Source of the DNA: Nitrospirales bacterium
GTDB lineage: Bacteria > Nitrospirota > Nitrospiria > Nitrospirales > UBA8639
NCBI GenBank assembly: GCA_029261295.1
Contig: JAJDBP010000017.1
Span: 124,001-188,000 of the forward strand
DNA: 64,000 nt
Direction of reading: 5' to 3'
Position 1 is the first letter of the stretch; every line of letters starts with the position of its first letter. The notes under the pieces were generated by a model. That model made no database searches. It had not been told where the DNA came from and was given only the letters and a program-made list of their open reading frames with translations. Below are positions 1-64,000 of the stretch, piece by piece. The translations under genes and the position numbers were made by a program.

Positions 1-902
1 TTCATCCTGATCTGGTTAAACAAGGCCTGCGACTCAAGAAGGCTGGCAATCAGTTAATCACTTTGCTGGGTGGACGCTCCGTTCACCCCGTATCAGTCAA
101 GATCGGCGGATTTTCTCAAGTACCCACCAAGGACAAGCTTCGTGCGCTAAAAGACGAATTGCTTTGGGCCAGAGATGCGGCCGTGAAAACCCTTCAATGG
201 GTGAGCGGTTTTGAGTTTGAAGACCCGGAGCAAGACTATACGTTCTTGGCTCTTCGTGGGCCTTCGGAATACCCCATGAATACCGGCCCGCTCGTCACCA
301 ATGAGGGCCATCATCTGAATGTGTCAGAATTTGAAGAGCATTTCCATGAAGAACAAGTGCCGTACTCCACTGCCCTGCATTGTACGTTTCAGGGAAAGTC
401 CTATTTGACAGGTCCCCTGGCTCGCATGGCTCTTAACCATGATCAACTCTCGCCTTTCACCAAAGAAATCTTTGCAGAGACCGGTTTTTCTCTTCCTTTC
501 AAACGAGCGTCTATGGGCATCGTCGCCAGGTCGGTGGAGGTGCTCTATGCCTTTGATGAAGCCCTTCGCATTATTGAAAAATACGAACCACCTCCATTTC
601 CATCGGTCCCGGTGATTATTAAAGCTGGCACTGGCGTCGCCGCCACCGAAGCACCTCGTGGGGTGCTCTATCATCGCTTTCAAGTCAACGATGACGGAAC
701 CATTCATGTGGCGAAAATCGTCCCACCTACCTCTCAAAATCAGCGACAGATCGAAGACGATTTGCGAAACATGCTACCAAACTTTTTACATCTGAACGAT
801 ACAGAAGCCGCCGCCAAGTGCGAACGACATATTCGAAGTTATGACCCGTGCATCTCTTGCGCCACACACTTTTTAAAATTTACAAGAGAAGAGATTTCCT
901 GA
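1..902 (+). CDS. [NiFe] hydrogenase large (catalytic) subunit, 5'-truncated, group 3-like
   Basis: This is the C-terminal ~300 residues of the catalytic subunit; the reading frame is open from base 3 to the window edge, so the true start lies upstream. The C-terminal metal-binding motif DPCISCATH carries the two cysteines that bridge nickel and iron, and it is followed by a ten-residue tail (FLKFTREEIS) of the sort removed by the maturation protease after the histidine. The segment GGRSVHPVSVKIGGF near the N-terminal end of what is visible is also typical of the family. The short DPCxSCATH-type end and lack of a membrane-anchor neighbour suggest a cytoplasmic group 3 enzyme (3b or 3d) that couples H2 to NAD(P)H, but the diagnostic N-terminal cysteines and the diaphorase/small subunits lie outside the window. 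The protease gene starts 3 bases after the stop, so it heads or joins the hyp operon. Confidence 0.93.
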   Translation, partial: HPDLVKQGLRLKKAGNQLITLLGGRSVHPVSVKIGGFSQVPTKDKLRALKDELLWARDAAVKTLQWVSGFEFEDPEQDYTFLALRGPSEYPMNTGPLVTNEGHHLNVSEFEEHFHEEQVPYSTALHCTFQGKSYLTGPLARMALNHDQLSPFTKEIFAETGFSLPFKRASMGIVARSVEVLYAFDEALRIIEKYEPPPFPSVPVIIKAGTGVAATEAPRGVLYHRFQVNDDGTIHVAKIVPPTSQNQRQIEDDLRNMLPNFLHLNDTEAAAKCERHIRSYDPCISCATHFLKFTREEIS

Positions 903-905
903 CCG

Positions 906-1385
906 ATGGTCAAAATGAAAATTATCGGATTGGGGAACCCTTTTATGGGGGATGATGCGGTTGGCGTGTTAGTGGCCCGTCAGCTTCATACCTATGCGTC
1001 TGCTCACATTTCCGTTTTAGAAGGTGGGTTATCAGGGCTTAGCTTACTGCATGATATGGAAGGGACAGATACACTCATTCTGATTGATGCCGTTCATAGC
1101 CACTCCAAAGTAGGAACAATTCTTCGTTTCACCATTCCACAAGATCTTGAGGAAATTGGAAAACTTGCCTGGGGCACATCAGCTTCTTCTACCCATGCCT
1201 TTGGTCTGGCAGAAGCGCTAACTCTGGCTCATACGCTGGAAGCCTTACCTACACACGTTGTGCTCTTTGGCATCGAGTTGGGCCATATTCAAAAAGGACA
1301 TGTCTTATCACCCGCAGTATCCAAGGCCATGACGGGCGTGGTCAACCAGATTAGGCTCGAAGAGTTGAGCTTTTCCCATGCATGA
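906..1385 (+). CDS. Hydrogenase maturation protease (HyaD/HycI/HoxW family)
   Basis: A 159-residue endopeptidase that clips the C-terminal tail of the hydrogenase large subunit once nickel is in place. The family signature GLGNPFMGDDAVGV sits at the N-terminus, with the nickel-sensing Asp/Glu (GDD) at residues 15-17; the second conserved acid region is LILIDAVH, and the late His region around THAFGL fits the third ligand. Length matches the family (~150-170). It lies directly behind the large-subunit gene and overlaps hypA by 8 bases, so its natural substrate is almost certainly the neighbouring subunit. ATG at 906 is used; ATG at 915 (MKIIGLG) would be equally plausible. Confidence 0.93.
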   Translation: MVKMKIIGLGNPFMGDDAVGVLVARQLHTYASAHISVLEGGLSGLSLLHDMEGTDTLILIDAVHSHSKVGTILRFTIPQDLEEIGKLAWGTSASSTHAFGLAEALTLAHTLEALPTHVVLFGIELGHIQKGHVLSPAVSKAMTGVVNQIRLEELSFSHA

Positions 1386-1740
1386 ATTGCAATTACTTCG
1401 ACAAGTGGTGAAGCAAGTCGAACAACAATGCCAGATTCGGCCAGGGACCAGCCTGTTACGCATTCGACTAGAAATTGATAGCCATTCCCATTTAGCCAGT
1501 CATACCCCGGAAGAATTACGAGCCACCTTTCATTTTGCTGCTCAGGGCACTACGGTCAATTCCGCCGACTTAGACATTCACGTACGGGTTTCGACCGGGA
1601 CATGCCAATCATGCGAAGCGATTTTTGATCGTACCCCAGAAACCTACGGCTGCCCTCACTGTTTATCAGGAGACATTGCGTGGAAAGACCACCCAGAACT
1701 GATCATTAAAGACATTGAATTCGTGGAGAACACACCATGA
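1378..1740 (+). CDS. hypA: Hydrogenase nickel incorporation protein HypA
   Basis: A 120-residue nickel metallochaperone. The protein begins MHE, where Met1, His2 and Glu3 are the conserved N-terminal nickel ligands, which fixes the start. The zinc site is formed by CQSC at about residue 80 and CPHC at about 97. HypA normally works with the GTPase HypB to load nickel into the large subunit; no hypB is found in this window. The gene overlaps the protease gene upstream by 8 bases and hypF downstream by 4 bases (ATGA), which indicates translational coupling in one operon. Confidence 0.95.
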   Translation: MHELQLLRQVVKQVEQQCQIRPGTSLLRIRLEIDSHSHLASHTPEELRATFHFAAQGTTVNSADLDIHVRVSTGTCQSCEAIFDRTPETYGCPHCLSGDIAWKDHPELIIKDIEFVENTP

Positions 1741-4100
1741 ACTCTGGCGTTCAAGCACATATCGGATCCGAGCAGCGTGAGCGGATTCAACTGACGATTC
1801 ACGGAACGGTTCAAGGGATAGGCTTCCGCCCCTTTGTGTTTCGGTTGGCTCAAGCCTTATCGCTAGGCGGGTGGATCGCGAATACCCCACAGGGAACGTT
1901 GCTTGAATTGGAAGGGATTCAAAAGAATCTTCACGCTTTCCAGAAACGGATTACGGCCGAACTTCCTCTGATTGGAAAAATCCAGGCCATGACGTCAATC
2001 CCTATTCCCGTCAGCGGCCAACGGTCTTTTGTTATTCACCCCAGCCAAGGGGACGATCAAACGCAATCAGTTATTTCACCAGATCTCGCGACCTGCGAAG
2101 AATGCCTTCAAGACATGAAGAACCTCCAGTCTCGCCGGTACCGCTATCCCTTCACCACCTGTGCTCAATGCGGGCCACGATTCAGTATTGCGCTTCGCCT
2201 GCCATATGATCGTGGCAATACGACAATGCATCAGTTTCTCTTCTGCGATGAGTGCCAACGAGAATATGACAATCCTTCCGACCGCCGGTTCCATGCGGAA
2301 ACAATCACCTGTCCTTCATGTGGGCCTCAGGTTGAATTATGGGATCACGAAGGAAATCTTCTAGCCCAACGAGAAGAGGGGCTTCAGGCCGCCTCAGAGA
2401 TCGTCCGACACGACCGCATATTGGCTGTAAAAGGGTTGGGAGGATTTCAGCTATGGGTGAAAGCTGAATCATCAGAAGCCGTTCAACGCTTACGTCAACG
2501 TAAGCACCGACCCACTAAACCCTTTGCGGTGCTGTTTCCCTCACTGTCATACCTCCAACAACATTGTTTGGCCTCAACAGTTGAGACTACTCTTTTAACC
2601 TCCCCTGCTGCCCCTATCGTATTAGTAAGAAAAAGAACCACATCCACCTTGGCATGGGACGTTTCACCCAATAATCCCTACGTAGGAGCCATGCTTCCCC
2701 ATACACCTCTCCATCATCTTTTGATGAATGATCTTCTCATGCCAGTTATCGCTACGAGTGGGAACCGTTCGGAAGAGCCTCTCGTCATTGATGAACTGGA
2801 TGCGGTCCATCGTCTTCAAGGAATCGCCAATGCTTTTCTGGTGCATAATCGCCACATCGTGAGACCCGTTGATGATTCAGTGGTTCAAGTCGTCAACGAC
2901 AAATGTGTGATACGTCGTCGCGCCCGTGGGTATGTGCCCACTCCCCTAACGGTGAACCCAGGTTTTGGCGCTGAGGACAGGCAGCCTCAAATCTTGGCTG
3001 TCGGCGGTCATCTTAAAAATACGGTTGCCGTGACCACTGGCAATCAGATTATCGTCAGTCAACACATCGGAGATCTGTCGACATTGGAAGCCTCGACTCA
3101 ATTTGAACGAACCATTGCTGATATGCTGACCTTGTTTCATCTCACCCCTCAAGCCATTAGCTGCGACAGTCACCCGGATTATTGCTCAACAAGATTTGCT
3201 CATCAGTTTGGAAAGCAACACAATATTCCTGTGATTCCCATCCAGCATCACCATGCCCACATCGCCGCATGCCAAGCTGAACATGGATTACAAGGCCCCC
3301 TCCTTGGGGTGGCATGGGATGGAGCAGGATTTGGGTCAGACGAAACGATGTGGGGCGGCGAGTTTCTTCTGTGTGAAGATACCGAATTCACACGAATGGC
3401 TCATGTAAGACCGTTTCGACTTCCGGGTGGAGAGGTATGCATGCGAGAACCACGTCGTATCGCGCTGGCCTTATTGTATGAAGTTTTTGGTGAGCGCGTG
3501 TTTGAGCTAGATCTTCCACCAATCCAATCTTTAGGACAACATATGGCTAGATCGTTGGTTGCCATATTGGACAAAGATGTAAATTGTGCAATCACAACCA
3601 GTATCGGTCGTCTTTTTGATGGAGTGAGTGCGTTGTTAGGTCTCTTACAAGTCACGAGTTTTGAAGGGGAAGCGGCCATGGCCCTTGAATTTCTTGCAGA
3701 GAACGAATTGGAGGAATCGAATCCCCAACTCTATCCTATTCCGATAGAGTCGCAGACTGAGTCGAAAAGGCCATGGGTGGCCGATTGGCGACCATTGATC
3801 TCGGCCATCGTCCGGGACATCTTAGAACACAAACGGCCATCAGAAATTGCATTCGGATTTCATCAGGCGCTCGCCATGTTGATTGCTGATGTTGCCCAAC
3901 GCATCCAGTGCCATCAGATCGTTCTCTCTGGAGGCGTCTTTCAAAATGCTCTTCTCCTCAAGCTTTCCGAAGCAGAACTCACAAAACGCAGATTTGCCGT
4001 CTTTACACCACAACGGTTTAGCCCCAACGATGAGGGCCTATGCTTAGGACAAGCTTTCATGACCATGCACCAGTTTGCACAACACACCCACTCGGCATAA
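1737..4100 (+). CDS. hypF: Carbamoyltransferase HypF
   Basis: A 787-residue enzyme that turns carbamoyl phosphate and ATP into a carbamoyl-adenylate and passes the carbamoyl group to the HypE C-terminal cysteine, the first step in making the cyanide ligands of the [NiFe] centre. Domains in order: acylphosphatase-like domain (IHGTVQGIGFRPFVFRLA, residues ~20-100); two C-x2-C-x18-C-x2-C zinc fingers (CEECL...CAQC and CDEC...CPSC, ~118-195); a YrdC-like domain (VKGLGGFQLW..., ~225-400); and a Kae1-like domain with the metal-binding HHHAH run (~505-515) and a GGVFQN motif near the end. The length is normal for HypF and no key motif is missing. The start overlaps the hypA stop by 4 bases. Confidence 0.96.
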   Translation: MNSGVQAHIGSEQRERIQLTIHGTVQGIGFRPFVFRLAQALSLGGWIANTPQGTLLELEGIQKNLHAFQKRITAELPLIGKIQAMTSIPIPVSGQRSFVIHPSQGDDQTQSVISPDLATCEECLQDMKNLQSRRYRYPFTTCAQCGPRFSIALRLPYDRGNTTMHQFLFCDECQREYDNPSDRRFHAETITCPSCGPQVELWDHEGNLLAQREEGLQAASEIVRHDRILAVKGLGGFQLWVKAESSEAVQRLRQRKHRPTKPFAVLFPSLSYLQQHCLASTVETTLLTSPAAPIVLVRKRTTSTLAWDVSPNNPYVGAMLPHTPLHHLLMNDLLMPVIATSGNRSEEPLVIDELDAVHRLQGIANAFLVHNRHIVRPVDDSVVQVVNDKCVIRRRARGYVPTPLTVNPGFGAEDRQPQILAVGGHLKNTVAVTTGNQIIVSQHIGDLSTLEASTQFERTIADMLTLFHLTPQAISCDSHPDYCSTRFAHQFGKQHNIPVIPIQHHHAHIAACQAEHGLQGPLLGVAWDGAGFGSDETMWGGEFLLCEDTEFTRMAHVRPFRLPGGEVCMREPRRIALALLYEVFGERVFELDLPPIQSLGQHMARSLVAILDKDVNCAITTSIGRLFDGVSALLGLLQVTSFEGEAAMALEFLAENELEESNPQLYPIPIESQTESKRPWVADWRPLISAIVRDILEHKRPSEIAFGFHQALAMLIADVAQRIQCHQIVLSGGVFQNALLLKLSEAELTKRRFAVFTPQRFSPNDEGLCLGQAFMTMHQFAQHTHSA

Positions 4101-4119
4101 ACAATTATTCTACACAACC

Positions 4120-4368
4120 ATGTGCCTTGCCGTTCCAGGACAAATTCAACGCATTGAAGATAATGAACTTAGCACGGGAACCGTGTCGTTTGCTGGAGTG
4201 ACGAAAGAAGTCTGTTTGGCGTTGGTTCCGGAGGCTGCCGTTGGCGATTACGTGATCGTTCATGTGGGTTTTGCTATCAGCAAAGTGGACGAGCAAGCGG
4301 CTCAAGAATCGTTAACGTTGATTGAACAACTGAGTTCTGGTCAAAACAATGAGAGTCTTTCTTCATGA
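4120..4368 (+). CDS. hypC: Hydrogenase assembly chaperone HypC/HupF
   Basis: An 82-residue chaperone that, with HypD, carries the Fe(CN)2CO unit to the hydrogenase large subunit. The start is placed at ATG 4120 because HypC must begin M-C: Cys2 is the iron-binding and large-subunit-binding residue, and the sequence here begins MCLAVPGQI, the family signature. The open frame extends 15 codons upstream, but that would bury Cys2. The gene lies 19 bases after hypF and overlaps hypD by 4 bases. The rest follows the family pattern ([14 protein letters not shown], then [13 protein letters not shown]). Confidence 0.95.
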
Positions 4369-5477
4369 AATACGTGGATGAATTCAGAAACCCGAAAGCG
4401 GTGGAAGCGCTTTCCAGGGAAATCCATCAAATCACTCGGCATTCCTGGACCATTATGGAAGTCTGCGGCGGACAAACCCATTCTATCGTCAGATATGGGC
4501 TGGATCGTCTGCTGCCCCCTGAGATCAGCCTTATCCATGGCCCGGGCTGTCCGGTCTGTGTCACGCCCATTGAATTGATTAACACGGCTTGCGAACTCGC
4601 TAAGATTCCCAAGGTCATTTTGTGTTCCTTCGGAGACATGCTCCGTGTCCCAGGAACCAATGAGGACTTACTCAAGATCAAAGCCCAAGGAGGAGATGTT
4701 CGCATCATCTATTCTCCTCTCGACGCCGTCGCCATCGCCAAAGCGAATCCCTCGCGCCAGATCGTCATCTTTGCTGTGGGCTTTGAAACCACGGCCCCAG
4801 CTCAGGCCATGGCCATTCTTCAGGCGCAACGGATGGAGCTTGAAAACTTTTTCGTCCTCGTGGCTCATGTGCTCGTCCCTCCCGCCATGGAAGCACTCCT
4901 TTCTTCACCTGAAAATCGCATACAGGGATTTCTTGCCGCTGGGCATGTGTGCACAATAATGGGCTATGACATGTACGAACCCATCAGTGAAAAATTTCAA
5001 GTGCCCATTGTGGTAACCGGATTTGAGCCAGTAGATATTCTGGAAGGTGTGAAGATGGTCGTGGATCAATTAGAGGAAGGGCGCTCTGCCGTGGAAAACC
5101 AATATGCTCGATCGGTTCACCGCTCGGGAAATCTGGAAGCACAAAAAGTTATTAATGAGGTCTTTGAACCCTCTTCGCGTATCTGGCGAGGGATTGGGAA
5201 TATCCCCAAAAGCGGCCTGCAACTTCGTCTGGCCTTTACCCAATTTGATGCTCTCCAACAATTTCACGATCGCATTCACTTGACTGATGTCACAACTTCT
5301 CCTCCATCCGAATGTCAAAGCGGTCGCATTCTTCAGGGCCTCATGAAACCTTCAGACTGCCCCGCATTTGGGACCCGGTGTACACCCGACCATCCCCTTG
5401 GTGCCCCAATGGTGTCGAGTGAAGGAGCTTGCGCCGCGTATTTTCAGTACCGTCCTTCAAGGGTTGCTCAATTGTAA
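4365..5477 (+). CDS. hypD: Hydrogenase formation protein HypD
   Basis: A 370-residue Fe-S scaffold protein on which the Fe(CN)2CO moiety is built together with HypC and HypE. Visible motifs are [11 protein letters not shown] (residues ~30-40, with the iron-coordinating cysteine), [10 protein letters not shown] (~63-72, redox-active cysteines), GFETTAPA in the middle, and the C-terminal cysteine set (CQSG...[11 protein letters not shown]...GACAAYFQY) that binds the [4Fe-4S] cluster. Length equals the family norm. It starts inside the hypC stop (ATGA overlap) and ends 3 bases before hypE. Confidence 0.96.
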
Positions 5478-5480
5478 TTT

Positions 5481-6548
5481 ATGTCTCAGAATTCTTCTCT
5501 CGAACCTCAATGTCCCTTACCGCTCGCGTCGGATGATACCATACGCCTCGCCCATGGCGGCGGTGGACGTCTGATGCAACAACTGATTCATGAAATTTTC
5601 CTAGAGGCTTTTTCCAATTCATATTTGAACGCGTTACAAGACAGTGCGGTCCTGCCTACACAAGATGGTCGCCTGGCCATGACAACCGATTCCTATGTGG
5701 TCCAACCACTCTTTTTCCCTGGGGGAGATATTGGCAGCCTAGCGATACATGGCACGATCAATGATCTGGCCATGATGGGAGCGAGCCCGCATTACCTGAG
5801 TGCCGGATTTATTCTGGAAGAGGGATTACCGATTATCACCCTTAAACAGATCGTGTCGTCTATGGCGAAGACAGCACAGGACTGTGGCGTTCACATTGTC
5901 TGTGGTGACACGAAAGTGGTGGATCGCGGGAAAGGGGATCAGATTTTTATTAATACGACGGGTCTTGGTGTGATTCCTCAATCTGTCGATATCGGCCCGC
6001 ATCGTTTGACCCCTGGGGATCGGATCATCGTCAGCGGAGATCTGGGCGCACATGGCATGGCCGTATTAAGCCAGCGCGAAGGATTGGAATTTTCAGGAAA
6101 TCTTCGAAGTGATTCCGCGCCACTCCCCGACGTAATTGCTGATTTACTCAAACATAATATTGCGATCCATTGTCTTCGAGATTTGACTCGTGGTGGATTG
6201 GCCAGCGCCCTCAACGAACTCGCAACCGCTGGACCGTCTACCATGACAATTAAAGAATCTTGCATACCGATTAGTGACCCGGTCCGTGGAGCCTGTGAAA
6301 TTCTCGGGCTCGATCCGCTTTATGTCGCCAATGAAGGACGGTTCGTGATGTTTCTTCCCTCCGAGGACGTAGACCGAGCCCTTTCTCTTCTGCATCAACA
6401 TGCCGTCTCAAAAAACGCCACCGATATCGGAGAAATTCGATTACCTGAATCCACACCACACCAGTCACTCGTCACCCTGGAAACCAGATATGGCACCCAC
6501 AGAATCCTCGACCTTCTTTCAGGAGAGCAACTTCCGAGGATCTGTTAA
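5481..6548 (+). CDS. hypE: Hydrogenase expression/formation protein HypE
   Basis: A 355-residue ATP-dependent dehydratase that converts the S-carbamoyl group received from HypF into S-cyanate for transfer to HypC-HypD. The acceptor is the C-terminal cysteine in PRIC, which is present as the last four residues. The N-terminal AIRS-like ATP-binding fold is seen in IRLAHGGGGRLMQQLI and in DTKVVDRGKGDQIFINTTGLG. It is the last gene of the maturation operon (protease-hypA-F-C-D-E); the next gene starts 59 bases further on and looks unrelated. Confidence 0.96.
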   Translation: MSQNSSLEPQCPLPLASDDTIRLAHGGGGRLMQQLIHEIFLEAFSNSYLNALQDSAVLPTQDGRLAMTTDSYVVQPLFFPGGDIGSLAIHGTINDLAMMGASPHYLSAGFILEEGLPIITLKQIVSSMAKTAQDCGVHIVCGDTKVVDRGKGDQIFINTTGLGVIPQSVDIGPHRLTPGDRIIVSGDLGAHGMAVLSQREGLEFSGNLRSDSAPLPDVIADLLKHNIAIHCLRDLTRGGLASALNELATAGPSTMTIKESCIPISDPVRGACEILGLDPLYVANEGRFVMFLPSEDVDRALSLLHQHAVSKNATDIGEIRLPESTPHQSLVTLETRYGTHRILDLLSGEQLPRIC

Positions 6549-6607
6549 CATTTGTGTGAATTTTTCTATCGCTGAATCACGCATTCCTAACAACTCTTAC
6601 CACAGCC

Positions 6608-7045
6608 ATGTTCATTACTCTCCTCATCACAGCATTTATCGTTGCCCTGGCCGTTCTTATTCACTTTGAAGCGCTTCGTTGGTTATCAGCCTTCATGGGA
6701 TCTACTCATGGCCGTTTCCGCCTAGCGTTATTGGTCTGTATGTTCGGAGCAATGGTGGCTCACGTGATCGAAATATGGGTCTTTGGATTCGGATATTATT
6801 TTTTAACCCAGTCAGGACAATTCGGTTCACTTGAAGGTGGCTTTACTCATACTCTAGCTGATTGCGGATACTACTCGTTTGTGACCTACACCACGTTGGG
6901 GTTTGGAGATCTTATTCCTAAAGGACCTGTTCGTTTCTTAACCGGAATGGAAGCCTTAACCGGACTTCTTCTCATCACCTGGACCGCCTCATTCATGTAT
7001 ATTCAGATGCAACAATGGTGGAAATACGACAACGACAAGCTCTAA
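6608..7045 (+). CDS. Two-TM potassium channel family protein
   Basis: A 145-residue membrane protein with an N-terminal hydrophobic segment (residues 1-20), a second at ~37-60, a pore loop, and a last segment at ~115-135. The pore loop carries YTTLGFGDLIP, a K+-channel selectivity-filter sequence (T-x-G-[FY]-G-D). There is no cytoplasmic RCK/TrkA_N domain, so it belongs to the small ion_trans_2-type channels. It follows hypE by 59 bases on the same strand and may be read from the hyp operon, but nothing links it to hydrogenase function. No strong ribosome binding site is visible ahead of the ATG. Confidence 0.8.
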   Translation: MFITLLITAFIVALAVLIHFEALRWLSAFMGSTHGRFRLALLVCMFGAMVAHVIEIWVFGFGYYFLTQSGQFGSLEGGFTHTLADCGYYSFVTYTTLGFGDLIPKGPVRFLTGMEALTGLLLITWTASFMYIQMQQWWKYDNDKL

Positions 7046-7112
7046 AGCCTTTGTTGTAACTAATGGTTGGTGTTTTCAGAAAAATCCGAACCTATCAAAG
7101 GAGCAAAGTGAC

Positions 7113-7475
7113 ATGATCAAATTTGTGATGTGTTTACGGCGGCGCCCAGATATGACTCGCGAACAATTTCAAGATTATTGGAAAAATAACCATGGCCCGT
7201 TCTTTATGAAAAATTCTGGCACAATGAGAGCCAAAAAATATGTGCAATCTCTAACTGTCGATACCCCTTTAAACGAAGGACTAAAGAATTCGAGAGGCAT
7301 GTTGTCAGAATTTGATGGGATCGCAGAGGTGTGGTTTGAATCAGAAGAAGATCTTATGGAGGCGATGAATTCACCGGAGGGGCAGAAACTCAGTACCGCG
7401 CTCTTAGAAGATGAGGGGAATTTTATCAATCACGCTCAATCTTCGGCCTTCATTGTGAAGGAGCATGAGCTTTAA
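7113..7475 (+). CDS. EthD-like dimeric alpha/beta-barrel protein
   Basis: A 120-residue soluble protein. The N-terminal half (MIKFVMCLRRRPDMTREQF then YWKNNHGPF) matches the EthD fold: a beta strand, a 'D-M-T-x-E-x-F' turn and a W-x-x-x-H-G-P helix. The C-terminal part (GIAEVWFESEEDLMEAMNSPEG) is the usual second half. EthD-type proteins are found in ring-compound and polyketide catabolism, but most are of unknown role, and no catabolic neighbours are present. AAAGGAG lies 8 bases before the ATG. Start and reading frame are well supported; function is not. Confidence 0.8.
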   Translation: MIKFVMCLRRRPDMTREQFQDYWKNNHGPFFMKNSGTMRAKKYVQSLTVDTPLNEGLKNSRGMLSEFDGIAEVWFESEEDLMEAMNSPEGQKLSTALLEDEGNFINHAQSSAFIVKEHEL

Positions 7476-7759
7476 GTAGCAAAGAAGAAAGCTCATCAGA
7501 CGCTCTTAATGGACGCAGTTGCCTTTGCCTTGAACGTCCCAAATAGTCCGCTTCCGGCCCAAAAGCAGACAAATCTACCCCAGGACAGAAACATCTACGG
7601 CTTGTATCGTTGCACGTCTCCTTCTCGGCGAATAGGGGCATCGATAACCAGAAACGTAAAGAGGTGTTCAAGAATTTTGACCACTTCATGTCAGAATCCA
7701 AGGCGAAGGGGTATAAGAAATGTGCGCGGATAATTCAGAATGGTTTGCATAAGAGAACT
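7476..7759. other. Intergenic stretch between convergent genes, no gene seen
   Basis: This 284-base stretch separates the EthD-like gene (plus) from the histidine kinase (minus). Short open frames exist on both strands but none has a ribosome binding site, recognisable domain or sensible composition. The context calls for a terminator, but I do not see a clear hairpin with a T tract. Confidence 0.5.
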
Positions 7760-9181
7760 TCAGCAGGTAGGGAAACTGACTGTAAATTCTGATCCTTTTC
7801 CTATTTCACTTTGCACATTGATCGTTCCGTTATGAGCTAACGCAATTTCTTTGGCGATGGCCAAGCCTAATCCAGTCCCACCACTCTCCCGATCTCTTGC
7901 CTGATCGGCTCGAAAGAAGCGTTCAAAAATATGAGGAAGATGCTCTTCTGCAATTCCTGATCCGGTATCTTCCACTGTGATTTGTACGGTATCTACTGAG
8001 GATTGCATGGATATGATCACTGATCCACCCCGAGATGTATGACGTATGGCATTGTCGAGTAAGTTAATCACGAGTTGTTTCAATTGGCCTACATCTCCTA
8101 GAATTTTCGGAACTTCTTGGAGGTGAGCTGTGAGGAGACAGCCTTGTTCCTCTGCGAGAACAGATAATTCCGAAACAAGTTCTTTGAGCAATGGTTCCAG
8201 GTGGACAGGTTTCAGATCACTTGGAGGGTGTTCTCCGGCAAATTGGGTAAGGGTCAAAAGGGATTTGACCAGCCGGGCGAGATGTTCTACCTGCCCCAAG
8301 GTCGTGGATAATACGTCTCGATATTCTTCGGTCGAACGATCCCGTTGAAGCCCTACTTCCAAATTTCCCTTCATGGCCGTGAGGGGAGTTTTCAACTCAT
8401 GGGCCGCATCTCCAACAAACCGACGCTGCGACTCAAATACTCCCTGCAAACGTTCGAACATCTTATTGAAACTCTTGGCCAATTGTTGAAATTCCTCGTA
8501 GGGGGCCTCAAGAATCACCCGAGTATCCAGAGATTGCGCTGATACCATTGTGGCGGTTTGGCCGAGGGTTTTTATCGGGGAAAGCGCCATGCGAGCGATC
8601 CAATTACTGCCCACCCATGCACAAACAAACACTCCAAGGATCATCGCGCTTAGGGTCATGAACAGCCATTGCAAGGTTTCATTCACCAAATCCAGGGATG
8701 TCTGTGACTGCAGGATATAGTGAACCGTTCCTTGAGAGGTAATAGGAAACGAAATTCGTCGAAGGGGTGGACCTGGCCCATGTTGAAGGGTTTCATAAAT
8801 GGTCCCCCCTTCTAACACTTGGTTAAGGAGAATGGAATCAATGTCAGCGATGACTCCGACCCCTTCTCCTTTCCATTGAACAGTGCCTTCGCGACTTAAG
8901 ACCACACTGTTGCGAATGGCCTCATGAAGTTCATGGTCTTCTTTTTCCAGATGGTCATCATCCGTATCATCTCGGGAATTCTTCTGAAGAATTTCTTCGA
9001 TTTCCCCGGTTTCTTTTTTGACTTGATCGGCCTGGCGTTGAACTGTGGCGAGTAGCTGGGCATCGATATGCCGATGCAGGAGAAAGGAGAGGATGCTATA
9101 TAAGGCAATACTAAATAGTAGGAGAAGAATGGTGATGAGCGAGATGCTCGACCACCGAATGCGTTTGTGGAAGGAGGTCAT
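7760..9181 (-). CDS. Membrane sensor histidine kinase
   Basis: A 473-residue class I sensor kinase. It has an N-terminal membrane helix (~15-35), an extracytoplasmic region of about 130 residues rich in acidic and His residues (DDTDDDHLEKEDHELHE, ~71-87), a second helix (~173-192), a HAMP linker, the HisKA box with phospho-accepting His261 (HELKTPLTAMK), and an ATPase domain with N box LLDNAIRHTSRGG, G1 DTGSGI, F box FERFF and G2 GGTGLGLAI. It is 3 bases behind the response regulator gene, so the two form one unit. The acidic/His-rich sensor loop would suit a metal or cation signal; that is inference. Confidence 0.93.
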   Translation of the reverse strand: MTSFHKRIRWSSISLITILLLLFSIALYSILSFLLHRHIDAQLLATVQRQADQVKKETGEIEEILQKNSRDDTDDDHLEKEDHELHEAIRNSVVLSREGTVQWKGEGVGVIADIDSILLNQVLEGGTIYETLQHGPGPPLRRISFPITSQGTVHYILQSQTSLDLVNETLQWLFMTLSAMILGVFVCAWVGSNWIARMALSPIKTLGQTATMVSAQSLDTRVILEAPYEEFQQLAKSFNKMFERLQGVFESQRRFVGDAAHELKTPLTAMKGNLEVGLQRDRSTEEYRDVLSTTLGQVEHLARLVKSLLTLTQFAGEHPPSDLKPVHLEPLLKELVSELSVLAEEQGCLLTAHLQEVPKILGDVGQLKQLVINLLDNAIRHTSRGGSVIISMQSSVDTVQITVEDTGSGIAEEHLPHIFERFFRADQARDRESGGTGLGLAIAKEIALAHNGTINVQSEIGKGSEFTVSFPTC

Positions 9182-9184
9182 TGG

Positions 9185-9862
9185 TTACGTGTTTGGGACT
9201 TTCAAGACATAGCCTACACCACGAACAGTATGAATGAGGGGAATCGAGAAATCTTTATCGATCTTTGTACGAAGTGAACGAATATGGACATCCACAATAT
9301 TGGTCAGGTTGTCATATTGAATATCCCACACATGTTCAATGATCGCGGATCGAGTCAGCACTCGATTCTCGTTGCGCATCAGATACTCCAAGATCGCATA
9401 TTCTTTATTCGTGAGTGTCTGTGCTTGTCCTGCTCGCCAGACCTGGTGAGTGACGGGATCCATTTCCAAGTCTGCCACTTTCAATCGAGTGGCTACCTGC
9501 CCACTTCCGCGTCGGAGTAGTGAGCGAATACGCGCCAGCAGTTCAGGAAAGGCGAAGGGCTTGGTGAGATAATCATCCGCACCCATGTCTAGCCCCGTGA
9601 CTCGATCTTCAATGGTATCCTTTGCGGTTAACAGAATAATGGGAACCAATTTCCCCAGGCTTCGCAACCGCCGACAGATGGATATCCCATCCAAGGTGGG
9701 CAACATCACATCCAAAATGATGAGGTCGTAGGGGATGGCGTTGGCCATGACATACCCCTCTTCCCCATCTGCACTCAGATCGACGGCATACCGCTCTTCG
9801 GTTAACCCCTTCACAATAAACCCTGCTACGCCTGAATCATCTTCAACGACAAGAATTCTCAT
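9185..9862 (-). CDS. OmpR/PhoB-family response regulator
   Basis: A 225-residue DNA-binding regulator, partner of the adjacent kinase. The receiver domain begins MRILVVEDD, with phospho-acceptor Asp51 in LIILDVMLP and the conserved Lys in LTKPFAFPELLARI. The C-terminal winged helix contains LTNKEYAILEYLM and the recognition-helix/wing region VDVHIRSLRTKID...IHTVRGVGYVL. OmpR-type regulators bind direct repeats spaced about one helical turn; an array of this kind lies upstream of the PepSY gene at 11048-11074, which is the likely target. Confidence 0.95.
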   Translation of the reverse strand: MRILVVEDDSGVAGFIVKGLTEERYAVDLSADGEEGYVMANAIPYDLIILDVMLPTLDGISICRRLRSLGKLVPIILLTAKDTIEDRVTGLDMGADDYLTKPFAFPELLARIRSLLRRGSGQVATRLKVADLEMDPVTHQVWRAGQAQTLTNKEYAILEYLMRNENRVLTRSAIIEHVWDIQYDNLTNIVDVHIRSLRTKIDKDFSIPLIHTVRGVGYVLKVPNT

Positions 9863-9924
9863 AATGACTTGGCAAGGAATCTATGCTTCTGGGAAATTTT
9901 TCGCAATATCTTACGGAAATTTCT

Positions 9925-10467
9925 CTAAATTAAATTTGGTTGCTTCTCTTTTGTGCACATACCCGCTGAAGATGATAAGGCTTCGTTTCGGAATACCCCC
10001 AAAAAGACATTGCCGAGCACCAGAAAGCAGCCGAGCAGTAAACCGCCCATGCCAATGGAAGCAAACGTCTCTGTCACGATATGGGAATGCGCGGCTCCCC
10101 GGCCAAGAGAAGGGGCTAAGATATACATGGTGAGCCAGGCCAAGGAATAGAAGCTACTCAGACCAAGAAAAATGGAAGAGACCGTCTTCATCTTCGGCTT
10201 GAGATCAGAAAACATCACGAGAAAAACCAACCCCAGTGCAAAAGCGGCAATGCCTGTGGCGTGAAAATGCGCGCGTTGAGCATAACGCCAAATCTTATCT
10301 GGACTTTTGGCATCATGGACCGTGGGGTTCGCCGCAATCCCTTCTGTTATATAATTTTTGAAGATATCTTCATTGATCCCAAAGGTCATGCCCATGACAA
10401 TGCCAAATAAGAGCCCAAGCACCACGAGGCCCAATCCTACCTTTACCAGTTTTAATTCGTTGTTCAT
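9925..10467 (-). CDS. Unrecognised four-helix membrane protein
   Basis: A 180-residue protein with about four hydrophobic segments (residues ~8-28, ~75-93, ~103-122, ~140-162). The start is set at the ATG at 10467 because GGAGGG lies 5 bases before it; an open frame 14 codons longer lacks such a site. The motif RAHFHATG at the second helix and the paired helices resemble small haem- or quinone-associated membrane proteins, but I cannot assign a family. It lies between the PepSY gene and the two-component genes on the same strand and probably shares their regulation. Confidence 0.75.
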   Translation of the reverse strand: MNNELKLVKVGLGLVVLGLLFGIVMGMTFGINEDIFKNYITEGIAANPTVHDAKSPDKIWRYAQRAHFHATGIAAFALGLVFLVMFSDLKPKMKTVSSIFLGLSSFYSLAWLTMYILAPSLGRGAAHSHIVTETFASIGMGGLLLGCFLVLGNVFLGVFRNEALSSSAGMCTKEKQPNLI

Positions 10468-10626
10468 GTGATCCCTCCAAATCCCCATAGCTTTCACCAT
10501 CGGGGTCATTCCATGTTTGCCAAAATGGTTATTTTTTCACCAACCACGAACCCGTCATCCACGTTCTTTCCCATACTCTAAAGCCAATCGGCACACCAGC
10601 TCCTTGAGCCGATGTGCCGCATGACG

Positions 10627-10980
10627 TTAATCCGTGTCTTTTCCCTCGGATTTTTCCTGTTCAGTGTCATCTTGATCTTCAATCTCACTGCTCAGCACTT
10701 CACCAGACTGTGCGTCAACCTTGACTTCGGTCACCACACTCGCCGCGCTGGCAATTTCAATTTCATACACGGCTTTGCCCTCTTCGCTTTCCAACTCAGT
10801 TTCAAGAACCTGACCTGGAAACTTCGCTTTGGCTTTGCCGATCGCTTCCTCTAAAGACACCGTGGCGGTGGTCATCCCATGTTCTTGGGCACGGAGTCCC
10901 TCGGAACTTTGAGCCCATCCCCACATCAACAAGACCCCACCAATTAGAATGGGAACAATCATGTAATGAGAACGTTTCAT
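10627..10980 (-). CDS. Exported PepSY-domain protein
   Basis: A 117-residue protein with an N-terminal signal or anchor segment (IVPILIGGVLLMWGWA) and one PepSY domain. The domain shows the expected pattern: VSLEEAIGKAKAKFPGQVLE, then AVYEIEIASAASVVTEVKVDAQSGEVL. The C-terminus is very acidic (EIEDQDDTEQEKSEGKDTD). PepSY proteins linked to two-component systems are usually periplasmic and often respond to metals or cell-envelope signals. AAGGAGGT stands 7 bases ahead of the ATG. The promoter region upstream carries a direct-repeat array that fits control by the neighbouring OmpR-type regulator. Confidence 0.88.
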   Translation of the reverse strand: MKRSHYMIVPILIGGVLLMWGWAQSSEGLRAQEHGMTTATVSLEEAIGKAKAKFPGQVLETELESEEGKAVYEIEIASAASVVTEVKVDAQSGEVLSSEIEDQDDTEQEKSEGKDTD

Positions 10981-11031
10981 GGCAAGACCTCCTTGTTAAA
11001 ACTCATTGGGTTTAAATTGACTGTTGAATAA

Positions 11032-11074
11032 ACTATATCCCGACAACATGAGATCCTCATGAAGGGAAAATGAA
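11032..11074 (-). promoter_or_regulatory. Predicted response-regulator array and promoter of the PepSY gene
   Basis: Read on the minus strand, three copies of (T/C)TCAT occur with an exact 11-base period: TTCAT ending at 11070, TTCAT ending at 11059 and CTCAT ending at 11048. Downstream is a -10-like TATAGT (11037-11032), and the expected -35 position falls inside the last repeat and has no good match. This is how an activator-dependent OmpR/PhoB-type promoter usually looks. The PepSY start codon is 52 bases beyond the -10. Confidence 0.6.
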
Positions 11075-11283
11075 GAAAATTTCATGTTTTAAAGAAGAGA
11101 GGGCCAAGAGCCCACTTACTCAAACGGAAGGATTTTGGTTATTCTAGAGCTTTGAGATAAGGAAATAGGATTTTTGCTTGTTTGTTTGAAGCGGTTATCG
11201 CGCGTGCGTTTAGGAACACGTATTAAGAGTGCACAAGGCCTTTAAGACAGGGGCCATTTTCAATAAACAAGTCCACTAGAATT
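11075..11283. other. Rest of the divergent intergenic region
   Basis: With the operator above, this makes a 303-base gene-free region between the PepSY gene and the plus-strand b-type cytochrome gene. It should hold the promoter for the latter, but I see no convincing -35/-10 pair and no ribosome binding site right before ATG 11284. Confidence 0.4.
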
Positions 11284-11868
11284 ATGGCCACTCTTTCCCG
11301 CCGCATTCATCTCGTGATTTGGCTGATCGTCTTCTCGATGATCAGCGCCTGGACGATTGAAATTCTGCTGAGTACATCCCCAGACCAGCTATTCGGTCAT
11401 ACTCAGATGGCTCACATCGTCGGTTGGGTAGGCCTGGTGATGATCGGCCTGGCCTTTGTCTATCCCATCAAACGACGGCTGCACCCTAATCAGGTTTGGC
11501 CCAAGAAATGGTTTGAAATCCATCAGGTTCTAGGAATTGCTGGCCCGTTATTGATCTTGGTTCATTCTGGATTTCACTTCCATGCTCTCGTCCCGGTATT
11601 GGCTCTCGCAGCCATGGCCCTCGTGGTGTTTAGTGGCATCACAGGACAGGCCATACACCATTTGGCCTTTCAAACACTCTACCAACAACGTCATGAACTA
11701 TCGGCGCAGGGCTTATCAGAAGAAGCCGTGGAATCACGCCTGCATGATCTCGTCATGCAAGCAGAAACCCTCCGAGCATGGCGATGTCTCCATGGCCCTC
11801 TCACCTTAACGTTCGTAGTGCTCACACTCATCCATATTGGAGGAGCCCTTTACTATGGCGGCGTGTAG
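11284..11868 (+). CDS. Putative b-type cytochrome membrane subunit
   Basis: A 194-residue membrane protein with five hydrophobic segments (~10-30, ~42-60, ~82-98, ~100-120, ~168-188). Histidines fall inside or at the edge of helices in pairs (HTQMAHIVGW; EIHQVLG then ILVHSGFHFHAL; CLHGPLT then LTLIHIGGA), the arrangement seen in dihaem cytochrome b or ferric-reductase-like membrane proteins. The next gene, 3 bases downstream, encodes a membrane-anchored pentahaem cytochrome c, so the two probably form a quinol- or c-type-cytochrome-linked electron transfer module. No family name can be given with certainty. Confidence 0.75.
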   Translation: MATLSRRIHLVIWLIVFSMISAWTIEILLSTSPDQLFGHTQMAHIVGWVGLVMIGLAFVYPIKRRLHPNQVWPKKWFEIHQVLGIAGPLLILVHSGFHFHALVPVLALAAMALVVFSGITGQAIHHLAFQTLYQQRHELSAQGLSEEAVESRLHDLVMQAETLRAWRCLHGPLTLTFVVLTLIHIGGALYYGGV

Positions 11869-11871
11869 CTA

Positions 11872-12459
11872 ATGTGGTGCCTACGGCCATGGGTATCGAC
11901 CCTCGTCCGCATTCTTACGGTTTTCTTAGTGGGGTATATCGTATGGGGCACCGTGAACACACCAGAAACCTTATGGTCCCCAGGTCATCTCAGTCGTCAT
12001 CATACTGACATCACGAAATGCGAACGTTGCCATCAGCCGTTCAAAAAAACACCCAATTCCAAATGTCTCGCTTGCCATACGGCCGCAGTGTTGCAGACTA
12101 GAGCACAGGCCGCCGTGAGTCATTTTCATCAAGAAGTGATAAGTCGAAAGCAATCTTGTCTTGAATGCCATACCGAGCATCGTGGAGCCTTGGCCAGCAT
12201 TACCACCAGAGCGATGCACAATCCGCATGGGGAATTCATCTTCCGGGCCACGAACGCGTCCTCCTGCTCCGATTGTCACGCGATGAATACCGACAAGAAC
12301 AAGACGAAACCGATACTTTTACAAAATGGGAGGGTGAACGATCTTATCGAGGAAGGAGAAGGAGCACACCAACCAGGACGGTTTGCCCAGTGTTTAAAAT
12401 GTCACGTGGGGGGGCAGTTAGATATTGACGACGAAGATGAGAACGAGGACGACGATTAA
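11872..12459 (+). CDS. Membrane-anchored pentahaem cytochrome c
   Basis: A 195-residue protein with an N-terminal membrane helix (WVSTLVRILTVFLVGYIVWG) and five CxxCH haem-binding motifs: CERCH, CLACH, CLECH, CSDCH and CLKCH. The motif spacing and the HTEH after the third motif resemble the cytochrome c3/NapC-NrfH-like short multihaem proteins. The C-terminus is a run of acidic residues (DIDDEDENEDDD), unusual for a cytochrome and perhaps a docking surface for a basic partner. It is coupled to the b-type cytochrome gene upstream with a 3-base gap. Confidence 0.9.
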   Translation: MWCLRPWVSTLVRILTVFLVGYIVWGTVNTPETLWSPGHLSRHHTDITKCERCHQPFKKTPNSKCLACHTAAVLQTRAQAAVSHFHQEVISRKQSCLECHTEHRGALASITTRAMHNPHGEFIFRATNASSCSDCHAMNTDKNKTKPILLQNGRVNDLIEEGEGAHQPGRFAQCLKCHVGGQLDIDDEDENEDDD

Positions 12460-12525
12460 ACCCGGCCACTCTCAAGCCTTTCCCTTCCTCTGACGCCTTG
12501 CCGAACCCCTTCTCGTCGCTCCAAG

Positions 12526-12867
12526 TTATGGAGCCAAGGATTGAACGTAGGTGAGAAGATGCGCCTCTTCCCTATCAGACAAAACCCACTTCCAGCTACC
12601 CATAGCCGAATTTGGCACACCCTCATGCACACTTTTCCAGAGCGCATAATCCGATTTCTCCTGTATACTTGGGGCAGTCAAATCCGCAGGGGACGGACTA
12701 AAGGGCCAGGACCCATGGCCTTGGCCATCTGGTCCATGACATTCAACGCAATGGGTGAAATACAATGCTTTGCCCTTTTTCAAATCGCCTTGAGCGGCCT
12801 CCCCTTCCGAGGAAGAGCCACTTCCCAAAAATACAATAAGCAAGAACAAAAACGAGAGTCTTTTCAT
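12526..12867 (-). CDS. Exported class I cytochrome c
   Basis: A 113-residue monohaem cytochrome c. The start is set at ATG 12867, where a standard signal peptide begins (MKRLSFLFLLIVFLGSG) and AAGGA lies 7 bases upstream; a longer frame would add ten charged residues ahead of the signal. The haem site is CVECH with GPDGQGHG behind it, and the distal methionine is in PNSAMGSWKW. The ending HLLTYVQSLAP is the usual C-terminal helix. It is convergent with the pentahaem cytochrome gene and may be a soluble redox partner for it. Confidence 0.9.
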   Translation of the reverse strand: MKRLSFLFLLIVFLGSGSSSEGEAAQGDLKKGKALYFTHCVECHGPDGQGHGSWPFSPSPADLTAPSIQEKSDYALWKSVHEGVPNSAMGSWKWVLSDREEAHLLTYVQSLAP

Positions 12868-12954
12868 TTCGTCCTTCTTATCCCTGTTCAAATCCAATCA
12901 TGAGCCAACATAAATTCCCATCACTAAAAAGAGAGAGAGATTCAGGAACATGTT

Positions 12955-13127
12955 CCAAAATGGCCAGGACAAGGCTCCGTTCTGGCCATGCACCATAATG
13001 TCCTTCATATCGTTGCATACCTGATCCAACTCAAGCCACAGGTACGGAAGAAGAAATCAACACGGCCTTTGACCATGCCTTCTATTTACTGAAAACCCGT
13101 ATTGAAAAGAACCGCTGTCATGAGTGA
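12955..13127 (+). pseudogene. Remnant of an ArsC-type (LMW phosphatase) arsenate reductase
   Basis: From 13020 one frame reads PDPTQATGTEEEINTAF then [13 protein letters not shown] before a TGA at 13125-13127. This matches the C-terminal helix region of thioredoxin-type ArsC (PDP...G(T/S)xEE...AFxxAxxxLxxRI). Just upstream the same frame has a stop at 12996, while another frame gives FWPCTIMSF, which resembles the preceding FWPGxPM segment, so at least one frameshift is present. Nothing of the N-terminal P-loop is found. The stop overlaps the ACR3 start in the ATGAGTGA arrangement usual for an arsC-acr3 operon. Confidence 0.5.
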
Positions 13128-14166
13128 GCCATCGCCTCTAGGCCTATTTGGCCGTTATTTAAGCCTGTGGGTTGTACTGTGTATCCTGACCGGTATTGGG
13201 TTAGGCTATGGCTTTCCCTCACTCTTCGAGTTGGTCGCTGGGCTTGAATATGCCAACGTCAATTTTGTTGTCGCGGTTCTTATCTGGGTAATGATTTACC
13301 CGATGATGACGCAAGTGGATTTTTCCAGCTTGAAAGACCTTGGACGCAGGCCACAGGGCCTCTGTATTACCCTGGTGGTCAACTGGTTAGTTAAACCCTT
13401 CACGATGGCAGCCTTGAGCATTCTGTTTTTTGAGCATGTGTTTGCTGGTGTCGTAGAGCCTCACACAGCCAAGGAATACATGGCAGGCATGATCCTGTTG
13501 GGTGTAGCCCCCTGCACAGCGATGGTGTTTGTCTGGAGCCAGCTGACGCGCGGCGATGCTAGCTATACGCTCGTTCAGGTATCCATTAACGACCTGATCA
13601 TGGCCTTTGCCCCGATCGCGGCCTTTTTACTCGGCATCACAGATATTGTCGTCCCGTGAGAAACACTGGTGCTTTCTGTTGTTCTGTATGTGGTAATTCC
13701 ACTGGTGGCCGGATATATAACCCGCAATTTTCTCATAAAAAATGATGGTAACGGAGAGATGCTAAAACGCTTTGCGAGCTAACTTGAGCCGTATTCAATT
13801 GTTGGTCTGCTGGCGACTGTTGTATTGCTCTTCGGTTTTCAGACGCAGACCATTCTGGATAATCCGTTCGTGATTGGCTTGATTGCCATTCCCTTGCTGA
13901 TACAGAGCTACGGGATATTCTTTGTGGCCTATGGGCGGTCTTATCTGTGGAACGTCCCGCACAATATTGCTGCCCCTGCGGCTCTGATCGGAACGTCCAA
14001 TTTCTTTGAACTGGCCGTGGCGGTGTCCATTAGTTTATTTGGTCTTCATTCTGGCGCAGCCTTGGCCACGGTGGTGGGGGTATTGGTTGAGGTGCCGGTG
14101 ATGCTGTCGCTTGTCGCTTTTGCCAATAAAACCAAAGGGCACTTCATTCAAGCAGCACATCCATAA
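13120..14166 (+). pseudogene. Arsenite efflux permease ACR3, interrupted by two in-frame stops
   Basis: The single frame 13120-14166 would encode a ~348-residue ACR3 transporter. The family features are intact: the N-terminal GIGLGYGFP segment, [18 protein letters not shown], and the catalytic cysteine loop [15 protein letters not shown]; the C-terminal half carries FFVAYGRSY and [21 protein letters not shown]. It is broken by TGA at 13657-13659, just after ITDIVVP where the family usually has Trp (so TGG to TGA), and by TAA at 13780-13782. Neither break shifts the frame. The codons between the stops still read as transporter (ETLVLSVVLYVVIPLVAGY). This looks like recent loss of function in an acquired arsenic operon; a sequencing error is possible for one stop but unlikely for both. 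Confidence 0.85.
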
Positions 14167-14320
14167 TTTTATAACCCTGCCTTTAAATCCCTTGTTTTTC
14201 GTCCCCATGTAACTGAATGGGCTAGCCGGTAATATTTTTCTCTAATGTTCCAGATCCGCTGCCACTTTCTCTGGTTCGCTGCATCTGCGAGTTAGGCAGC
14301 ATCTTGATAATTCAAAATTA

Positions 14321-14489
14321 TGTCCGCTTTGGGTCGTCGAGCCTGTGTGAAAACTCGGAAGTTTCTAGATTCAGGTGACCTGCCCTCTTGCCTATACAGA
14401 GATCGTCGCATACACAAGATCCTCAAAGGCAAAATTGTTAGATCAAGAATTTATACGGATTTTTTACACAGCCTGGGTCGAAGCGGGCA
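14321..14489. repeat. Small element bounded by imperfect inverted repeats
   Basis: The left arm TGTCCGCTTTGGGTCG...CTGTGTGAAAA (14321-14352) is matched on the other strand by the right arm TGCCCGCTTCGACCC...CTGTGTAAAAA (14489-14461). The two ends flank about 110 bases with no coding capacity. Such ends facing each other are typical of a non-autonomous transposable element or of the fused termini of an eroded insertion sequence. No target-site duplication was identified. Confidence 0.45.
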
Positions 14490-14619
14490 CTATTTAATGA
14501 CAAGAGTCGGCGCACCAAAAGAACAAATAGAAAAAGACTAGGACTCCAAAAGTTATTGCACCAATGAGATACCATTTCGCGTTCATAAAGACTTCCTGCC
14601 TTTTAAATTCCTTCTTAAT

Positions 14620-14806
14620 GGCGCTGTTGAAAAAATCCGCCAGCAGCATTCTCGTCAGTTTTCCGGACCTTCTGGCGCACAGACTTGGCCCTCTTCGGGC
14701 CGTGAGCGCTCACGTACAGAAGGTACGTTCCGCGCGCAAAACTGACTGCGGACTTCCCTTCGATTCCACTCAGGGTAGGTCTGGATGAACGTTTTTGAAC
14801 AGCGCC
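14620..14806. repeat. MITE-like element with terminal inverted repeats
   Basis: The element starts GGCGCTGTTGAAAAAATCC (14620-14638) and ends with GAACGTTTTTGAACAGCGCC (14787-14806), whose reverse complement is GGCGCTGTTCAAAAACGTTC. The 187-base interior has several short palindromes (for example GTACagaagGTAC) and no gene. I expect related copies elsewhere in the genome, but none can be checked in this window. Confidence 0.6.
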
Positions 14807-14943
14807 TGGCATTTGGAATGCTAGGGTTTCTCGCCAAAACGTGGCTGTTGACATCCACATTATTCAGCACTCCCTTAATACCTCTGTGCCCCCTTCGACC
14901 TCTCTGAATACATGCCGTATGCCATCACACTCTCGATGCGAGG

Positions 14944-15810
14944 TTATTCGCGGACTAATAAGAGTGAACAGTCTGTATGGTGCACAACTGAATGCGTCAC
15001 ACTTCCTAGAAAGAACCGCCCCACTGCTGAATGACTCTGCGGTCGCATGACCAAGAGGTCTGGTTTTGTCTTGTTGACTTCATCGACAATCTTAAATGAT
15101 GGCGCTCCCTCAAGAGCCATTCCTTTAGCTTGGTGACCTAACTTTTCCAATTCTAGACACAATACCTGGGTAAACTTCTCGGCATAGCTCATCATCTCTT
15201 TTCGAAATTCTTGCGGGATCATGGCTCCCACTGGCCACACCGGATCGACCAGAGGCATGACATGGAGAACCGTAATCGTACAGGGTTCTCGAAAAGGGGC
15301 TTTCTTGAAAAAATTAAGGATGGCGTCAGCATCCTCCTGGGCTTCAATAGGCACGAGCACCTTATTGATTTTCCGGATAGGTTGCTTCACCAGAAACGTC
15401 GAACAATGTGCATGGGTCATCACTCGATGAGACACGCTCCCAAAGATTTGTTCTTTAATACGTCCTAATCCACGAGCACCCATGACGACCAAGTCGACTT
15501 TATCGTCTTCAGCCATTCTGAGAATCAACTCACCGGGTTTGCCCATTTCTAATTGCTTGAAAACAGAACCTGGGTGTAGTGGTAAGAGCGAGGCGGCTTG
15601 ATCCAACACACGCTCTCCTTCTTCCTTCATCGCCTGTTCCACAGTCATCGCTAAATCTTTTGCGACACCGGCCCCCATGGCCGGATACGGGATGCCTGGC
15701 ACATTGACCACATTTAAAATTTTCAAATTTTCAGCTGGGCTCAGTGCCTCAAACGCCCGTGTCGCATCCAACGATTGGTCCGACCCATCAACCGCCAATA
15801 GATATTTCAT
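14944..15810 (-). CDS. Tandem universal stress protein (UspA family)
   Basis: A 288-residue protein made of two Usp domains. Domain 1 (residues 1-~145) begins MKYLLAVDGSDQSLDA and has the ATP-binding type ending DLVVMGARGLGRIKEQIFGSVSHRVMTHAH, close to the G-2x-G-9x-G(S/T) signature. Domain 2 (~150-288) begins KVLVPIEAQEDADAIL and ends FFLGSVTHSVVHHTDCSLLLV. Tandem Usps of this type are common in environmental bacteria and are usually induced by stress or energy limitation. It stands alone on the minus strand, 40 bases downstream of the oxidoreductase operon, with which it may be co-transcribed. Confidence 0.92.
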   Translation of the reverse strand: MKYLLAVDGSDQSLDATRAFEALSPAENLKILNVVNVPGIPYPAMGAGVAKDLAMTVEQAMKEEGERVLDQAASLLPLHPGSVFKQLEMGKPGELILRMAEDDKVDLVVMGARGLGRIKEQIFGSVSHRVMTHAHCSTFLVKQPIRKINKVLVPIEAQEDADAILNFFKKAPFREPCTITVLHVMPLVDPVWPVGAMIPQEFRKEMMSYAEKFTQVLCLELEKLGHQAKGMALEGAPSFKIVDEVNKTKPDLLVMRPQSHSAVGRFFLGSVTHSVVHHTDCSLLLVRE

Positions 15811-15850
15811 CGTGTGTCTCCCTTCATGATTCCCAAAGTACTTTTTTCAC

Positions 15851-17479
15851 CTACCTAATTTCTTTAATCATATCGATGGCTCCAGAAGGACATTCTTCTG
15901 CACACATGCCACATCCTTTGCAATATTCAAGATTGATTTCATACCGTTTTCCCGAGCCCAATTTGATAATCGCATTATCCGGACACACTCCGTAACAGGT
16001 GTCGCATTCAAAACAATTTCCACAGGAGAGACAGCGTCTGGCTTCGAGTAGGGCCGTACTCGCGTCTAACCCACCAACCACTTCTTCAAAGCTTGCTCGT
16101 CGTCTGGCTAAATCCAAATACGGCTGGTGACTTTGGTCCGCATCTGTGTAATACCACGTGTTCAGACGATCAAATATTGCGACAGAGTTTGATGGTGGTT
16201 TTGCATAGTGGAATCCTTGCAAATAGGCATCAATGTGTCTGGCAGCCTTTTTGCCATGGCCGGTCGCCACCGTCACCGAACGTTCTGCCGGAACCATATC
16301 GCCTCCTGCAAACACCCCCAAGCGCCCCGTCATCATGGTGTCGTCCACTTGAATGACTCCGTCTGTCGAAATTTCTAATCCTGGCACATCTTGTAAAAAC
16401 CGAGTGTCCACTTCCTGCCCCACAGCCAGAATCACCGTATCTGCTTCCAAGGTTTCCATTCGACCTGTTGGTTGGGGGTACCCTTTTTCATCCAATTTCA
16501 TTTCCTCAACAGTTATGACGTTCTCATCTACCTGCCGAATCATGCTCAACCATCGTGTCAGTACCCCCTCCTCTAATGCCTCTTTCACCTCAGAATCATG
16601 AGCGGGCATATGTTCACGATCGCGCCGATAAATGAGCAGCGTCTCCTCTGCACCCAACCGCTTCGCCGTTCGGGCAGCATCAATGGCGGTATCCCCTCCA
16701 CCATAGACCACCACTCGTCGGCCAATCTTTGGAACCTCTTTTCCCTCCATCCCTTTTAACAACCCTAAGGCATCCACAATTCGGCCAGTGTCTGGACTCG
16801 GAATGTCGACCCGCTTACTTAAATGAGCCCCGATGGCCAGAAACACTGCGTTGAATATTCCCTCTTTGATGGCCATCTCCAAATTCTCGACTTTTCGATT
16901 CATATGAATCGAGACACCCATGGCTTCAATTCTGGCAATTTCGGCATCCACGATGTTTCGAGGCAGACGGTACTGTGGAATACCGAATCGCATCATACCT
17001 CCAAGCTTTGGCCCTGCCTCATAGATCGTGACGGCATGTCCCATCCGAGACAAATGATAGGCTGCCGAAAGGCCACTGGGGCCAGCGCCAATGATTAATA
17101 CCCGTTTTCCCGTAGCCTTCCCTGCTTCAATCTGCCAGCCCTGTTCAATGGCATGATCGCCTAAAAAACGTTCTACTGAATGGATGCTCACGGCTTCATC
17201 CAGCTGGCCACGATTGCAGACTGTTTCACAGGGGTGATAACACACACGACCATGAATCGCGGGAAAGGGATTCTCTTCCATAATCTTGCGCCAGGCCTCT
17301 TCGTATTTTCCTTCTTCCGCTTCATACAACCAGCCCTGAATATTCTCACCGGCTGGACAACCTTGATTACACGGTGGCAGATGGTCAAGGTAGATGGGGC
17401 GCATCGTCCGCCAATTGCCCGTATGATTCGCTAAACTCGAAGTCGGGTCTAAGGTAATAGCAAAGGGCTTGCGTTCCAT
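15851..17479 (-). CDS. FAD/NAD(P) oxidoreductase fused to a 2x[4Fe-4S] ferredoxin domain (OFOR-associated)
   Basis: A 542-residue flavoprotein of the glutamate-synthase small-subunit type. The N-terminal region has the cysteine set CNQGCPAGENIQGW...CYHPCETVCNRG (residues ~37-90) that binds Fe-S clusters. The FAD-binding GAGPSGLSAAYHLSRMG follows at ~130 and the NAD(P)-binding VYGGGDTAIDAARTAKRLGA at ~260. The last ~70 residues form a ferredoxin domain (CLSCGNCFECDTCYGVCPDNAI and CKGCGMCAEECPSGAI). This last part replaces the separate delta/ferredoxin subunit of pyruvate:ferredoxin oxidoreductase. It lies 1 base after porB in the operon, so the likely job is to pass electrons between NAD(P)H and the oxidoreductase's ferredoxin clusters. 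The direction is not known from sequence. Confidence 0.9.
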   Translation of the reverse strand: MERKPFAITLDPTSSLANHTGNWRTMRPIYLDHLPPCNQGCPAGENIQGWLYEAEEGKYEEAWRKIMEENPFPAIHGRVCYHPCETVCNRGQLDEAVSIHSVERFLGDHAIEQGWQIEAGKATGKRVLIIGAGPSGLSAAYHLSRMGHAVTIYEAGPKLGGMMRFGIPQYRLPRNIVDAEIARIEAMGVSIHMNRKVENLEMAIKEGIFNAVFLAIGAHLSKRVDIPSPDTGRIVDALGLLKGMEGKEVPKIGRRVVVYGGGDTAIDAARTAKRLGAEETLLIYRRDREHMPAHDSEVKEALEEGVLTRWLSMIRQVDENVITVEEMKLDEKGYPQPTGRMETLEADTVILAVGQEVDTRFLQDVPGLEISTDGVIQVDDTMMTGRLGVFAGGDMVPAERSVTVATGHGKKAARHIDAYLQGFHYAKPPSNSVAIFDRLNTWYYTDADQSHQPYLDLARRRASFEEVVGGLDASTALLEARRCLSCGNCFECDTCYGVCPDNAIIKLGSGKRYEINLEYCKGCGMCAEECPSGAIDMIKEIR

Positions 17480-17480
17480 C

Positions 17481-18488
17481 TCAGGTCCCCATTGCTGGTT
17501 CAGTTGGCAAAAGTGCGTACAGGTGGATATTTCGATCTGCCATGGCCTGAATGGCCGCTAACGCCTGCTCATCACGCGGGCTAAAGAGGTGCTCAAACCG
17601 ACCTTGAAGGACTAAATATTGTTCAACAGGAACTTGTTTCCTGATGGGTGTTCGATCAGTCACCACCCCCCCTTCCGCTTCAAACAATGGGAACAGGCCA
17701 CTTTCCACGGCCAATCGCGCAACCTTTATCGTTTCTGCTGGATCAGATTTCCACCCTAGTGGACAGGGTACGTGAATATGGATATACCGGGCACCGCGTA
17801 TGGACATCGCTTTGGTCACTTTGGTTTCCAGATCATGCAGATCTGCAACAGACGCCGTGGCCACAAGCGGAATACCATGGGCCATGGCAATACGTGGAAG
17901 ATTTTTTCCCACATTCATGGGATTACCCGGTTCGGTCCCCACCGCTTGCGTGGTATTCGTCCAGGCCCGCGCTGGCGTCGCCCCTGATCGTTGCACCCCG
18001 GTATTCATATAAGCCTCATTGTCATAACAGATATACAACACATCATCATTGCGTTCGAACATTCCCGACAAACACCCGAATCCAATATCCACAGTCGCAC
18101 CATCCCCACCCTGAGCCACCACTCGGATATCGGTCTTCCCTTTGGCGCGCAAGGCTGCAGCCACACCACTGGCCACTGCCGGCGCATTTCCAAACACAGA
18201 ATGTAACCAAGGAATCTGCCATGCACTTTCTGGATAGGGACTAGAAAACACTTCCAAACATCCCGTGGCATTAACCGCAACCAATTGATTGTGAGTGGCA
18301 CGCATCACGGCGTCCAAGGCATACCGCGCACCTAAGGCTTCACCACAACCCTGGCATGCACGATGTCCCGAATTTAACGAATTGGTGCGATCCTTTTGGG
18401 CTTGTACAGTACGCTCCCCTTCCTCCAATAACCGATTACCCACCGTGAAGGTCCCCGTTTGGTAAAACTTTATACGTTGATAAGACAT
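17481..18488 (-). CDS. porB: Pyruvate:ferredoxin oxidoreductase beta subunit
   Basis: A 335-residue thiamine diphosphate-binding subunit. It shows CQGCGEALGARYAL near the N-terminus (Fe-S cysteines), the ThDP/Mg motif GGDGATVDIGFGCLSGM at ~130 and the adjoining YDNEAYMNTGVQRSG, plus the C-terminal Cys in HVPCPLGW. It acts with the alpha and gamma subunits in oxidation of pyruvate to acetyl-CoA or, in reverse, in CO2 fixation. It is followed 1 base later by the flavoprotein gene and preceded by porA with an 18-base gap. Confidence 0.92.
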   Translation of the reverse strand: MSYQRIKFYQTGTFTVGNRLLEEGERTVQAQKDRTNSLNSGHRACQGCGEALGARYALDAVMRATHNQLVAVNATGCLEVFSSPYPESAWQIPWLHSVFGNAPAVASGVAAALRAKGKTDIRVVAQGGDGATVDIGFGCLSGMFERNDDVLYICYDNEAYMNTGVQRSGATPARAWTNTTQAVGTEPGNPMNVGKNLPRIAMAHGIPLVATASVADLHDLETKVTKAMSIRGARYIHIHVPCPLGWKSDPAETIKVARLAVESGLFPLFEAEGGVVTDRTPIRKQVPVEQYLVLQGRFEHLFSPRDEQALAAIQAMADRNIHLYALLPTEPAMGT

Positions 18489-18506
18489 CGCGTTTCCCTC
18501 TTTGCC

Positions 18507-19760
18507 TTACCCAGTCTTCCAGTCCGCGGAACCCACCTCACGAAGAAGATTTTCAGGGGTGGGCCCAGAACGTCGTTGTTCGGCTTGCCTCGTTAATTCT
18601 CGATTGATCGCAACCCAATTCAGATCCAGAAAATGCGGCTCTTCTAATCCTTCCAAACATGCCGCTTTGACCGTATCAATCACGGCAGCCTTGGATATTG
18701 GACGTCCTCCAAGGCCGGCAATGACGGTATCCACAAGAGTCGGTAATCCTTGAAGAGCAAGCTTTACCTCACTAGACACAATCCCCCCATTCCCCACTGC
18801 CAAATCTTTTTCAATCACAATTACTCGTTTAGCATTGTGCACAACATGACGAAGCGCATGTAAGGGGAATGGCCGATAGGAGCAAAGTTGTATGGCACCC
18901 ACGCGCCAGCCCTTTGCTCGTAAATCATCTACGGCATCTTTAATGGTGCCATTCACTGATCCTAACGCCAGCAGAAGAGTTTCAGCCTCATCCGTGTGAT
19001 ATAGTTTCAACAGCCCACCGGACGATCTCTGAAAGATATCCTGGAATGCTTGACTGATTCGTGGAATGGCTTCCAAGGCTTGCAAATGTTTGTGATGGGC
19101 GAGATAGCGCACTTCTGTGAAGGCCTCAGGGCCAACCATGGCTCCAATGGATACTGGATCCTGAGGATCTAACACTTGCACAGGCTCAAAAGGCGGTAAG
19201 AATTCATCCACCTGTTCTTGTGTAGGAAGATCGACCTCTTCAAATGCATGCGTAAGAATATACCCATCCATGCATACCATCACCGGACAACTAAGCTCTT
19301 CAGCTAAGCGAAAGGCTTGAATGTGCAGATCCACGGCTTCTTGATTGTCTTCGGCAAATAGCTGAAGCCAACCGGCATCCCTCATGGCCATACTATCCGA
19401 GTGATCATTCCAAATATTGATCGGCGCACCTATCGCCCGATTAGCAATCGTCATCACAATAGGCAAACCTAATCCCGCCGCGTTATACACAGCTTCAGCC
19501 ATAAATAAGAGGCCTTGACTGGTCGTGGCCGTGTACGATCGCGCTCCCATAGCCGAAGCCCCAATGAGCACACTCAACGCCCCAAACTCAGATTCGACAT
19601 TGAGGAATTGGCAATTTCCAACCTCTCCAGCTTTTACTTTTCGGGAGAGGGTTTCGACAATATGCGTTTGCGGAGAAATGGGATAACAGGCCATCACTTC
19701 GGGACGGCACAACGCTACAGCTTGAGCAACCGCTTGAGACCCTTCAATCTGTTGTTTCAT
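18507..19760 (-). CDS. porA: Pyruvate:ferredoxin oxidoreductase alpha subunit
   Basis: A 417-residue subunit. It begins MKQQIEGSQAVAQAVALC and contains YPISPQTHIVE (residues ~22-32), the PorA form of the YPITP motif, followed by FLNVESEFGALSVLIGASAMGARSYTATTSQGL, which forms the active-site loop. The pyrimidine-binding and domain II region (MVCMDGYILTHAFEEVDLP) is standard for pyruvate-specific enzymes rather than 2-oxoglutarate-specific ones, so I call it PorA; a related 2-oxoacid cannot be excluded. In Nitrospira-like autotrophs this enzyme carboxylates acetyl-CoA in the reductive TCA cycle. Confidence 0.92.
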   Translation of the reverse strand: MKQQIEGSQAVAQAVALCRPEVMACYPISPQTHIVETLSRKVKAGEVGNCQFLNVESEFGALSVLIGASAMGARSYTATTSQGLLFMAEAVYNAAGLGLPIVMTIANRAIGAPINIWNDHSDSMAMRDAGWLQLFAEDNQEAVDLHIQAFRLAEELSCPVMVCMDGYILTHAFEEVDLPTQEQVDEFLPPFEPVQVLDPQDPVSIGAMVGPEAFTEVRYLAHHKHLQALEAIPRISQAFQDIFQRSSGGLLKLYHTDEAETLLLALGSVNGTIKDAVDDLRAKGWRVGAIQLCSYRPFPLHALRHVVHNAKRVIVIEKDLAVGNGGIVSSEVKLALQGLPTLVDTVIAGLGGRPISKAAVIDTVKAACLEGLEEPHFLDLNWVAINRELTRQAEQRRSGPTPENLLREVGSADWKTG

Positions 19761-19787
19761 TGCTTTCTCATGAAGAAGGAAAACATA

Positions 19788-20360
19788 TTAGACCTGGACA
19801 ATGTGAGTTGAAACATAATTAAAGACATCAGCCGAAACATTCGCGTTCAATTCGCCCATTTTCCCCGTAAATTTTTCTTTGATCGCATACTCAACCGATC
19901 CTTTAGTAAGTGCTCTTGTTATGGAAGCAAAACCCGAAACCATGCCGACATTAGCTATTGGCCGGCCTAAGTGTCTTTCTGCTAAATCAGATGCTGGGAA
20001 ACTATATAACTCGACTTCAGGATGTTGAAGCATCCAATCTTTCAGGCCGAGTTCTTCAACCTTCCGCGTCGAATTCATCAAGACCAATCCTTGAGCAGAA
20101 AGCCCGCTAAAGACATCCACCTGATGTAGCAGCGTCGAGTCCAGAATGAGTAATACATTGGGATGCGACACTGGTTCCCTGCTGCGAATTGAATTGGTGC
20201 TGATTCGGCAAAAAGAGGTGACTGGAGCTCCTGTTCGTTCAGATCCAAAACTGGGAAAAGCTTGAGACACCTTCCCATCTCGAAACGCAGCAGACGCTAA
20301 CAACTCTGCAGCTGTGACTACTCCCTGCCCTCCTCGCCCATGAATTCGTATTTCGATCAT
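19788..20360 (-). CDS. porG: Pyruvate:ferredoxin oxidoreductase gamma subunit
   Basis: A 190-residue subunit, the first gene of the operon. The hallmark IRIHGRGGQGVVTAAELLA stands at the N-terminus and AFPSFGSERTGAPVTSF at ~35-52, both diagnostic of the OFOR gamma domain, which binds CoA. The order porG-porA-porB-flavoprotein has gaps of 27, 18 and 1 base. Four polypeptides are thus enough for a complete enzyme with the ferredoxin domain supplied by the flavoprotein. Confidence 0.92.
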   Translation of the reverse strand: MIEIRIHGRGGQGVVTAAELLASAAFRDGKVSQAFPSFGSERTGAPVTSFCRISTNSIRSREPVSHPNVLLILDSTLLHQVDVFSGLSAQGLVLMNSTRKVEELGLKDWMLQHPEVELYSFPASDLAERHLGRPIANVGMVSGFASITRALTKGSVEYAIKEKFTGKMGELNANVSADVFNYVSTHIVQV

Positions 20361-20741
20361 TGATTGACAGATGATTGGTTTGTCTTTCTAGCGCCCATTC
20401 CTTCTGTCATAGAGATTTGGCAAGAGATATGCCTTTTCCCAATAGATCATCCATACTTAAGGAAACTTGGGCCGAAATTGGCTCAATACCGGTATTTGAG
20501 GGACGGGAAAGATTCGATTATGGGGAAAAGCGCCACAGTTGGATTTGGCATGAATGAGGCTGAATGCCTCAACATATTTCGGAGGCCAAAGTTTCCTCTG
20601 TTTCAAGGACCAAATATCTGAAAAATGGGTAGAACTAGCTTTTTCGAAGTAAGAAGGGGCTAGAAATGGGGGGCAAGGATTCCTTAGAATTCGAAATTAT
20701 TTAAAATCAGCGACTTTTTCGCATTACCAAAGGATTGATCC
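20361..20741. other. Divergent intergenic region, promoters expected, no gene
   Basis: This 381-base stretch lies between porG (minus) and the exported cupredoxin-like gene (plus). It must contain both promoters. Small open frames of 60-85 codons starting at 20364 and 20375 have no ribosome binding site and no domain. The last 100 bases are A/T-richer, as expected for the plus-strand promoter. Confidence 0.5.
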
Positions 20742-21710
20742 ATGAGATTCGCGTTTGGGTTTTTCACCATTGCACTGATTATCAGCTTTGCTACGCCAGT
20801 ATTGGCCTATACAGAAATCACCGTTTCGAACGGTGGCACCATCACTGGCAAAGTGACCTTGTCGGGGAAAGAACCCCCGGCGTTGGCATACAGCCTCATT
20901 ACCAATCCCGACACAGACTTTTGCGGCCGAATATCGACAGGAACAGGGTGGCGTCTGGTGGATGAATTTCAAGTGTCGCCTGAAGGAGGGCTCCAAAATA
21001 CGGTGGTCTTCCTTGAGGGAATTTCTCAAGGCAAACCTTTCACCGAAAAAGGTCCCGTCAAAGTCACAGTGGAGGATTGCCTCTTTGCTCCCTGGGTCTC
21101 AGTTGTGAAAGACCAACAACCACTCCACATCGTGAATATGGATCCCATTATCCATGATGTACAAATTTATGAAACTGCTCCATTTGGCTCAAAAGTGATG
21201 CTTCATCGCCCACTTCGGCTGAATCCATTCCATCCTAAGAACCGAATCAAAGATCATCAACACAAACCTGGGGAGGCGATGCTCGACACGGTTCAGTTCT
21301 CTCAGGGGCGTAGGATTTTGTACTTGGAATGCGGCTTTCACACGTACATGCAAAGCTGGGGAGTCAGAGTAGACAACCCGTACTACGCCATTACTGATAA
21401 GGAGGGGAATTTCACTCTTCCCGATATTCCGGAAGGGGCCTATTCGCTCGTGGCCTGGCATGCAGGGATGGGAGGATTTTTAAATATGAAAGTGGTGGTC
21501 CTCGCCAACGAAACCATGAAAACCAAGATAGAGTTTCAGGATCCGATAGACCGGCGCATGGCCCATAATACGATGTCTCCTAATTATCGATATGGGACCG
21601 AGGTCCTGGAAAAAGAAGGAGCGGTCTACGACATCCAAACAACGCATGAAACTCAAGACATCCAAAGCAACCAGCATGGAGGGTCCCCCGACCCTCATTC
21701 AAACCATTGA
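20742..21710 (+). CDS. Exported protein with cupredoxin-like and carboxypeptidase-regulatory-like domains
   Basis: A 322-residue protein with a signal peptide (MRFAFGFFTIALIISFATPVLA). Residues ~28-65 (GGTITGKVTLSGKEPP) and ~225-270 (ITDKEGNFTLPDIPEGAYSLVAWHAGMGG) are two halves typical of carboxypeptidase regulatory-like beta sandwiches. Between them is a plastocyanin-like stretch with potential metal ligands (HIVNMDPIIHDVQIYE, later LECGFHTYMQSWG: Cys, His and Met in the usual order). Such proteins occur near periplasmic redox enzymes in Nitrospirae-like genomes. The C-terminal ~30 residues are hydrophilic and His/Gln-rich. AAAGGA lies 9 bases upstream of the ATG. Confidence 0.75.
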   Translation: MRFAFGFFTIALIISFATPVLAYTEITVSNGGTITGKVTLSGKEPPALAYSLITNPDTDFCGRISTGTGWRLVDEFQVSPEGGLQNTVVFLEGISQGKPFTEKGPVKVTVEDCLFAPWVSVVKDQQPLHIVNMDPIIHDVQIYETAPFGSKVMLHRPLRLNPFHPKNRIKDHQHKPGEAMLDTVQFSQGRRILYLECGFHTYMQSWGVRVDNPYYAITDKEGNFTLPDIPEGAYSLVAWHAGMGGFLNMKVVVLANETMKTKIEFQDPIDRRMAHNTMSPNYRYGTEVLEKEGAVYDIQTTHETQDIQSNQHGGSPDPHSNH

Positions 21711-21892
21711 TCGTTCACAGAGAAGGAACGGTCTAGTCAGTTGCAGGAAGGGATCTTAACGGATTCCCTTAAGGTGAATTAGGAAATGAAAAGAAAGAGC
21801 CATGGACAACATCGGCGCTGGAACATCGGCCCATGAAAGAATACCTAGACCACCAGAATACCCAGGCAGAACAGGTCCTAACTTAGATGTGG

Positions 21893-23719
21893 TTACTGAA
21901 GAATGGGTTCTTCTTGCTTTGGCAGAAGAAGAGCCTGTAATTCATCGCCGGTCATGACTTCTGCCGTGAGAAGTTGTTTGGCAGCAGACAACAAAACCGG
22001 ATGTAATTTTGCAAGCAAGGTTTGAACGCGTTGACCTTGTTCATCAATTAATCGTCGCACTTCTGAATCAATTTCTTGTGCAGTTTTCTCTGAGTATGTT
22101 GCCGCCGAATACGTTTCAGATGATGACATAAAGGTCGGTTTAACTGATTGATCTAAGGCGACCGTACCTAACGTTTCACTCATGCCGTAATCTTTTATCA
22201 TCCGCTTAGCAATGCTCGTGGCTTTTTGCAAGTCATCGGCTGCTCCAGTTGATGCTTCTCCAAAGACCAACTCTTCCGCCGCTCGCCCACCTAAAAGAAC
22301 GGCAATTCGATTTTCTAATTCTGTTCGAGTTAACAAATAACGATCTTCAATCGGTAATTGAAGGGTATACCCCAACGCAGCTATCCCTCGGGGAATGATG
22401 GAAATCTTATGGATCGGATCGGAACCAGGCAAGGACATCGCTATCAATGCATGGCCTACTTCATGATGCGCCACACGTCGACGTTCCTCTTTGGTTAACA
22501 CTCGGTTCTTCTTCTCCAGTCCCGCAATAACCCTTTCAACCGCTTCTTGGAAATCTTGTTCTTCCACAGTATCCCGCCCACGGCGAATAGCCAGCAACGC
22601 CGCTTCATTCACAACATTTGCCAGATCGGCCCCAACCATGCCTGGCGTCATGGCTGCAATGTTTTCTAAATCTACACCCGGAGCTAATTTAATCGCATTG
22701 GCATGAATGGCCAAAATAGCGGCTCGTCCTACCCGATCAGGGCGATCTACCAAAATTTGCCGATCAAACCTCCCGGCACGGAGCAAGGCTTGATCTAAAA
22801 TCTCTGGTCGATTCGTAGCTGCTAAAAGAATCACCCCGACACGAGGATCGAACCCATCCATTTCAACCAACAATTGATTCAGCGTTTGCTCCCGTTCCTC
22901 ATGCGCCATCGGGCCTGATCCTCTGGCTTTTCCTATCGCGTCCAGTTCATCGATAAATATAATACAGGGGGCCTTCGCTTGCGCTTGTTCAAATAAGTCC
23001 CTGACGCGAGCAGCACCAACTCCCACAAACATTTCCACAAACTCTGACCCGCTAATAGAGAAAAACGGCACACCGGCTTCCCCCGCAATGGCCTTGGCCA
23101 GTAATGTTTTTCCAGTACCAGGAGGACCCACCAGAAGCACGCCTTTAGGAATTTTTCCACCTATTCGCGTATATTTTTCCGGTGTCCGTAAAAACTCCAC
23201 GACTTCCAACAACTCTTCCGTCGCTTCATCAACTCCGGCCACATCCTTCATACGAGTGGGAATATCCTTTTCCATATAGACTTTAGCTTTGGATTTTCCA
23301 ATACGCATAAATCCACCTCCTGCTCCCTGCCCAAGTTTTCGCAAGAGCCAAAACCAAATTCCGGCAAAGACTAAGATTGGGACGACCCAGGAGGCCACAT
23401 CTTTCCAAAGAGTACTAATGACCACTCCAGCAAATTCCACTTGCTTTTCCTCAAGCAATCGAACTAAATCAGGATCGTCTACCCGCACTGTTTGAAACCA
23501 TTGAGAGTCTTCCTGCTCTCGATCCTGCTTTAATTTCCCATGAATAATGGTATCGGTAATAGAGACTTCAGCCACCTTACCGTCTTGGACCCAGACCTTA
23601 AACTGGCTATAGGGAACCTCATCCAAATGTTGAGAGGCCACATACATTTCCTGCAGAATAATTAACGCCCAAAATGCGACAATGAAATACCACAGAGAGA
23701 CTCGATGTTTTTTCTCCAT
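21893..23719 (-). CDS. ftsH: ATP-dependent zinc metalloprotease FtsH
   Basis: A 608-residue membrane AAA+ protease. Two N-terminal membrane helices (~10-27 and ~110-128) flank a small periplasmic domain. The AAA+ module has Walker A GPPGTGKT at ~198, Walker [12 protein letters not shown], and the second region of homology [21 protein letters not shown]. The protease domain has HEVGH at ~417 (zinc and catalytic Glu) and the third zinc ligand near the usual C-terminal Asp. It degrades unassembled membrane proteins and regulators. Length is standard. It is divergent from rmuC with a 246-base spacer. Confidence 0.97.
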
Positions 23720-23965
23720 TTATGCTTCCCCTAATTATCTACTCTCCCAGTACCGTACACCCACGGGATTACATGTTACTGTAACGAAGAAGAGGGAATT
23801 CGTCCACGAAGCTTCCTTGCAAAAATCCTAGAATTCGCTTTTCACCATAAGCACTCATGAAATCATCCCATGAATAGAGAGGCCATAGTTGAAAAAACTG
23901 TCTGAAATTTGCCAGGCTAGAGTATTTTTTGAATAACGCGTCACAAAAAATATTCCTTTTCGCAC

Positions 23966-25387
23966 ATGAGTATTTTTCAAAACCCTCAATTTCTTTGGTG
24001 GATTTTAGCCAGTGCCCTGCTTAGCACAGTCTTCACCTGGGTACTGACCTCACTCTTTCATCGCAATCGTAAGCTCGAAGCTCTCCAGGCTCTTGAATCT
24101 CAACTCGCTGCTAATTCAGTCCAATTAGCAGGTCTGCAAAATCAACTAAAAGCCCTTAATCAAGAATACACCGAGGTTCAAAAGGAATTTCGCCTCATGG
24201 AAGTGGCGAAAGTATCGGCAGAAATAAAATTGGCGGACGCCCAGCAACACTTCGAATCCCAACGAACCATTTTAGATGAGGCCAAGCTCACGCTATCAGA
24301 TACCTTCCGCTCCTTAGCCTCCGAAGCCTTGGCCGGCAACAATAAGGGATTCCTGGCATTAGCCGAGGAAAAATTCAAAGCCCTTAAAGACGAAACAGCC
24401 AGTGAACTGAAACATCGCCACACATCATTGGAAGCCTTAGTCAATCCGCTCTCCGAATCCCTTCGTACCTATCAACAGGAAACCAAAGCCCTGGAAGACA
24501 AGCGGCTTCGTGAATTCAGTTCGGTAAGCGAACAGTTAAAACATTTGGCAACCTCCCAGTCCACACTTCAATCCGAGACATCCAAACTTGTCAATGCGTT
24601 ACGATCTCCTCACGTACGTGGACGATGGGGTGAAATTGCCTTGCGCAAGACAGCCGAATTAGCTGGCATGTCAGCCTATTGTGATTTCCATGAGCAGCAA
24701 AGTGTCGCAACAGACACCGGGCGCTTGCGCCCTGATATGGTGGTCAAACTCCCCGCGGGTCGTGAGGTTATCGTCGACTCCAAAGTGCCGCTTAGCGCAT
24801 TTTTAGAAAGTTTGGAAGCCCATTCCGATGAATCCCGTGATCTCGCCTTGAAACGCCATGCTGGCCACGTCAAAACACATGTTCGTCAACTGGCCTCTAA
24901 AGAATATTGGGATCAATTTTCTGAGGCACCGGAATTTGTGGTGTTGTTCATTCCCAACGACTCTTTTTTGGCAGCTGCCGCTGAACAGGACCCAACACTC
25001 ATTGAGTCGGCGTTATCGCAAAAAGTTGTCCTTGCCACACCCACGACCTTCATCGCATTGTTACGAGCTATTGCCTATGGTTGGCGGCAAGAACAGGTTG
25101 CCGAAAGCGCCGAGCGTATTAGCCAGTTAGGACAAGAGTTGGCTGAACGAATTGCCACTATGGGGGAGCATTTTTCTAAAGTCGGCCAAACCTTAGGTCG
25201 GGCAGTCGAATCATATAATGCCACCGTGGCATCATTAGAGAATCGAATCTTGCCTTCTGCACGTAAATTCAAACAACTTGGTGTCAATACACGCAAAGAG
25301 ATACCTGACCTGCAACCAGTTGAACAAAGTCCACGACCATCCTCGGGACTTCCACCCACGCTTGAGGATCTTCCCCCTCTCCTCTGA
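23966..25387 (+). CDS. rmuC: RmuC-family protein, predicted nuclease-like recombination-limiting factor
   Basis: A 473-residue protein with an N-terminal membrane helix (~9-27), a long coiled-coil (~30-200; rich in A, E, L, Q, K) and the conserved RmuC domain (~205-400) with RGRWGEIALRKTAELAGM, RPDMVVKLPAGREVIVDSKVPLSAF and FIPNDSFLAAAAEQDP. The VDSKVP motif is the family's PD-(D/E)XK-like signature. RmuC limits recombination at inverted repeats in E. coli; the biochemical activity is not settled. The proline-rich C-terminal tail is not conserved. Confidence 0.93.
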   Translation: MSIFQNPQFLWWILASALLSTVFTWVLTSLFHRNRKLEALQALESQLAANSVQLAGLQNQLKALNQEYTEVQKEFRLMEVAKVSAEIKLADAQQHFESQRTILDEAKLTLSDTFRSLASEALAGNNKGFLALAEEKFKALKDETASELKHRHTSLEALVNPLSESLRTYQQETKALEDKRLREFSSVSEQLKHLATSQSTLQSETSKLVNALRSPHVRGRWGEIALRKTAELAGMSAYCDFHEQQSVATDTGRLRPDMVVKLPAGREVIVDSKVPLSAFLESLEAHSDESRDLALKRHAGHVKTHVRQLASKEYWDQFSEAPEFVVLFIPNDSFLAAAAEQDPTLIESALSQKVVLATPTTFIALLRAIAYGWRQEQVAESAERISQLGQELAERIATMGEHFSKVGQTLGRAVESYNATVASLENRILPSARKFKQLGVNTRKEIPDLQPVEQSPRPSSGLPPTLEDLPPLL

Positions 25388-25583
25388 ATCACACCTTATT
25401 AAAATACACGGTGATTTTCTCTCAATTAGAAATTGTTGTTGAACAGTATCTCAATTGAATTCTGAGGAGAACCCGATCTTGACCATTTCCATAAATACGC
25501 TATTCTTAACCAAGCTGAGAGGTATTCATGGCAAAGCTATCCAAGGTACTTCAAACGGGTACTAGGAAAGGAGAAACCATCTT

Positions 25584-26147
25584 ATGAACACCAAGTCCAA
25601 AAATTCGATGGCTTGTCTATTGGCTCAATTGAACATTGCCCAGACCGGGTGGAGAAAAGTGCACGGTTTATTTTTGGCAGTTACTCTCGCAAGCAGCTTT
25701 TCAGCCAGTGTCCTATTGGATACCCTTTGGGAAACTGAAGTCGGAGCCTCCTCACCTCAAGTGAAAATCTTAGAAATTCCTTTCCCAACTGGAATTACCT
25801 CAAAAATTTTGACATTTCCTCTGTATGAACAGGAATCAATACAATATTTTAGCGCAGGCCTTGGGAAGGAAGAACGAAGCCTCACCTACCCACCCTTTCC
25901 CCTCAAATTAATCTTCGTTCAAGGAGAACGCGCCTATTTGGCGGGAGTATCCGTTGACATTGAGAATAAAGAAAAAACACGGTACATTAAAATTCCAGGA
26001 GAGGAAGTAGAGGGCCCTTGGCTCTTTATTAATCTTCCAACTGGAACCTATTTGGTTCGAGGTTCCGATTCCCATGGCACAACCATAGAGAAAACTGTTA
26101 GAATTAAGACAGACGAATCAACTGAGATCCATCTCCGCTTTCCCTAA
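25584..26147 (+). CDS. Hypothetical exported or membrane-anchored protein
   Basis: A 187-residue protein I do not recognise. It has a hydrophobic stretch at ~25-45 (VHGLFLAVTLASSFSASVLL) after a hydrophilic start, so it is probably exported or anchored; the true start may be internal. The C-terminal part (~140-187, WLFINLPTGTYLVRGSDSHG...TTIEKTVRIK) looks like a beta-sandwich fold of the 'G-x-Y-x-V' kind seen in carboxypeptidase-regulatory domains. AAAGGAG lies 10 bases before ATG 25584. It stands alone. Confidence 0.7.
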   Translation: MNTKSKNSMACLLAQLNIAQTGWRKVHGLFLAVTLASSFSASVLLDTLWETEVGASSPQVKILEIPFPTGITSKILTFPLYEQESIQYFSAGLGKEERSLTYPPFPLKLIFVQGERAYLAGVSVDIENKEKTRYIKIPGEEVEGPWLFINLPTGTYLVRGSDSHGTTIEKTVRIKTDESTEIHLRFP

Positions 26148-26409
26148 CCATTGATCCCCCCTAATTCATTGAGGCTATGATGTTTTCCCCAGGCCTCTAC
26201 TGAAGAGTTGGTTACCCTTTGGGCGACTAGGTGAATAGGAATTGGAAGTATTCCTACATAAATCATAGATGTATTATAGATATATATACTTAATTACCAT
26301 TAAACTTTTTATTTAATTTTTGATGGTTATTATTGATTTTATTCACTTATTTTACGTTAGTGTTCAATACTATCTTTAATTATGAGGATTTTTTAATATT
26401 TTGTTAATC
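26148..26409. other. A/T-rich gene-free region
   Basis: From about 26260 to 26460 the sequence is strikingly A/T-rich compared with the rest of the window, with runs such as TATAGATATATATAC. I see no gene. It lies directly upstream of the predicted promoter for the zinc-ribbon gene, and could act as an UP-like or nucleoid-protein-binding region. Confidence 0.5.
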
Positions 26410-26437
26410 TTGACTTAAGAACAAAAAGCTATATCTA
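26410..26437 (+). promoter_or_regulatory. Predicted sigma70-type promoter of the zinc-ribbon gene
   Basis: TTGACT at 26410-26415 is followed after 16 bases by TATCTA at 26432-26437. The expected start point near 26444 leaves a 5' leader of about 45 bases with AGGAG shortly before ATG 26491. The match is partial in the -10 element. Confidence 0.4.
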
Positions 26438-26490
26438 AAGGTAGCAGTTACAATCTTTTTTTTGGAATTCGAACTTGTTAGGAGACAAAC

Positions 26491-26871
26491 ATGGGACACT
26501 ACGGCATACAAAAAAAATCATCGACAGTACGGGGAACAACCAAACGCCCCCTCAAATCTGCGCCGGTGCCCACGATTAAAGACGCAACACCTGTGAAACT
26601 AGAAAAACCGGTAAGCTCCGACGCCTGTACACGCTGCGGAGGCTTATTGGTTTCTCATTGGTGCATGAATGTCAATTATGATGCCGGTGGTATGGAAATT
26701 CTCACCAAGCGGTGCTTGCAATGTGGAGAGGTGATTGACCCTGTTATTTTAGAAAATCGCCAACATCCGGAACGCGAGGCCATGAAGAAAAAAACGCGCC
26801 CATTGCTGTCCAGACCTTTGGCCTCATCCAAAAGTAAAAGTGCAGGCATGAGCTGTAGCCCAGTTGCCTAA
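26491..26871 (+). CDS. Small zinc-ribbon protein of unknown function
   Basis: A 126-residue basic protein. The N-terminal 45 residues are low-complexity and Lys/Thr/Pro-rich. The middle (residues ~48-85) has CTRCGG...CLQCGE, two CxxC knuckles about 30 residues apart with another Cys (HWCMN) between, which suits a single zinc ribbon. The C-terminal 30 residues are again Lys/Ser-rich and end with a Cys (MSCSPVA). I know of no assigned function. AGGAG precedes the ATG. The leader and strong A/T-rich upstream region suggest good expression. Confidence 0.75.
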   Translation: MGHYGIQKKSSTVRGTTKRPLKSAPVPTIKDATPVKLEKPVSSDACTRCGGLLVSHWCMNVNYDAGGMEILTKRCLQCGEVIDPVILENRQHPEREAMKKKTRPLLSRPLASSKSKSAGMSCSPVA

Positions 26872-27137
26872 TCAACTGAGACTGGCTCAGTGAATAGATG
26901 GCTTTTTGGAACACCCACAAGGACGAGCAGGAAATTGCACCCTGAGGATACACAGACTAATTATTTTGTAAGTCTATCCTCCCCAGGATAATCTCAGGCC
27001 GTAAGCTCCCCTCTTCTTGTGGGTCCTTTTCTCGGCTTGTCCCATGACCTAAGCCTTTGGTTGCTTCCCCCCCTCTTACTTCCTCCTTGGTCTCTTTCTT
27101 TTCACTCTTCAATATTTTTCCTACATTCCAAAACCAC

Positions 27138-27341
27138 GTGAATCAACCAATAGTCGGATTTCACAAAGATGACCAAAACGATTGGGTAGCCGATCTTAGG
27201 TGCGGACATGGGCAACACGTCCGACATAACCCTCCTCTCAGTTCTCGACCCTGGGTTCAATCCTCAGAGGGTAGGCAGCAACATTTAGGAACCATACTGA
27301 ATTGTAAAAAATGCGAGGAAGAGGGGAACCCGCCACAATAG
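27138..27341 (+). CDS. DUF3565 small cysteine/histidine protein
   Basis: A 67-residue protein that matches the DUF3565 pattern throughout: VGFHKDDQNDWVADLRCGHGQHVRH, then RPWVQSSEGRQQHLG, then LNCKKCEEE. The three cysteines and clustered histidines suggest metal binding. The start is placed at GTG 27138 because homologues begin a few residues ahead of (V/I)GFH; the frame stays open upstream but the added sequence is Ser/Leu/Phe-rich and not typical. No convincing ribosome binding site is seen. Confidence 0.7.
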   Translation: MNQPIVGFHKDDQNDWVADLRCGHGQHVRHNPPLSSRPWVQSSEGRQQHLGTILNCKKCEEEGNPPQ

Positions 27342-27374
27342 GTCAGGGAACGCAGGTAAGAGTTCGAAAAAAAT

Positions 27375-27656
27375 CTAGGGATTATGCCATCTTGCTCCAT
27401 CTGCAGACTGATCTCCACCCTGATGAGTAATCTTCACAGTATCTCCATTTTTGACTAAACCATCTAGAGTAGAAATTTTATGATTTATGGTAAACATGAG
27501 TTCCTGTGCTTCCAGAAACGGCATAATTTCGCGAAAGTGCTCTTGATACGTTTCTAATAATTTCCGAAGGGAAAGGGATTCTTCCAAAGAAATCTCAACC
27601 TCAGGGTCCTCCACCACTTCTTTAAGAGCGTGCCCAAACATCAGGATTTTTATCAT
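27375..27656 (-). CDS. MoaD/ThiS-like beta-grasp protein with a C-terminal extension
   Basis: A 93-residue ubiquitin-fold protein. The beta-grasp pattern is MIKILMFGHALKE, then VEISLEESLSLRKLLETYQEHF, then ELMFTINHKISTLDGLVKNGDTVKITHQGG. Sulfur-carrier members end exactly at GG; here GG (about residues 80-81) is followed by DQSADGARWHNP. Either the tail is trimmed before thiocarboxylation, or this protein is not a sulfur carrier. No thiamine, molybdopterin or tungsten-cofactor gene is nearby. Confidence 0.75.
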   Translation of the reverse strand: MIKILMFGHALKEVVEDPEVEISLEESLSLRKLLETYQEHFREIMPFLEAQELMFTINHKISTLDGLVKNGDTVKITHQGGDQSADGARWHNP

Positions 27657-27773
27657 CGTTCTTCTCTCATTCTATACAACAGTACCTATCTTCTTCCCAT
27701 GGAGAGTAAACTTCACAATGGCGAACCAAAACTAAGGCAGGTAACACTAAACAGGCGAGGTGAGTTACATCGA

Positions 27774-28583
27774 TTAAGCGGAAAGATCGGCTACATGAGA
27801 TTCTTCTGGAACCTCTTGAGAATCAAAGGGAAGTTCCATTGAAAGTGCTTCCGAAGCACCTAAATCTTTCAACTCCTTCAGCGGTGGGAGATCTCGAAGA
27901 TCCCGCAGGCCAAAGCGTTGCAAGAATTGCTTGCCCGTTCCATATAACATAGGCCTACCTGGAACGTCTTGCCGCCCAACAATGCGAATGAGTTTTTGGT
28001 CCAAGAGTGTGCGCAACACACCCGAGGTTTCGACACCACGAATCTTTTCAATCTCTACACGTGTAATGGGCTGTTTGTAACTAATAATCGCTAGCGACTC
28101 TAAAGCTGAACGAGAGAGTTTTGTTGAGGGCTTAACTTTGGAAAGCCGTTTGATGGCCTCACTCTGCTCAGGTCGTGTCGCCATCACAAACCCACCCGCC
28201 ACTTCAGTAATCTGCAATCCTCGACCTAGTTGGTCATATTCGGCCTGAAGAGTCTGCATTGTCGTTTTGAGAGTTGCCTTGGGAACGCCCTCGAGCACCG
28301 ACACAAGCTTATCTAGGGTGATCGGATCATGAGAAACAAAGAGAAGAGCCTCAAACGTAGCTTTTATATCCTCCAAATCCCATTGAATGCCTTCAAGAGA
28401 TTCAGCTGCCCCCTCAGACTCAACAACCTCATTTCCAGGAACCTCACCTTCAAGAGAATCTTGACTTTCAGATAATTCCACGTCCATCACCTCTGAGGAG
28501 ACATGTCCATTTGTTACTCCATGTGTCATCATGATTCCTCCCTCTGTGGATTCAGCTGATTCATTTAAGGTCAAGCCAGACAC
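27774..28583 (-). CDS. scpB: Segregation and condensation protein B
   Basis: A 269-residue ScpB. Residues ~70-235 form the conserved pair of winged helices, with LEALLFVSHDPITLDKLV, then RSALESLAIISYKQPITRVEIEKIRGVETSGVLRTLLDQKLIRIVGR and PMLYGTGKQFLQRFGL. The N-terminal ~60 residues are acidic and low-complexity (SEVMDVELSESQDSLEGEVPGNEVVESEG), longer than in most ScpB proteins. With ScpA it joins SMC to form the condensin complex. The gene begins 6 bases after the scpA stop. Confidence 0.94.
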   Translation of the reverse strand: MSGLTLNESAESTEGGIMMTHGVTNGHVSSEVMDVELSESQDSLEGEVPGNEVVESEGAAESLEGIQWDLEDIKATFEALLFVSHDPITLDKLVSVLEGVPKATLKTTMQTLQAEYDQLGRGLQITEVAGGFVMATRPEQSEAIKRLSKVKPSTKLSRSALESLAIISYKQPITRVEIEKIRGVETSGVLRTLLDQKLIRIVGRQDVPGRPMLYGTGKQFLQRFGLRDLRDLPPLKELKDLGASEALSMELPFDSQEVPEESHVADLSA

Positions 28584-28589
28584 CCTTTT

Positions 28590-29420
28590 TTAACCATCCT
28601 CCTGCAAGACTGAATCAGGAGGATTTTCTTCACCAGCAGGCACAAATCGTCGAGTCACATGAATCGGACCAAACCCCTCCCCTTGAAATAACCGAACCAA
28701 ATTCATCCGCACAAGCTCCAGTAACCCTAAAAAGGTCACAATAATAAGGGGGCGGGACCACTGTTGTTCAAACAAGGCTTCAAAGGGGATGGTGGCTTCA
28801 GTTTCCAATCGTTCCATCACAACTTGGATCCGCTCTTCAATGGTCCAATTTTCTCTCGAAACTTCAACATAGGTATCAGACGGGGCTCGATCTAACACAC
28901 CTTGTAACGCACTCAGAAGATCAAACATTTGTAAATCTTCTGTCCACACATCATCTTCTTCCTCCTCAACCTTCTTGGGCACTGGAAGAGGATCACGAGT
29001 AAATGAATCCTTCCACACGCGCTCCCGAGTAACCAAACTCCCTGCGGCATCTTTAAAACGCTCATATTCAATAAGCTGACGAACCAATTCACTTCGAGGA
29101 TCAATAACCTCCTCATCCTCGGATTCAGGAGTCTCCTCCTTAGGAAGCAAGGTCCGAGACTTGATGTATAAAAGCGTAGAAGCCATGACCAAAAACTCAC
29201 CTGCCAAAGATAAGTTAAGGGTCTTCATTAAGGACAGATATTCCAAATATTGACGAGCAATCAAGGCAATTGGAATATCGTAAATATTGACCTTTTGTTT
29301 TCGAATCAGATGGAGGAGCAGGTCCATAGGCCCAGTAAAAGCCTCGAGCTTTACTTCATAAGCCTGATCGTCTTCAAGATCGGAAAGTTCAGGAAAATCA
29401 AGGGAAGGGGCAGAATCCAA
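28590..29420 (-). CDS. scpA: Segregation and condensation protein A
   Basis: A 276-residue kleisin. The N-terminal region has the ScpA signature YEVKLEAFTGPMDLLLHLIRKQKVNIYDIPIALIARQYLEYL (quoted in part: EAFTGPMDLLLHLIRKQKV). The middle includes VMASTLLYIKSRTLLP with an acidic linker after it, and the C-terminal winged helix carries TFLGLLELVRMNLVRLFQ. It bridges SMC heads and binds ScpB. Transcribed with scpB. Confidence 0.94.
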   Translation of the reverse strand: MDSAPSLDFPELSDLEDDQAYEVKLEAFTGPMDLLLHLIRKQKVNIYDIPIALIARQYLEYLSLMKTLNLSLAGEFLVMASTLLYIKSRTLLPKEETPESEDEEVIDPRSELVRQLIEYERFKDAAGSLVTRERVWKDSFTRDPLPVPKKVEEEEDDVWTEDLQMFDLLSALQGVLDRAPSDTYVEVSRENWTIEERIQVVMERLETEATIPFEALFEQQWSRPLIIVTFLGLLELVRMNLVRLFQGEGFGPIHVTRRFVPAGEENPPDSVLQEDG

Positions 29421-29515
29421 TCACAAGCCTTTCTGCGAAAACCACATTGGCAGTATATAATGGTGGTATACCATCTTTTGTGGGAAGCTGCAACATCCTA
29501 TCAAAATATAGTGGT

Positions 29516-30610
29516 TTACCCAATCCTAGTGGGTGACGGGTTCTTAGATATCCACAGGTAGAGTCCAATCAAAAGAGCCAGCCCTCCCAAAAGCACCCAC
29601 TGGCCTGTTTGGTTGATCTTAGACTGACCCGAAAGGGGAACTTCAACAGAAATATTACTGTCAGTAAATTGGGGTTGGATAGCAAACTCCCCTTCTGAAA
29701 AATCATACTCTCCTTCAAAACGGGAATTGGAAAAATCGACCACACTTCGAAACTGCCCCCCTCGAAAAGACACTCGGTTCCTAAACTCAGCAAACCGAAA
29801 ATAAATTTCCTGTTTGATTCTCACGCCTGAAAAATCCACAGGACCCTGATAGACAGACCCGGAGAACCCAGTCCCACTCAAAAAATTCGCCTGAGAAAAA
29901 TTCGCCTCCTGCTCAAATGTGACTTCAAGAAATTCTGCCACCCCCTTGAATTCCGCTTCGGCAAACGAGACGGGCCCCTGAAACTTTGCCTTATGAAACC
30001 GAGCATGGGTTCCAAAATACGTATGAGAAAAATCCACTTTATCTTCAAATTGTGCGCCAATAAAAAATCCTTCATGTTCAACCTTGACGTGTGAAAAGAC
30101 AAATGGTTTGACAAATATTATTTTAGAAAAATCAACCGACTGCATAAATGTAGTACTAGAAATATGGACATCTCCCAAGATAACCAGAACCTCGTTGACT
30201 AAATTCGTCGCCAGGACTTTTTCAAATTGACTATCACGAATGGTAATCGAACCAGAAATTACTCGAGCATTCTCAACACCCCCTCGTTGAGCAGCCGCTT
30301 GGAGATGCGGGGGGAGTAAGGGAATTTCAGCAAGAGGCTGTAATGGCAATTGATCTAACATCACGTCATCCACAATCAGTGCTCCCTGCAAATCTAGGCT
30401 CTTCCCAGATTCCAAGGCTGCAAGGATATCGGCACCTGAAACGGCCCATTCACGTTGATCAGCAGAAAAACAAAGACCCTCAAGATGAACCCAAAGCATA
30501 TGACTTGCTTGGGCAGGAGGCTCAAGGAGACTGCACGCCCAGACGTTCGAAGGCCATCCACTCATCAGCACAAGCCACAACAGGCCGACCCAGAGCATTT
30601 TATTCACCAT
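29516..30610 (-). CDS. Exported, C-terminally anchored pentapeptide-repeat protein
   Basis: A 364-residue protein. It has a signal peptide (KMLWVGLLWLVLMSGWPSNVWA) with a Cys right after (possible lipobox-like AC), about 120 residues without repeats, then from ~150 to ~320 a run of A(D/N/S)F-type pentapeptides such as SHTYF, HKAKF, AEAEF and SQANF, each with the usual Phe at the centre of the right-handed beta-helix. A hydrophobic segment (WVLLGGLALLIGLYLWI) lies near the C-terminus. Export plus a membrane tail separates it from the cytoplasmic gyrase-protecting Qnr type. Role unknown; it could be a cell-surface scaffold. Confidence 0.82.
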   Translation of the reverse strand: MVNKMLWVGLLWLVLMSGWPSNVWACSLLEPPAQASHMLWVHLEGLCFSADQREWAVSGADILAALESGKSLDLQGALIVDDVMLDQLPLQPLAEIPLLPPHLQAAAQRGGVENARVISGSITIRDSQFEKVLATNLVNEVLVILGDVHISSTTFMQSVDFSKIIFVKPFVFSHVKVEHEGFFIGAQFEDKVDFSHTYFGTHARFHKAKFQGPVSFAEAEFKGVAEFLEVTFEQEANFSQANFLSGTGFSGSVYQGPVDFSGVRIKQEIYFRFAEFRNRVSFRGGQFRSVVDFSNSRFEGEYDFSEGEFAIQPQFTDSNISVEVPLSGQSKINQTGQWVLLGGLALLIGLYLWISKNPSPTRIG

Positions 30611-30778
30611 TCACCTTTGCTCTTTGAGCGTGCCCGCATCCAACATAGATGACCAGGGATAACAACCTAAGAATACACAGAATTTCAAACTGGAACGACC
30701 AGGGTGTCTTGGCAACCGCAGACATTGGACGTACGAAGGCATGAACCGGAGAGGCTTGGCCGTATGAAAGCGAGCAAA

Positions 30779-31567
30779 TTATACAGGAGGGGAAGATTCA
30801 GTCGCGGAAGCCCCATTCCCATCGGCGGGCTTAGCGGTTGGTTGTTCATCAGATGGAGGCGATTCCTTTTTCGTGGACTTGGTCGCATCCGAAGCAGGAG
30901 CGCTAGCTTCCGGTGGCTTGGAAATATCCTTCAAGGCTAAGTAGAACTCTTGAAAATCATATTCTTTATGGGCAATGGTACGTTCAACGTCCTCCAAAGT
31001 TTTTGGTGCTGGCACGACAACTTTCTCCCCTTCTTGCCAATTGACGGGAGTGGCACAAGAAAAGCGCTGGGTAGTCTGCAGGGCAATCACTAACCGAAGA
31101 ATTTCATCAACATTTCTCCCCGCATTCAAGGGATAATACACAAGAGCTCGAATGACTCGCTTGGGATCAATAATAAATACCGCACGCACCGTGGCCGTCG
31201 AACTGGCATTAGGATGGATCATCCCGTAGAGTTTCGCAATTTTCATATTAGAATCGGCAATCATGGGAAACGGAATACTGACATTCATCTTTTCTTGAAT
31301 ATTACGCACCCATGCCAAATGGGAATGAATGCTATCGACACTCAGTCCAATGAGTTTCACATTACGTTGTCGGAAAAGTTCGTTTTGCCTGGCAAACCCA
31401 ATGAGCTCAGTCGTACATACCGGAGTAAAGTCAGCCGGGTGTGAAAAAAGAACAACCCAATCCTGTTCCTGCCAAACACTAAAATTAAATTCTGTATGAT
31501 GAGTTGTCACCCCAGAAAAATCTGGCGCAGGATCTCCAATGCGAGGCAATGCGTATTCTTCTGACAT
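30779..31567 (-). CDS. 1-Cys-type peroxiredoxin (Prx6 family) with a low-complexity tail
   Basis: A 262-residue thiol peroxidase. The peroxidatic cysteine is in DFTPVCTTELIGFARQ at about residue 50, with the conserved Thr and the usual Arg in AVFIIDPKRVIRALVYYP. The Prx6-type C-terminal domain (SCATPVNWQEGEKVVVPAPKTLEDVERTI) follows. The last ~45 residues (KPPEASAPASDATKSTKKE and so on) are Pro/Ala/Ser-rich and not part of the fold. AAAGGAG stands 6 bases ahead of the ATG. Role: reduction of H2O2 or alkyl hydroperoxides. Confidence 0.93.
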   Translation of the reverse strand: MSEEYALPRIGDPAPDFSGVTTHHTEFNFSVWQEQDWVVLFSHPADFTPVCTTELIGFARQNELFRQRNVKLIGLSVDSIHSHLAWVRNIQEKMNVSIPFPMIADSNMKIAKLYGMIHPNASSTATVRAVFIIDPKRVIRALVYYPLNAGRNVDEILRLVIALQTTQRFSCATPVNWQEGEKVVVPAPKTLEDVERTIAHKEYDFQEFYLALKDISKPPEASAPASDATKSTKKESPPSDEQPTAKPADGNGASATESSPPV

Positions 31568-31734
31568 GCAGTCTCCTTTTAGTCAGTCACACAATAACGT
31601 CGAATTTCCACATTCTTTGTAACAGGAAGCACCTCCAGGGAACAAGAATAACCCCCACCATGGAGGCTAAAAACACGATACCGGTGGGCAAAAGGATGAG
31701 AACTCTAAATACAAGCCTGAATCAATCTCTCTCT

Positions 31735-32673
31735 TTACCAGGAACGAGGAATCTCATCTTCATCATCTCCGGTATTTCCTTCGGTATCCCGGATAAACTT
31801 TCCTGGTCCAAGCTCCTCCGATAAATCTTCCGTTAGATCTAGATCTTCGTCAGCTTCGTCGGCTAAATCTTCCTCAAAATCATCATCTGCAAAATCATCA
31901 TCAAGGTTTTCTACTGCCAAACTTTCTGAATCTTCGTCCAAGTCAGATGTTAAGGACTCAAGAGTAATATCTCCATTACTTTCTACTTCAATACCCAACT
32001 CAGCATCAATATCATCGGGAAGGACCGCCTCCGTCACCCCAACTACCAAAGTAGAGGCAACCTCTTTTTTACCAGGAGCAATGGCCAATGTCTTTGAATC
32101 CTCTGCCGCAGATTTAGAAGCACCTTTTTCCCCCGGTGCCTTCTCAACGGGCTTCTTGGCAGACCCCACGACTTTTTTCACGACACCTACAGACTTCTTC
32201 GTCTTTGCGGCAACTTTGGTGACCTTAGCAGGCTTAGAAACTTTGGAGGCCTTCACTCTCGGCTTGGCCTTGGGTAGGGAACTCACCTTGGTCTTTTTTT
32301 TCGCAGATACACCTGTAGCTTTAACAGGTGTAGCCTTTTTTTTCGTTGGAGTTTTCTTGGAAACCGGCTTAGTCTTTTTCACATTCGGCTTGGGTTTGGT
32401 CTTTTTCGTCACGTTGGTCAATGTTTTCACTTTCCTTTTCACTACTTTTTTAGGCGTCGCTTTGGAGCCTGCAGAAGCTTTCGTCGTTCGCTTAGCTTTG
32501 GATTGAGATTTCGCACCAGCCTTGGCTTTTTTAGGTTTGGGCTTGGCCTTTTTGGACACAGCCGCTTTGGCTTTTACGGGCTTCTTTGACACAGACTTTG
32601 ACTTCGTTGCCACCTTTTTCTTCGTCTGAGGTTTGGGCTTGGCCTTTGACTTGGGCTTAGCCTTAGCAGCCAT
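31735..32673 (-). CDS. Histone H1-like lysine-rich protein with an acidic C-terminal half
   Basis: A 312-residue protein with two opposite halves. Residues 1-~190 are almost entirely Lys/Ala/Pro/Thr/Val with KPKAK- and KKTK-type repeats, as in bacterial H1-like proteins, and should bind DNA or RNA. Residues ~205-312 are strongly acidic (DDDFADDDFEEDLADEADEDL) and can shield or mimic nucleic acid. AGGAGG lies upstream of the ATG. A charge-split protein of this type may be a nucleoid or chaperone-like factor; the exact role is unknown. Internal repeats make gene-length variation among strains likely. Confidence 0.85.
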   Translation of the reverse strand: MAAKAKPKSKAKPKPQTKKKVATKSKSVSKKPVKAKAAVSKKAKPKPKKAKAGAKSQSKAKRTTKASAGSKATPKKVVKRKVKTLTNVTKKTKPKPNVKKTKPVSKKTPTKKKATPVKATGVSAKKKTKVSSLPKAKPRVKASKVSKPAKVTKVAAKTKKSVGVVKKVVGSAKKPVEKAPGEKGASKSAAEDSKTLAIAPGKKEVASTLVVGVTEAVLPDDIDAELGIEVESNGDITLESLTSDLDEDSESLAVENLDDDFADDDFEEDLADEADEDLDLTEDLSEELGPGKFIRDTEGNTGDDEDEIPRSW

Positions 32674-32851
32674 GTCTCACCCTCCTGAAAATATGATCGT
32701 CACCTGATCCGTAAGAAACGGACCGCCTCCTGAATTTCCCCATCTACCATGGAGAGGCCCTTGCAATCAACAAAAGAATAACAAAAAGAATATTCTTGTC
32801 ACGAAGGATTGCTTCCGAGAGTTCATTATCCTTGCTAAAATACCTGCGGCC

Positions 32852-35578
32852 ATGGAGATTATTACCACCCATTTAGAAGCCGATTTTGACGGTATCGCCT
32901 CCATGGTGGCAGCCCGGAAATTGTACACTGAGGCCTATTTAGTTTTGCCGGGAGGCGCTCAATCTCGGGAACGTGCCTATTTAAATGAGCATCCTCTGGC
33001 TTTGACTCCAAGCACCGATCTGCCTTTATCAGAGATTTCCAGAATCATATTGGTAGATGCCAGCCATCAGGACCGCTTAGGTCCGCTAGAGAAAGCGCTT
33101 AAAAACCAGGCCGTTTCCATACATATTTGGGATCATCATCCACTGGAACCAACCAACCCTCTAGCCCAGAGAGCAGAATTCCTCAAGCTAGAACCCGTTG
33201 GAGCCACTATTACCTTATTTGTCGAAGCACTTCAAGAACAATCCATCAGTTGGACACCAGAAGAAGCGACCTTGTTTGCTATTGCCCTCTATGAAGAAAC
33301 CGGCCACTTCACCTACCTCAATACCACACCTCGAGACTTACTCGTGGGCGCGCGATTAATTGAAACAGGAGCAGATCTCACGGTCGTTGCCGATGTCCTC
33401 CAACGCAAATGGACCGAACCTCAACTCGCCCTCTTTAATGCCCTCTTGCAATCGACGCAACTTCTCATATTAGGACGCCGTCGGATAGCCCTAACCACTA
33501 TCGCCTGGCCTGAATATGTTGCGGACCTCGCCCCTGTCACCCAACAGCTCGGCCAACTCTTTAACGCAGATGCCGTGCTTACTGCGGTCGCCATGAAGGG
33601 AAAAGTTCAATTAATTGGACGTAGTCGACATGCAGACATGGATATGAATCAGATTGCCGGAGCGTTCGGAGGAGCCGGACATACCATGGCTGCAGCCGCC
33701 AGTATCAAAGGGCAAGGCCTAGCCGAGGTGGAGAAACGATTACACGAATTGCTTCAGGAACAGGCCAAAACATGGCTTCCCATTCGCCGCCTCATGACCG
33801 CCCCAGTGCGAACCGTCGAACAAACCACGACAATTAAACAGACCGAACGCCTGATGACCCAATATGAAGTCAACGCTTTACCTGTTGTCGATTCCCATGC
33901 AAAATTTATAGGCCTCGTCACACGTGAAGGTGTGCAAAAGGCCTTGTTTCATAAATTATCTGGGAACCCAATCGACCACATCATGGTGCAGGATATCTTT
34001 CTGGCTCAGTCCGACACCTCATTTGAAGACGTCCAACAGCAAATGGTGGAACGAAATCAACGAATCGTTCCGATACTTGAACAGCGCACGGTCATCGGAA
34101 TCTTCAGCCGAACTGACCTCTTGCGCGCAATCCATCATGGAGGAGCCCAGGACGTATCGACATTAACGACACCGACCAAGGCTACACCGTCGACCTCAAC
34201 ACCATTGCACACCTGGAATGTCGGTCATCTCCTCAAAAGTCGGCTATCCGCTCAACTCCTCTCCTTACTTGAGAAAGTTGAACTGTTAGCTGACCAACAA
34301 GACGTCTCGGCATTTCTAGTCGGCGGGTTCGTTCGAGACCTGTTAATGGATATTCCCAACTTCGATTTGGATTTTATGATCGAAGGAGATGGCATAGTAT
34401 TTGGGAAAGCCCTGGCCAAAGAATTATCAGGAGAATGGACCATTCACGAACGGTTCGGCACGGTTTCCATTAAACTACCCAAAGCCCTTGACCTCCCCCA
34501 GATGCATCATCTCGATGTCGCCACCGCCCGAACGGAATATTACGAATACCCCACTGCCCTGCCGACCGTCGAACGCAGTTCAATTAAAAAGGATCTCTAT
34601 CGGCGAGACTTCACCATCAACGCACTAGCCATCCGCATCAATCGCACCTCTGGCGAACTCTTGGATTACTTTGGAGGACGGCGAGACATCAAAGATAAGG
34701 TGATTCGTGTTCTTCACAGCTTAAGTTTCGTGGAAGATCCTACCCGCGTATTTCGGGCTATTCGGTTCGAACAACGATTCGGGTTTCGAATCAGCAAAGA
34801 AACCGAACAATTCATTCAACAAGCCAAAACCATGGAGTTGTTTCAACGATTGTCCGCATCACGTCTGGGCAATGAACTGATTCATATGCTAGAGGAACCT
34901 GCCCCAATCAAGGGCATTCGACGATTGGAAGAATTTCGCCTGCTGCCATGTATTCATCCGAAATTACACGCGAAGATACCGATAGAGAAAACATTTAAGT
35001 CAGTAGAAGCCATACTCACCTGGTTCACCATTGAACATCCAGAGACTCCAATCAAACGATGGCTGGTATACGGCTTGGCCTGGTTCGAATCGTTAGGGAA
35101 CGCCGAGCTCAAGAAAACCTGGAAACGGCTGGGCTTCCCGCAAGGACATATTACATCTGCCGGAGATTATTTAGCCGCGCAAGCAACTCTTATCCGAACA
35201 TTAAATCGAAAAAGCCTCGCGGCATCGGAAGCCCACGCGTTACTGTCACCTTGGCCGAACGAGCTCATTGTCTTTCTTATGGCCAAAGTCCAACTCAAAT
35301 CGACCACACTGAAAGCCATGGAACGGATTCGAGAATACGTCACGACAGGGCAGCATTGCTCAATTACTCTGACTGGCCACGACCTTGACGACTTAGGGCT
35401 CCCCAAGGGCCCAGCGTACAGCCGTGTCTTAGATGGGATCTTCAAAGCAAAGCTCGATGGAATGGTCGTCACGGAAGAAGACGAATACCGCCTCGCCAAA
35501 TCCCTCATCGAAAAAGAAAAGACTTCAGCAAACCGTTCCAAATCCCCCTCCTTGGTAAAGAGGGGCAAAGGGAGGTAG
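32852..35578 (+). CDS. DHH phosphoesterase - CBS - CCA tRNA nucleotidyltransferase fusion
   Basis: A 908-residue multidomain protein. Residues 1-~310 are a DHH/DHHA1 phosphoesterase (DFDGIASMVAARKLY with the first catalytic Asp, DHHPLE, and GGAGHTMAAAASIKG as the DHHA1 end). Two CBS domains follow (~315-435; MTAPVRTVEQTTTIKQ and TSFEDVQQQMVERNQRIVPI). From ~465 is a class II nucleotidyltransferase with GGFVRDLLMDIPNFDLDFMIEG, RDFTINALAIRI and EDPTRVFRAIRFEQRFG, typical of A-adding or CCA-adding enzymes. This fusion is known in several environmental phyla. The last codons coincide with a palindromic repeat (see 35544-35578), so the C-terminal tail SPSLVKRGKGR is repeat-derived. Confidence 0.93.
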   Translation: MEIITTHLEADFDGIASMVAARKLYTEAYLVLPGGAQSRERAYLNEHPLALTPSTDLPLSEISRIILVDASHQDRLGPLEKALKNQAVSIHIWDHHPLEPTNPLAQRAEFLKLEPVGATITLFVEALQEQSISWTPEEATLFAIALYEETGHFTYLNTTPRDLLVGARLIETGADLTVVADVLQRKWTEPQLALFNALLQSTQLLILGRRRIALTTIAWPEYVADLAPVTQQLGQLFNADAVLTAVAMKGKVQLIGRSRHADMDMNQIAGAFGGAGHTMAAAASIKGQGLAEVEKRLHELLQEQAKTWLPIRRLMTAPVRTVEQTTTIKQTERLMTQYEVNALPVVDSHAKFIGLVTREGVQKALFHKLSGNPIDHIMVQDIFLAQSDTSFEDVQQQMVERNQRIVPILEQRTVIGIFSRTDLLRAIHHGGAQDVSTLTTPTKATPSTSTPLHTWNVGHLLKSRLSAQLLSLLEKVELLADQQDVSAFLVGGFVRDLLMDIPNFDLDFMIEGDGIVFGKALAKELSGEWTIHERFGTVSIKLPKALDLPQMHHLDVATARTEYYEYPTALPTVERSSIKKDLYRRDFTINALAIRINRTSGELLDYFGGRRDIKDKVIRVLHSLSFVEDPTRVFRAIRFEQRFGFRISKETEQFIQQAKTMELFQRLSASRLGNELIHMLEEPAPIKGIRRLEEFRLLPCIHPKLHAKIPIEKTFKSVEAILTWFTIEHPETPIKRWLVYGLAWFESLGNAELKKTWKRLGFPQGHITSAGDYLAAQATLIRTLNRKSLAASEAHALLSPWPNELIVFLMAKVQLKSTTLKAMERIREYVTTGQHCSITLTGHDLDDLGLPKGPAYSRVLDGIFKAKLDGMVVTEEDEYRLAKSLIEKEKTSANRSKSPSLVKRGKGR
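35544..35578. repeat. Copy of a dispersed palindromic repeat at the 3' end of a CDS
   Basis: TCCCCCTCCTTGGTAAAGAG followed by GGGCAAAGGGAGGTAG matches, with a few changes, the reverse complement of the copy at 57569-57602. It supplies the last ~11 codons and the TAG stop of the tRNA nucleotidyltransferase fusion. Confidence 0.6.
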
Positions 35579-35619
35579 ACTCCCCCGGAGTTCAGAGCCT
35601 TTTCTTCCTTCGCTTGCCA

Positions 35620-36933
35620 ATGCACATCCCCTCCTCTATTCCTTCAACCCAACCCACTGGCATTCGCTGGAGAATTCTCTTTCTCCTGCTCCTCATTAGC
35701 ATCGTCACTTACATCGACCGGGTGAACATTTCCGTCACCGCCCGACAGATGATGCCCTCCTTGGGACTCACCGACATTCAAATGGGGTGGATCTTTTCAG
35801 CATTCGTCTTGGGATATGCGCTCTTTCAAGTGCCCGGTGGATGGATGGGCGATCGATGGGGACCACGGCGAGTGCTGACATTTGCGGTTATCTGGTGGTC
35901 AATCTTCACAGCCCTCACCGCCATTGCTCCAACGCTCCCCCTTGTTAATCTCATCGGCATCATGGGGTCACTCATGGTCGTACGATTCCTGATTGGAATT
36001 GGTGAAGCCGCCGCCCTACCCAACTTCAATCGATCAATTGCCAATTGGCATCCTCCGCAAGAACGCGGCTTAGGCATTGGCATCACCATCGGCGGCATCG
36101 GCATCGGCTCAGCACTCACCCCACCCGTCACAGCTTGGATCATGGTGAACTATGGCTGGCAAACCGCCTTCTATGCTGCGGGACTCCTAGGCCTCGTGAT
36201 CGCACTTCTCTGGTATTGGTATGCCACGGATCTTCCCCGTCAACATCCTCACGTCAACGAAGCCGAAGCCGCCATCATTGAAGGGAAAGACCAAAAGAAG
36301 GAGAACCCTCAAAAATCAGACCACGTCCCCTGGAGAGCCATCCTCACCACCCCCACCGTCTGGTGGCTCACCCTCAGTTACACATGCTTGGGATATGTGG
36401 CCTACATCTACATGTCCTGGTTCTATTTATATCTCGTCAACGTCAGAGGCTTTGCCATCCTCCAAGGTGCCTTCTTCGCCTCCGCCCCATTCATCGCGAT
36501 GACCATCTTTTGTCCATTGGGCGGCTGGGTCACAGATAGGCTATCAGAAAAATATGGTATCAATTGGGGAAGAGCGAGCGTGGGTGGAACGGGGATGATC
36601 CTAGCCGCGTTCTTCATCATTATTGGAGCCAATGTCGAAGCGCCCTATGTGGCCATCGGATTCTTATCCTTAGGCGCTGGTTGGCTCTACTTCACGGTTG
36701 GCCCATTTTGGTCTGCTACAACCGATCTCTCCAAACCTTATTCAGGGACACTCTCTGGCCTGATGAACACCGGCGCCAATCTAGGTGGCACACTCTCACC
36801 AACACTGACCCCCTGGATAGCAGACACGTACGGCTGGCCCGTCGCTCTCGGTCTCGCCGCAGCCATTGCCTTAATTGGTGGATTGTGTTGGCTTATGATT
36901 CGGCCCGGATACGGATTAAACATCGGCAAGTAA
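35620..36933 (+). CDS. MFS transporter, anion:cation symporter-like
   Basis: A 437-residue major facilitator with twelve predicted membrane helices. The start is set at ATG 35620 rather than the upstream TTG. The N-terminal YIDRVNISVTARQMMPSLGLTDIQMGWIFSAFVLGYALFQVPGG is the pattern of the ACS family (hexuronate, glucarate, phthalate, sialic acid transporters): YxDRxN in helix 1 and the WxxSxFxxGYxxFQxPGG in helix 2. The motif DRWGPRRVLT is loop 2-3. The true substrate cannot be told from sequence and no sugar-acid genes are near. It precedes the large nuclease-NTPase gene by 18 bases on the same strand. Confidence 0.88.
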   Translation: MHIPSSIPSTQPTGIRWRILFLLLLISIVTYIDRVNISVTARQMMPSLGLTDIQMGWIFSAFVLGYALFQVPGGWMGDRWGPRRVLTFAVIWWSIFTALTAIAPTLPLVNLIGIMGSLMVVRFLIGIGEAAALPNFNRSIANWHPPQERGLGIGITIGGIGIGSALTPPVTAWIMVNYGWQTAFYAAGLLGLVIALLWYWYATDLPRQHPHVNEAEAAIIEGKDQKKENPQKSDHVPWRAILTTPTVWWLTLSYTCLGYVAYIYMSWFYLYLVNVRGFAILQGAFFASAPFIAMTIFCPLGGWVTDRLSEKYGINWGRASVGGTGMILAAFFIIIGANVEAPYVAIGFLSLGAGWLYFTVGPFWSATTDLSKPYSGTLSGLMNTGANLGGTLSPTLTPWIADTYGWPVALGLAAAIALIGGLCWLMIRPGYGLNIGK

Positions 36934-36951
36934 GTAGAGAGAGTCTGAATA

Positions 36952-39900
36952 ATGCCTGAACCTGATTCACCAGCTGTTACAACATTTAGCGCTGACGAGA
37001 CACTGGGACGCGCTGCTGGCCTTCCCCTGCATCTTCCGGGTGATCCCAGACGGCAAGCCGTCCCCTCAATTCAAGGGACCGTCTATCAAGCTTGGTGTTC
37101 GATCGACGCCTGGCTGCGGCTAACTGATGCCAATGAGGCGATCTATTTGGAAGGAGCAGAAGACTTCGATGTTGCTAGATCCGACAGCGTTACTACTGTG
37201 CAAGTTAAAAAAAACGCAGGCTCTATTTCCTTAGGCACTGCGAAGGCTCACGAGGCTCTGGAGAACTTCTGGACCCTGTCCTGCAACGAATCTTCACGAC
37301 AGATTGATTTTCACTACCTGACCACCAGCACTATTGCCATGGAGAAGGACGCAAATTTCGATGGGCTTCAGGGTATCGAAGCTTGGCGGGTAGCCCGGAC
37401 AAACCCTGAGACAGCCAGTCAAGTCAGCGCGTATCTCGTAACGAAGCTTGGGGTTAATAGCCCTTTGCGAGCATTTCTTGAGACCGCAACGCCTGCTGTT
37501 GTCCAGGAACGTCTTATTCAACGATTTTACTGGTTCACAAACCAACCAGATCTTGAAGTTATCAAACTCAGTGTTGATAACCGTATCACGATACTCCTGG
37601 AGGGTCAGCGACGCTCTGTGACTCTCACTTCGAATGTTAGAAAATATCTGGAATCTCGTTTTTGGGAAGTAGTAATTGAATCACTACCTTCCAATAGATG
37701 CTTGACGCGAGGCGATTTGTTACGGCAAGTCGAGTCCGCCACGACTTCGTACCTTCCTGTACCAATTGATCAGTTGCCAGGCCTTATTGGCAATACACCT
37801 CCTGGCTTGAATTTACTCACCCTCTTAATTCAGAAATGTCCCACACCCCCTGACCCACTCCTCAAAAGACCGACGCTCACACGGCATCTGGAAGAGTTGG
37901 TTAAACAACGTCGAGTCATATTGCTAACCGGTTCAGTTTACAAAGGTAAAACGACACTCGCTCAGCTTGTGGCTTCAAGGATTTGCCCCACGGCATGGTG
38001 GATTAACTTAACCGAACGAAAACTGAACGAGGTAGACAATCTATTCCTTGCACTAGCCAGCCAAATCGAAAGTGGGGATTGTCCCAATCTGATCATAATT
38101 GATGATCTGGATATCAATCCAAAAGCTCATCATGCATATAAAGACTCGCTTCGGTTAGTTTTGGCCAGAGCCAACACAACAGGGCGCGGAGTTATTCTCA
38201 CTGCTCAAGGTGCCTCTAGCAATTCGGCTGTTGTTGATGACTTCATCAATATCGAACTTCTTGATGTGCCTGAATTGAGCACCGCGGAGGCTAAAGATTT
38301 GTGCCGAGAGCATGGGTGTCCAGAAAATTGCTCCCAAGACTGGGGCAAGTTGGTGACGATGTGGACAAGGGGACACCCCAAACTGGTCCAGGTTCGGATT
38401 GCTGAACTCGCCGCTCGTGGTTGGCCAAATCCCTCTTATCTTGACTTGACCACACAGTCTTCTGCTTTGACCACAGCACGGCAGATGGCTCGGCAGCTAC
38501 TCAGTGAGACGGTGCCGAGTCCCACTGTGGAGTTCGTTTATCTGGTATCGGAATCCTCCGTGCCTATGAATCGAGAAGTTTTAATCCGATTGGCCGAAAC
38601 CGTTGAGGGCCTGACAAATGCTGGCGATGTTTTGGACAAACTCGTTGGGAAATGGCTTGAGCAGATAACGGTTAACTATTTCCGTGCTACTGCACTCCTT
38701 CAAGGAGTTTCTACCGAAGTATGGTCGCAAGAGAAACGCAAACAAGCCCACATTCGTCTTCACGACGCTATTCGAGCCAAACAACCCCTTGAGCCATCGG
38801 AGGCAGCTGCTCTTCTTTTCCACGCATACCTGGGAGGAGAATCCGACCGGCTCGCAAGCACAGCGATAACATTACAATTAATTAAGGACCATCAAGCAAA
38901 ACGCGAGGTTGAGCGACAACTCCAATGGCTCTCCCTCGTCGCGCTCGAGAGTGGACAGACCCTGGTAGAAGATGGAATGACTGGAGCAATTCTTCGAGGC
39001 CTGCAATTCCAAGTAGCTTCGACCCTGGAGTCCGATAGCCTTCCTGAAATTTGCGAACGATGGGCAGATGACGTCGAGAGGTTACAGTCGACTGAGGGTA
39101 AATCGCTCATGTTGGCGACCATGTTCTTCTCTATTGGCCTTTCTCAAAGCATTAACGTCTCGCTCAAACCACGCCTAAAGGCAATACGTGGCATTTCTAT
39201 GATGCCGAGTGAACTACTCGAGCAGCAAACGGCTGGCATGAGACAAACCTTGGAGGAGCTTGATCCGACAGAAAAGTTTTTCAAAAATGCCACATTAGCT
39301 CAAAAAATGCTTCTCTTAACGACTCTGAATATTCGTGACATGAGAGGCCTCGACTATCTATTACAGTGGTTAGATAACACGGCATCAGAGGATCTTCGCC
39401 AACAGCTCGATTCGATGTTGGAGTGGCCGCCCGTGCAAGACCTAGGTGCATTTGTACAGGGCGCCTGGGCTGCCAATCACGAGGAAACACAGAACTGGGA
39501 ACCTTGGCTGGCACTCTTTGAGCGAATAATCGAGTATGCAAAGCGGCGGGTATCACCTCGACTTGGCAGGGAAGCGGTCAAAGCCAAGGCAATTATTCTC
39601 ACGGAGTATCTCGAACGAGATGAGGATGCATTGTTACTGCTGGATCAGGCTGATACTGCCTTCGGATCTTCGCCTATACTACTAGAACAGCGAGCCAATG
39701 TTCTTTTTTATCGGAAAGACGATGAGACAGTTCTTAATATCTGGAATCAAATGACCTCCGACACAGAGAGCAAGACCTCACTTGATCCGTTCGCACACCG
39801 ACGCGCGGGTGTTAGCGCAGCTCGACTCAAGCGGTGGGATGAGGCAGAACAGATCTTTACTTCAACGGCCGATTCCTTAACTCCCAGGGCCCTAGACCTC

Positions 39901-41019
39901 CTTAAGTTTGGCCTGCAAGTGGATGCAGCACTCGTCACGTCCTTTGCTGGCAACCAGGCTAGAGCCGCTGGGAAATTAGCCAATGCTATTCTAGCCTTAC
40001 CTTCGGAAGCATCTAACGATGGAAATCCCTACTGGGAAGCCGTTTTGCGAGTAACTGTGGAAGTTTGCTTAATTATAAAGAGAGCCACATGGAAACAGGG
40101 TGAAGCTGGGTCACGAATTCAACCTGGCGATGCAAGCTCTCCTATTTTAAAAGTTTCTAGTGTCACACCTAGACAAGCAGTTCGTTGTGAAAAGACCAAA
40201 GCACAGGTGCTATTTATTGCGACGACATTAGGGGTAGGGCCATCTTCCATTACCAACGAGCTCGAGACTTTAATTGCTTCAAGGTATATCCATGTCCGAT
40301 GGCGCACGTCAGAGGCACGCCTTGCACTATCGTATGCCAATGGCAGTGGATTTGGCTTCATTCAGGCGTTAGTGAATTTTGAGACAGCATGGGCCGACAT
40401 ATCCACCAGGGAGGAGAGCCTAACCATCCTGGAGCCAGACGATGGACCAGCAACTAATCTCGTGATCGCACCGGAACGCTGGTTTGGTCTGTTGGTTGCC
40501 GGAATCATCTGCAGTGGCTCTCACCTGATGGCCCACCTTGAAATATGGCTAGAAGAAAGCAAGAAGGAACTCGGGGGCGATGCTGCTTTAACAAACGCAA
40601 TACGATTGGTTATCGATGGGGCTTCACGTCCAACTGAAATTCTTGAGGCAACCGTTATCACTACAGCAAATGCACCTACGGTACGTTGTGGTGCAGCTGC
40701 GAAATTCCTGATGGAATTTCCAGTTGCCAGTAAGACCCTGCAGTTACAGGCCCTCCTTACTTCAGCACTCATGGGTGATGTCAGCTTTTCTCGGCAAGAG
40801 ATCTTTAACATCCATGTCGCGCAACGTTTCGCTTCTTCCTGGCTTGTGCATGCGGAAAATCGCTTCCAGTTTTCCACCCCACGCACATCTGTTCCCGCCC
40901 TGCTCCACGCTATAAAAGAGGTTGAAGAGGGAAATGGTACCTTAAGGCTTCTACTCCAGGCTGCTGGAAGTGCGCTCAATCAGTCTCTAGATGACGAGAT
41001 CATGAAACGTCTACTCTAG
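36952..41019 (+). CDS. Putative antiphage STAND NTPase with N-terminal DUF4297/Cap4-like nuclease domain
   Basis: A 1355-residue protein in one frame. Region 1 (~40-240) resembles the DUF4297/Cap4 PD-(D/E)XK nuclease: GTVYQAW at 42-48, the acidic motif LEGAEDFD at 66-73 and QVK at 84-86, with the usual spacing between Asp and QxK. Region 2 (~310-560) is a P-loop NTPase: Walker A GSVYKGKT at 327-334 and Walker B LIIIDDLD at 380-387, followed by a C-terminal helical part as in STAND/AAA-type ATPases. Region 3 (~600-1355) is almost wholly alpha-helical with TPR-like pairs (for example RRAGVSAARLKRWDEAEQIF) and would be the target-sensing part. Together this is the nuclease-STAND-repeat architecture of Avs-like defence proteins. 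It is not accompanied by other defence genes or cyclase genes. ATG follows the MFS stop by 18 bases with no strong ribosome binding site. Confidence 0.75.
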   Translation: MPEPDSPAVTTFSADETLGRAAGLPLHLPGDPRRQAVPSIQGTVYQAWCSIDAWLRLTDANEAIYLEGAEDFDVARSDSVTTVQVKKNAGSISLGTAKAHEALENFWTLSCNESSRQIDFHYLTTSTIAMEKDANFDGLQGIEAWRVARTNPETASQVSAYLVTKLGVNSPLRAFLETATPAVVQERLIQRFYWFTNQPDLEVIKLSVDNRITILLEGQRRSVTLTSNVRKYLESRFWEVVIESLPSNRCLTRGDLLRQVESATTSYLPVPIDQLPGLIGNTPPGLNLLTLLIQKCPTPPDPLLKRPTLTRHLEELVKQRRVILLTGSVYKGKTTLAQLVASRICPTAWWINLTERKLNEVDNLFLALASQIESGDCPNLIIIDDLDINPKAHHAYKDSLRLVLARANTTGRGVILTAQGASSNSAVVDDFINIELLDVPELSTAEAKDLCREHGCPENCSQDWGKLVTMWTRGHPKLVQVRIAELAARGWPNPSYLDLTTQSSALTTARQMARQLLSETVPSPTVEFVYLVSESSVPMNREVLIRLAETVEGLTNAGDVLDKLVGKWLEQITVNYFRATALLQGVSTEVWSQEKRKQAHIRLHDAIRAKQPLEPSEAAALLFHAYLGGESDRLASTAITLQLIKDHQAKREVERQLQWLSLVALESGQTLVEDGMTGAILRGLQFQVASTLESDSLPEICERWADDVERLQSTEGKSLMLATMFFSIGLSQSINVSLKPRLKAIRGISMMPSELLEQQTAGMRQTLEELDPTEKFFKNATLAQKMLLLTTLNIRDMRGLDYLLQWLDNTASEDLRQQLDSMLEWPPVQDLGAFVQGAWAANHEETQNWEPWLALFERIIEYAKRRVSPRLGREAVKAKAIILTEYLERDEDALLLLDQADTAFGSSPILLEQRANVLFYRKDDETVLNIWNQMTSDTESKTSLDPFAHRRAGVSAARLKRWDEAEQIFTSTADSLTPRALDLLKFGLQVDAALVTSFAGNQARAAGKLANAILALPSEASNDGNPYWEAVLRVTVEVCLIIKRATWKQGEAGSRIQPGDASSPILKVSSVTPRQAVRCEKTKAQVLFIATTLGVGPSSITNELETLIASRYIHVRWRTSEARLALSYANGSGFGFIQALVNFETAWADISTREESLTILEPDDGPATNLVIAPERWFGLLVAGIICSGSHLMAHLEIWLEESKKELGGDAALTNAIRLVIDGASRPTEILEATVITTANAPTVRCGAAAKFLMEFPVASKTLQLQALLTSALMGDVSFSRQEIFNIHVAQRFASSWLVHAENRFQFSTPRTSVPALLHAIKEVEEGNGTLRLLLQAAGSALNQSLDDEIMKRLL

Positions 41020-41233
41020 TTAGGATAAGATCTGTATTATTGATAATCGAAAATGATTCGAGAGGGTATGTCCTTTCTCAGACGAGAAAAAAAATACGAC
41101 TCCATTGATCATGCGAATAGTTTAATCCCAAAATATGTGAAAGCATTGCTCCCAATTTTCCAATGCTATATCAATGACAGTGCATACTGGACATTTCTAA
41201 TTTTCCCCAACCCATAAACCATGAAAGTTGCCC

Positions 41234-41701
41234 ATGCAAATTTGGGTTGATGCTGATTCCTGTCCGAAGGTAATAAAAGAAATTTTGTTTCGTGCCGCGG
41301 ATCGAACGGCAGTGCAGGTGACGCTTGTCGCGAATCGGCTGTTACATGTTCCGGCTTCTCCCTATATTTCTGCCATCCAAGTAGCTGATGGGTTTGATGT
41401 GGCTGATTCCGAAATCGTGAAAAGACTTGAAGTTGGCGACCTGGTCATTACAGCCGATATTCCGCTAGCCGCAGAGGTCATCGAGAAGGGGGGGCATGCG
41501 CTTGATCCACGCGGTGAAATGCATTCGGCCGATACGATTCAAGCCAAACTGACGATGCGGGATTTTATGGAAACACTCCGGGCCAGCGGTGTCGAAACGG
41601 GCGGGCCTTCTGCGATAAACCTACGTGATCGGCAATTATTTGCCAAACATCTCGATCACTATCTGCTCACCATCGCCAAGCAGAACAATGAAAAGGAATA
41701 A
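41234..41701 (+). CDS. YaiI/YqxD (UPF0178, DUF188) family protein
   Basis: A 155-residue PIN-like protein. The start is set at ATG 41234 ([16 protein letters not shown]), the family's N-terminus; an upstream TTG would add two residues. The motifs WVDADSCPK, then [22 protein letters not shown], then [14 protein letters not shown] with catalytic-type acids are diagnostic of DUF188. It is likely a nuclease-like fold of unknown function. A 214-base spacer with no gene separates it from the defence-like gene. Confidence 0.92.
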
Positions 41702-41785
41702 AACTACAGTTGGATTTTGACTTTTCTGTCACAGAAACCGTACAAGAGAGCGACGCTATCGAATTTTTCTCAAAGGAGTCAAAGA

Positions 41786-42268
41786 ATGCAATGTCCGTGT
41801 GAAAGTGGGAAAACCTTCAAAAAGTGTTGTGAGCCATTCATCAGTGGTGCGAAAGAAGCTGAGACGGCGGAGCAACTCATGCGGTCCCGGTATACGGCCT
41901 ACACCCAAGTAGAGATGGATTATATCGAGAGAACCCACGACCCTAAAACGCGCGACCAAACCGACATGGAGTCCAACCGTAAATGGGCAGAGTCGACAAA
42001 GTGGACAGGCTTAGAGATCGTGGAGACTCAACAGGGTGGCGTCGATGATGAGGTTGGCACCGTTGCCTTCAAAGCCAAATTTGAGACCGACGAGGGCATT
42101 CAAGACCACGAGGAACTCAGTATCTTCCGAAAGCAGGACGGGAAATGGTACTTCGTAGACGCCAGTGATCCCAGCAAAAAACCTATCGTGCGGAGTGAAC
42201 CCAAAGTCGGTCGCAATGATCCTTGCCCCTGTAATAGTGGCAAGAAATATAAAAAATGCTGCGGCTGA
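41786..42268 (+). CDS. YchJ-like SEC-C motif protein
   Basis: A 160-residue protein with SEC-C zinc motifs at both ends: [16 protein letters not shown] (residues ~3-18) and [14 protein letters not shown] at the C-terminus, framing a YchJ-type NTF2-like domain ([26 protein letters not shown]). The start at ATG 41786 is chosen because AAAGGAG lies 7 bases ahead. The C-terminal motif is the metal-binding end found also in SecA and many unrelated proteins. Function unknown; it may bind zinc. Confidence 0.9.
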
Positions 42269-42403
42269 GGAAGCCCAGGTACCTGCCGATAACTTCCATC
42301 TTTCCCAAACAGAAATAACTCTCTTTTTCTACTCTCCCCCAAAAACCACGTTCTTCCGCTTTTTTGACACAATTTCATTTCCTTCATATCCTGATTACAG
42401 GAT

Positions 42404-43246
42404 ATGACGTTCAGCCGTGTGCTAACCCTCTTGTCGATTCCAGTTTTGGCCTTAGGCCTTTGGGCGTTCTGGTGGGAACCAGGAAGCCTGCATAATGAAA
42501 CGCACGAATTATCAATCCCCTCATGGCCTTCTGCCTGTGAAGGCCTCAAAGTCGCCGTCCTCTCAGATCTACACGTCGGCTCGCCTTTTAATCATCTCGA
42601 TCATTTGAATACAAGTATTGATCTGACGCTCAAAGCCAAGCCAGATCTTATTTTGTTAGCCGGCGACTATGTCGTGCATGGAGTCCCTGGAGGAGAGTTC
42701 GTCTCTCCACAAGAGTCGGCCGCACATCTGGCCAGATTGACTGCTCCATTAGGCGTGTTTGCCGTTCTAGGCAATCATGATTGGTGGCATGACGGACCTG
42801 GGACCATGACTGCCTTTCAACAGGTTGGCATTCAGGTATTAGAAGATGCGTCAATTCCTATCAAGTCAGGAGCCTGTGAATTTTGGTTGGCAGGAATTAG
42901 TGATTTTATGGAAGGGGCCCACGATGTCCCTCTGGCCCTTTCTCAAATACCAAAAGATGCCGCTATCCTGGCCTTCACCCATAACCCCGATGTATTCCCC
43001 GAAGTTCCTTCTCATGTTGCCTTGACGATCGCCGGGCATACACATGGAGGACAGGTGTATCTTCCCTTCATCGGGCGCCCGATCGTGCCTTCTCAATATG
43101 GAGAACGATTTGCCATCGGGCATATCATTGAGGAAGGGCGACATCTGTTTGTCACACCTGGCATTGGGACAAGCATTTTGCCCGTTCGATTTCTTGTGCC
43201 TCCTGAAGTCTCTGTCCTTATCCTCCATTCTGTCTCTTCCACTTAG
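42404..43246 (+). CDS. Membrane-anchored metallophosphoesterase (YkuE/YaeI-like)
   Basis: A 280-residue calcineurin-like phosphoesterase with an N-terminal membrane anchor (LTLLSIPVLALGLWAFWW). The five-block active site is seen: SDLHVG, GDYVV, GNHDWWHDG, a His in AFTHNP, and GHTHGGQVYLP. These bind two metals. The closest group is the one that includes YkuE and YaeI, whose cell-envelope substrates are uncertain. The next gene starts 11 bases later and may be co-transcribed. Confidence 0.92.
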   Translation: MTFSRVLTLLSIPVLALGLWAFWWEPGSLHNETHELSIPSWPSACEGLKVAVLSDLHVGSPFNHLDHLNTSIDLTLKAKPDLILLAGDYVVHGVPGGEFVSPQESAAHLARLTAPLGVFAVLGNHDWWHDGPGTMTAFQQVGIQVLEDASIPIKSGACEFWLAGISDFMEGAHDVPLALSQIPKDAAILAFTHNPDVFPEVPSHVALTIAGHTHGGQVYLPFIGRPIVPSQYGERFAIGHIIEEGRHLFVTPGIGTSILPVRFLVPPEVSVLILHSVSST

Positions 43247-43256
43247 GAGAGTCCGT

Positions 43257-43805
43257 ATGCAATTTTTCAAAGGTGTGGTGATTTCGGAACTCTTGGCCTT
43301 GTGGGTGGAATTTTTCTATAAGTTCGGAGTGAAGTACTTCCCCAAAGGATTCTTTATTGCCATTCCTCTCTATTTCCTCTATCTCTGTGGGCTACATAAA
43401 ATCTTCGGAAGATTCCAGGAGAAGCGATTTCTCTGGGTAATAGGGATCGCTATTGGAAGCATTGCAGGTCTACTACTGGAGTGGTTTCTGGTGGGGAATT
43501 CTCCCTGGAACAAACCGGCCGTTTTTCAATCAGGCCAATTGGTCTTCCATGGGGCCTATCCCATTTTGGGATTTCTTTTGGTCCATACCGTGGTTCCGGT
43601 ACGGTTACGAAATCAATTATTGGCCTATATGGTGACCATTTCCGGTATCACCGCTATCGGATTTTCCTTTAGCGATCCCAATCTACGGAAGCTCTGGCTT
43701 TTGTTTCTCCCGCTTGTAGCCTTCCTCGGCCTCTACTATTTCATCTATCGTTTGAGAATAGTACAGACTCATCCTGTACTAACAGGCAACATGGCCCGGC
43801 TTTGA
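43257..43805 (+). CDS. Unrecognised five-to-six-helix membrane protein
   Basis: A 182-residue very hydrophobic protein. The start at ATG 43257 is supported by TAGGAGAG 5 bases upstream and fits just after the phosphoesterase stop; the frame is open further upstream inside that gene and should not be used. Helices lie at ~8-28, ~30-45, ~60-78, ~95-115, ~120-140 and ~145-165. No domain is recognised. The short gap implies a functional link with the phosphoesterase. Confidence 0.75.
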   Translation: MQFFKGVVISELLALWVEFFYKFGVKYFPKGFFIAIPLYFLYLCGLHKIFGRFQEKRFLWVIGIAIGSIAGLLLEWFLVGNSPWNKPAVFQSGQLVFHGAYPILGFLLVHTVVPVRLRNQLLAYMVTISGITAIGFSFSDPNLRKLWLLFLPLVAFLGLYYFIYRLRIVQTHPVLTGNMARL

Positions 43806-43820
43806 TAACTCTCAACACAC

Positions 43821-44213
43821 CTATTCCTTCTTCGCTTCACCCTGCCAGAGCATTTCGTATCCTAACTCCATCGCGTCAGAACACATGGCGGCCACGGCAG
43901 CAAAGGTCTTGTGAAAGACTTCGTCAGCATGAGACTTTTCATGATCCTCAAAGGATTTCCAATAAGTCACAATCGCATAATGTTCATCAGCCGTCTGCGC
44001 GCTATTTAACGACCCTTTCTCTGAGACGAATCCGGAGAAACGGAACACTTGCCCCGCGATAAATCCGCCTTGATCGTCGCCATACGTTTGCTTCACAACC
44101 ATACACATTTCACCAACGGCAATTTCTAATTGATCAAAAGAGACACCTGGCTTGAGTTTAACGGTATTCAAAAGCATTTTTGCCCCGAATGGAATGGTAA
44201 TAGGACCAAACAT
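43821..44213 (-). CDS. Hypothetical protein, possibly dimeric alpha/beta-barrel (ABM-like)
   Basis: A 130-residue soluble protein. The start is ATG 44213 because AGGAGGT stands immediately upstream and would overlap a start at GTG 44219. The pattern (KLKPGVSFDQLEIAVGEMCMVVKQ..., HYAIVTYWKSFEDHEKSH) with a 'W-K/S-F-E-D-H-E' turn is like antibiotic-biosynthesis-monooxygenase or EthD-type barrels. No catalytic residues can be named. A -10-like TATAAT lies at 44299-44294 on the minus strand. Confidence 0.65.
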   Translation of the reverse strand: MFGPITIPFGAKMLLNTVKLKPGVSFDQLEIAVGEMCMVVKQTYGDDQGGFIAGQVFRFSGFVSEKGSLNSAQTADEHYAIVTYWKSFEDHEKSHADEVFHKTFAAVAAMCSDAMELGYEMLWQGEAKKE

Positions 44214-44555
44214 AACCACCTCCTGGTTGTGCTTTGCGGCAATGGCCGTCAGATAGTATTCAAAGATAAACGTGCAACATTCTATCTGGTCCTATTATAT
44301 CATCGGATGTCCAGCCAAGCAGTCATACGTCTACTGACTTCCTGCCCAAAAGAACCGGAAGCTACAGAAGTTTTCTTGGCTTTACAGTTGGAAAATTGAA
44401 AATCCGTAAATACGAGATGTGTGACATTGAGCCAAATACATTTGCCCCACCACAATCAGAAGAATACAAATTCAAAAAAAAGAAGGAAAGGTAGAGACGA
44501 CAGAGGGGCGTAGGTAGGAGAGACAGTACTTCTTACGGTATTACGATATTTGTTA
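44214..44555. other. Intergenic stretch, no gene
   Basis: This 342-base region lies between two minus-strand genes. Apart from the TATAAT on the minus strand (44299-44294), which could serve the gene on its left, I see no feature. A short plus-strand open frame at 44130-44399 runs through the neighbouring gene and is not believable. Confidence 0.45.
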
Positions 44556-44960
44556 TCAGGCCATTTCCTTTGATTGTTTATCAAAAATTTTTTCCAGTTT
44601 TTCCTGGAGAGCCTGTTCCGAAAACGGCTTCACCAAATAATCAGACACTCCCGCTTGTACCGCTTCCATGATATTATCCATTTTCGCTTCAGCCGTAATC
44701 ATCAGCACGGGAATTTTTTGAAGGGCAGCGTCGGCTCGGATGATCCGCAACACTTCAATCCCACTCATGATTGGCATATTCCAATCTAACAGCACCAACC
44801 CGAATTCTTCTGATCGTAGTTTTTCTAAAGCCTCTTTTCCATTCACCGCATCTTGAATATCCTCATACCCAATGGCTCCAAGCGCCCTTTTGACAATACC
44901 CCGCATACTCATCATATCGTCCACAACTAATGCTTTAAGGGAGAGATCTAAGGTACCCAC
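44556..44960 (-). CDS. Single-domain CheY-like response regulator
   Basis: A 134-residue receiver domain without output domain. Conserved residues: the acidic pair in LVVDDMMSMRG, phospho-acceptor Asp in LVLLDWNMPIMSG, Thr in PVLMITAEAKMD, and Lys in DYLVKPFSEQALQEKL. The GVSDYLVKPFS form and the VDDMMSMRGIVKRALGAIGY N-terminus are the CheY pattern. No kinase or chemotaxis gene is nearby, so the partner is unknown. Confidence 0.95.
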   Translation of the reverse strand: MGTLDLSLKALVVDDMMSMRGIVKRALGAIGYEDIQDAVNGKEALEKLRSEEFGLVLLDWNMPIMSGIEVLRIIRADAALQKIPVLMITAEAKMDNIMEAVQAGVSDYLVKPFSEQALQEKLEKIFDKQSKEMA

Positions 44961-45235
44961 TAGTCCTCCATACGTACAAATATCGTAACCGACATTCTCT
45001 CTTATGCCTAATCAAAGCAAATACAGACAAGTTTGCACCCATCAATTGCGTATAGATCTCCTAAAATTAGGCTTGGCTACACCGATCTATGATCCCCCCC
45101 TCTAGAATAGGCTCATAATTCCGATAAAGATAAAAGAACAGAAAGATTCAGGTTCACGACCAGGATTGCTATACTTTCACGTAAAGAGATTGCCCTCATC
45201 CAATCTGCACTCTCTCAGATAAAAAAGGAGAAGCT

Positions 45236-45550
45236 ATGTTCGTCAGTAATATTGAAGAGATTCCAGGAAAAACTATTACGACATGCTATGGCATCGTGTC
45301 CGGCAGTACCGTCCGCGCTAAACATCTTGGCCGCGATATTTTTGCCAGCGTAAAAAATATTTTTGGCGGCGAATTAAAGGGCTATACCGAACTCTTAGGG
45401 GAATCTCGAGATGAAGCCCTTGACCGGATGAAATCCCAAGCACAACAACTCGGGGCCAATGCTATCGTCAATGTGCGTTTTTCTACTTCCTCTGTCGCAG
45501 CTGGAGCTGCCGAAATTTATGTCTACGGCACCGCCGTCACTGTGGAGTAA
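45236..45550 (+). CDS. YbjQ/UPF0145 family protein
   Basis: A 104-residue protein of the YbjQ family (heavy-metal-binding-domain-like, function uncertain). The pattern TCYGIVSGSTVRAKHLGRDIFASVKNIFGGELKGYTELLGESRDEALDRM is diagnostic in its GxxxGxxVRxxxxxxD...NxFGGE frame, and the C-terminus ANAIVNVRFSTSSVAAGAAEIYVYGTAV is typical. GGAGAAGCT stands before the ATG. It is followed by a divergent paralogue and a membrane metalloprotease with gaps of 6 and overlap of 4 bases. Confidence 0.9.
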   Translation: MFVSNIEEIPGKTITTCYGIVSGSTVRAKHLGRDIFASVKNIFGGELKGYTELLGESRDEALDRMKSQAQQLGANAIVNVRFSTSSVAAGAAEIYVYGTAVTVE

Positions 45551-45556
45551 TGAACT

Positions 45557-46030
45557 GTGGATAGTCTCACGATATTCCTTATTTTACTCGCCCTGGGATT
45601 TGTCTTTGGCAAACTAGCTGAAGGAAGACATTACCGCTCCATACTGGCCAGGGAGGAAATGTTGCTTCGCCTTCCTGCTACTTCCTGTAAAAAACCCATG
45701 GGCAAGACCTTACCGGTGGGTCACGCTGAATTGGTGCATGGTCACGTGGTCATCTCAGTTGATTATTTCAAACAACTTCTGGCAAGTTTACGGAATTTTT
45801 TTGGCGGGACCATCCAATCCTATGAAACCCTCCTTGATCGAGCCAGACGTGAAGCCGTGCTGCGATTAAAAGAAAGCTGCCCAACTGCTAATGAAATACT
45901 CAACCTCCGCATTGAAACTTCATCAATATCCAAGGGAAATAGTGGCGATCGTGTCGGATCAGTGGAAGTCTTGGCCTATGGCACAGCCATTTACTACCGA
46001 GAAGTCTCATCCCAGCACTCTGGCTTGTGA
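45557..46030 (+). CDS. Membrane-anchored YbjQ-like paralogue
   Basis: A 157-residue protein with an N-terminal helix (SLTIFLILLALGFVFG) and a degenerate YbjQ domain (VDYFKQLLASLRNFFGGTIQSYETLLDRARREAVLRL), an evident paralogue of the preceding gene. The N-terminal membrane segment and the extra 50 residues set it apart. Start is GTG 45557. Together they suggest one soluble and one membrane-bound subunit of a complex with the M48 protease downstream. Confidence 0.82.
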   Translation: MDSLTIFLILLALGFVFGKLAEGRHYRSILAREEMLLRLPATSCKKPMGKTLPVGHAELVHGHVVISVDYFKQLLASLRNFFGGTIQSYETLLDRARREAVLRLKESCPTANEILNLRIETSSISKGNSGDRVGSVEVLAYGTAIYYREVSSQHSGL

Positions 46031-46845
46031 ACTATCAACCTTCCCTCCCCGAACACAATGACAATGTCTCGCACCAACACCCGGTACGGGAATTTATCAT
46101 TCTTGTCAGTGGGGTCTTAGCCATTGTCTTTATGGGCTACTGGGCCTTGGGATTATTCGTAGACGTCGCAGTCGACTATCTCTCGCCGGAACAAGAAGCC
46201 CAACTTCAAACTAAAATTAATATTGACTGGGATTGGGGAGAAGACGTTATGCCGGAAACCCAAGCCAAGCTTCAAAGCTTGGTCGATTCCCTCCAACCCT
46301 GTGTTCCCCTGCCCTATCCCATTACAGTCAATCTCGTCAGGCCCAGTGAAAATCCAGATATGATCAATGCCTTGGCCTTCCCCGGAGGGAAAATGGTTGT
46401 GTTCGCAGGGCTGTTAGATGCCGTCCAATCTACAAATGGCTTGATGTTTATTCTCGCTCATGAACTTGGCCATTTTAAAAATCGCGATCACCTGAGAGCG
46501 TTGGGAAGAGGGATCGTCCTCTCTATTCTGACGTTATTAATTTTTGGTGGAGACTCTGACTTTCTAGCCGCGACGATTAACCAACGCACAGCGAACTATT
46601 CCCAATCCCGCGAAAGCCAAGCCGACCAAACAGCCCTGAATGCTCTCCAATGCCATTTTGGCCATGTCGGAGGAGCCACCGAACTTTTTGAATCTCTCCA
46701 ATCTCAAGAAGGAGAATCTGATTTAGGTTTTGCCCATTATTTTTCGACTCATCCAGAACTCCAACAACGCATCGACAACCTTCAACGCTTAGCTCAAGAA
46801 CGGGGCTACTCTCAAGATAAAACCCAAGAACTCATGCAACATTAA
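46027..46845 (+). CDS. M48-family membrane metalloprotease
   Basis: A 272-residue protein with an N-terminal membrane helix (~25-48) and an M48 domain. The zinc motif HELGH is at ~147-151 (FILAHELGHFKNRDHL) with the third ligand Glu in ESQADQTALN. The ending is a typical short C-terminal domain. It starts with GTG overlapping the upstream stop by 4 bases, so it forms an operon with the two YbjQ-type genes. Such proteases act in membrane-protein quality control (HtpX/BepA-like); this is a short, single-helix version. Confidence 0.88.
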   Translation: MNYQPSLPEHNDNVSHQHPVREFIILVSGVLAIVFMGYWALGLFVDVAVDYLSPEQEAQLQTKINIDWDWGEDVMPETQAKLQSLVDSLQPCVPLPYPITVNLVRPSENPDMINALAFPGGKMVVFAGLLDAVQSTNGLMFILAHELGHFKNRDHLRALGRGIVLSILTLLIFGGDSDFLAATINQRTANYSQSRESQADQTALNALQCHFGHVGGATELFESLQSQEGESDLGFAHYFSTHPELQQRIDNLQRLAQERGYSQDKTQELMQH

Positions 46846-46942
46846 GAAAAGGTTTCCTTATTCTATAATAGAAGCGGTATTGCCCAAATACCAAGAAAGC
46901 TTTTTCCCACACCCCCAGTACTCTGAACTTTGAAGACAAAAC

Positions 46943-47662
46943 ATGTCCGCATCCTGGAACAAAATCATCAATGAATTGAATGCTGAGTTGGCCCAGCTCA
47001 CGTTTAGTCCTCCAGTGACCCATATTTATAATCCATTGGAGTATGCTCGCCGCGCCCACGATCAATTCAATCGGAAATTTGGGGCCGGAAGAAAAGAGGC
47101 CATTTTTTTGGGCATGAATCCCGGTCCTTATGGGATGGCTCAGACAGGCGTACCGTTTGGTGAAATTTCGTATGTCCGAGATTGGCTAGGAATCAAAGGT
47201 CCCATTGGTCGCCCCAAGGAGGAACATCCCAAGCGACCCATTCAGGGATTTGATTGCTCTCGCAGTGAAATCAGCGGACAACGTTTGTGGGGATTTTTCA
47301 AAGAAAAGTTCGGCGAACCTGAAGTTTTCTTCAATCGATTCTTCGTCGTTAATTACTGCCCGTTGGTCTTCATGGAAGAGTCCGGCAAGAACCGCACTCC
47401 AGATAAACTTCCCCTAGAAGAACGTGAAGCCCTTTTTTCAATCTGTGACCTTGCTCTCAGCCGCATAGTCGATCGCCTTCAGCCCAACCTCATTATCGGT
47501 GTGGGACGTTTCGCCACCGACCGAGCAAAAGCTGCGATTGTTGAACGTCATACTTCCATTGAGACTATTTTACATCCAAGCCCAGCCAGTCCCATTGCCA
47601 ATCGTGGCTGGGCAGCCGCAGCTGAGAAACAACTCAAATCCCTGGGGCTCCACCTTCCCTAG
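46943..47662 (+). CDS. SMUG1-type uracil-DNA glycosylase
   Basis: A 239-residue DNA repair glycosylase. Motif 1 is GMNPGPYGMAQTGVPFGEI (~55-73) with the catalytic Asn, and motif 2 is HPSPASPIANRGWAA near the C-terminus, both diagnostic of the SMUG1 family and different from the classical UNG. A long insert with Pro/Lys (GRPKEEHPKRPIQGFDCSRSEISGQRLW) matches SMUG proteins. It removes uracil and 5-hydroxymethyluracil from DNA. Bacterial SMUG1 is uncommon and found in a minority of phyla. Confidence 0.92.
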   Translation: MSASWNKIINELNAELAQLTFSPPVTHIYNPLEYARRAHDQFNRKFGAGRKEAIFLGMNPGPYGMAQTGVPFGEISYVRDWLGIKGPIGRPKEEHPKRPIQGFDCSRSEISGQRLWGFFKEKFGEPEVFFNRFFVVNYCPLVFMEESGKNRTPDKLPLEEREALFSICDLALSRIVDRLQPNLIIGVGRFATDRAKAAIVERHTSIETILHPSPASPIANRGWAAAAEKQLKSLGLHLP

Positions 47663-47688
47663 AAGGCGCTAAGGGAGAAGAAAGGGAT

Positions 47689-47718
47689 TTGACAGAGTCA
47701 CTATACGTGTATATACTC
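47689..47718 (+). promoter_or_regulatory. Promoter and autoregulatory operator of the MarR gene
   Basis: TTGACA (47689-47694) and TATACT (47712-47717) are separated by exactly 17 bases. GTGTATATACTC (47707-47718) overlaps the -10 and matches 11 of 12 positions of the perfect palindrome at 48201-48212. The expected transcript start near 47724 is about 3 bases before ATG 47727, and no ribosome binding site is present, so the transcript is probably leaderless. Confidence 0.7.
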
Positions 47719-47726
47719 CTATTATA

Positions 47727-48185
47727 ATGTCTATGCGCACACAACTCACCGAATGTCTTGAACCGGCCCAAGGGTGTATCTGCTTCAATATTCGGAAATC
47801 CGCACGAGCCATTACGCAGCTCTATGAGGAAGCCCTACGCCCGACCGGGCTTCGAGCAACCCAGTTCACCCTTTTGGTGGCAACTCGAGTCATGGGGACT
47901 GCCACGATCAGTGGCCTTGCCAAAGGATTAGTGATGGACCGAACGACGCTCACCAGGAACATGAAGCCCCTAGAAAAGCAAGGTTTCATTCGAATTGTGC
48001 CAGGGAAAGAAGATCGACGGGAACGAGAAGTGACCTTGACTCTTGCCGGGCAGGAAATCCTTACTACGGCACTTCCCTTATGGAAAACCGTTCAGCAGTC
48101 AGTCGTCGAATCGCTTGGGCAAAGTCGAGTCACTCGGCTCCTGAAAGATTTGTCCGTTACCATTGAATTAGCTCAAGTCGAATAA
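47727..48185 (+). CDS. MarR-family transcriptional regulator
   Basis: A 152-residue winged-helix regulator. The DNA-binding part has TISGLAKGLVMDRTTLTRNMKPLEKQGFIRIVPGKEDRREREVTLT, the usual MarR recognition helix and wing. The N-terminal segment ECLEPAQGCICFNIRKSARAITQLYEE begins with two cysteines, which might sense redox or metal. The gene has a strong promoter overlapped by a palindromic operator, and a second copy of the operator precedes the next gene, so it probably controls itself and the Fe-S protein. Confidence 0.93.
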   Translation: MSMRTQLTECLEPAQGCICFNIRKSARAITQLYEEALRPTGLRATQFTLLVATRVMGTATISGLAKGLVMDRTTLTRNMKPLEKQGFIRIVPGKEDRREREVTLTLAGQEILTTALPLWKTVQQSVVESLGQSRVTRLLKDLSVTIELAQVE

Positions 48186-48200
48186 TTTTTTCAGTTAAAG

Positions 48201-48212
48201 GTGTATATACAC
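48201..48212. promoter_or_regulatory. Palindromic MarR operator upstream of the Fe-S/SCP2 gene
   Basis: GTGTATATACAC is a perfect 12-base palindrome with A/T-rich flanks, 23 bases ahead of ATG 48235. A -10-like TATACA (48206-48211) lies within it. The second partial copy is in the promoter of the MarR gene. Confidence 0.6.
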
Positions 48213-48234
48213 TTTTAATTAAACGGAGGTACCC

Positions 48235-49593
48235 ATGTCCTTACTTACCGAACTTCCCATGGCTACTCACAAGCCAGCACTTCAATTACAACATCCTTCT
48301 GTTCCTAAACCTTCTATCAAGGTTAGGGGGGAAATTGATCAGGCTTGGCTTCGTAATTTGTGTCTAGAGGCAGGCGCTGATGACGTGGGATTCGTCGAAA
48401 TTGGTCGCCCTAACTTAGAGAATGACCTGCCGGATATTCTGAATGCTTTCCCTCACACAAAAACTCTCATCAGTTTTGTGGTTCGAATGAATCGTGAACC
48501 CATTAGAAGTCCAGCACGCTCCGTGGCCAATTTGGAATTTCATCATACAGGCGACCAGGTCAACGATATCGCACGGACCATCGTGAAGCGTTTGGAAATC
48601 CAAGAAATTCGCGCACTCAATCCTGCCATGGGATTTCCTATGGAAATGGACCACTTCCCAGGGAAAATTTGGGTCGTCTCTCACAAAACTGTGGCCGTGG
48701 CGGCCGGCTTAGGACAGATGGGGATACATCGGAACGTCATCCATCCCAAGTTTGGCAACTTTATTTTACTGGGAACGGTTCTCATAGATGCTGAAGTGAC
48801 AGATACCAGCATACCCATCGACTATAACCCCTGTTTAGAATGCAAGCTCTGTGTCGCAGCTTGCCCCGTTGGGGCTATTGCCCCGGATGGCCATTTCAAT
48901 TTTTCGGCCTGCTACACGCACAATTACCGAGAATTTATGGGAGGCTTTTCGGATTGGGTCGGAAATATCGCTGATAGCGGTTCAGCGAAACAGTATCGGC
49001 AGAAAGTCACCGACGCGGAATCATCCTCGATGTGGCAAAGTCTCTCGTTTGGAGCCAATTACAAGGCCGCCTACTGCATGGCGGTTTGCCCTGCTGGCGA
49101 AGATGTCATCCAACCCTTTACCACGAATCGAAAAGAGTTTGTCGGGGACGTAGTCAAACCACTGCAACACAAGAAAGAAATCCTTTATGTCATTCCCGGA
49201 TCAGATGCAGAGACCTATGCAGAAAAACGATATCCGCATAAACCCATCAAACATGTGGGGAACAGCTTACGGCCGCGTTCCATTCAAGGGTTTTTAGATG
49301 GCCTACCCCTTGTCTTTCAACGAAAAAAATCAGCTGGGGTTGAAGCGACCTATCATTTCACATTTACAGGGCAAGAGACAGAAGAGGCGACCGTCATCAT
49401 CAAGAATCAAACACTTCAGATATCGAAAGGCCATCATGGAGAGGCAAATTTTCGTCTGACCGCTGACAGTCAAACCTGGTTAGCCTTTTTAGCCAAGGAA
49501 CGTCATCTGCTGTGGGCCTTACTCACACGGAAAATTCGCATCAAAGGCTCTTTAAAGTTTCTCAAGCCCTTTGCTCTGTGCTTTCCAAGCTAG
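48235..49593 (+). CDS. Fe-S cluster protein with C-terminal SCP2-like lipid-binding domain
   Basis: A 452-residue protein. The middle region (~95-270) is similar to the Fe-S reductase part of epoxyqueuosine-reductase-type proteins: AAGLGQMGIHRNVIHPKFGNFILLGTVL and CLECKLCVAACPVGAI, with a second Cys set in YCMAVCPAGEDV. The C-terminal ~110 residues (EATYHFTFTGQETEEATVIIKNQ...) form an SCP2 sterol-carrier-like domain. No B12-binding motif is seen. This pairing is rare; the substrate is unknown. AAACGGAGGT precedes the ATG. A palindromic operator 23 bases upstream ties it to the adjacent MarR regulator. Confidence 0.88.
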   Translation: MSLLTELPMATHKPALQLQHPSVPKPSIKVRGEIDQAWLRNLCLEAGADDVGFVEIGRPNLENDLPDILNAFPHTKTLISFVVRMNREPIRSPARSVANLEFHHTGDQVNDIARTIVKRLEIQEIRALNPAMGFPMEMDHFPGKIWVVSHKTVAVAAGLGQMGIHRNVIHPKFGNFILLGTVLIDAEVTDTSIPIDYNPCLECKLCVAACPVGAIAPDGHFNFSACYTHNYREFMGGFSDWVGNIADSGSAKQYRQKVTDAESSSMWQSLSFGANYKAAYCMAVCPAGEDVIQPFTTNRKEFVGDVVKPLQHKKEILYVIPGSDAETYAEKRYPHKPIKHVGNSLRPRSIQGFLDGLPLVFQRKKSAGVEATYHFTFTGQETEEATVIIKNQTLQISKGHHGEANFRLTADSQTWLAFLAKERHLLWALLTRKIRIKGSLKFLKPFALCFPS

Positions 49594-49763
49594 AAGAGCC
49601 TGATCTTTAGATCTCAATTTTCGTCCTGAATTATCATAAAAACTCATACAGCTTGAATGTAGCCGGACAGGCTTCAGCTAGCCTGATTGCTTTCTATCAC
49701 ATTGACAAGTACGGACAAACCTTCGAAAATCCTCGCAACTACTTTTTTTAAGGTACACATCTC

Positions 49764-50117
49764 ATGGGAAGTTCCTACCGAGGTCGGCACAAATTACGAA
49801 GGCTCCAAAAACCCGCGATCGACAAACCTGTTAATGAGATTTTAAAACAACATCAGCCTACGCAATCCCCTTCCAGTAAGAATACGTACCGGGAACAATC
49901 ACTAAAAATTCACGGACTCATCTGTGCCAAGTGCGCTCGAGAGTTTGATCTCAAAACGAGACACCTGCTCACCGTGCACCACAAAGACGGGAATCACCAC
50001 AACAATCCCCCGGACGGATCAAACTGGGAAAACCTATGTACCTACTGCCATGATGATGAACATAGCCGAGGAATCCTGGGCGATTATTTGCAGAAGGCCA
50101 AAGAAGACAAGGCTTAG
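49764..50117 (+). CDS. YajD-like HNH nuclease
   Basis: A 117-residue small HNH endonuclease-like protein. The HNH core is CAKCAREFDLKTRHLLTVHHKDGNHHNNPPDGSNWENLC with TYCHDDEHSRG behind it: the first Cys pair and the last CxxC-H bind structural zinc, and VHHKDGNHHNN is the catalytic His-Asn segment. The N-terminal 45 residues are basic. YajD-like proteins are widespread and have no settled role. It stands alone, with no phage genes near. Confidence 0.9.
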   Translation: MGSSYRGRHKLRRLQKPAIDKPVNEILKQHQPTQSPSSKNTYREQSLKIHGLICAKCAREFDLKTRHLLTVHHKDGNHHNNPPDGSNWENLCTYCHDDEHSRGILGDYLQKAKEDKA

Positions 50118-50195
50118 GAAACCTGGCTACAATCTCTCAGCGGAACAGGGGCCAACATTTAAACTCATCGCAGGTATGGGGAGACGAATGATTGT

Positions 50196-50612
50196 ATGTT
50201 GAGAAAAAAATCACTTATTGGAATGCAGGGCATCTATGTAGTCGTTGAAGATTTGGGACCGGAACTGAAGGGGGTTTTGACCCGAAGCGTGCTACGAAAA
50301 CGAGTAGAGATGCAACTTCTGACTGCTGGAATTCGCCTCATCAAGAAACTCGAAGCTGCCAAATTGCCTGGTGAGCCATATTTATATGTAAATTTAGCGG
50401 CTCTTCCATTAGGTCCCAAACGCTATGCCTGTCGAATCGACCTTGAAATTCACCAACTGGTGGCCCTAGTACACCATTCCGCCAGTGGACATGCCAGCAC
50501 ATGGGAACAAGGCGTGGTGACTACCGGTGGCATCAAAACTATTCTTGACAATGTCGACCAACTCGTCTTCGATTTTATTTGTGATTATTTGGCAATGAAT
50601 CCTGAGGGGTAG
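50196..50612 (+). CDS. Hypothetical protein of unknown function
   Basis: A 138-residue soluble protein I do not recognise. It has an alternating alpha/beta pattern (GMQGIYVVVEDLG...; EPYLYVNLAALPLGPKRYACRIDLEIHQLVALVHH) and a C-terminal segment (GGIKTILDNVDQLVFDFICDYLAMNPEG) with regular hydrophobic spacing. Not membrane-bound and no signal peptide. ATG 50196 is used; there is no strong ribosome binding site. It may be folded and functional, as its composition is normal. Confidence 0.7.
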   Translation: MLRKKSLIGMQGIYVVVEDLGPELKGVLTRSVLRKRVEMQLLTAGIRLIKKLEAAKLPGEPYLYVNLAALPLGPKRYACRIDLEIHQLVALVHHSASGHASTWEQGVVTTGGIKTILDNVDQLVFDFICDYLAMNPEG

Positions 50613-50896
50613 CCTCTCAGGCCAACCATAACTTGCCATTTAATCTTTGATGGAAATCAGGTTCTATTCCATTTAGTTTCTCTCCCACAGTTTTCTCCTG
50701 TTCTATGCACGACAACTTGACTAATCATCCATCAATACATTCCTGAACCTATTTCTCCAATAAGAGTTGCTCTGGAAATAAATGGGGACCAAATCGCCCG
50801 GCTACCCATTGTTATTCTCATGAAGATTTGACGTAGATACGCCAATCATGGGAAAAAGACTTTTGTTCATACATCTAGCCTAAAGGGAGAACACTC
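50613..50896. other. Intergenic stretch, no gene seen
   Basis: A 284-base region between the hypothetical gene and the PpiC gene. I see no gene, and no obvious hairpin or promoter pair. Confidence 0.45.
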
Positions 50897-51178
50897 ATGG
50901 CAAAAGCACGTGCCCGGCACATTTTGGTTCCCACAGAAGAAGCCTGCAACAACTTGAAAACACAAATTGAAGGAGGCGGGGATTTTGCTGCCGCTGCCAA
51001 AGAACATTCCACCTGCCCATCTGGCAAATCAGGTGGAGATTTGGGCGAATTTGGTCCAGGGCAAATGGTCAAAGAATTTGATGCTGTCGTATTCAGCGGG
51101 GAACTTGGGAAAGTTCACGGACCTGTCAAAACACAGTTCGGCTATCATCTTCTCGAGATTACCAGCCGCACTCCATAA
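50897..51178 (+). CDS. ppiC: Parvulin-type peptidyl-prolyl isomerase (PpiC family)
   Basis: A 93-residue single-domain parvulin. It begins MAKARARHILV and shows the family pattern: HSTCPSGKSGGDLGEFGPGQM, FDAVVFSGELGKVHGPVKTQFGYHLLEI. There is no signal peptide, so it acts in the cytoplasm like E. coli PpiC (93 residues). AAAGGGAGAA lies 10 bases before the ATG. A strong hairpin (51199-51228) follows the stop. Confidence 0.95.
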   Translation: MAKARARHILVPTEEACNNLKTQIEGGGDFAAAAKEHSTCPSGKSGGDLGEFGPGQMVKEFDAVVFSGELGKVHGPVKTQFGYHLLEITSRTP

Positions 51179-51198
51179 TCGTATTAGGGTTTCAAGGC

Positions 51199-51228
51199 GA
51201 GGGCATCATTCTCTTAAATGATGCCCTC
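51199..51228 (+). terminator. Hairpin downstream of ppiC
   Basis: A perfect 12-base-pair stem, GAGGGCATCATT (51199-51210) and AATGATGCCCTC (51217-51228), closes a 6-base loop. No T tract follows, so it may act as a factor-dependent terminator or a 3'-end stabiliser. Confidence 0.6.
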
Positions 51229-51378
51229 CCCGATTCAATCCCTTCCCCACACCGTCCTCCTTCAGTTGCCTACCTTTTGTCCGTCCATACCTGGCACATT
51301 GAGAGCACGAATTTGGCACTCGGATTCGCCTTCGTGTAGACTGAAGGGGCATTTTTTACTTAAACAAACTCTTGATCC

Positions 51379-53013
51379 ATGAGTATCATTCCTACACCGC
51401 ACAAAGCCTCTCAATTCAAAAAATTACTGCTGTCTCCTCAGCTGGAATTTATTTGTGAGGCGCATAATGGACTGAGTGCAAAGATCGTGGAAGAGGCTGG
51501 GTTTCAGGGAATTTGGGCTAGTGGACTCTCCATTTCTGCACAATTTGGGGTACGCGACAACAACGAAGCTAGTTGGACGCAAGTCCTCGACAATCTAGAA
51601 TTTATGTCCGATGCCACGCAGATTCCGATCTTGTTGGATGGCGACACCGGCTATGGCAATTTCAATAACATGCAACGTCTCATACGGAAATTAGAACAAC
51701 GCCATATTGCGGCCGTCTGCATTGAAGACAAATTATTTCCCAAAACAAATAGTTTCCTCAAAGGGGAGGCACAACCTCTCGCCGACATGGATGAATTTTG
51801 CGGGAAAATAAAGGCTGGGAAAGATGCTCAGACCGACCCTGACTTTTGCATCATTGCACGAGTGGAAGCCTTTATTTGTGGATGGGGATTAGCCGAAGCC
51901 ATGCGTCGAGCTGAAGCCTATCAGCAAGCTGGAGCCGATGGAATATTGATACACAGTGCATTAGCGGTACCTGATGAAATCTTGGCCTTCAAACAGGAAT
52001 GGGCAGATCATTGTCCCGTCGTCATTGTTCCAACTAAATATTATTCCACCCCCACCGATGTCTTTCGACAGCATGGAATTTCCATGGTTATTTGGGCCAA
52101 TCACATGCTCCGAGCCGCAGTCGCAACCATGCAAACGACGGCCCGCACTCTGAAAGAACAAGAAAATCTTCTCTCTATTGAAGATAAAATTATTCCTGTA
52201 TCCGAAGTCTTTCGCTTGCAAGGGGCCGCAGACCTTCAAGAAGCTGAACAACGCTATCTTCCAAAAAGTGCAGAGCGCGCATCAGCCATTGTGTTAGCCG
52301 CATCTCGTGGAGATGAGTTGGGCGAACTGACCAATGATAAACCCAAAACCATGGTCCCCATTCGAGGTCTGCCTATCCTCGCACATATCATGGATGCCTA
52401 TAACACCGTCGGGATCAAAGATATAAGCGTGGTCCGAGGCTACAAAAAGGAAGCCGTGAATCTGCCTCATTTGACCTATGTGGATAACGATGACTTTTCT
52501 AAAACAGGAGAATTAGACTCGCTATTAAAGGCACTACAGGCAAAAACTCATCTTGATCAAGACATCATTATTTCCTATGGTGATGTGTTGTTTAATTCGT
52601 ATATTCCACAAGCGCTCCTTCAAGAAAAAGACGACTTTGTCATTTTTGTAGATAGTGATTGGCAAGAAAAAACTAGTTACTCCCGATTGGGCGGCTTTGC
52701 TGAATGCACGACTCCTAATACCCGTAAAGCGTTTCATACGGCCATCCACCTTAAGCAATTGGGAACAGATATCTCTCAAGACAACATTCACGGTGTATGG
52801 ATGGGATTTCTCAAAATTTCCCCGTCAGGTGCGAAACAACTGCAAACAGTGCTGCCCAAGTTACTTGCCGCCCCATCTAATCAAAAAGCTGGCATGGCCA
52901 CCCTGTTTCAAGAACTACTCAAAAACCAACAACCGATTCGCGTGCTCTACACCGTCGGACATTGGTTGGACATCAATAACTTCGATGATGTCGTACAGGC
53001 TGGAAACTTCTGA
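51379..53013 (+). CDS. Phosphoenolpyruvate mutase fused to a nucleotidyltransferase (PepM-NTase)
   Basis: A 544-residue bifunctional protein. Residues 1-~295 are the PEP mutase: [13 protein letters not shown] (~86-97), and [10 protein letters not shown] at 116-125, the diagnostic EDKxxxxxNS that separates PepM from isocitrate lyase relatives. Residues ~300-544 are a nucleotidyltransferase with [23 protein letters not shown] at 307-328 and VSYGDVLF-like core ([11 protein letters not shown]). The first domain makes phosphonopyruvate from PEP, the second likely activates a phosphonate or aminoalkylphosphonate with CTP. No phosphonopyruvate decarboxylase or AEP transaminase is in the window. An ordinary start ATG at 51379 follows a clear intergenic spacer. 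Confidence 0.9.
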
Positions 53014-53071
53014 CATTCGACCTTTTTCTTCTCACACGTTCATCCCTTCAACTCAATAAGGAACTTTCATC

Positions 53072-53275
53072 ATGAATGTTTCAGATCTTTCCAAGGAACA
53101 GTTCACCAAACTCGTCACGGCTGTTGTTGATGATCGTCTCTGCGAGTTATTAGGTGATCCCGATTTAGGGCTCCCTTTAGACGAAACCGTTCGAGCCCGA
53201 CTGAAAGAATCCTTAGCCTCATCAGAACGCATGACAGGGGATGAGGTCGCTAAACAACTTGACCTTCGCTGGTAA
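53072..53275 (+). CDS. Small antitoxin-like protein of a RelE-type module
   Basis: A 67-residue protein with a helical, charged composition (MNVSDLSKEQFTKLVTAVVDDRLCELLG, and RLKESLASSERMTGDEVAKQL). It sits 6 bases before a RelE-like gene, which is the normal antitoxin position, and its length is normal. I do not recognise a standard DNA-binding fold, so the exact class is open. Confidence 0.75.
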   Translation: MNVSDLSKEQFTKLVTAVVDDRLCELLGDPDLGLPLDETVRARLKESLASSERMTGDEVAKQLDLRW

Positions 53276-53281
53276 TCCACC

Positions 53282-53566
53282 ATGCCCTGGTACCGCGTTG
53301 CCTATTTACCTGCTGTTCTCTCCGACCTGAGAGCCACTGAACCATCCATAGCCCAGCGACTATTGGATAAGACCAAGTGGCTGGCTTCTAATGCGGTCAA
53401 CCTTCGACACGATTCCATGCACCCTGACCTCCCTGGCCTCATTCAATATGCCGTAGCTGACTGGCGCATTTTGTATTCTATCGATCGAGAAGATCATGAA
53501 GTGGCTATTCATCGTATCTGTACCCGACATTATTTATATCGCCGGACGCCCCTGACTAAAGACTGA
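53282..53566 (+). CDS. RelE/ParE-superfamily toxin
   Basis: A 94-residue protein with the RelE fold: MPWYRVAYLPAVLSDLRATEPSIAQRLLDKTKWL, then DLPGLIQYAVADWRILYSIDREDHEVAIHRICTRHYLY. The core strand pair with WRILYSID and the C-terminal R-H residues match RelE-type ribosome-dependent mRNA interferases. It pairs with the upstream antitoxin-like gene. The next gene overlaps its stop by one base. Confidence 0.88.
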   Translation: MPWYRVAYLPAVLSDLRATEPSIAQRLLDKTKWLASNAVNLRHDSMHPDLPGLIQYAVADWRILYSIDREDHEVAIHRICTRHYLYRRTPLTKD

Positions 53567-53895
53567 TGTTGTGGCAAGAACAGATTGCTCAAGAGCTAGG
53601 TAAGGCTACTGAAGGAATCAAAAATGGGAATAATGGATTGGCCCGCGTGTGTGCTCGACGAGCTGTTGCCATTGCCACAAAACATTGGATTACTCGCTCT
53701 GGAAAATCAGATTGGCAAGGAGATACCTTGCATCAGCTTCGTCGGATTCAGGAAGAAAATACCTTTCCCATGGAGGTAAGAAAAGCCGCTCAACGACTTA
53801 TTACTAAAGTTACCGAACAAACCAAGTTACCTATGACAACAAATCCCATCTCCGATGCCCGCATCATTATTGACCATTTGAATTCAAATTTTTGA
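53566..53895 (+). CDS. Helical hypothetical protein coupled to the RelE gene (HEPN-like?)
   Basis: A 109-residue mainly helical protein whose ATG overlaps the RelE stop (TGATG), so it is translationally coupled. The segment EGIKNGNNGLARVCARRAVAIATKHWITRSG resembles HEPN-type helical proteins in composition, but the R-x4-6-H ribonuclease motif is absent. It may be a third element of the module, or a passenger. Function unknown. Confidence 0.6.
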   Translation: MLWQEQIAQELGKATEGIKNGNNGLARVCARRAVAIATKHWITRSGKSDWQGDTLHQLRRIQEENTFPMEVRKAAQRLITKVTEQTKLPMTTNPISDARIIIDHLNSNF

Positions 53896-54018
53896 ACCTT
53901 CTAATTGCTAAGCCACCTAGGGGTTTCTAATTTTATTTAGAATGGGCGATCCCCGCTTTTGTCTTATGGTCTTGGGAAACGTTCAAGCAGCAATTCTTAC
54001 GCTCTCTGGGCAATTAAA

Positions 54019-54900
54019 ATGATGCGATTTACGTTAATCTTCCTCACTTGTATCTTCCTATTCTCTCAACCTCCGCAACTCCTTGGAGCCAATGCACCAG
54101 AATTCATTTTTGAAGCGCCGGAATCCTTACACCCCCTAGCCGACCACTTGAAAAAAATACACCCCGGTTCAATACAACACCTTATGAATTTTATGGGTCT
54201 CCAACGCCCAGGCCCACCTATTAAAGTAATCTTAGCGCCAAACGATTCTTTCCCTGCACAGAATTCCCCTGAATGGATGTCGGGCTATGCGCTAAGCGAG
54301 GAATCAATCATTGTCCTGTTCACAGACCGGAGCCTGACCTATCCGAATGATTCGTTAAACGAGGTTTTCCTGCACGAGATCGGGCATATCCTGGCTCACC
54401 GAGCAGCAGGTGGACAGCCTCTTCCACGATGGTTTGATGAAGGGTTGGCAATGGTGGCAGTCCAAAACTGGGGGTTAGAAGACCGCGCGCGATTAGTCTG
54501 GGCAATGGTCTCAGCCACAGAAATTCCACTGAAAGAATTGAATACCCTTTTTCTCAAGGACGCCGCATCCGTCAGACGGGCCTATGTTCTCGCCCATGCC
54601 TTTACTCTCGATCTGTTAGAACACACCGATCGCGAGGTTCCAAAGCGAATACTCGCAAAGGTAAAAAATGGGGCATCTTTTTCTGAAGCCTTTGCCCAAA
54701 GCACCTTCATGACTCTCGCTCAAGCAGAAGAAACCTTTTGGAGTCGGCAAACCCTCTGGAACCGTTGGATCCCGGTAGCAACCAGTTCAGGAATGGTTTG
54801 GCTCACCATCACCTTTCTAGCTTTTTGGGTCTGGAAGAAACAACGGAATCGATCCGCGGCCATCAAACAACAATGGAGAGAAGATGATTGGGATGTATGA
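54019..54900 (+). CDS. Exported gluzincin metallopeptidase (peptidase-MA-like)
   Basis: A 293-residue protein. The start is set at ATG 54019 or 54022, where the signal peptide begins (MMRFTLIFLTCIFLFSQPPQLLGA); an upstream frame would add 20 residues before it. The zinc motif is FLHEIGHILAHRAAGG (HEIGH) with WFDEGLAMVA behind it, the usual peptidase-MA layout. A single membrane helix (WLTITFLAFWVW) near the C-terminus anchors it. Role may be peptidoglycan-linked or envelope protein cleavage; not certain. Confidence 0.85.
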   Translation: MMRFTLIFLTCIFLFSQPPQLLGANAPEFIFEAPESLHPLADHLKKIHPGSIQHLMNFMGLQRPGPPIKVILAPNDSFPAQNSPEWMSGYALSEESIIVLFTDRSLTYPNDSLNEVFLHEIGHILAHRAAGGQPLPRWFDEGLAMVAVQNWGLEDRARLVWAMVSATEIPLKELNTLFLKDAASVRRAYVLAHAFTLDLLEHTDREVPKRILAKVKNGASFSEAFAQSTFMTLAQAEETFWSRQTLWNRWIPVATSSGMVWLTITFLAFWVWKKQRNRSAAIKQQWREDDWDV

Positions 54901-54957
54901 GCGATAGGCTCAAACCGATCACATCTCACACCTTTTCAATATTCTTAGTCTTCGAGT

Positions 54958-54994
54958 CCTCCCCTTTGTAAGGGGAGGTTCAGGTGGGGTAGAG
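54958..54994. repeat. Copy of the dispersed palindromic repeat
   Basis: CCTCCCCTT-TGT-AAGGGGAGG (54958-54978) forms a 9-base-pair stem with a 3-base loop, followed by TTCAGGTGGGGTAGAG. The same unit, with small changes, is at 57461 and in inverted form at 57569 and 35544. Confidence 0.7.
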
Positions 54995-55061
54995 TGGCAC
55001 AAATCACGGAAAATTATAAAATAGAATCTATGAGGTCTCATACGACGAAAGGAAACAGGTC

Positions 55062-55814
55062 ATGGCTTCAAGACTCAAAGACAAAGTCGCGGTGATTACC
55101 GGTGGGAATAGTGGAATCGGGTTAGCCACCGCTAAGTTGTTTCAGGCTGATGGGGCAAGGGTCATTATCACAGGACGTCGGGAGGAAGCAGTAGAAACTG
55201 CTGTGAAAGAAATCGGTGGGGCCTGTAAGGGAATCGTATCCGACACTGGAAACCTCAATGACATCGTGAATCTCTATCAACAAATTCAACAATCAGGGTT
55301 TAGAATCGACGTTTTATTCCTTAACGCCGGAATTGCTACGTTTGGGCCCTTTGACACCATAGACGAAGCCACCTTTGATAAGATGGTGAATATCAATTTC
55401 AAAGGTCTCTTCTTCAATATTCAAAAAGCAGCTCCACTTCTGAATGAGGGGGCTTCCGTCATTCTTAACTCTTCCATCGCAGATCAAAAAGGTTTCCCCA
55501 ACACGAATATTTATGCAGCCACAAAAGCGGCGGTTCGGAGTTTAGCCAGAACGTTATCGACCGAATTACTCGAAAGAAAAATCCGAGTCAATTCTCTAGC
55601 CCCTGGCCCCATTGAGACACCTATCTTTGATAAACTTGGTATGCCAGCTGAAGCCGTCCCAGATATGAAAGGGAGCTTTGCGGAGCAAAACCCTATGAAA
55701 CGAATGGGTAGTTCCAATGAAATTGCCCAAGCCGCCTTATTTCTTGCTTCAGATGATTCATCGTATATCACGGGCATTGATCTACCAGTGGATGGAGGCA
55801 TGACCCAGTTATAG
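55062..55814 (+). CDS. Short-chain dehydrogenase/reductase (SDR), classical
   Basis: A 250-residue NAD(P)-dependent oxidoreductase. It has the cofactor-binding TGGNSGIG at 13-20, LFLNAGIA (NAG motif) at ~82-90, the catalytic Ser in ILNSSIADQKG, and YAATK with catalytic Tyr and Lys at ~152-156. The ending GIDLPVDGGMTQL is usual. TGRREEA just after beta strand 2 favours NADP(H). Substrate unknown. AAAGGAAAC lies upstream of the ATG. Confidence 0.95.
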   Translation: MASRLKDKVAVITGGNSGIGLATAKLFQADGARVIITGRREEAVETAVKEIGGACKGIVSDTGNLNDIVNLYQQIQQSGFRIDVLFLNAGIATFGPFDTIDEATFDKMVNINFKGLFFNIQKAAPLLNEGASVILNSSIADQKGFPNTNIYAATKAAVRSLARTLSTELLERKIRVNSLAPGPIETPIFDKLGMPAEAVPDMKGSFAEQNPMKRMGSSNEIAQAALFLASDDSSYITGIDLPVDGGMTQL

Positions 55815-55841
55815 GAATGATAGGAGAAAGGAGAATATTTC

Positions 55842-56276
55842 ATGAGAAAAATAGAATGGTCGCATTCTCATTTTTTTGGAATGGTGGTTCTTCTTGGGCT
55901 CATGTCTACCCCAGTCTTTTCCCTAGCTCTTGAACCTGCACCTCACCCGCTAGATACCTTTCTCACCAACATCCTCAATTTTCGTGAGCCAACTGGAATA
56001 CGAGGGACGGTCAGATATATTGATAAAGCAGAAAAGAATATTTGGCTAGATTGGGAGCAACGATCGGATGATCGTCCACGTTTTGACGCTGGCTGGAAAT
56101 TGGTACCAGAAGGGACGACACTTTTAGTGTATCCGCAGGACGCTAATCAATATGAAGAGTTAAAGCCCATTGAGAAGGGAACACCCATTGAAATGGTGAT
56201 TCAACTTGACCCGGAAGGCCATCGACGAATTCTTTCGTATCAAGATCTTTCTCAGCCTCGAAAAATCCCGCTCTAA
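55842..56276 (+). CDS. Exported hypothetical protein
   Basis: A 144-residue protein with a signal peptide (HFFGMVVLLGLMSTPVFSLA). The mature part has beta-rich sequence with a repeated 'G-T-V-R-Y-I-D-K-A-E-K-N-I-W-L-D-W-E' pattern, of OB-fold flavour. I know no family for it. GGAGAAAGGAG precedes the ATG. It follows the SDR gene by 27 bases and may be in the same transcript. Confidence 0.75.
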   Translation: MRKIEWSHSHFFGMVVLLGLMSTPVFSLALEPAPHPLDTFLTNILNFREPTGIRGTVRYIDKAEKNIWLDWEQRSDDRPRFDAGWKLVPEGTTLLVYPQDANQYEELKPIEKGTPIEMVIQLDPEGHRRILSYQDLSQPRKIPL

Positions 56277-56284
56277 TTGAGGAA

Positions 56285-57433
56285 TTAATCAGAAAGATAG
56301 AGACTGGCATGATTCAGCAAATCGAGAATCAACGCATCATGTTCTTCTGATTGTCCGCGAAAATTTGAGAGCGTCCGCTCTGCGCATAACGCTTTGACCA
56401 GATCACCGACAGTCTCTCTACAGGTATACTGACGCCCATCAACAAACAACCATAGGTTCTTTCCATTTTCCTGAAATGCAAATCGGGAGCCTTCATTCCT
56501 GATCAAGGTTCCTCCCGCGACAAGATGTTGACGAACATCGTACAAACGATGATCTTCCAACGGTGTCTCTTCATCTTGGTATTTGGGAGACGTCATGTAC
56601 CGTCCAAACCATTGCGTTAAACGATCTTGATCTTCGACATACTGCTTTAAAATCTTTTGAACATTCTGGACTGCATCAGGAGTGATTTGCCCAGGATTGG
56701 CTTGAGGAACAAGATTGGGATCAGCATAACGAGTGTCTTCGCTGAGCTGCTCTCCAATGTACTCAGGGTAATCGAGCAAAATATCTCGATGAGATGGCGC
56801 ACGAAATCCGACGGAGTAAGTCATACAATCGTCTCCCACCGCAATCCCACTATGCCCAACACGCGGCGGCACATACAGCATGTCACCAGGCTCCAGCATC
56901 CAACTTTGTTCCGGTTCCCATTCAGTTAAAATTTTTACCGGAGCATCAGGCCGACGAGGTGAGCTCTCATCATAAAGTCCTCCCACTTCCCATTTCCGGC
57001 TCCCGCTGACCTGCACCAAAAAGACATCATAATTATCATAGTGTGGTCCGACTCCACCTTTATCGCTGGAATAGCTAATCATCAGATCATCGACACGCCA
57101 ACTCGGAATAAAATAGAATTGCGCTAGAAAGTCTGCGGTGGCAGGCACCCAATGATCCACGGCCTGCACCAATAAGGTCCAATGCGTCTTTGGCAAATCT
57201 GAAAATTTGGCCTCCGCAAAGGGCCCATGGGTGAGATCCCATTGATCGTTCTCAGCATCGTGAATAATCAGCCTCGATTCAACCTCCTCTTCACAAGCTA
57301 AGCCTGCTAATTCATCAGCAGCAATCGGCGACTTGATGCCAGGCAACGCCTGCCGAATCAATAACGGTTTCTTCTGCCAATACTCAGCCAGAAACGTTTC
57401 GAGGGAGATGTCGCCTAGAGGTAATTTATTCAT
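56285..57433 (-). CDS. JmjC-type ribosomal oxygenase (RoxA/YcfD-like)
   Basis: A 382-residue cupin-type 2-oxoglutarate/Fe(II) oxygenase. The metal ligands are visible in GGVGPHYDNYDVFLVQVSGSRKW (H-x-D) and in PPRVGHSGIAVGDD (distal His). The N-terminal FLAEYWQKKPLLIRQALPG is the typical opening of the YcfD/RoxA family, which hydroxylates an arginine of ribosomal protein L16. The C-terminal winged-helix-like part agrees with the family, whose length is about 370-390. It stands alone on the minus strand. Confidence 0.92.
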   Translation of the reverse strand: MNKLPLGDISLETFLAEYWQKKPLLIRQALPGIKSPIAADELAGLACEEEVESRLIIHDAENDQWDLTHGPFAEAKFSDLPKTHWTLLVQAVDHWVPATADFLAQFYFIPSWRVDDLMISYSSDKGGVGPHYDNYDVFLVQVSGSRKWEVGGLYDESSPRRPDAPVKILTEWEPEQSWMLEPGDMLYVPPRVGHSGIAVGDDCMTYSVGFRAPSHRDILLDYPEYIGEQLSEDTRYADPNLVPQANPGQITPDAVQNVQKILKQYVEDQDRLTQWFGRYMTSPKYQDEETPLEDHRLYDVRQHLVAGGTLIRNEGSRFAFQENGKNLWLFVDGRQYTCRETVGDLVKALCAERTLSNFRGQSEEHDALILDLLNHASLYLSD

Positions 57434-57460
57434 CAGTGCTTATTCTCTTTGACCTGCATT

Positions 57461-57602
57461 CCTCCCCTTTGTAAGGGGCTTGGGCCCGAAGAGGGACCAA
57501 ACAGGTGGGGTAGAGTCGTACGAATAGCGTTTATGGCAGGCTGCAATCACACGTGCCAGCTTGTGCTTCTACCTCCCCTAGCCCCTCCTTACAAAGGAGG
57601 GG
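57461..57602. repeat. Pair of inverted copies of the dispersed palindromic repeat
   Basis: CCTCCCCTTTGTAAGGGG...GGTGGGGTAGAG (57461-57515) faces a reversed copy CTACCTCCCCTAGCCCCTCC...AGGAGGGG (57569-57602). The two units frame about 50 bases. Together they look like a MITE-like or REP-doublet element; the left copy has an insertion between stem and tail (CTTGGGCCCGAAGAGGGACC). Confidence 0.65.
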
Positions 57603-57698
57603 AACTGCTGGTCCTTGTTTTCAGCTGTCTTACCCACACGAAATGTGCTTGAGTCAAAAATGTACAGGGTTTCTAGATATGCCAAACAGTCAGTATTT

Positions 57699-58163
57699 TC
57701 AACTAGATTCTTTCACCATCGCAACATGAGGAATGCCATCTTCTAAATAGCCATCAGATACTCGACTAAATCCATACTGCTCATAGAAGACCTGCAAATA
57801 GGTTTGCGCAGAAATTTTAATAGGCATCTTCGGCCAACATTGGGATATTTCCTGCAAAGCAGTCAGTAACAATTGTTGCCCAATCCCCTGCCTGCGAAAA
57901 TCCACCTTCACGACAAACCGCCCAAAATTTACCTCCGGATAGCGAAGGCCCGGAGGAAGAAGTCTGGTATAGGCGATCAGTTCCCCTGCCTTATTTCTCC
58001 CAGAAAGATGTCTAGTCTCTGCATGGCGATCAAAGTCATCTAATTCCGCATACGCACATTGCTGCTCCACCACAAAAACATCAACTCGCAATTTCAGCAA
58101 ATCAAACAACTGCTCAATTGCTAATTGAGAAAACGTGTTGGTTTTCCATTGGACCATATCCAT
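57699..58163 (-). CDS. ElaA-like GNAT acetyltransferase
   Basis: A 154-residue GCN5-related acetyltransferase. The ElaA pattern is seen in LRVDVFVVEQQCAYAELDDFDRHAETRHLSG, then VDFRRQGIGQQLLLTAL, with Q/RxxGxG/A as the acetyl-CoA-binding P loop (RRQGIGQ). The final FYEQYGFSRVSDGYLEDGIPHVAM is characteristic. Substrate unknown. Single gene, divergent from the next. Confidence 0.94.
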   Translation of the reverse strand: MDMVQWKTNTFSQLAIEQLFDLLKLRVDVFVVEQQCAYAELDDFDRHAETRHLSGRNKAGELIAYTRLLPPGLRYPEVNFGRFVVKVDFRRQGIGQQLLLTALQEISQCWPKMPIKISAQTYLQVFYEQYGFSRVSDGYLEDGIPHVAMVKESS

Positions 58164-58306
58164 GGCTCAGAGTAACCCCATTGAAATAGTACCAACCTCA
58201 TCTCCGTGACTCTATTGTTTTTCTTTATTTTTGGTATATTGGCATATATTCGCATGGTAGTATCTATTCCTGCTTTTCAATTTAACTTTTGCTCAGAGAG
58301 TCGTTC

Positions 58307-59053
58307 ATGACAGAGACAATCGTTGTTGCCATCGTTGGAGCACTCACCACATTAGCGGCGGTTATACTTACCCACTGGTTGGAGGTGAGAAAAGCCCAAA
58401 AAGCTTCAAAAACACCGGCAAAATGCCTTCTTAAAGTCCAGTACACCAAACTCGTGCATTGGCGCATTCAAAATGACCAACACAAACCCATTTTTTGGGC
58501 AACGGTCCCAAGACTAAAAGACGGACCGAAATCCAAGGTTCCTGTCTTTGACATGACCCTGTACCATGGATATGTCTTATTCGATAAACCTTTAGATAAT
58601 TATAACTTTCAATTTCGAACCTCTGGGGTTGGTGATGCCACCATGATTTACCCCTTCAAAGATGAATTAGTTTTTCCGGATCGAGATGCTGGTCTTAATC
58701 CAGGCTTGATCACTCAGCTTCGAGAGGGTCCCTCAACATTATTTTCTGCCGCATCCTACGGATTTAATGGACTCCAACCTGGGCATGAAGATACCGCCTC
58801 CATGGTTAATGAGGACACGGAGGAAGTCATTCTGGTTGCTGACTACTCCACTATTCCAAATATCGAAAATCTATGGAAATCCGCACCAAAAGGTATTCTT
58901 CGACGAGCTAATGGAACCGAGCAGAGCATTTCACTGAGAACATACCGTCCAGGAATATATGTCATTAAAGAAAAAGACTTGAAAGCCGGTGATGTTCTGA
59001 TGATAGATGTCGATCCTAATTGGGAACTTCTCGAAAAAGGAGAAACCCTTTGA
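58307..59053 (+). CDS. Membrane-anchored hypothetical protein
   Basis: A 248-residue protein with one N-terminal helix (IVVAIVGALTTLAAVILTHW) and a soluble domain of alpha/beta type. Start ATG 58307 is preferred (GAGAG upstream) over an upstream TTG. I see no catalytic motif. Repeated KxPxFWATVPRLKDGP and DMTLYHGYVLFDK patterns do not match a family I know. The next gene overlaps its stop by 4 bases (TTGA), so they act in one transcript. Confidence 0.75.
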   Translation: MTETIVVAIVGALTTLAAVILTHWLEVRKAQKASKTPAKCLLKVQYTKLVHWRIQNDQHKPIFWATVPRLKDGPKSKVPVFDMTLYHGYVLFDKPLDNYNFQFRTSGVGDATMIYPFKDELVFPDRDAGLNPGLITQLREGPSTLFSAASYGFNGLQPGHEDTASMVNEDTEEVILVADYSTIPNIENLWKSAPKGILRRANGTEQSISLRTYRPGIYVIKEKDLKAGDVLMIDVDPNWELLEKGETL

Positions 59054-59664
59054 CACTGGTGTTTGGATATGGGTCCCTCATACAAGACTCTTCTCGACTC
59101 CATACGGTGCCATCAGCACATGAGGCTTGGCCCGTTGAAGTTCAAGGGTTGGTCAGACATTGGAATGCTCAAACCGGGGTGGCAGGATTTTCTACCACCT
59201 ACTTAGGTGTGCGTGAGGATAAAAATTTCTCCTGTAATGGTGTGGCCTTTTTGGCCAATGACCAGGAAGTAGAAGCACTAATTCGAAGAGAGCGAAAGTA
59301 TGATCAAAAACACTTACCCAGTTCCTGTATTACATGGTTAACCCAAAAACCTAGTAATATCCCAGAGTCCATTCTCGTGTTTTGTTTCGAAAGCCAGCTG
59401 CTTCCATCTGCTCAATACCCTATCGTCCAGTCCTATGTCGATATTTGTCTTACAGGAACCCTTGCAGTCGACCGCACCCTAGAAACGACTGATTGGCCAT
59501 TTACCAGATCTTTTATTCGGACCACCATAGGATGGTCACCGCATTGGGTCAACGATCGGATGTTCCCTCGTGTCCCGCACCGAAACTGTCCGGAAGCCTA
59601 CACCATTGATCAGATTCTTTTTGAAGAACTGCCTAATGAATTTAGTGCAATTAGGATCGAATAA
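59050..59664 (+). CDS. Gamma-glutamylcyclotransferase-like protein
   Basis: A 204-residue GGCT/ChaC-fold protein. The start is set at TTG 59050: GGAG is 7 bases before it and it overlaps the previous stop (TTGA); the frame is open further upstream inside that gene. FGYGSLIQ at ~5-12 is the substrate-binding signature, and the catalytic Glu is plausible in RRERKYDQ. It acts on gamma-glutamyl peptides or related amides, but the exact substrate is unknown. Confidence 0.85.
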   Translation: MTLVFGYGSLIQDSSRLHTVPSAHEAWPVEVQGLVRHWNAQTGVAGFSTTYLGVREDKNFSCNGVAFLANDQEVEALIRRERKYDQKHLPSSCITWLTQKPSNIPESILVFCFESQLLPSAQYPIVQSYVDICLTGTLAVDRTLETTDWPFTRSFIRTTIGWSPHWVNDRMFPRVPHRNCPEAYTIDQILFEELPNEFSAIRIE

Positions 59665-59745
59665 CGATGCGGCGGCCTCCATTTACCATCAATCAACCCT
59701 TAGTCTCATTTGATCCCCTAAGACACTCTGCCAACACCCTCAACA

Positions 59746-60996
59746 TCACGATTCATCCCGGAGCATGTGCACAAAGAGGCCGTCGCGGAGTTTGGGTTCG
59801 AACCAGGTGCTTTTAGGGGGCATCACACGATCGGCATCGGCCACGGCCATGAGTTCTTCAACCGTGGTTGGATACAACCAGAATGCCACGGCCCAGTCTC
59901 CACTATCTACTAGCGCCACCAGTTGCTGCGTCCCACGGATACCTCCAATAAAATCTATCCGCGAATCTGTCCGCTGATCTTTGATTCCTAAAAGCGGATC
60001 CAACACACGTTCAGTTAATTCCGATATGGCTAACGCACGAACAGGGTCTTGCTGACTGTTCAACGACGGATTGTGTTTTGGTGTTCCTCGATGCCATTTC
60101 CCTTCTAGATACATATCGAATCCGGCCTCTGGGGCCTCGCCAGGCTGTGCGGTTTCTTGCAGTTTAAAGTGTTCTGTTAATTTCTCTAGCAATCCCTTTG
60201 GAGTCAGCCCGTTCAAATCTCGAACGACGCGATTATACGGAAGGATTTGTAATTGGTTATGAGGAAAAATGACGGAAAGAAACCCTTCTTCATGCCCCCC
60301 GGAAGGGAGAGCGCTGCCACCTCCACGAGAAGACCGGACGCGACTCGCCGCCGCTGATCGATGATGCCCGTCAGCAATATAGAGCGCGGGGAGATTCTGA
60401 AAATCCTTGAGGACTTGTTGAATGGTGGAATCATCCCGCACGCTCCACACTGTGTGCTCAACATTATCGGATGCAACAAAATGTGCGCCAGGATTGGTAC
60501 TGGTTACGCTGTTGAGCCACTGATCAATATTCTCAGTCTGTCGAAAAAAAAGAAGGACCGGTCCAGACTGTGACTCATGTGTTTCAATAATCCGCACTCG
60601 ATCGTTTTCCTTCACCGGCCTAGTAAATTCATGTTTTTTGATAATTCCTCGGTCATACTCGTCCACCGAAGCCAGGGCCACGATTCCAGTCTGCTCATGC
60701 TTCCCCCACTTTTGTCGATAGACACCTAAAAGAGGCTGGGCTTCCTGCACCAAGACCCCTTCATTCATGAGCTTCCGAAGATTATCAGCGCCTCGTTGAT
60801 AGACTTCAGGGGAATAGGGATCCACCCCATCACCCAACTCAAGCTCTGCTCGCCCAATGCGAAGGAAGCAATGCGGATTTCCCTCTGCTAAATCCCGCGC
60901 CTCTTTCAACGAGACCACATCATAAGGTGGAGCGGCGACTTGATCGGCTAATTCAGGTTTTGGTCTCACAGCGCGAAACGGTGCAATCGTTGCCAT
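59746..60996 (-). CDS. DUF1015 family protein
   Basis: A 416-residue protein of the DUF1015 family, unmistakable from the N-terminus: IAPFRAVRPKPELADQVAAPPYDVVSLKEA, then GIIKKHEFTRPVKENDRVRIIETHESQSGPVLLFFRQTE, and YIADGHHRSAAASRVR (DGHHR). The function is unknown; in several genomes it is linked to amino acid or serine metabolism. Not exported, soluble. Confidence 0.93.
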   Translation of the reverse strand: MATIAPFRAVRPKPELADQVAAPPYDVVSLKEARDLAEGNPHCFLRIGRAELELGDGVDPYSPEVYQRGADNLRKLMNEGVLVQEAQPLLGVYRQKWGKHEQTGIVALASVDEYDRGIIKKHEFTRPVKENDRVRIIETHESQSGPVLLFFRQTENIDQWLNSVTSTNPGAHFVASDNVEHTVWSVRDDSTIQQVLKDFQNLPALYIADGHHRSAAASRVRSSRGGGSALPSGGHEEGFLSVIFPHNQLQILPYNRVVRDLNGLTPKGLLEKLTEHFKLQETAQPGEAPEAGFDMYLEGKWHRGTPKHNPSLNSQQDPVRALAISELTERVLDPLLGIKDQRTDSRIDFIGGIRGTQQLVALVDSGDWAVAFWLYPTTVEELMAVADADRVMPPKSTWFEPKLRDGLFVHMLRDES

Positions 60997-61320
60997 TCAC
61001 ATGCCCTCCAATAAAGCGGTTGGGTTGTCGTTTTCAAGGTGAAAGATCAAAGATATTTTTTAGCACATTGGTTCTTACCCTGGATAGAAAGAATTCAGCT
61101 GAAACACCACCTCTGTATGAAGAAAATTTATTTCTGATCCTATTCATTCCGACATTTCGACTCCTGAATCTGCCCTATTCACTTCGGAAATTCATGTTGT
61201 TTCCTGGCGTTTGACCACCACTGTAGGCTCCAGCCTTCATGTTGACAAGGTTACAAATTATAGTATGGTATGACTCTTTATAACCCCCTTGCCATATTAT
61301 ACAAGCCAAGGGTGGGCTAA
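60997..61320. other. Intergenic region between divergent genes, no gene
   Basis: 324 bases between DUF1015 (minus) and a small lipoprotein gene (plus). It contains promoters for both but I cannot name them. An overlapping plus frame (60927-61214) has no domain and starts inside DUF1015. Confidence 0.45.
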
Positions 61321-61680
61321 ATGCTGAGTGATTTTTCCATGCCGTTTTCATTCCCGATTTTCCACCGGATCTTCCTAGGACTCTTCATTGGAATTTTTCT
61401 GTCGATGGGTTGTAGCCAGAAGATCGTCTTGGAAAATCAAGAAACCATCATCCTTAACAATCATGGTACAAAGCCCATCCATTCCCTCCTGGTCAAACCC
61501 TGTACTAAAACCTACGATGAATTTGAAGAAATGGGCAAAGACCTGAAGCCAGGTTCAACCACCCTTATCCGGCTATATCCCGGATGCTTTGACGCAGATG
61601 CGTTGGATGAAAATGGAGAACCCATGGCGACGCAATATAAATTACGCCTTCCCCCCCCATTGCGTTGGGATGTGTATTAA
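61321..61680 (+). CDS. Small predicted lipoprotein
   Basis: A 119-residue protein with a hydrophobic N-terminus (FHRIFLGLFIGIFLSMGCS) whose lipobox-like LSMGC places a lipidated Cys at about residue 36. The start could be at ATG 61321 or 61339. The mature part is a short beta-type domain (IILNNHGTKPIHSLLVKPC...) with two more cysteines (at TKPIHSLLVKPC and LYPGC) that might form a disulfide. No family is recognised. It may pair with the lipoprotein gene 18 bases downstream. Confidence 0.72.
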   Translation: MLSDFSMPFSFPIFHRIFLGLFIGIFLSMGCSQKIVLENQETIILNNHGTKPIHSLLVKPCTKTYDEFEEMGKDLKPGSTTLIRLYPGCFDADALDENGEPMATQYKLRLPPPLRWDVY

Positions 61681-61698
61681 CTATCTGGAGTCCGCGAC

Positions 61699-62619
61699 AT
61701 GAAGTCTGAGATTCAACTAATCCTTCGGATATTGTTTTGCGTAGCAACCGCTAGCCTTCTCGCAGCCTGTGGGCCACGCTACTATCTCGTCACCTCCGAC
61801 TTCATGGTGGCCGATGGTCGAGAAGCCCCTCCAGAAATCGTGGAAAGCCCAACCTACCTTTCCATGATTGCCGACATTAAATCATTAGCCGTCAAAGCTC
61901 CGGAAGGATGTGCGAATGAAACGGCAACGGAAAGTTCAGGAGAGGCCACAGGACAGGGGGTATTATTAAAAACGACATGCGGCATTGAAATGGCCGAATT
62001 AGAACGAGCTCTCACCAAGGCAGGATTTAGAGTCATTTCCTGGAATGTCTTACACAATAAAGTGGTCAAAGAAGAAATCACCCCACAAGCGGCATCCCAA
62101 GACCTTGGGGCGGAAGTCTTGTTTCAAATTAATTCTTTAGAGAGATCACTCGTCCAGGCCGGACAGGATGCGAGATGGGAACGTCGTTTTTTTCAATCGA
62201 ATGATAAAGGAGAACAACTCAACCCGGCCTCCCTTCATGTTAAAGAAGGGGAAGGATTAATTCAGGAAATAAAAAATAAAGAAGCCGCACTGACCCACCA
62301 AGAACGATTAAGTGTCACCATTAATGCCAGCGCCTCACTTGTCAAAACCGGAGAAACGATCTGGTTTTACGAATGGACCCATGCAGAAGCCAGGGGACAA
62401 GATACAGCCATGCAATTACTGGCCATCTGTGATGACGGAAAATGTCGAGAGGCTTCCGCTAAAGCCAAGGACCCGGCTGACAAAGACCGATTCCTTTCCG
62501 GAGGCAGCGAAGCAATCTCTAAGCAAAAAAGCGCAAAGGATCAACAAAACGCGCTCTACCATAAACTCCTGCGAGATTTAGTCACCAACCTGGCAACCTC
62601 ATTTAAGCACAAATCTTAA
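61699..62619 (+). CDS. Predicted lipoprotein
   Basis: A 306-residue protein with a standard lipoprotein signal: hydrophobic LRILFCVATASLLAAC with lipobox LAAC at ~21-24. The mature part is mainly helical with a conserved-looking DLGAEVLFQINSLERSLVQAGQ stretch and an ATINASASLVKTGETIWFYEW-type strand, as in LpoB-like or GNA1162-like outer-membrane factors. The best I can say is an outer-membrane-directed lipoprotein of unknown function. Confidence 0.8.
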   Translation: MKSEIQLILRILFCVATASLLAACGPRYYLVTSDFMVADGREAPPEIVESPTYLSMIADIKSLAVKAPEGCANETATESSGEATGQGVLLKTTCGIEMAELERALTKAGFRVISWNVLHNKVVKEEITPQAASQDLGAEVLFQINSLERSLVQAGQDARWERRFFQSNDKGEQLNPASLHVKEGEGLIQEIKNKEAALTHQERLSVTINASASLVKTGETIWFYEWTHAEARGQDTAMQLLAICDDGKCREASAKAKDPADKDRFLSGGSEAISKQKSAKDQQNALYHKLLRDLVTNLATSFKHKS

Positions 62620-62653
62620 ACAGTTGTGCAGGATTATATTCCGGCGAAACACT

Positions 62654-62833
62654 CTATACCCAACCCAAGAAGACCTGACCACAGCACCTCCCAGCTCTTT
62701 GAAGATTCGTCATACCAGGATACTTCTCTTCAACCTTTCGTGTTACATTAGAAAAAGCTTCTTCTCTGAACGCGATCAGGGTTGAAAAAAATTCGACCTC
62801 CACACTCTCTATCTCATAAGTCAGCATAGGCAT
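62654..62833 (-). CDS. Possible small protein with a strong ribosome binding site
   Basis: A 59-residue frame on the minus strand begins ATG 62833 with AAGGAGGG 7 bases upstream, the clearest Shine-Dalgarno site nearby. The protein reads MPMLTYEIESVEVEFFSTLIA and has a mixed composition with two adjacent cysteines (RCCGQ). No domain is recognised. It lies in an otherwise empty spacer, so it does not compete with another gene. Real but unproven. Confidence 0.45.
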   Translation of the reverse strand: MPMLTYEIESVEVEFFSTLIAFREEAFSNVTRKVEEKYPGMTNLQRAGRCCGQVFLGWV

Positions 62834-62895
62834 CAACTATCCCTCCTTCAAATCGCTCGCACAAAATCTTTACAAATTTTTACCGGAGAAGATCA

Positions 62896-63858
62896 ATGGC
62901 CCATCACCGTGTGTCCAAAACACTCGCAAGCTTGGGTTCCCCATTCCGACCGCATGTAATCCTTTTGATTCTCTTGGCTCTGTCGGCCCCGTTGGCGTTG
63001 GCAACCGAACCTCCGAAACTCATGCTGGCAGAAACTTACAGGCAAGGGCTCAACACGAGCGACTACTTGGTCAGTGAAAAGCTCGACGGCATACGCGCTC
63101 GGTGGGATGGAAAACAACTGATTTCACGAGGCGGTCACATGTTTGCAGCCCCCGTTTGGTTTATCAAAGACTTTCCCAGCACTCCTCTTGATGGGGAATT
63201 ATGGATGGGAAGAGGTCACTATGAGGCAACCTCATCAATTGTTCGGAAGAACGATCCACATGAAGGGTGGGAAAACATCCGCTTAATGATTTTTGATGTA
63301 CCCGAGCACGGTGGGCCCTTTTCCGAACGAGTGAAAGAGATGAGCCGATTAACCACACTGGTGAACTCTCCTTATCTCGCCATGATCGATCAGCACACAT
63401 TCCTGAATGAAACCACCTTACGAGAACACTTGGAAACCGTATTGGCACAAGGTGGTGAAGGCCTCATGCTACACCGGAAAGCAGCCCTCTATGCGAGAGG
63501 CCGGAGCCATGATTTGCTCAAGTTCAAACCCTTTAGTGATGCGGAGGCCACTGTTATTGGATACCGGCCTGGTAAAGGGAAATACGAGGGAAAGATAGGA
63601 TCCCTCAAAGTCCAAACCGAGGAAGGAATTGTTTTTTATATCGGCACAGGCCTGAGTGATGCCCAACGGGATCACCCCCCTCCAATAAACAGGCAGATCA
63701 CATTTCGCCATCAAGGCTTCACAAAAAACGGCATCCCACGCTTTCCTGTATTTTTGCGAATACGCAGTGAACAACCGGATGAGAAATCCACGCCCTTTTC
63801 ACAGGAAAGGGAAAACCCAGTCCTGTCACCTGGCTTTGAAGAGAGCTTGATCAATTAA
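62896..63858 (+). CDS. Small exported ATP-dependent DNA ligase (LigE/Lig B-like)
   Basis: A 320-residue minimal ATP ligase. An N-terminal signal peptide (~20-37, VILLILLALSAPLALA) suggests periplasmic export. The catalytic Lys62 is in SEKLDGIRARW (motif I), motif III in LMIFDVPEHGG, motif IV in GEGLMLHRK, and motif V in DLLKFKPFSDAEATVIGY. The OB-fold C-terminal domain (GTGLSDAQRD...) is complete and no further domain is added, as in the Lig E type of Haemophilus and Neisseria. Such ligases are thought to act on extracellular or competence-related DNA. Confidence 0.92.
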   Translation: MAHHRVSKTLASLGSPFRPHVILLILLALSAPLALATEPPKLMLAETYRQGLNTSDYLVSEKLDGIRARWDGKQLISRGGHMFAAPVWFIKDFPSTPLDGELWMGRGHYEATSSIVRKNDPHEGWENIRLMIFDVPEHGGPFSERVKEMSRLTTLVNSPYLAMIDQHTFLNETTLREHLETVLAQGGEGLMLHRKAALYARGRSHDLLKFKPFSDAEATVIGYRPGKGKYEGKIGSLKVQTEEGIVFYIGTGLSDAQRDHPPPINRQITFRHQGFTKNGIPRFPVFLRIRSEQPDEKSTPFSQERENPVLSPGFEESLIN

Positions 63859-64000
63859 CACTTTGGCTGCGCGCTGCGCGATTTTTGCTGCCTTGGGGTT
63901 TTGAGACACTTGCGCCGTCACCGTCGCACCTTCCAACAATAACGAGAGTTCCTCTGCAAGTGCCTGGGGATTGTCGACACCACTCTGTTCACAGAGCGAA
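63826..64000 (-). CDS. TetR-family regulator, 3' end only
   Basis: The C-terminal 57 residues of a minus-strand gene run to the window edge: DNPQALAEELSLLLEGATVT, then NPKAAKIAQRAAKVLIDQAL. This is the usual end of TetR-type ligand domains (PxxLAxxLxxLxEGA). Its stop lies inside the ligase coding region, overlapping it by 33 bases. The DNA-binding part is not visible. Confidence 0.7.
   Translation of the reverse strand, partial: SLCEQSGVDNPQALAEELSLLLEGATVTAQVSQNPKAAKIAQRAAKVLIDQALFKAR

Follow-up and report, generated by a model that had tools for sequence, protein, structure and literature searches.

Avs proteins are tripartite and join an effector, a STAND module and a C-terminal repeat sensor (PMC12931631). 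The nuclease effectors of Avs1-4 cut phage and host DNA upon recognition of phage packaging proteins (PMC12931631). The phage proteins recognized by Avs1-5 include terminase, portal, JADA and Ksap1. DUF4297-HerA is a double-stranded DNA nuclease system of abortive infection (PMC11291478).

We analyzed a 64,000-nt stretch of DNA from a Nitrospirales bacterium (GCA_029261295.1 JAJDBP010000017.1:124001-188000), hereafter the window, with positions counted from its start. An earlier note on this DNA had described a single gene for a 1355-residue protein with the motifs LEGAEDFD ... QVK, GSVYKGKT and LIIIDDLD followed by C-terminal helical repeats, and had suggested the nuclease-STAND-repeat architecture of Avs proteins. 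The reading frame starts with ATG, encodes 1355 amino acids and has zero internal stops; all of the motifs are at the claimed places and are conserved in 47 homologues. The protein has a three-domain anatomy of nuclease, STAND NTPase and helical solenoid (Table 1), and thus the effector, STAND and C-terminal repeat sensor order of the Avs proteins.

Table 1. Positions of the features in the window.
Feature	Positions	Strand	Basis
Single gene for a Cap4-like nuclease / STAND NTPase / helical-solenoid protein	36952..41019	+	ORF and homologues
Cap4/DUF4297-type PD-(D/E)XK endonuclease domain, ~residues 34-265	37051..37746	+	PADLOC, Pfam, fold matches
Nuclease active-site motif L66-E67-x-A-E70-D71-F ... 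Q84-V-K86	37147..37209	+	conservation, model
STAND NTPase and winged-helix region, ~residues 291-640	37822..38871	+	fold matches, Pfam
Walker A G327-SVYK-G332-K333-T334	37930..37953	+	G332, K333 in 47/47
Walker B LIIID384-D385-LD	38089..38112	+	D384 in 45/47
STAND GxP motif G474-H-P476-K-L	38371..38385	+	conservation
All-helical solenoid, putative sensor, ~residues 641-1355; TPR-like near 880-1050	38872..41016	+	AF2, TPR matches
Left border of variable slot: MFS transporter (PF07690)	35614..36933	+	Pfam, synteny
Right border of variable slot: YaiI/DUF188 protein (PF02639)	41228..41701	+	Pfam, synteny
Segment missing from orthologous MFS-DUF188 interval of G007; approximate insert limits	36924..41201	.	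DNA comparison

Nuclease, STAND switch and solenoid

A Pfam search with the single 1355-amino acid sequence was nearly blind, and a family alignment was required. The alignment contains 47 homologues with an identity to the window protein that ranges from 74% to 17% overall. Fourteen of its columns are invariant (A36, G42, Q46, W54, L66, E67, A69, E70, D71, Q84, E131, W145, G332 and K333). Because the nuclease and Walker motifs are invariant or nearly so across such divergent homologues, they are not chance occurrences. Comparison of the full gene with the 74% identical homologue gave a dN/dS of 0.22, indicating purifying selection.

In the nuclease domain, LEGAEDFD spans residues 66-73 and QVK residues 84-86. 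Glu67, Ala69, Glu70, Asp71 and Gln84 are present in 47 of 47 homologues and Lys86 in 45 of 47. When the single sequence was compared with PADLOC profiles, LmuA (1.1e-8, residues 34-286) and DUF4297 (1.5e-7) were matched; NCBIfam DUF4297_antiphage gave a weak match to the protein that stayed under the family cut-off. Among 34 homologues, the LmuA profile matched 31 and the DUF4297 profile 30, and the Pfam Cap4_nuclease model was matched by 10. The AlphaFold2 model places Glu67, Asp71 and Gln84-Lys86 on or beside three core strands (63-66, 72-75 and 79-86) of a PD-(D/E)XK fold. The N-terminal PD-(D/E)XK fold that had been proposed is clear, with VIA Z scores of 18.2 to the DUF4297 protein of HerA-DUF4297 (9c1m), 17.4 and 17.3 to LmuA (9nxx and 9hr5) and 14.5 to Cap4 (6vm6). 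With this core fold and the conserved E/D...Q-x-K residues, the domain is a member of the Cap4/DUF4297 PD-(D/E)XK nuclease superfamily.

The second domain is a STAND NTPase, as it combines Walker A (GSVYKGKT, residues 327-334), Walker B (LIIIDDLD, residues 380-387) and GxP motifs with an Apaf-1/CED-4-like fold. In the GxP motif, His475 is found in 42 and Pro476 in 41 of the 42 homologues that have a residue at the position. Structural comparison matched CED-4 (4m9s, Z 18.2 over residues 292-631) and Apaf-1 (5juy, Z 17.4), and Pfam assigned nSTAND3 to 11 and AAA_16 to 11 of 34 homologues. For residues 1-640 taken together, the top Foldseek match in the PDB was Avs3 in its phage terminase-bound structure (8dgc_A, E 2.7e-13, 728 alignment columns), in line with the suggested architecture. 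The AlphaFold2 model of these residues was built with 46 sequences and has a pLDDT of 86 and a pTM of 0.54, the placement of the nuclease relative to the STAND domain being uncertain.

The C-terminal helical repeats were borne out by an AlphaFold2 model of residues 560-1355, an all-helical solenoid with a pLDDT of 88.5 and a pTM of 0.77. The earlier note had not been able to place the repeat domain, a point that needs revision: it is partly placeable, being TPR-like in its central part according to both profiles and structural matches. Sequence profiles locate TPRs at about residues 880-1020, and some of the 34 homologues searched match TPR Pfam models. In structural comparisons the solenoid matched generic TPR-type proteins, and its scores were modest (E no better than 2.2e-4, Z no higher than 10); for this reason we describe the solenoid as TPR-like and do not assign it to a specific known sensor. 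No Avs entry is among its best listed structural matches, which is still compatible with relatedness. The solenoid is on the whole less conserved than the nuclease and switch, with mean majority-residue fractions of 0.31-0.39 versus 0.39-0.46. Apart from a short N-terminal tail, conservation in the family is lowest at residues 641-830 and 1051-1355, as would be expected of a ligand-reading part; residues 641-830 also diverge fastest between the two closest homologues.

Genomic setting and distribution of the family

The earlier note had viewed the gene as a solitary insertion, with a transporter on one side and a housekeeping gene on the other. The insertion holds, as homology to sister sites ends at 36923, within the last MFS codons, and restarts before DUF188 at 41202 (41157 in one sister). 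What does not hold is its singularity, since the site is a recurrent variable locus and not a one-off. MFS and DUF188 neighbors share a contig in eleven sister genomes (L111-L121), separated by intervals of about 0.8 to 9.7 kb. The slot holds no large gene in G007, an HNH-like protein (judged by eye only) in G006, a pentapeptide-repeat protein in G009 and two tandem TIR proteins in G011. In G019 it contains a trypsin-SUMF1 protein and a PD-Lambda-3_A-like protein, and in G020 the gene for a SIR2 protein precedes that for a 911-residue protein, the two jointly matching both ends of Dsr1. The MFS-DUF188 interval (window 36933-41228) is therefore a recurrent variable slot with exchangeable, partly defense-type contents. 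The 74% identical homologue in G018 probably resides in the same slot, because it adjoins the same trypsin-SUMF1 gene that is found there in three sisters.

Several other features of these intervals were observed. The Dsr1-like system is split into a 400-amino acid SIR2 protein and the 911-amino acid protein with a 4-base overlap (L120:1956-5890); either the system naturally consists of two genes or a frameshift has interrupted Dsr1. At about 1450-1600 of L111, a tiny lysine-rich ORF (MGDKGGKKDKDKAQKQK...) precedes a GC-rich palindrome, and similar spots recur in L114, L120 and L121; a search of the window for these patterns found none. In the G002 interval (L121), two copies of a transglutaminase-like gene surround an insert with genes for a radical SAM protein and for two large proteins of unknown kind, and a truncated DUF188 fragment lies alongside.

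The protein occurs in 4 of 98 related genomes, namely that of the window, a second from its genus (74% identity), a third from another family (65%) and a distant fourth (25%). Its absence from the other 94 speaks against a conserved housekeeping gene, the alternative raised in the earlier note. A phylum-scale search added one further copy only, which is broken; weak phylum-wide matches at about residues 295-405 are generic P-loops and were excluded from the homologue count. A scan of genome contigs gave 0 matches with the single protein as query and 54 loci with the alignment. These loci lie in species genomes of Nitrospirota, Pseudomonadota, Thermodesulfobacteriota, Poribacteria, Myxococcota, Planctomycetota and others. 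Phyla are intermixed in the tree, with Nitrospirota in two separate places, but this is a quick tree and metagenome binning errors could inflate the mixing. The near relatives of the window protein include proteins from Pseudomonadota and Thermodesulfobacteriota with 55-60% identity. Judged from these sequence comparisons, the family is sporadic and spreads horizontally.

Close relatives stand alone between unrelated core genes, which differ for each of them (type IV pilus genes, pseudouridine synthase/ResB, aconitase and uracil-DNA glycosylase). DNA similarity to the homologue of the same genus is limited to 36948-41056, the gene and little else, and the gene thus seems to travel as a one-gene mobile unit. 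Its composition does not support a recent transfer, as its GC content (0.497) is close to that of the window (0.477). Carriage by phages or prophages was not seen, since the viral contigs and phage records searched contained no homologue; plasmid records gave 13 distant partial matches. Loss accompanies gain in the family, because a decayed homologue in Nitrospira ACE_NIT12 (L054:8001-9491) keeps residues ~22-97 and ~931-1355, has lost the middle (98-930) and carries a frame change. Five loci (L080, L081, L084, L086 and L090) form a long-branch group of proteins of about 1250 amino acids that have the same nuclease domain and a shorter, divergent C-terminal region, and that may be a separate sensor class.

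Individual neighborhoods of distant homologues contain type III restriction-modification, MADS, Gabija, Fic, Hhe and other defense genes. PADLOC matches to mad8 were set aside as having no meaning for the family, being a short P-loop match (314-395) in the member examined. As a rough baseline, just two of the remaining 54 large ORFs in the window had PADLOC matches at E<=1e-10, one for an RmuC-type protein and one for an IetA/TRIP13-type AAA protein. Elsewhere in the window, 31735-32673 (-) encodes a 312-amino acid protein whose front half is rich in lysine, alanine and proline and histone-H1-like, and whose tail is very acidic.

Predicted function and alternative readings

We think it likely that the gene encodes a single-protein, Avs-like intracellular phage sensor that acts by Avs3-like abortive infection. 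At rest, the STAND module would keep the protein inactive. Upon binding of a phage-made protein to the C-terminal solenoid, the STAND NTPase would bind ATP and oligomerize, and oligomerization would join the N-terminal Cap4-type nuclease domains into an active assembly capable of degrading double-stranded DNA. The infected cell would then be killed or arrested ahead of phage release. We infer the phage trigger, the ATP-driven oligomerization, the DNA cleavage and the abortive outcome from Avs3, LmuA and DUF4297.

A STAND architecture does not give the identity of the trigger, and the protein might instead be a receptor for a cue other than a lytic phage, such as a plasmid, a gene transfer agent or prophage, or internal stress, still with DNA cleavage and cell death as the outcome. 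Two reports bear on this reading, one on a bacterial NLR-like system that controls gene transfer agent release (PMC13236601) and one on Lamassu, which has an LmuA nuclease like that of the window protein, as an anti-plasmid/phage system (PMC10586767). However, both the slot and the distant neighborhoods carry antiphage-type genes, and the closest fold match to the whole N-terminal half, Avs3, is a structure bound to phage terminase; we therefore consider a non-phage cue rather unlikely. The nuclease domain, with LmuA and DUF4297 as its best profiles, could also belong to an effector of the Lamassu or DUF4297-HerA type, dependent on a partner (SMC-like LmuB or HerA) encoded elsewhere. Such dependence is very improbable for a protein that has its own NTPase and solenoid, that has neither HerA nor LmuB in its window and that has the isolated close relatives described above.

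The start codon is 18 bp past the MFS stop codon, so that the two genes could be co-transcribed and the protein could serve in the regulation of transport. This operon can hardly be credited and is largely refuted by independent distribution: 19 of the 21 genomes of the genus have the MFS gene, and nearly all of these lack the nuclease-STAND gene, and homologues elsewhere have other neighbors. Decay to a functionless remnant, as the internal truncation of the Nitrospira ACE_NIT12 relative might suggest, is highly unlikely for the window copy, which is full length, retains all catalytic residues and has a dN/dS of about 0.2. Returning to the phage sensor, its family might be a distinct Avs-like lineage beyond Avs1-5, present in eight or more phyla, Nitrospirota and Poribacteria among them, with a solenoid that senses phage proteins of a class new as immune triggers; we put this forward tentatively, as a serious possibility and not as an expectation.

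Comparison with known systems

The nuclease domain of the window protein resembles that of several systems of which the protein is not a member. LmuA of Lamassu (9nxx, 9hr5) has a similar nuclease domain and is the best PADLOC profile in the family, but it partners with the SMC-like LmuB, whereas the window protein fuses NTPase and sensor in one chain. DUF4297-HerA (9c1m, 8xav) shares the nuclease fold and a profile match but uses a separate HerA hexamer, in contrast to the STAND NTPase present in cis. Cap4 of CBASS (6vm6) has the same nuclease fold (Z 14.5), but the window protein has no SAVED domain and no CD-NTase neighbor. Searches of the window found no LmuB, the slot neighbors being MFS and DUF188, no HerA and no CBASS cyclase. 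Membership in Lamassu, DUF4297-HerA and CBASS was rejected because these partners and domains are absent and the rest of the protein consists of STAND and solenoid.

Among the Avs proteins, Avs3 (AVAST type 3; PDB 8dgc) has the same order of Cap4 nuclease, STAND NTPase and helical repeat sensor, and Avs5 (e.g. PaAvs5) shares the STAND superfamily (nSTAND3-like) and a TPR-containing C-terminal sensor (PMC12931631). Avs3 differs in its length of about 2000 residues versus 1355 and does not appear in the list of best matches to the window protein's solenoid; Avs5 has a Sir2 NADase effector in place of a Cap4-type nuclease. The Avs1-5 profiles (PADLOC v2.0.0, 2023) matched neither the window protein at E<=1 nor any of 34 homologues at E<=0.01, and for this reason the protein is not filed as Avs1-5. 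A literature search with incomplete coverage found no description of the exact family, which large-scale prediction papers may list without a name.

This Cap4-STAND family is thus widely scattered and unlabeled as Avs by a standard defense library (PADLOC 2023), and it draws attention to a variable slot where Nitrospira-type bacteria exchange antiphage genes. Its trigger, if found, would test whether the lesser-studied Avs-type sensors recognize packaging proteins or something new. The Avs-like architecture is known; what the sequence comparisons add is a family that the Avs profiles do not recognize.

Follow-up and report, generated by a model that had tools for sequence, protein, structure and literature searches.

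The stretch of DNA analysed here (hereafter the window; G000:C9:124001-188000, 64,000 nucleotides of a 4.06-Mb genome) comes from a member of the Nitrospirales. It contains an ORF that joins a PEP mutase to a nucleotidyltransferase-fold domain, with the following features.

51379..53013, forward strand: ppm (aepX/pepM) gene, an ATG-start ORF of 544 aa encoding a PEP mutase with a C-terminal nucleotidyltransferase-fold domain
51400..52263, forward strand: PEP mutase domain, residues 8-295 (phmmer to 1m1b, VIA-align to 1s2v_B)
51724..51753, forward strand: ten-residue motif matching EDKxxxxxNS, residues 116-125
52273..53010, forward strand: fused PntC-like nucleotidyltransferase-fold domain, residues 299-544 (PF12804; VIA-align to 6pd2_C)
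52303..52317, forward strand: altered pyrophosphate loop SRGDE, residues 309-313, replacing GXG(T/S)R, with Glu313 at the position of PntC Arg15
52345..52347, forward strand: Lys323 (PntC Lys25), retained according to the residue comparison of fused and stand-alone domains
52582..52584, forward strand: Asp402 (PntC Asp106, presumably a metal ligand), retained according to the same comparison

The initial annotation had described the ORF as a PEP mutase-nucleotidyltransferase fusion, and domain searches agreed with this description. The protein matched PF13714 (206 bits, residues 13-258) and PF12804 (41.8 bits against a cut-off of 27, residues 303-424), and scored 389.7 bits with TIGR02320, above the cut-off of 319.55. 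Residues 8-297 matched the solved PEP mutase of Mytilus (phmmer to 1m1b, E = 2.8e-127), with which the mutase shares 65% identity. An AlphaFold2 model of the protein (27 sequences in the alignment) had a mean pLDDT of 86.3 and a pTM of 0.64, and its mutase domain was superposed on 1s2v_B with a VIA-align Z score of 38.5 (rmsd 3.1, 287 aligned residues, 65% identity). The EDKxxxxxNS motif, from which the gene had first been called a true PEP mutase, is present, and all the positions that we take to form the active site of the Mytilus enzyme (W44, S46, D58, D85, D87, E114, K120, N122, S123, R159 and H190) are conserved. Every sequence test applied identifies the window gene convincingly as a PEP mutase.

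Within a sample of 295 genomes from the phylum, 64 others conserve this two-domain ORF (72-84% identity), which excludes a chance origin; in other sequence collections, identities reached 90%. The neighbours of the gene were conserved in at most six of 22 other loci of the same mutase type (type A, see below). Directly downstream, at 53282-53895 of the window, are a ParE-like toxin ORF (PF05016, 21.9 bits, cut-off 23) and an ORF of 109 aa. A phage origin of the gene was rejected, as the eight matching phage records were all partial and less than 60% identical. Two scans of viral contigs yielded nothing in the first and one partial PEP mutase in the second. An IMG/VR contig of 4950 bp (L210) breaks off within a PEP mutase gene, of which it has the 5' part with the motif EDKIFPKTNS, and the preceding ORF appeared LicD-like by eye.

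The initial annotation had regarded the gene as an orphan, with decarboxylase and transaminase genes missing nearby. Such genes are indeed distant, since the best Ppd-like pair of the genome and its sole AEPT match are located on contig C35 and the window gene on C9. Searched with the phosphonopyruvate decarboxylase (Ppd) model, the genome gave two adjacent half-matches on C35 and three much weaker matches elsewhere. The gene is no orphan at the genome level, as these half-matches belong to a cluster of phosphonate-type genes:

L113, 13884 down to 8262, reverse strand: second locus, in the order ppdA-ppdB-AEPT-PntC-CDP-alcohol phosphotransferase-flippase
L113, reverse strand: PpdA, 165 aa (TIGR03297, 132.4 bits; cut-off 312.5 for the single chain)
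L113, reverse strand: PpdB, 193 aa (TIGR03297, 172.0 bits; cut-off 312.5 for the single chain)
L113, reverse strand: class V aminotransferase (AEPT), 362 aa (TIGR03301, 339.9 bits; cut-off 360.8)
L113, reverse strand: stand-alone NTP transferase, PntC-like, 253 aa (best PDB match 6pd1)
L113, reverse strand: CDP-alcohol phosphotransferase, 494 aa (PF01066 in the C-terminal part, 49.1 bits; cut-off 22)
L113, reverse strand: LPG-synthase-TM/HpnL-like membrane protein (TIGR03476, 154.7 bits, cut-off 195.65; TIGR00374, 76.2 bits, cut-off 43.2)

A genome search for other phosphonate genes had been proposed as a way to refute phosphonate production. It found this cluster instead, and the PEP mutase together with the second-locus genes makes phosphonate production likely, as judged by sequence. 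Both halves of the decarboxylase score under the Ppd cut-off and are classed as decarboxylase-like only. No decarboxylase above the TIGR03297 cut-off of 312.5 was found in the window genome, so that the split PpdAB would have to serve. The best family of the aminotransferase is TIGR03301, yet its scores with the three AEP-transaminase models that it matched are all under cut-off, and it is classed as AEPT-like. The best PDB match of the stand-alone NTP transferase is the PntC of Treponema denticola (6pd1, E = 1.5e-17).

Among 13 loci of relatives, all six cluster genes were found in seven, part of them in five (L146, L150, L151, L152 and L154) and none in one (L155, from G055). The second locus of G029 is broken in two, with the phosphotransferase and flippase genes (L154) about 0.42 Mb away from the AEPT gene (C1, about 1.708 Mb and 2.130 Mb). 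Clusters of families f2 and f4 carry two additional ORFs, one of about 325 aa that weakly resembles squalene-hopene cyclase and a small one that looks Rieske-like by eye, which separate the PntC-like gene from the CDP-alcohol phosphotransferase gene (L148, 5707-6998; L151, 7572-8872). Stop codons were present inside the tblastn-derived coordinates of the stand-alone NTP transferase in L197 (7039-7806), L203 (6613-7350) and L209 (9930-10655), reflecting either a frame error or a broken gene.

From these gene families and the two-locus layout, we infer a pathway in which the window enzyme would convert PEP to phosphonopyruvate and the two-subunit decarboxylase (PpdA and PpdB) would convert phosphonopyruvate to phosphonoacetaldehyde. 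The class V aminotransferase would then produce 2-aminoethylphosphonate (AEP) and the stand-alone PntC-like enzyme CMP-AEP. The CDP-alcohol phosphotransferase would transfer the AEP group to a lipid alcohol of the membrane, and the HpnL-like protein would flip or export the product. We consider it quite probable that the window gene makes phosphonopyruvate and feeds such an AEP-lipid pathway split over two contigs, with its fused domain most likely being non-catalytic or regulatory. The putative lipid acceptor is assigned from family names only.

The proposed pathway resembles known phosphonolipid clusters. Those of lichen-associated Nostoc and of Burkholderia, as far as they are described in the accessible text of the source (PMC5987646), contain pepM, ppd, AEPT, NTPT, CDP-alcohol phosphotransferase and hpnL. 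All these parts occur in the window genome, where ppd, AEPT and HpnL are represented by relatives under curated cut-offs. In contrast to the clusters in that text, the genes are here divided between two loci, the decarboxylase has two subunits, the N-terminus of the phosphotransferase is extended by about 290 aa, and a scan of nine second-locus proteins showed no 2OG-Fe(II) oxygenase. According to its annotation, Mycetohabitans rhizoxinica has a single locus with a fused aepX, a single-chain aepY, AEPT, PntC, LPG-synthase-TM and CDP-alcohol phosphotransferase, and Roseomonas marmotae has the same gene set, rearranged, in one locus. The Roseomonas cluster, on a plasmid (L162), is located among genes annotated as ispH, hpnH, hopanoid-associated phosphorylase and shc, a layout suggestive of a connection between hopanoids and phosphonate lipids. 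A hopanoid acceptor is a lead prompted by this cluster and by the HpnL-like flippase. Nearly all relatives (57 of 59) scored above the cut-off for squalene-hopene cyclase, whose presence therefore says little about such an acceptor. G044 (96% complete) has no cyclase above cut-off, no Ppm fusion and no strong match to the phosphotransferase; G055 has the cyclase and lacks the pathway.

The initial annotation had left the choice between phosphonolipid and phosphonoglycan decoration, of which a surface lipid is the likeliest. The glycan option it raised, as well as degradation, to which the involvement of PhnW-type transaminases in AEP breakdown would lend some weight, together make an unlikely alternative to lipid synthesis: the second locus combines a CDP-alcohol phosphotransferase with a flippase-like gene, and none of its nine scanned proteins, three of which matched nothing, gave a match to LicD or a glycosyltransferase. 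AEP degradation was rejected, because the genome has no phosphonatase above cut-off (best score 34.1 bits, cut-off 220).

The decarboxylase also has relatives in sulfonate metabolism. Sulfopyruvate decarboxylase ComDE is a two-subunit TPP decarboxylase, and the PpdA/PpdB architecture is similar. PpdB scores higher with the model of the sulfopyruvate decarboxylase beta subunit (TIGR03846, 188.1 bits, cut-off 221.5) than with the Ppd model (172.0 bits), and four genomes of the order keep ppdA-ppdB-AEPT without Ppm. The decarboxylase-transaminase locus might thus serve sulfonates (sulfopyruvate to sulfoacetaldehyde to taurine), with the PEP mutase as a separate phosphonate relic. We regard this as improbable, since PpdA prefers the Ppd model (132.4 bits against 114.4 bits) and no match to the phosphosulfolactate synthase ComA (PF02679) was found in the genome by a search that was positive in the controls B. 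subtilis and M. jannaschii. Moreover, the genomic company of the decarboxylase is of the phosphonate type: the locus has a PntC-like enzyme, its phosphotransferase co-occurs with Ppm, and the Ppm-less genomes have lost a conserved lysine of AEPT.

This co-occurrence was examined in the 295 genomes of the phylum sample with cuts of E <= 1e-60 for the Ppm fusion and AEPT and E <= 1e-30 for the phosphotransferase. The Ppm fusion was found in 93 genomes, the phosphotransferase in 95 and AEPT in 99. Ppm and the phosphotransferase were both present in 92 genomes and both absent from 199; Ppm occurred alone in one (G215, in which a short phosphotransferase-like match under the cut adjoins Ppm) and the phosphotransferase alone in three (G036, G252 and G272). 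Within the order, 91 of 98 genomes have Ppm, and all four genomes without the phosphotransferase also lack Ppm (Fisher's exact test: p = 9.7e-6); these four belong to two genera and represent at most a few events. In the closer set of 59 genomes, the fusion was recognised by eye in 52, either whole, partial (G047) or in two frames (G050), and was missing from G002, G004, G008, G036, G044, G045 and G055. The pathway genes are common to most of the sampled relatives in the order of Nitrospira.

Ppm and the phosphotransferase are both absent from G055, G185, G258 and G328, which keep ppdA-ppdB-AEPT. In their AEPT, the lysine of the GKCIQG motif, which we take to be the PLP lysine, is replaced by D, V, D and D, respectively. 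The remaining 50 of 54 distinct AEPT ORFs have this lysine, some of the 54 being overlapping pieces from one genome. It is also kept in two MAGs without a Ppm match, G002 (66% complete) and G008 (92% complete). The ppdA-ppdB-AEPT genes of L191 (G055), L193 (G328), L204 (G258) and L192 (G185) have identities of 60-70%, and the rest of the pathway is not nearby. It is possible that the Ppm-less set represents a repurposed TPP enzyme with a pseudo-transaminase.

The C-terminal domain of the window protein has the fold of PntC. Its model was superposed on T. denticola PntC (6pd2_C) with a VIA-align Z score of 26.8 (rmsd 2.3, 226 aligned residues, 20% identity), in a tie with GlmU (4ac3, Z score 26.0). 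The T. denticola AEP cytidylyltransferase (6PD1/6PD2) is also the closest solved relative of the stand-alone NTP transferase of the second locus. The stand-alone copy has the PntC signature GXG(T/S)R...PK and the residues of the AEP side (Glu104 or its acidic counterpart, Lys153 and Glu196). The fused domain has neither the signature, reading SRGDE...PK in the window protein, nor these AEP-side residues. An independent profile-profile alignment paired the same loop positions (Glu313 with Arg15). In the window protein the equivalents of Arg15 and Lys153 are lost and Lys25 is kept, whereas the stand-alone copy keeps all three.

We compared 121 distinct fused domains (100 of type A, 13 of type B and eight of type C) with 50 distinct stand-alone NTP transferases in T. 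denticola PntC numbering, the latter set being picked by similarity to a canonical copy, which favours canonical residues. Arg15 is present in 0/121 fused domains and 50/50 stand-alone proteins; it is Glu in 100/100 type A domains and a gap in one type C domain. Lys25 and Asp106 are conserved throughout (121/121 and 50/50). At position 104, fused domains have Tyr (120/121) or Phe (1/121), and stand-alone proteins have Asp in place of Glu104 (50/50). Lys153 was found in 3/121 fused domains and 49/49 stand-alone proteins, and Glu196 in 0/121 and 49/49, with one gap among the stand-alone proteins, in columns whose alignment is less certain. The second acidic pair is E-D in the stand-alone proteins (Glu220 and Asp222; 49/49, one gap), D-N in type A (100/100), E-D or D-D in type B (13/13) and mixed in type C. 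As a control, three rhizobial stand-alone NTP transferases from clusters with an unfused Ppm keep GXGSR...PK and W-x-EID. The fused loci from outside the Nitrospirota were five, all plasmid records (L159-L162 and L165); spirochaetes, Firmicutes and Bacteroidetes lie outside this set.

Judging by these residues, the fused domain appears catalytically degenerate. With the pyrophosphate-binding Arg and the AEP-contacting acids lost, it would most likely have a non-catalytic or regulatory role and not be the activating enzyme. It might sense CTP or CMP-AEP, or hold PntC. The initial annotation had called the domain cytidylyltransferase-type, and taking it for the working cytidylyltransferase is probably wrong given the loss of Arg15 and Lys153. 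Alternatively, the fused domain could be an active nucleotidyltransferase with another substrate, such as phosphonopyruvate, phosphonoacetaldehyde, hydroxyethylphosphonate or a sugar phosphate. Its fold and the invariant Lys25 and Asp106 leave room for some activity, as does the second acidic pair kept in type B, and the type A exchanges (Arg15 to Glu and position 104 to Tyr, each in 100/100) are uniform and unlike random drift. A functional cytidylyltransferase fused to Ppm is known in Fom1, but it belongs to another family (PF01467). This alternative is nevertheless doubtful, as Arg15 is lost from all the fused domains and Lys153 from all but three, and type A has the D-N acidic pair. In the accessible text of the T. 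denticola PntC study, alanine mutants of Arg15, Lys25 and Lys153 have less than 10% activity (PMC6697681). According to the same portions of that work (Rice et al. 2019, PMC6697681), PF12804 ranks first among Ppm fusions (33% of 1485), and some clusters are noted to have a separate nucleotidyltransferase besides the fused one; the assays in these portions do not include the fused PF12804 domain. The fusions described there have the same two domains as the window protein; here, in contrast, Arg15 is lost without exception and the gene is on another contig than the pathway genes.

Each of the 93 Ppm-positive genomes had exactly one match at E <= 1e-60, with at most four candidates scored per genome. 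These matches fall into three types by identity to the window protein: type A, the window type (72-100%), in 65 genomes, type B (35-41%) in 24 and type C (52-54%) in four. Types A and B were never found together among the 93 genomes. In G014, a MAG outside the 295-genome sample, an entire type C gene is accompanied by a C-terminal fragment of a type A gene. The motif EDKxxPKxNS is present in 99/99 distinct type A and 8/8 type C proteins. Type B is the same two-domain fusion, and the 13 distinct type B proteins examined all have EDN[VI][YF]PKRCS and lack EDKxxxxxNS. With TIGR02320, still their best family, four scored type B proteins reached 269.5-287.2 bits, under the cut-off of 319.55. In eight alignment rows, the active-site positions L48, K116 and N122 are changed in type B, S46 is changed in two of the eight, and W44, G47, D58, D85, D87, E114, D115, K120, S123, R159 and H190 are kept.

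The types also differ in location. In family f3, the type B gene is adjacent to the cluster and divergent from it in 21/21 genomes, at most about 6 kb from AEPT (coordinates compared by eye). Outside f3, it is far from the cluster on one contig in G023 and on another contig than the cluster in G025 and G199. Type A is on the same contig as AEPT in 14/65 genomes and, by eye, never nearer than about 220 kb. A single-chain ppd match starts 74-131 bp downstream of the type A gene in 24 of 75 loci (those with at least 1.3 kb downstream, from 80 loci retained), and the one copy scored reached 486.3 bits against the cut-off of 312.5. At the syntenic divergent site, decayed type B remnants were found in six of 23 type A genomes examined and no remnant in 17. 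N-terminal type B pieces with stops or a frameshift are present in G049, G056 and G294, with a C-terminal piece as well in G049 and G294, where the middle is gone. G046 has two type B pieces, and G193 and G309 only the final 20 to 37 residues. The six genomes belong to one genus, and their remnants may go back to one displacement event.

In a possible course of events, type B became redundant once type A had arrived, perhaps together with its own ppd, which would imply that type B has the same function. Displacement of an equivalent enzyme explains this pattern best, and type B may be an unrecognised PEP mutase. In a tree of Ppm domains, type B is placed on long branches beside a Streptomyces PEP mutase (95/61) and phosphonopyruvate hydrolase, and the tree neither proves nor excludes PEP mutase function. 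We lean slightly towards the view that part of the order uses a motif-less PEP mutase, which would form the C-P bond without the canonical Lys/Asn, and that the fused PF12804 domain is a pseudo-nucleotidyltransferase.

Our search of the literature, which lay mostly outside subscription journals, found no report on PEP mutase phosphonate synthesis in Nitrospira. A study of Flathead Lake metagenomes detected pepM and a divergent ppd in Nitrospirota, and its accessible text presents neither a pathway layout nor an analysis of domains nor a second type of mutase (PMC10734540). The fusion architecture is already known. The split layout, the order-wide conservation, the degeneracy of the fused domain and the motif-less alternative mutase are apparently new in the literature so covered.

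The Nitrospirales include major nitrifiers. If the proposed pathway works, a widespread nitrifier order would make phosphonolipids and would be a potential source of reduced organic phosphorus. According to the accessible text of one survey, only proteins with EDK(X)5NS were accepted as PepM (PMC8931226). If type B is a true PEP mutase, genome surveys relying on this motif would miss the type B producers. Likewise, if the fused domain is degenerate as proposed, a nucleotidyltransferase domain fused to a PEP mutase should not be taken as a phosphonate-activating enzyme.
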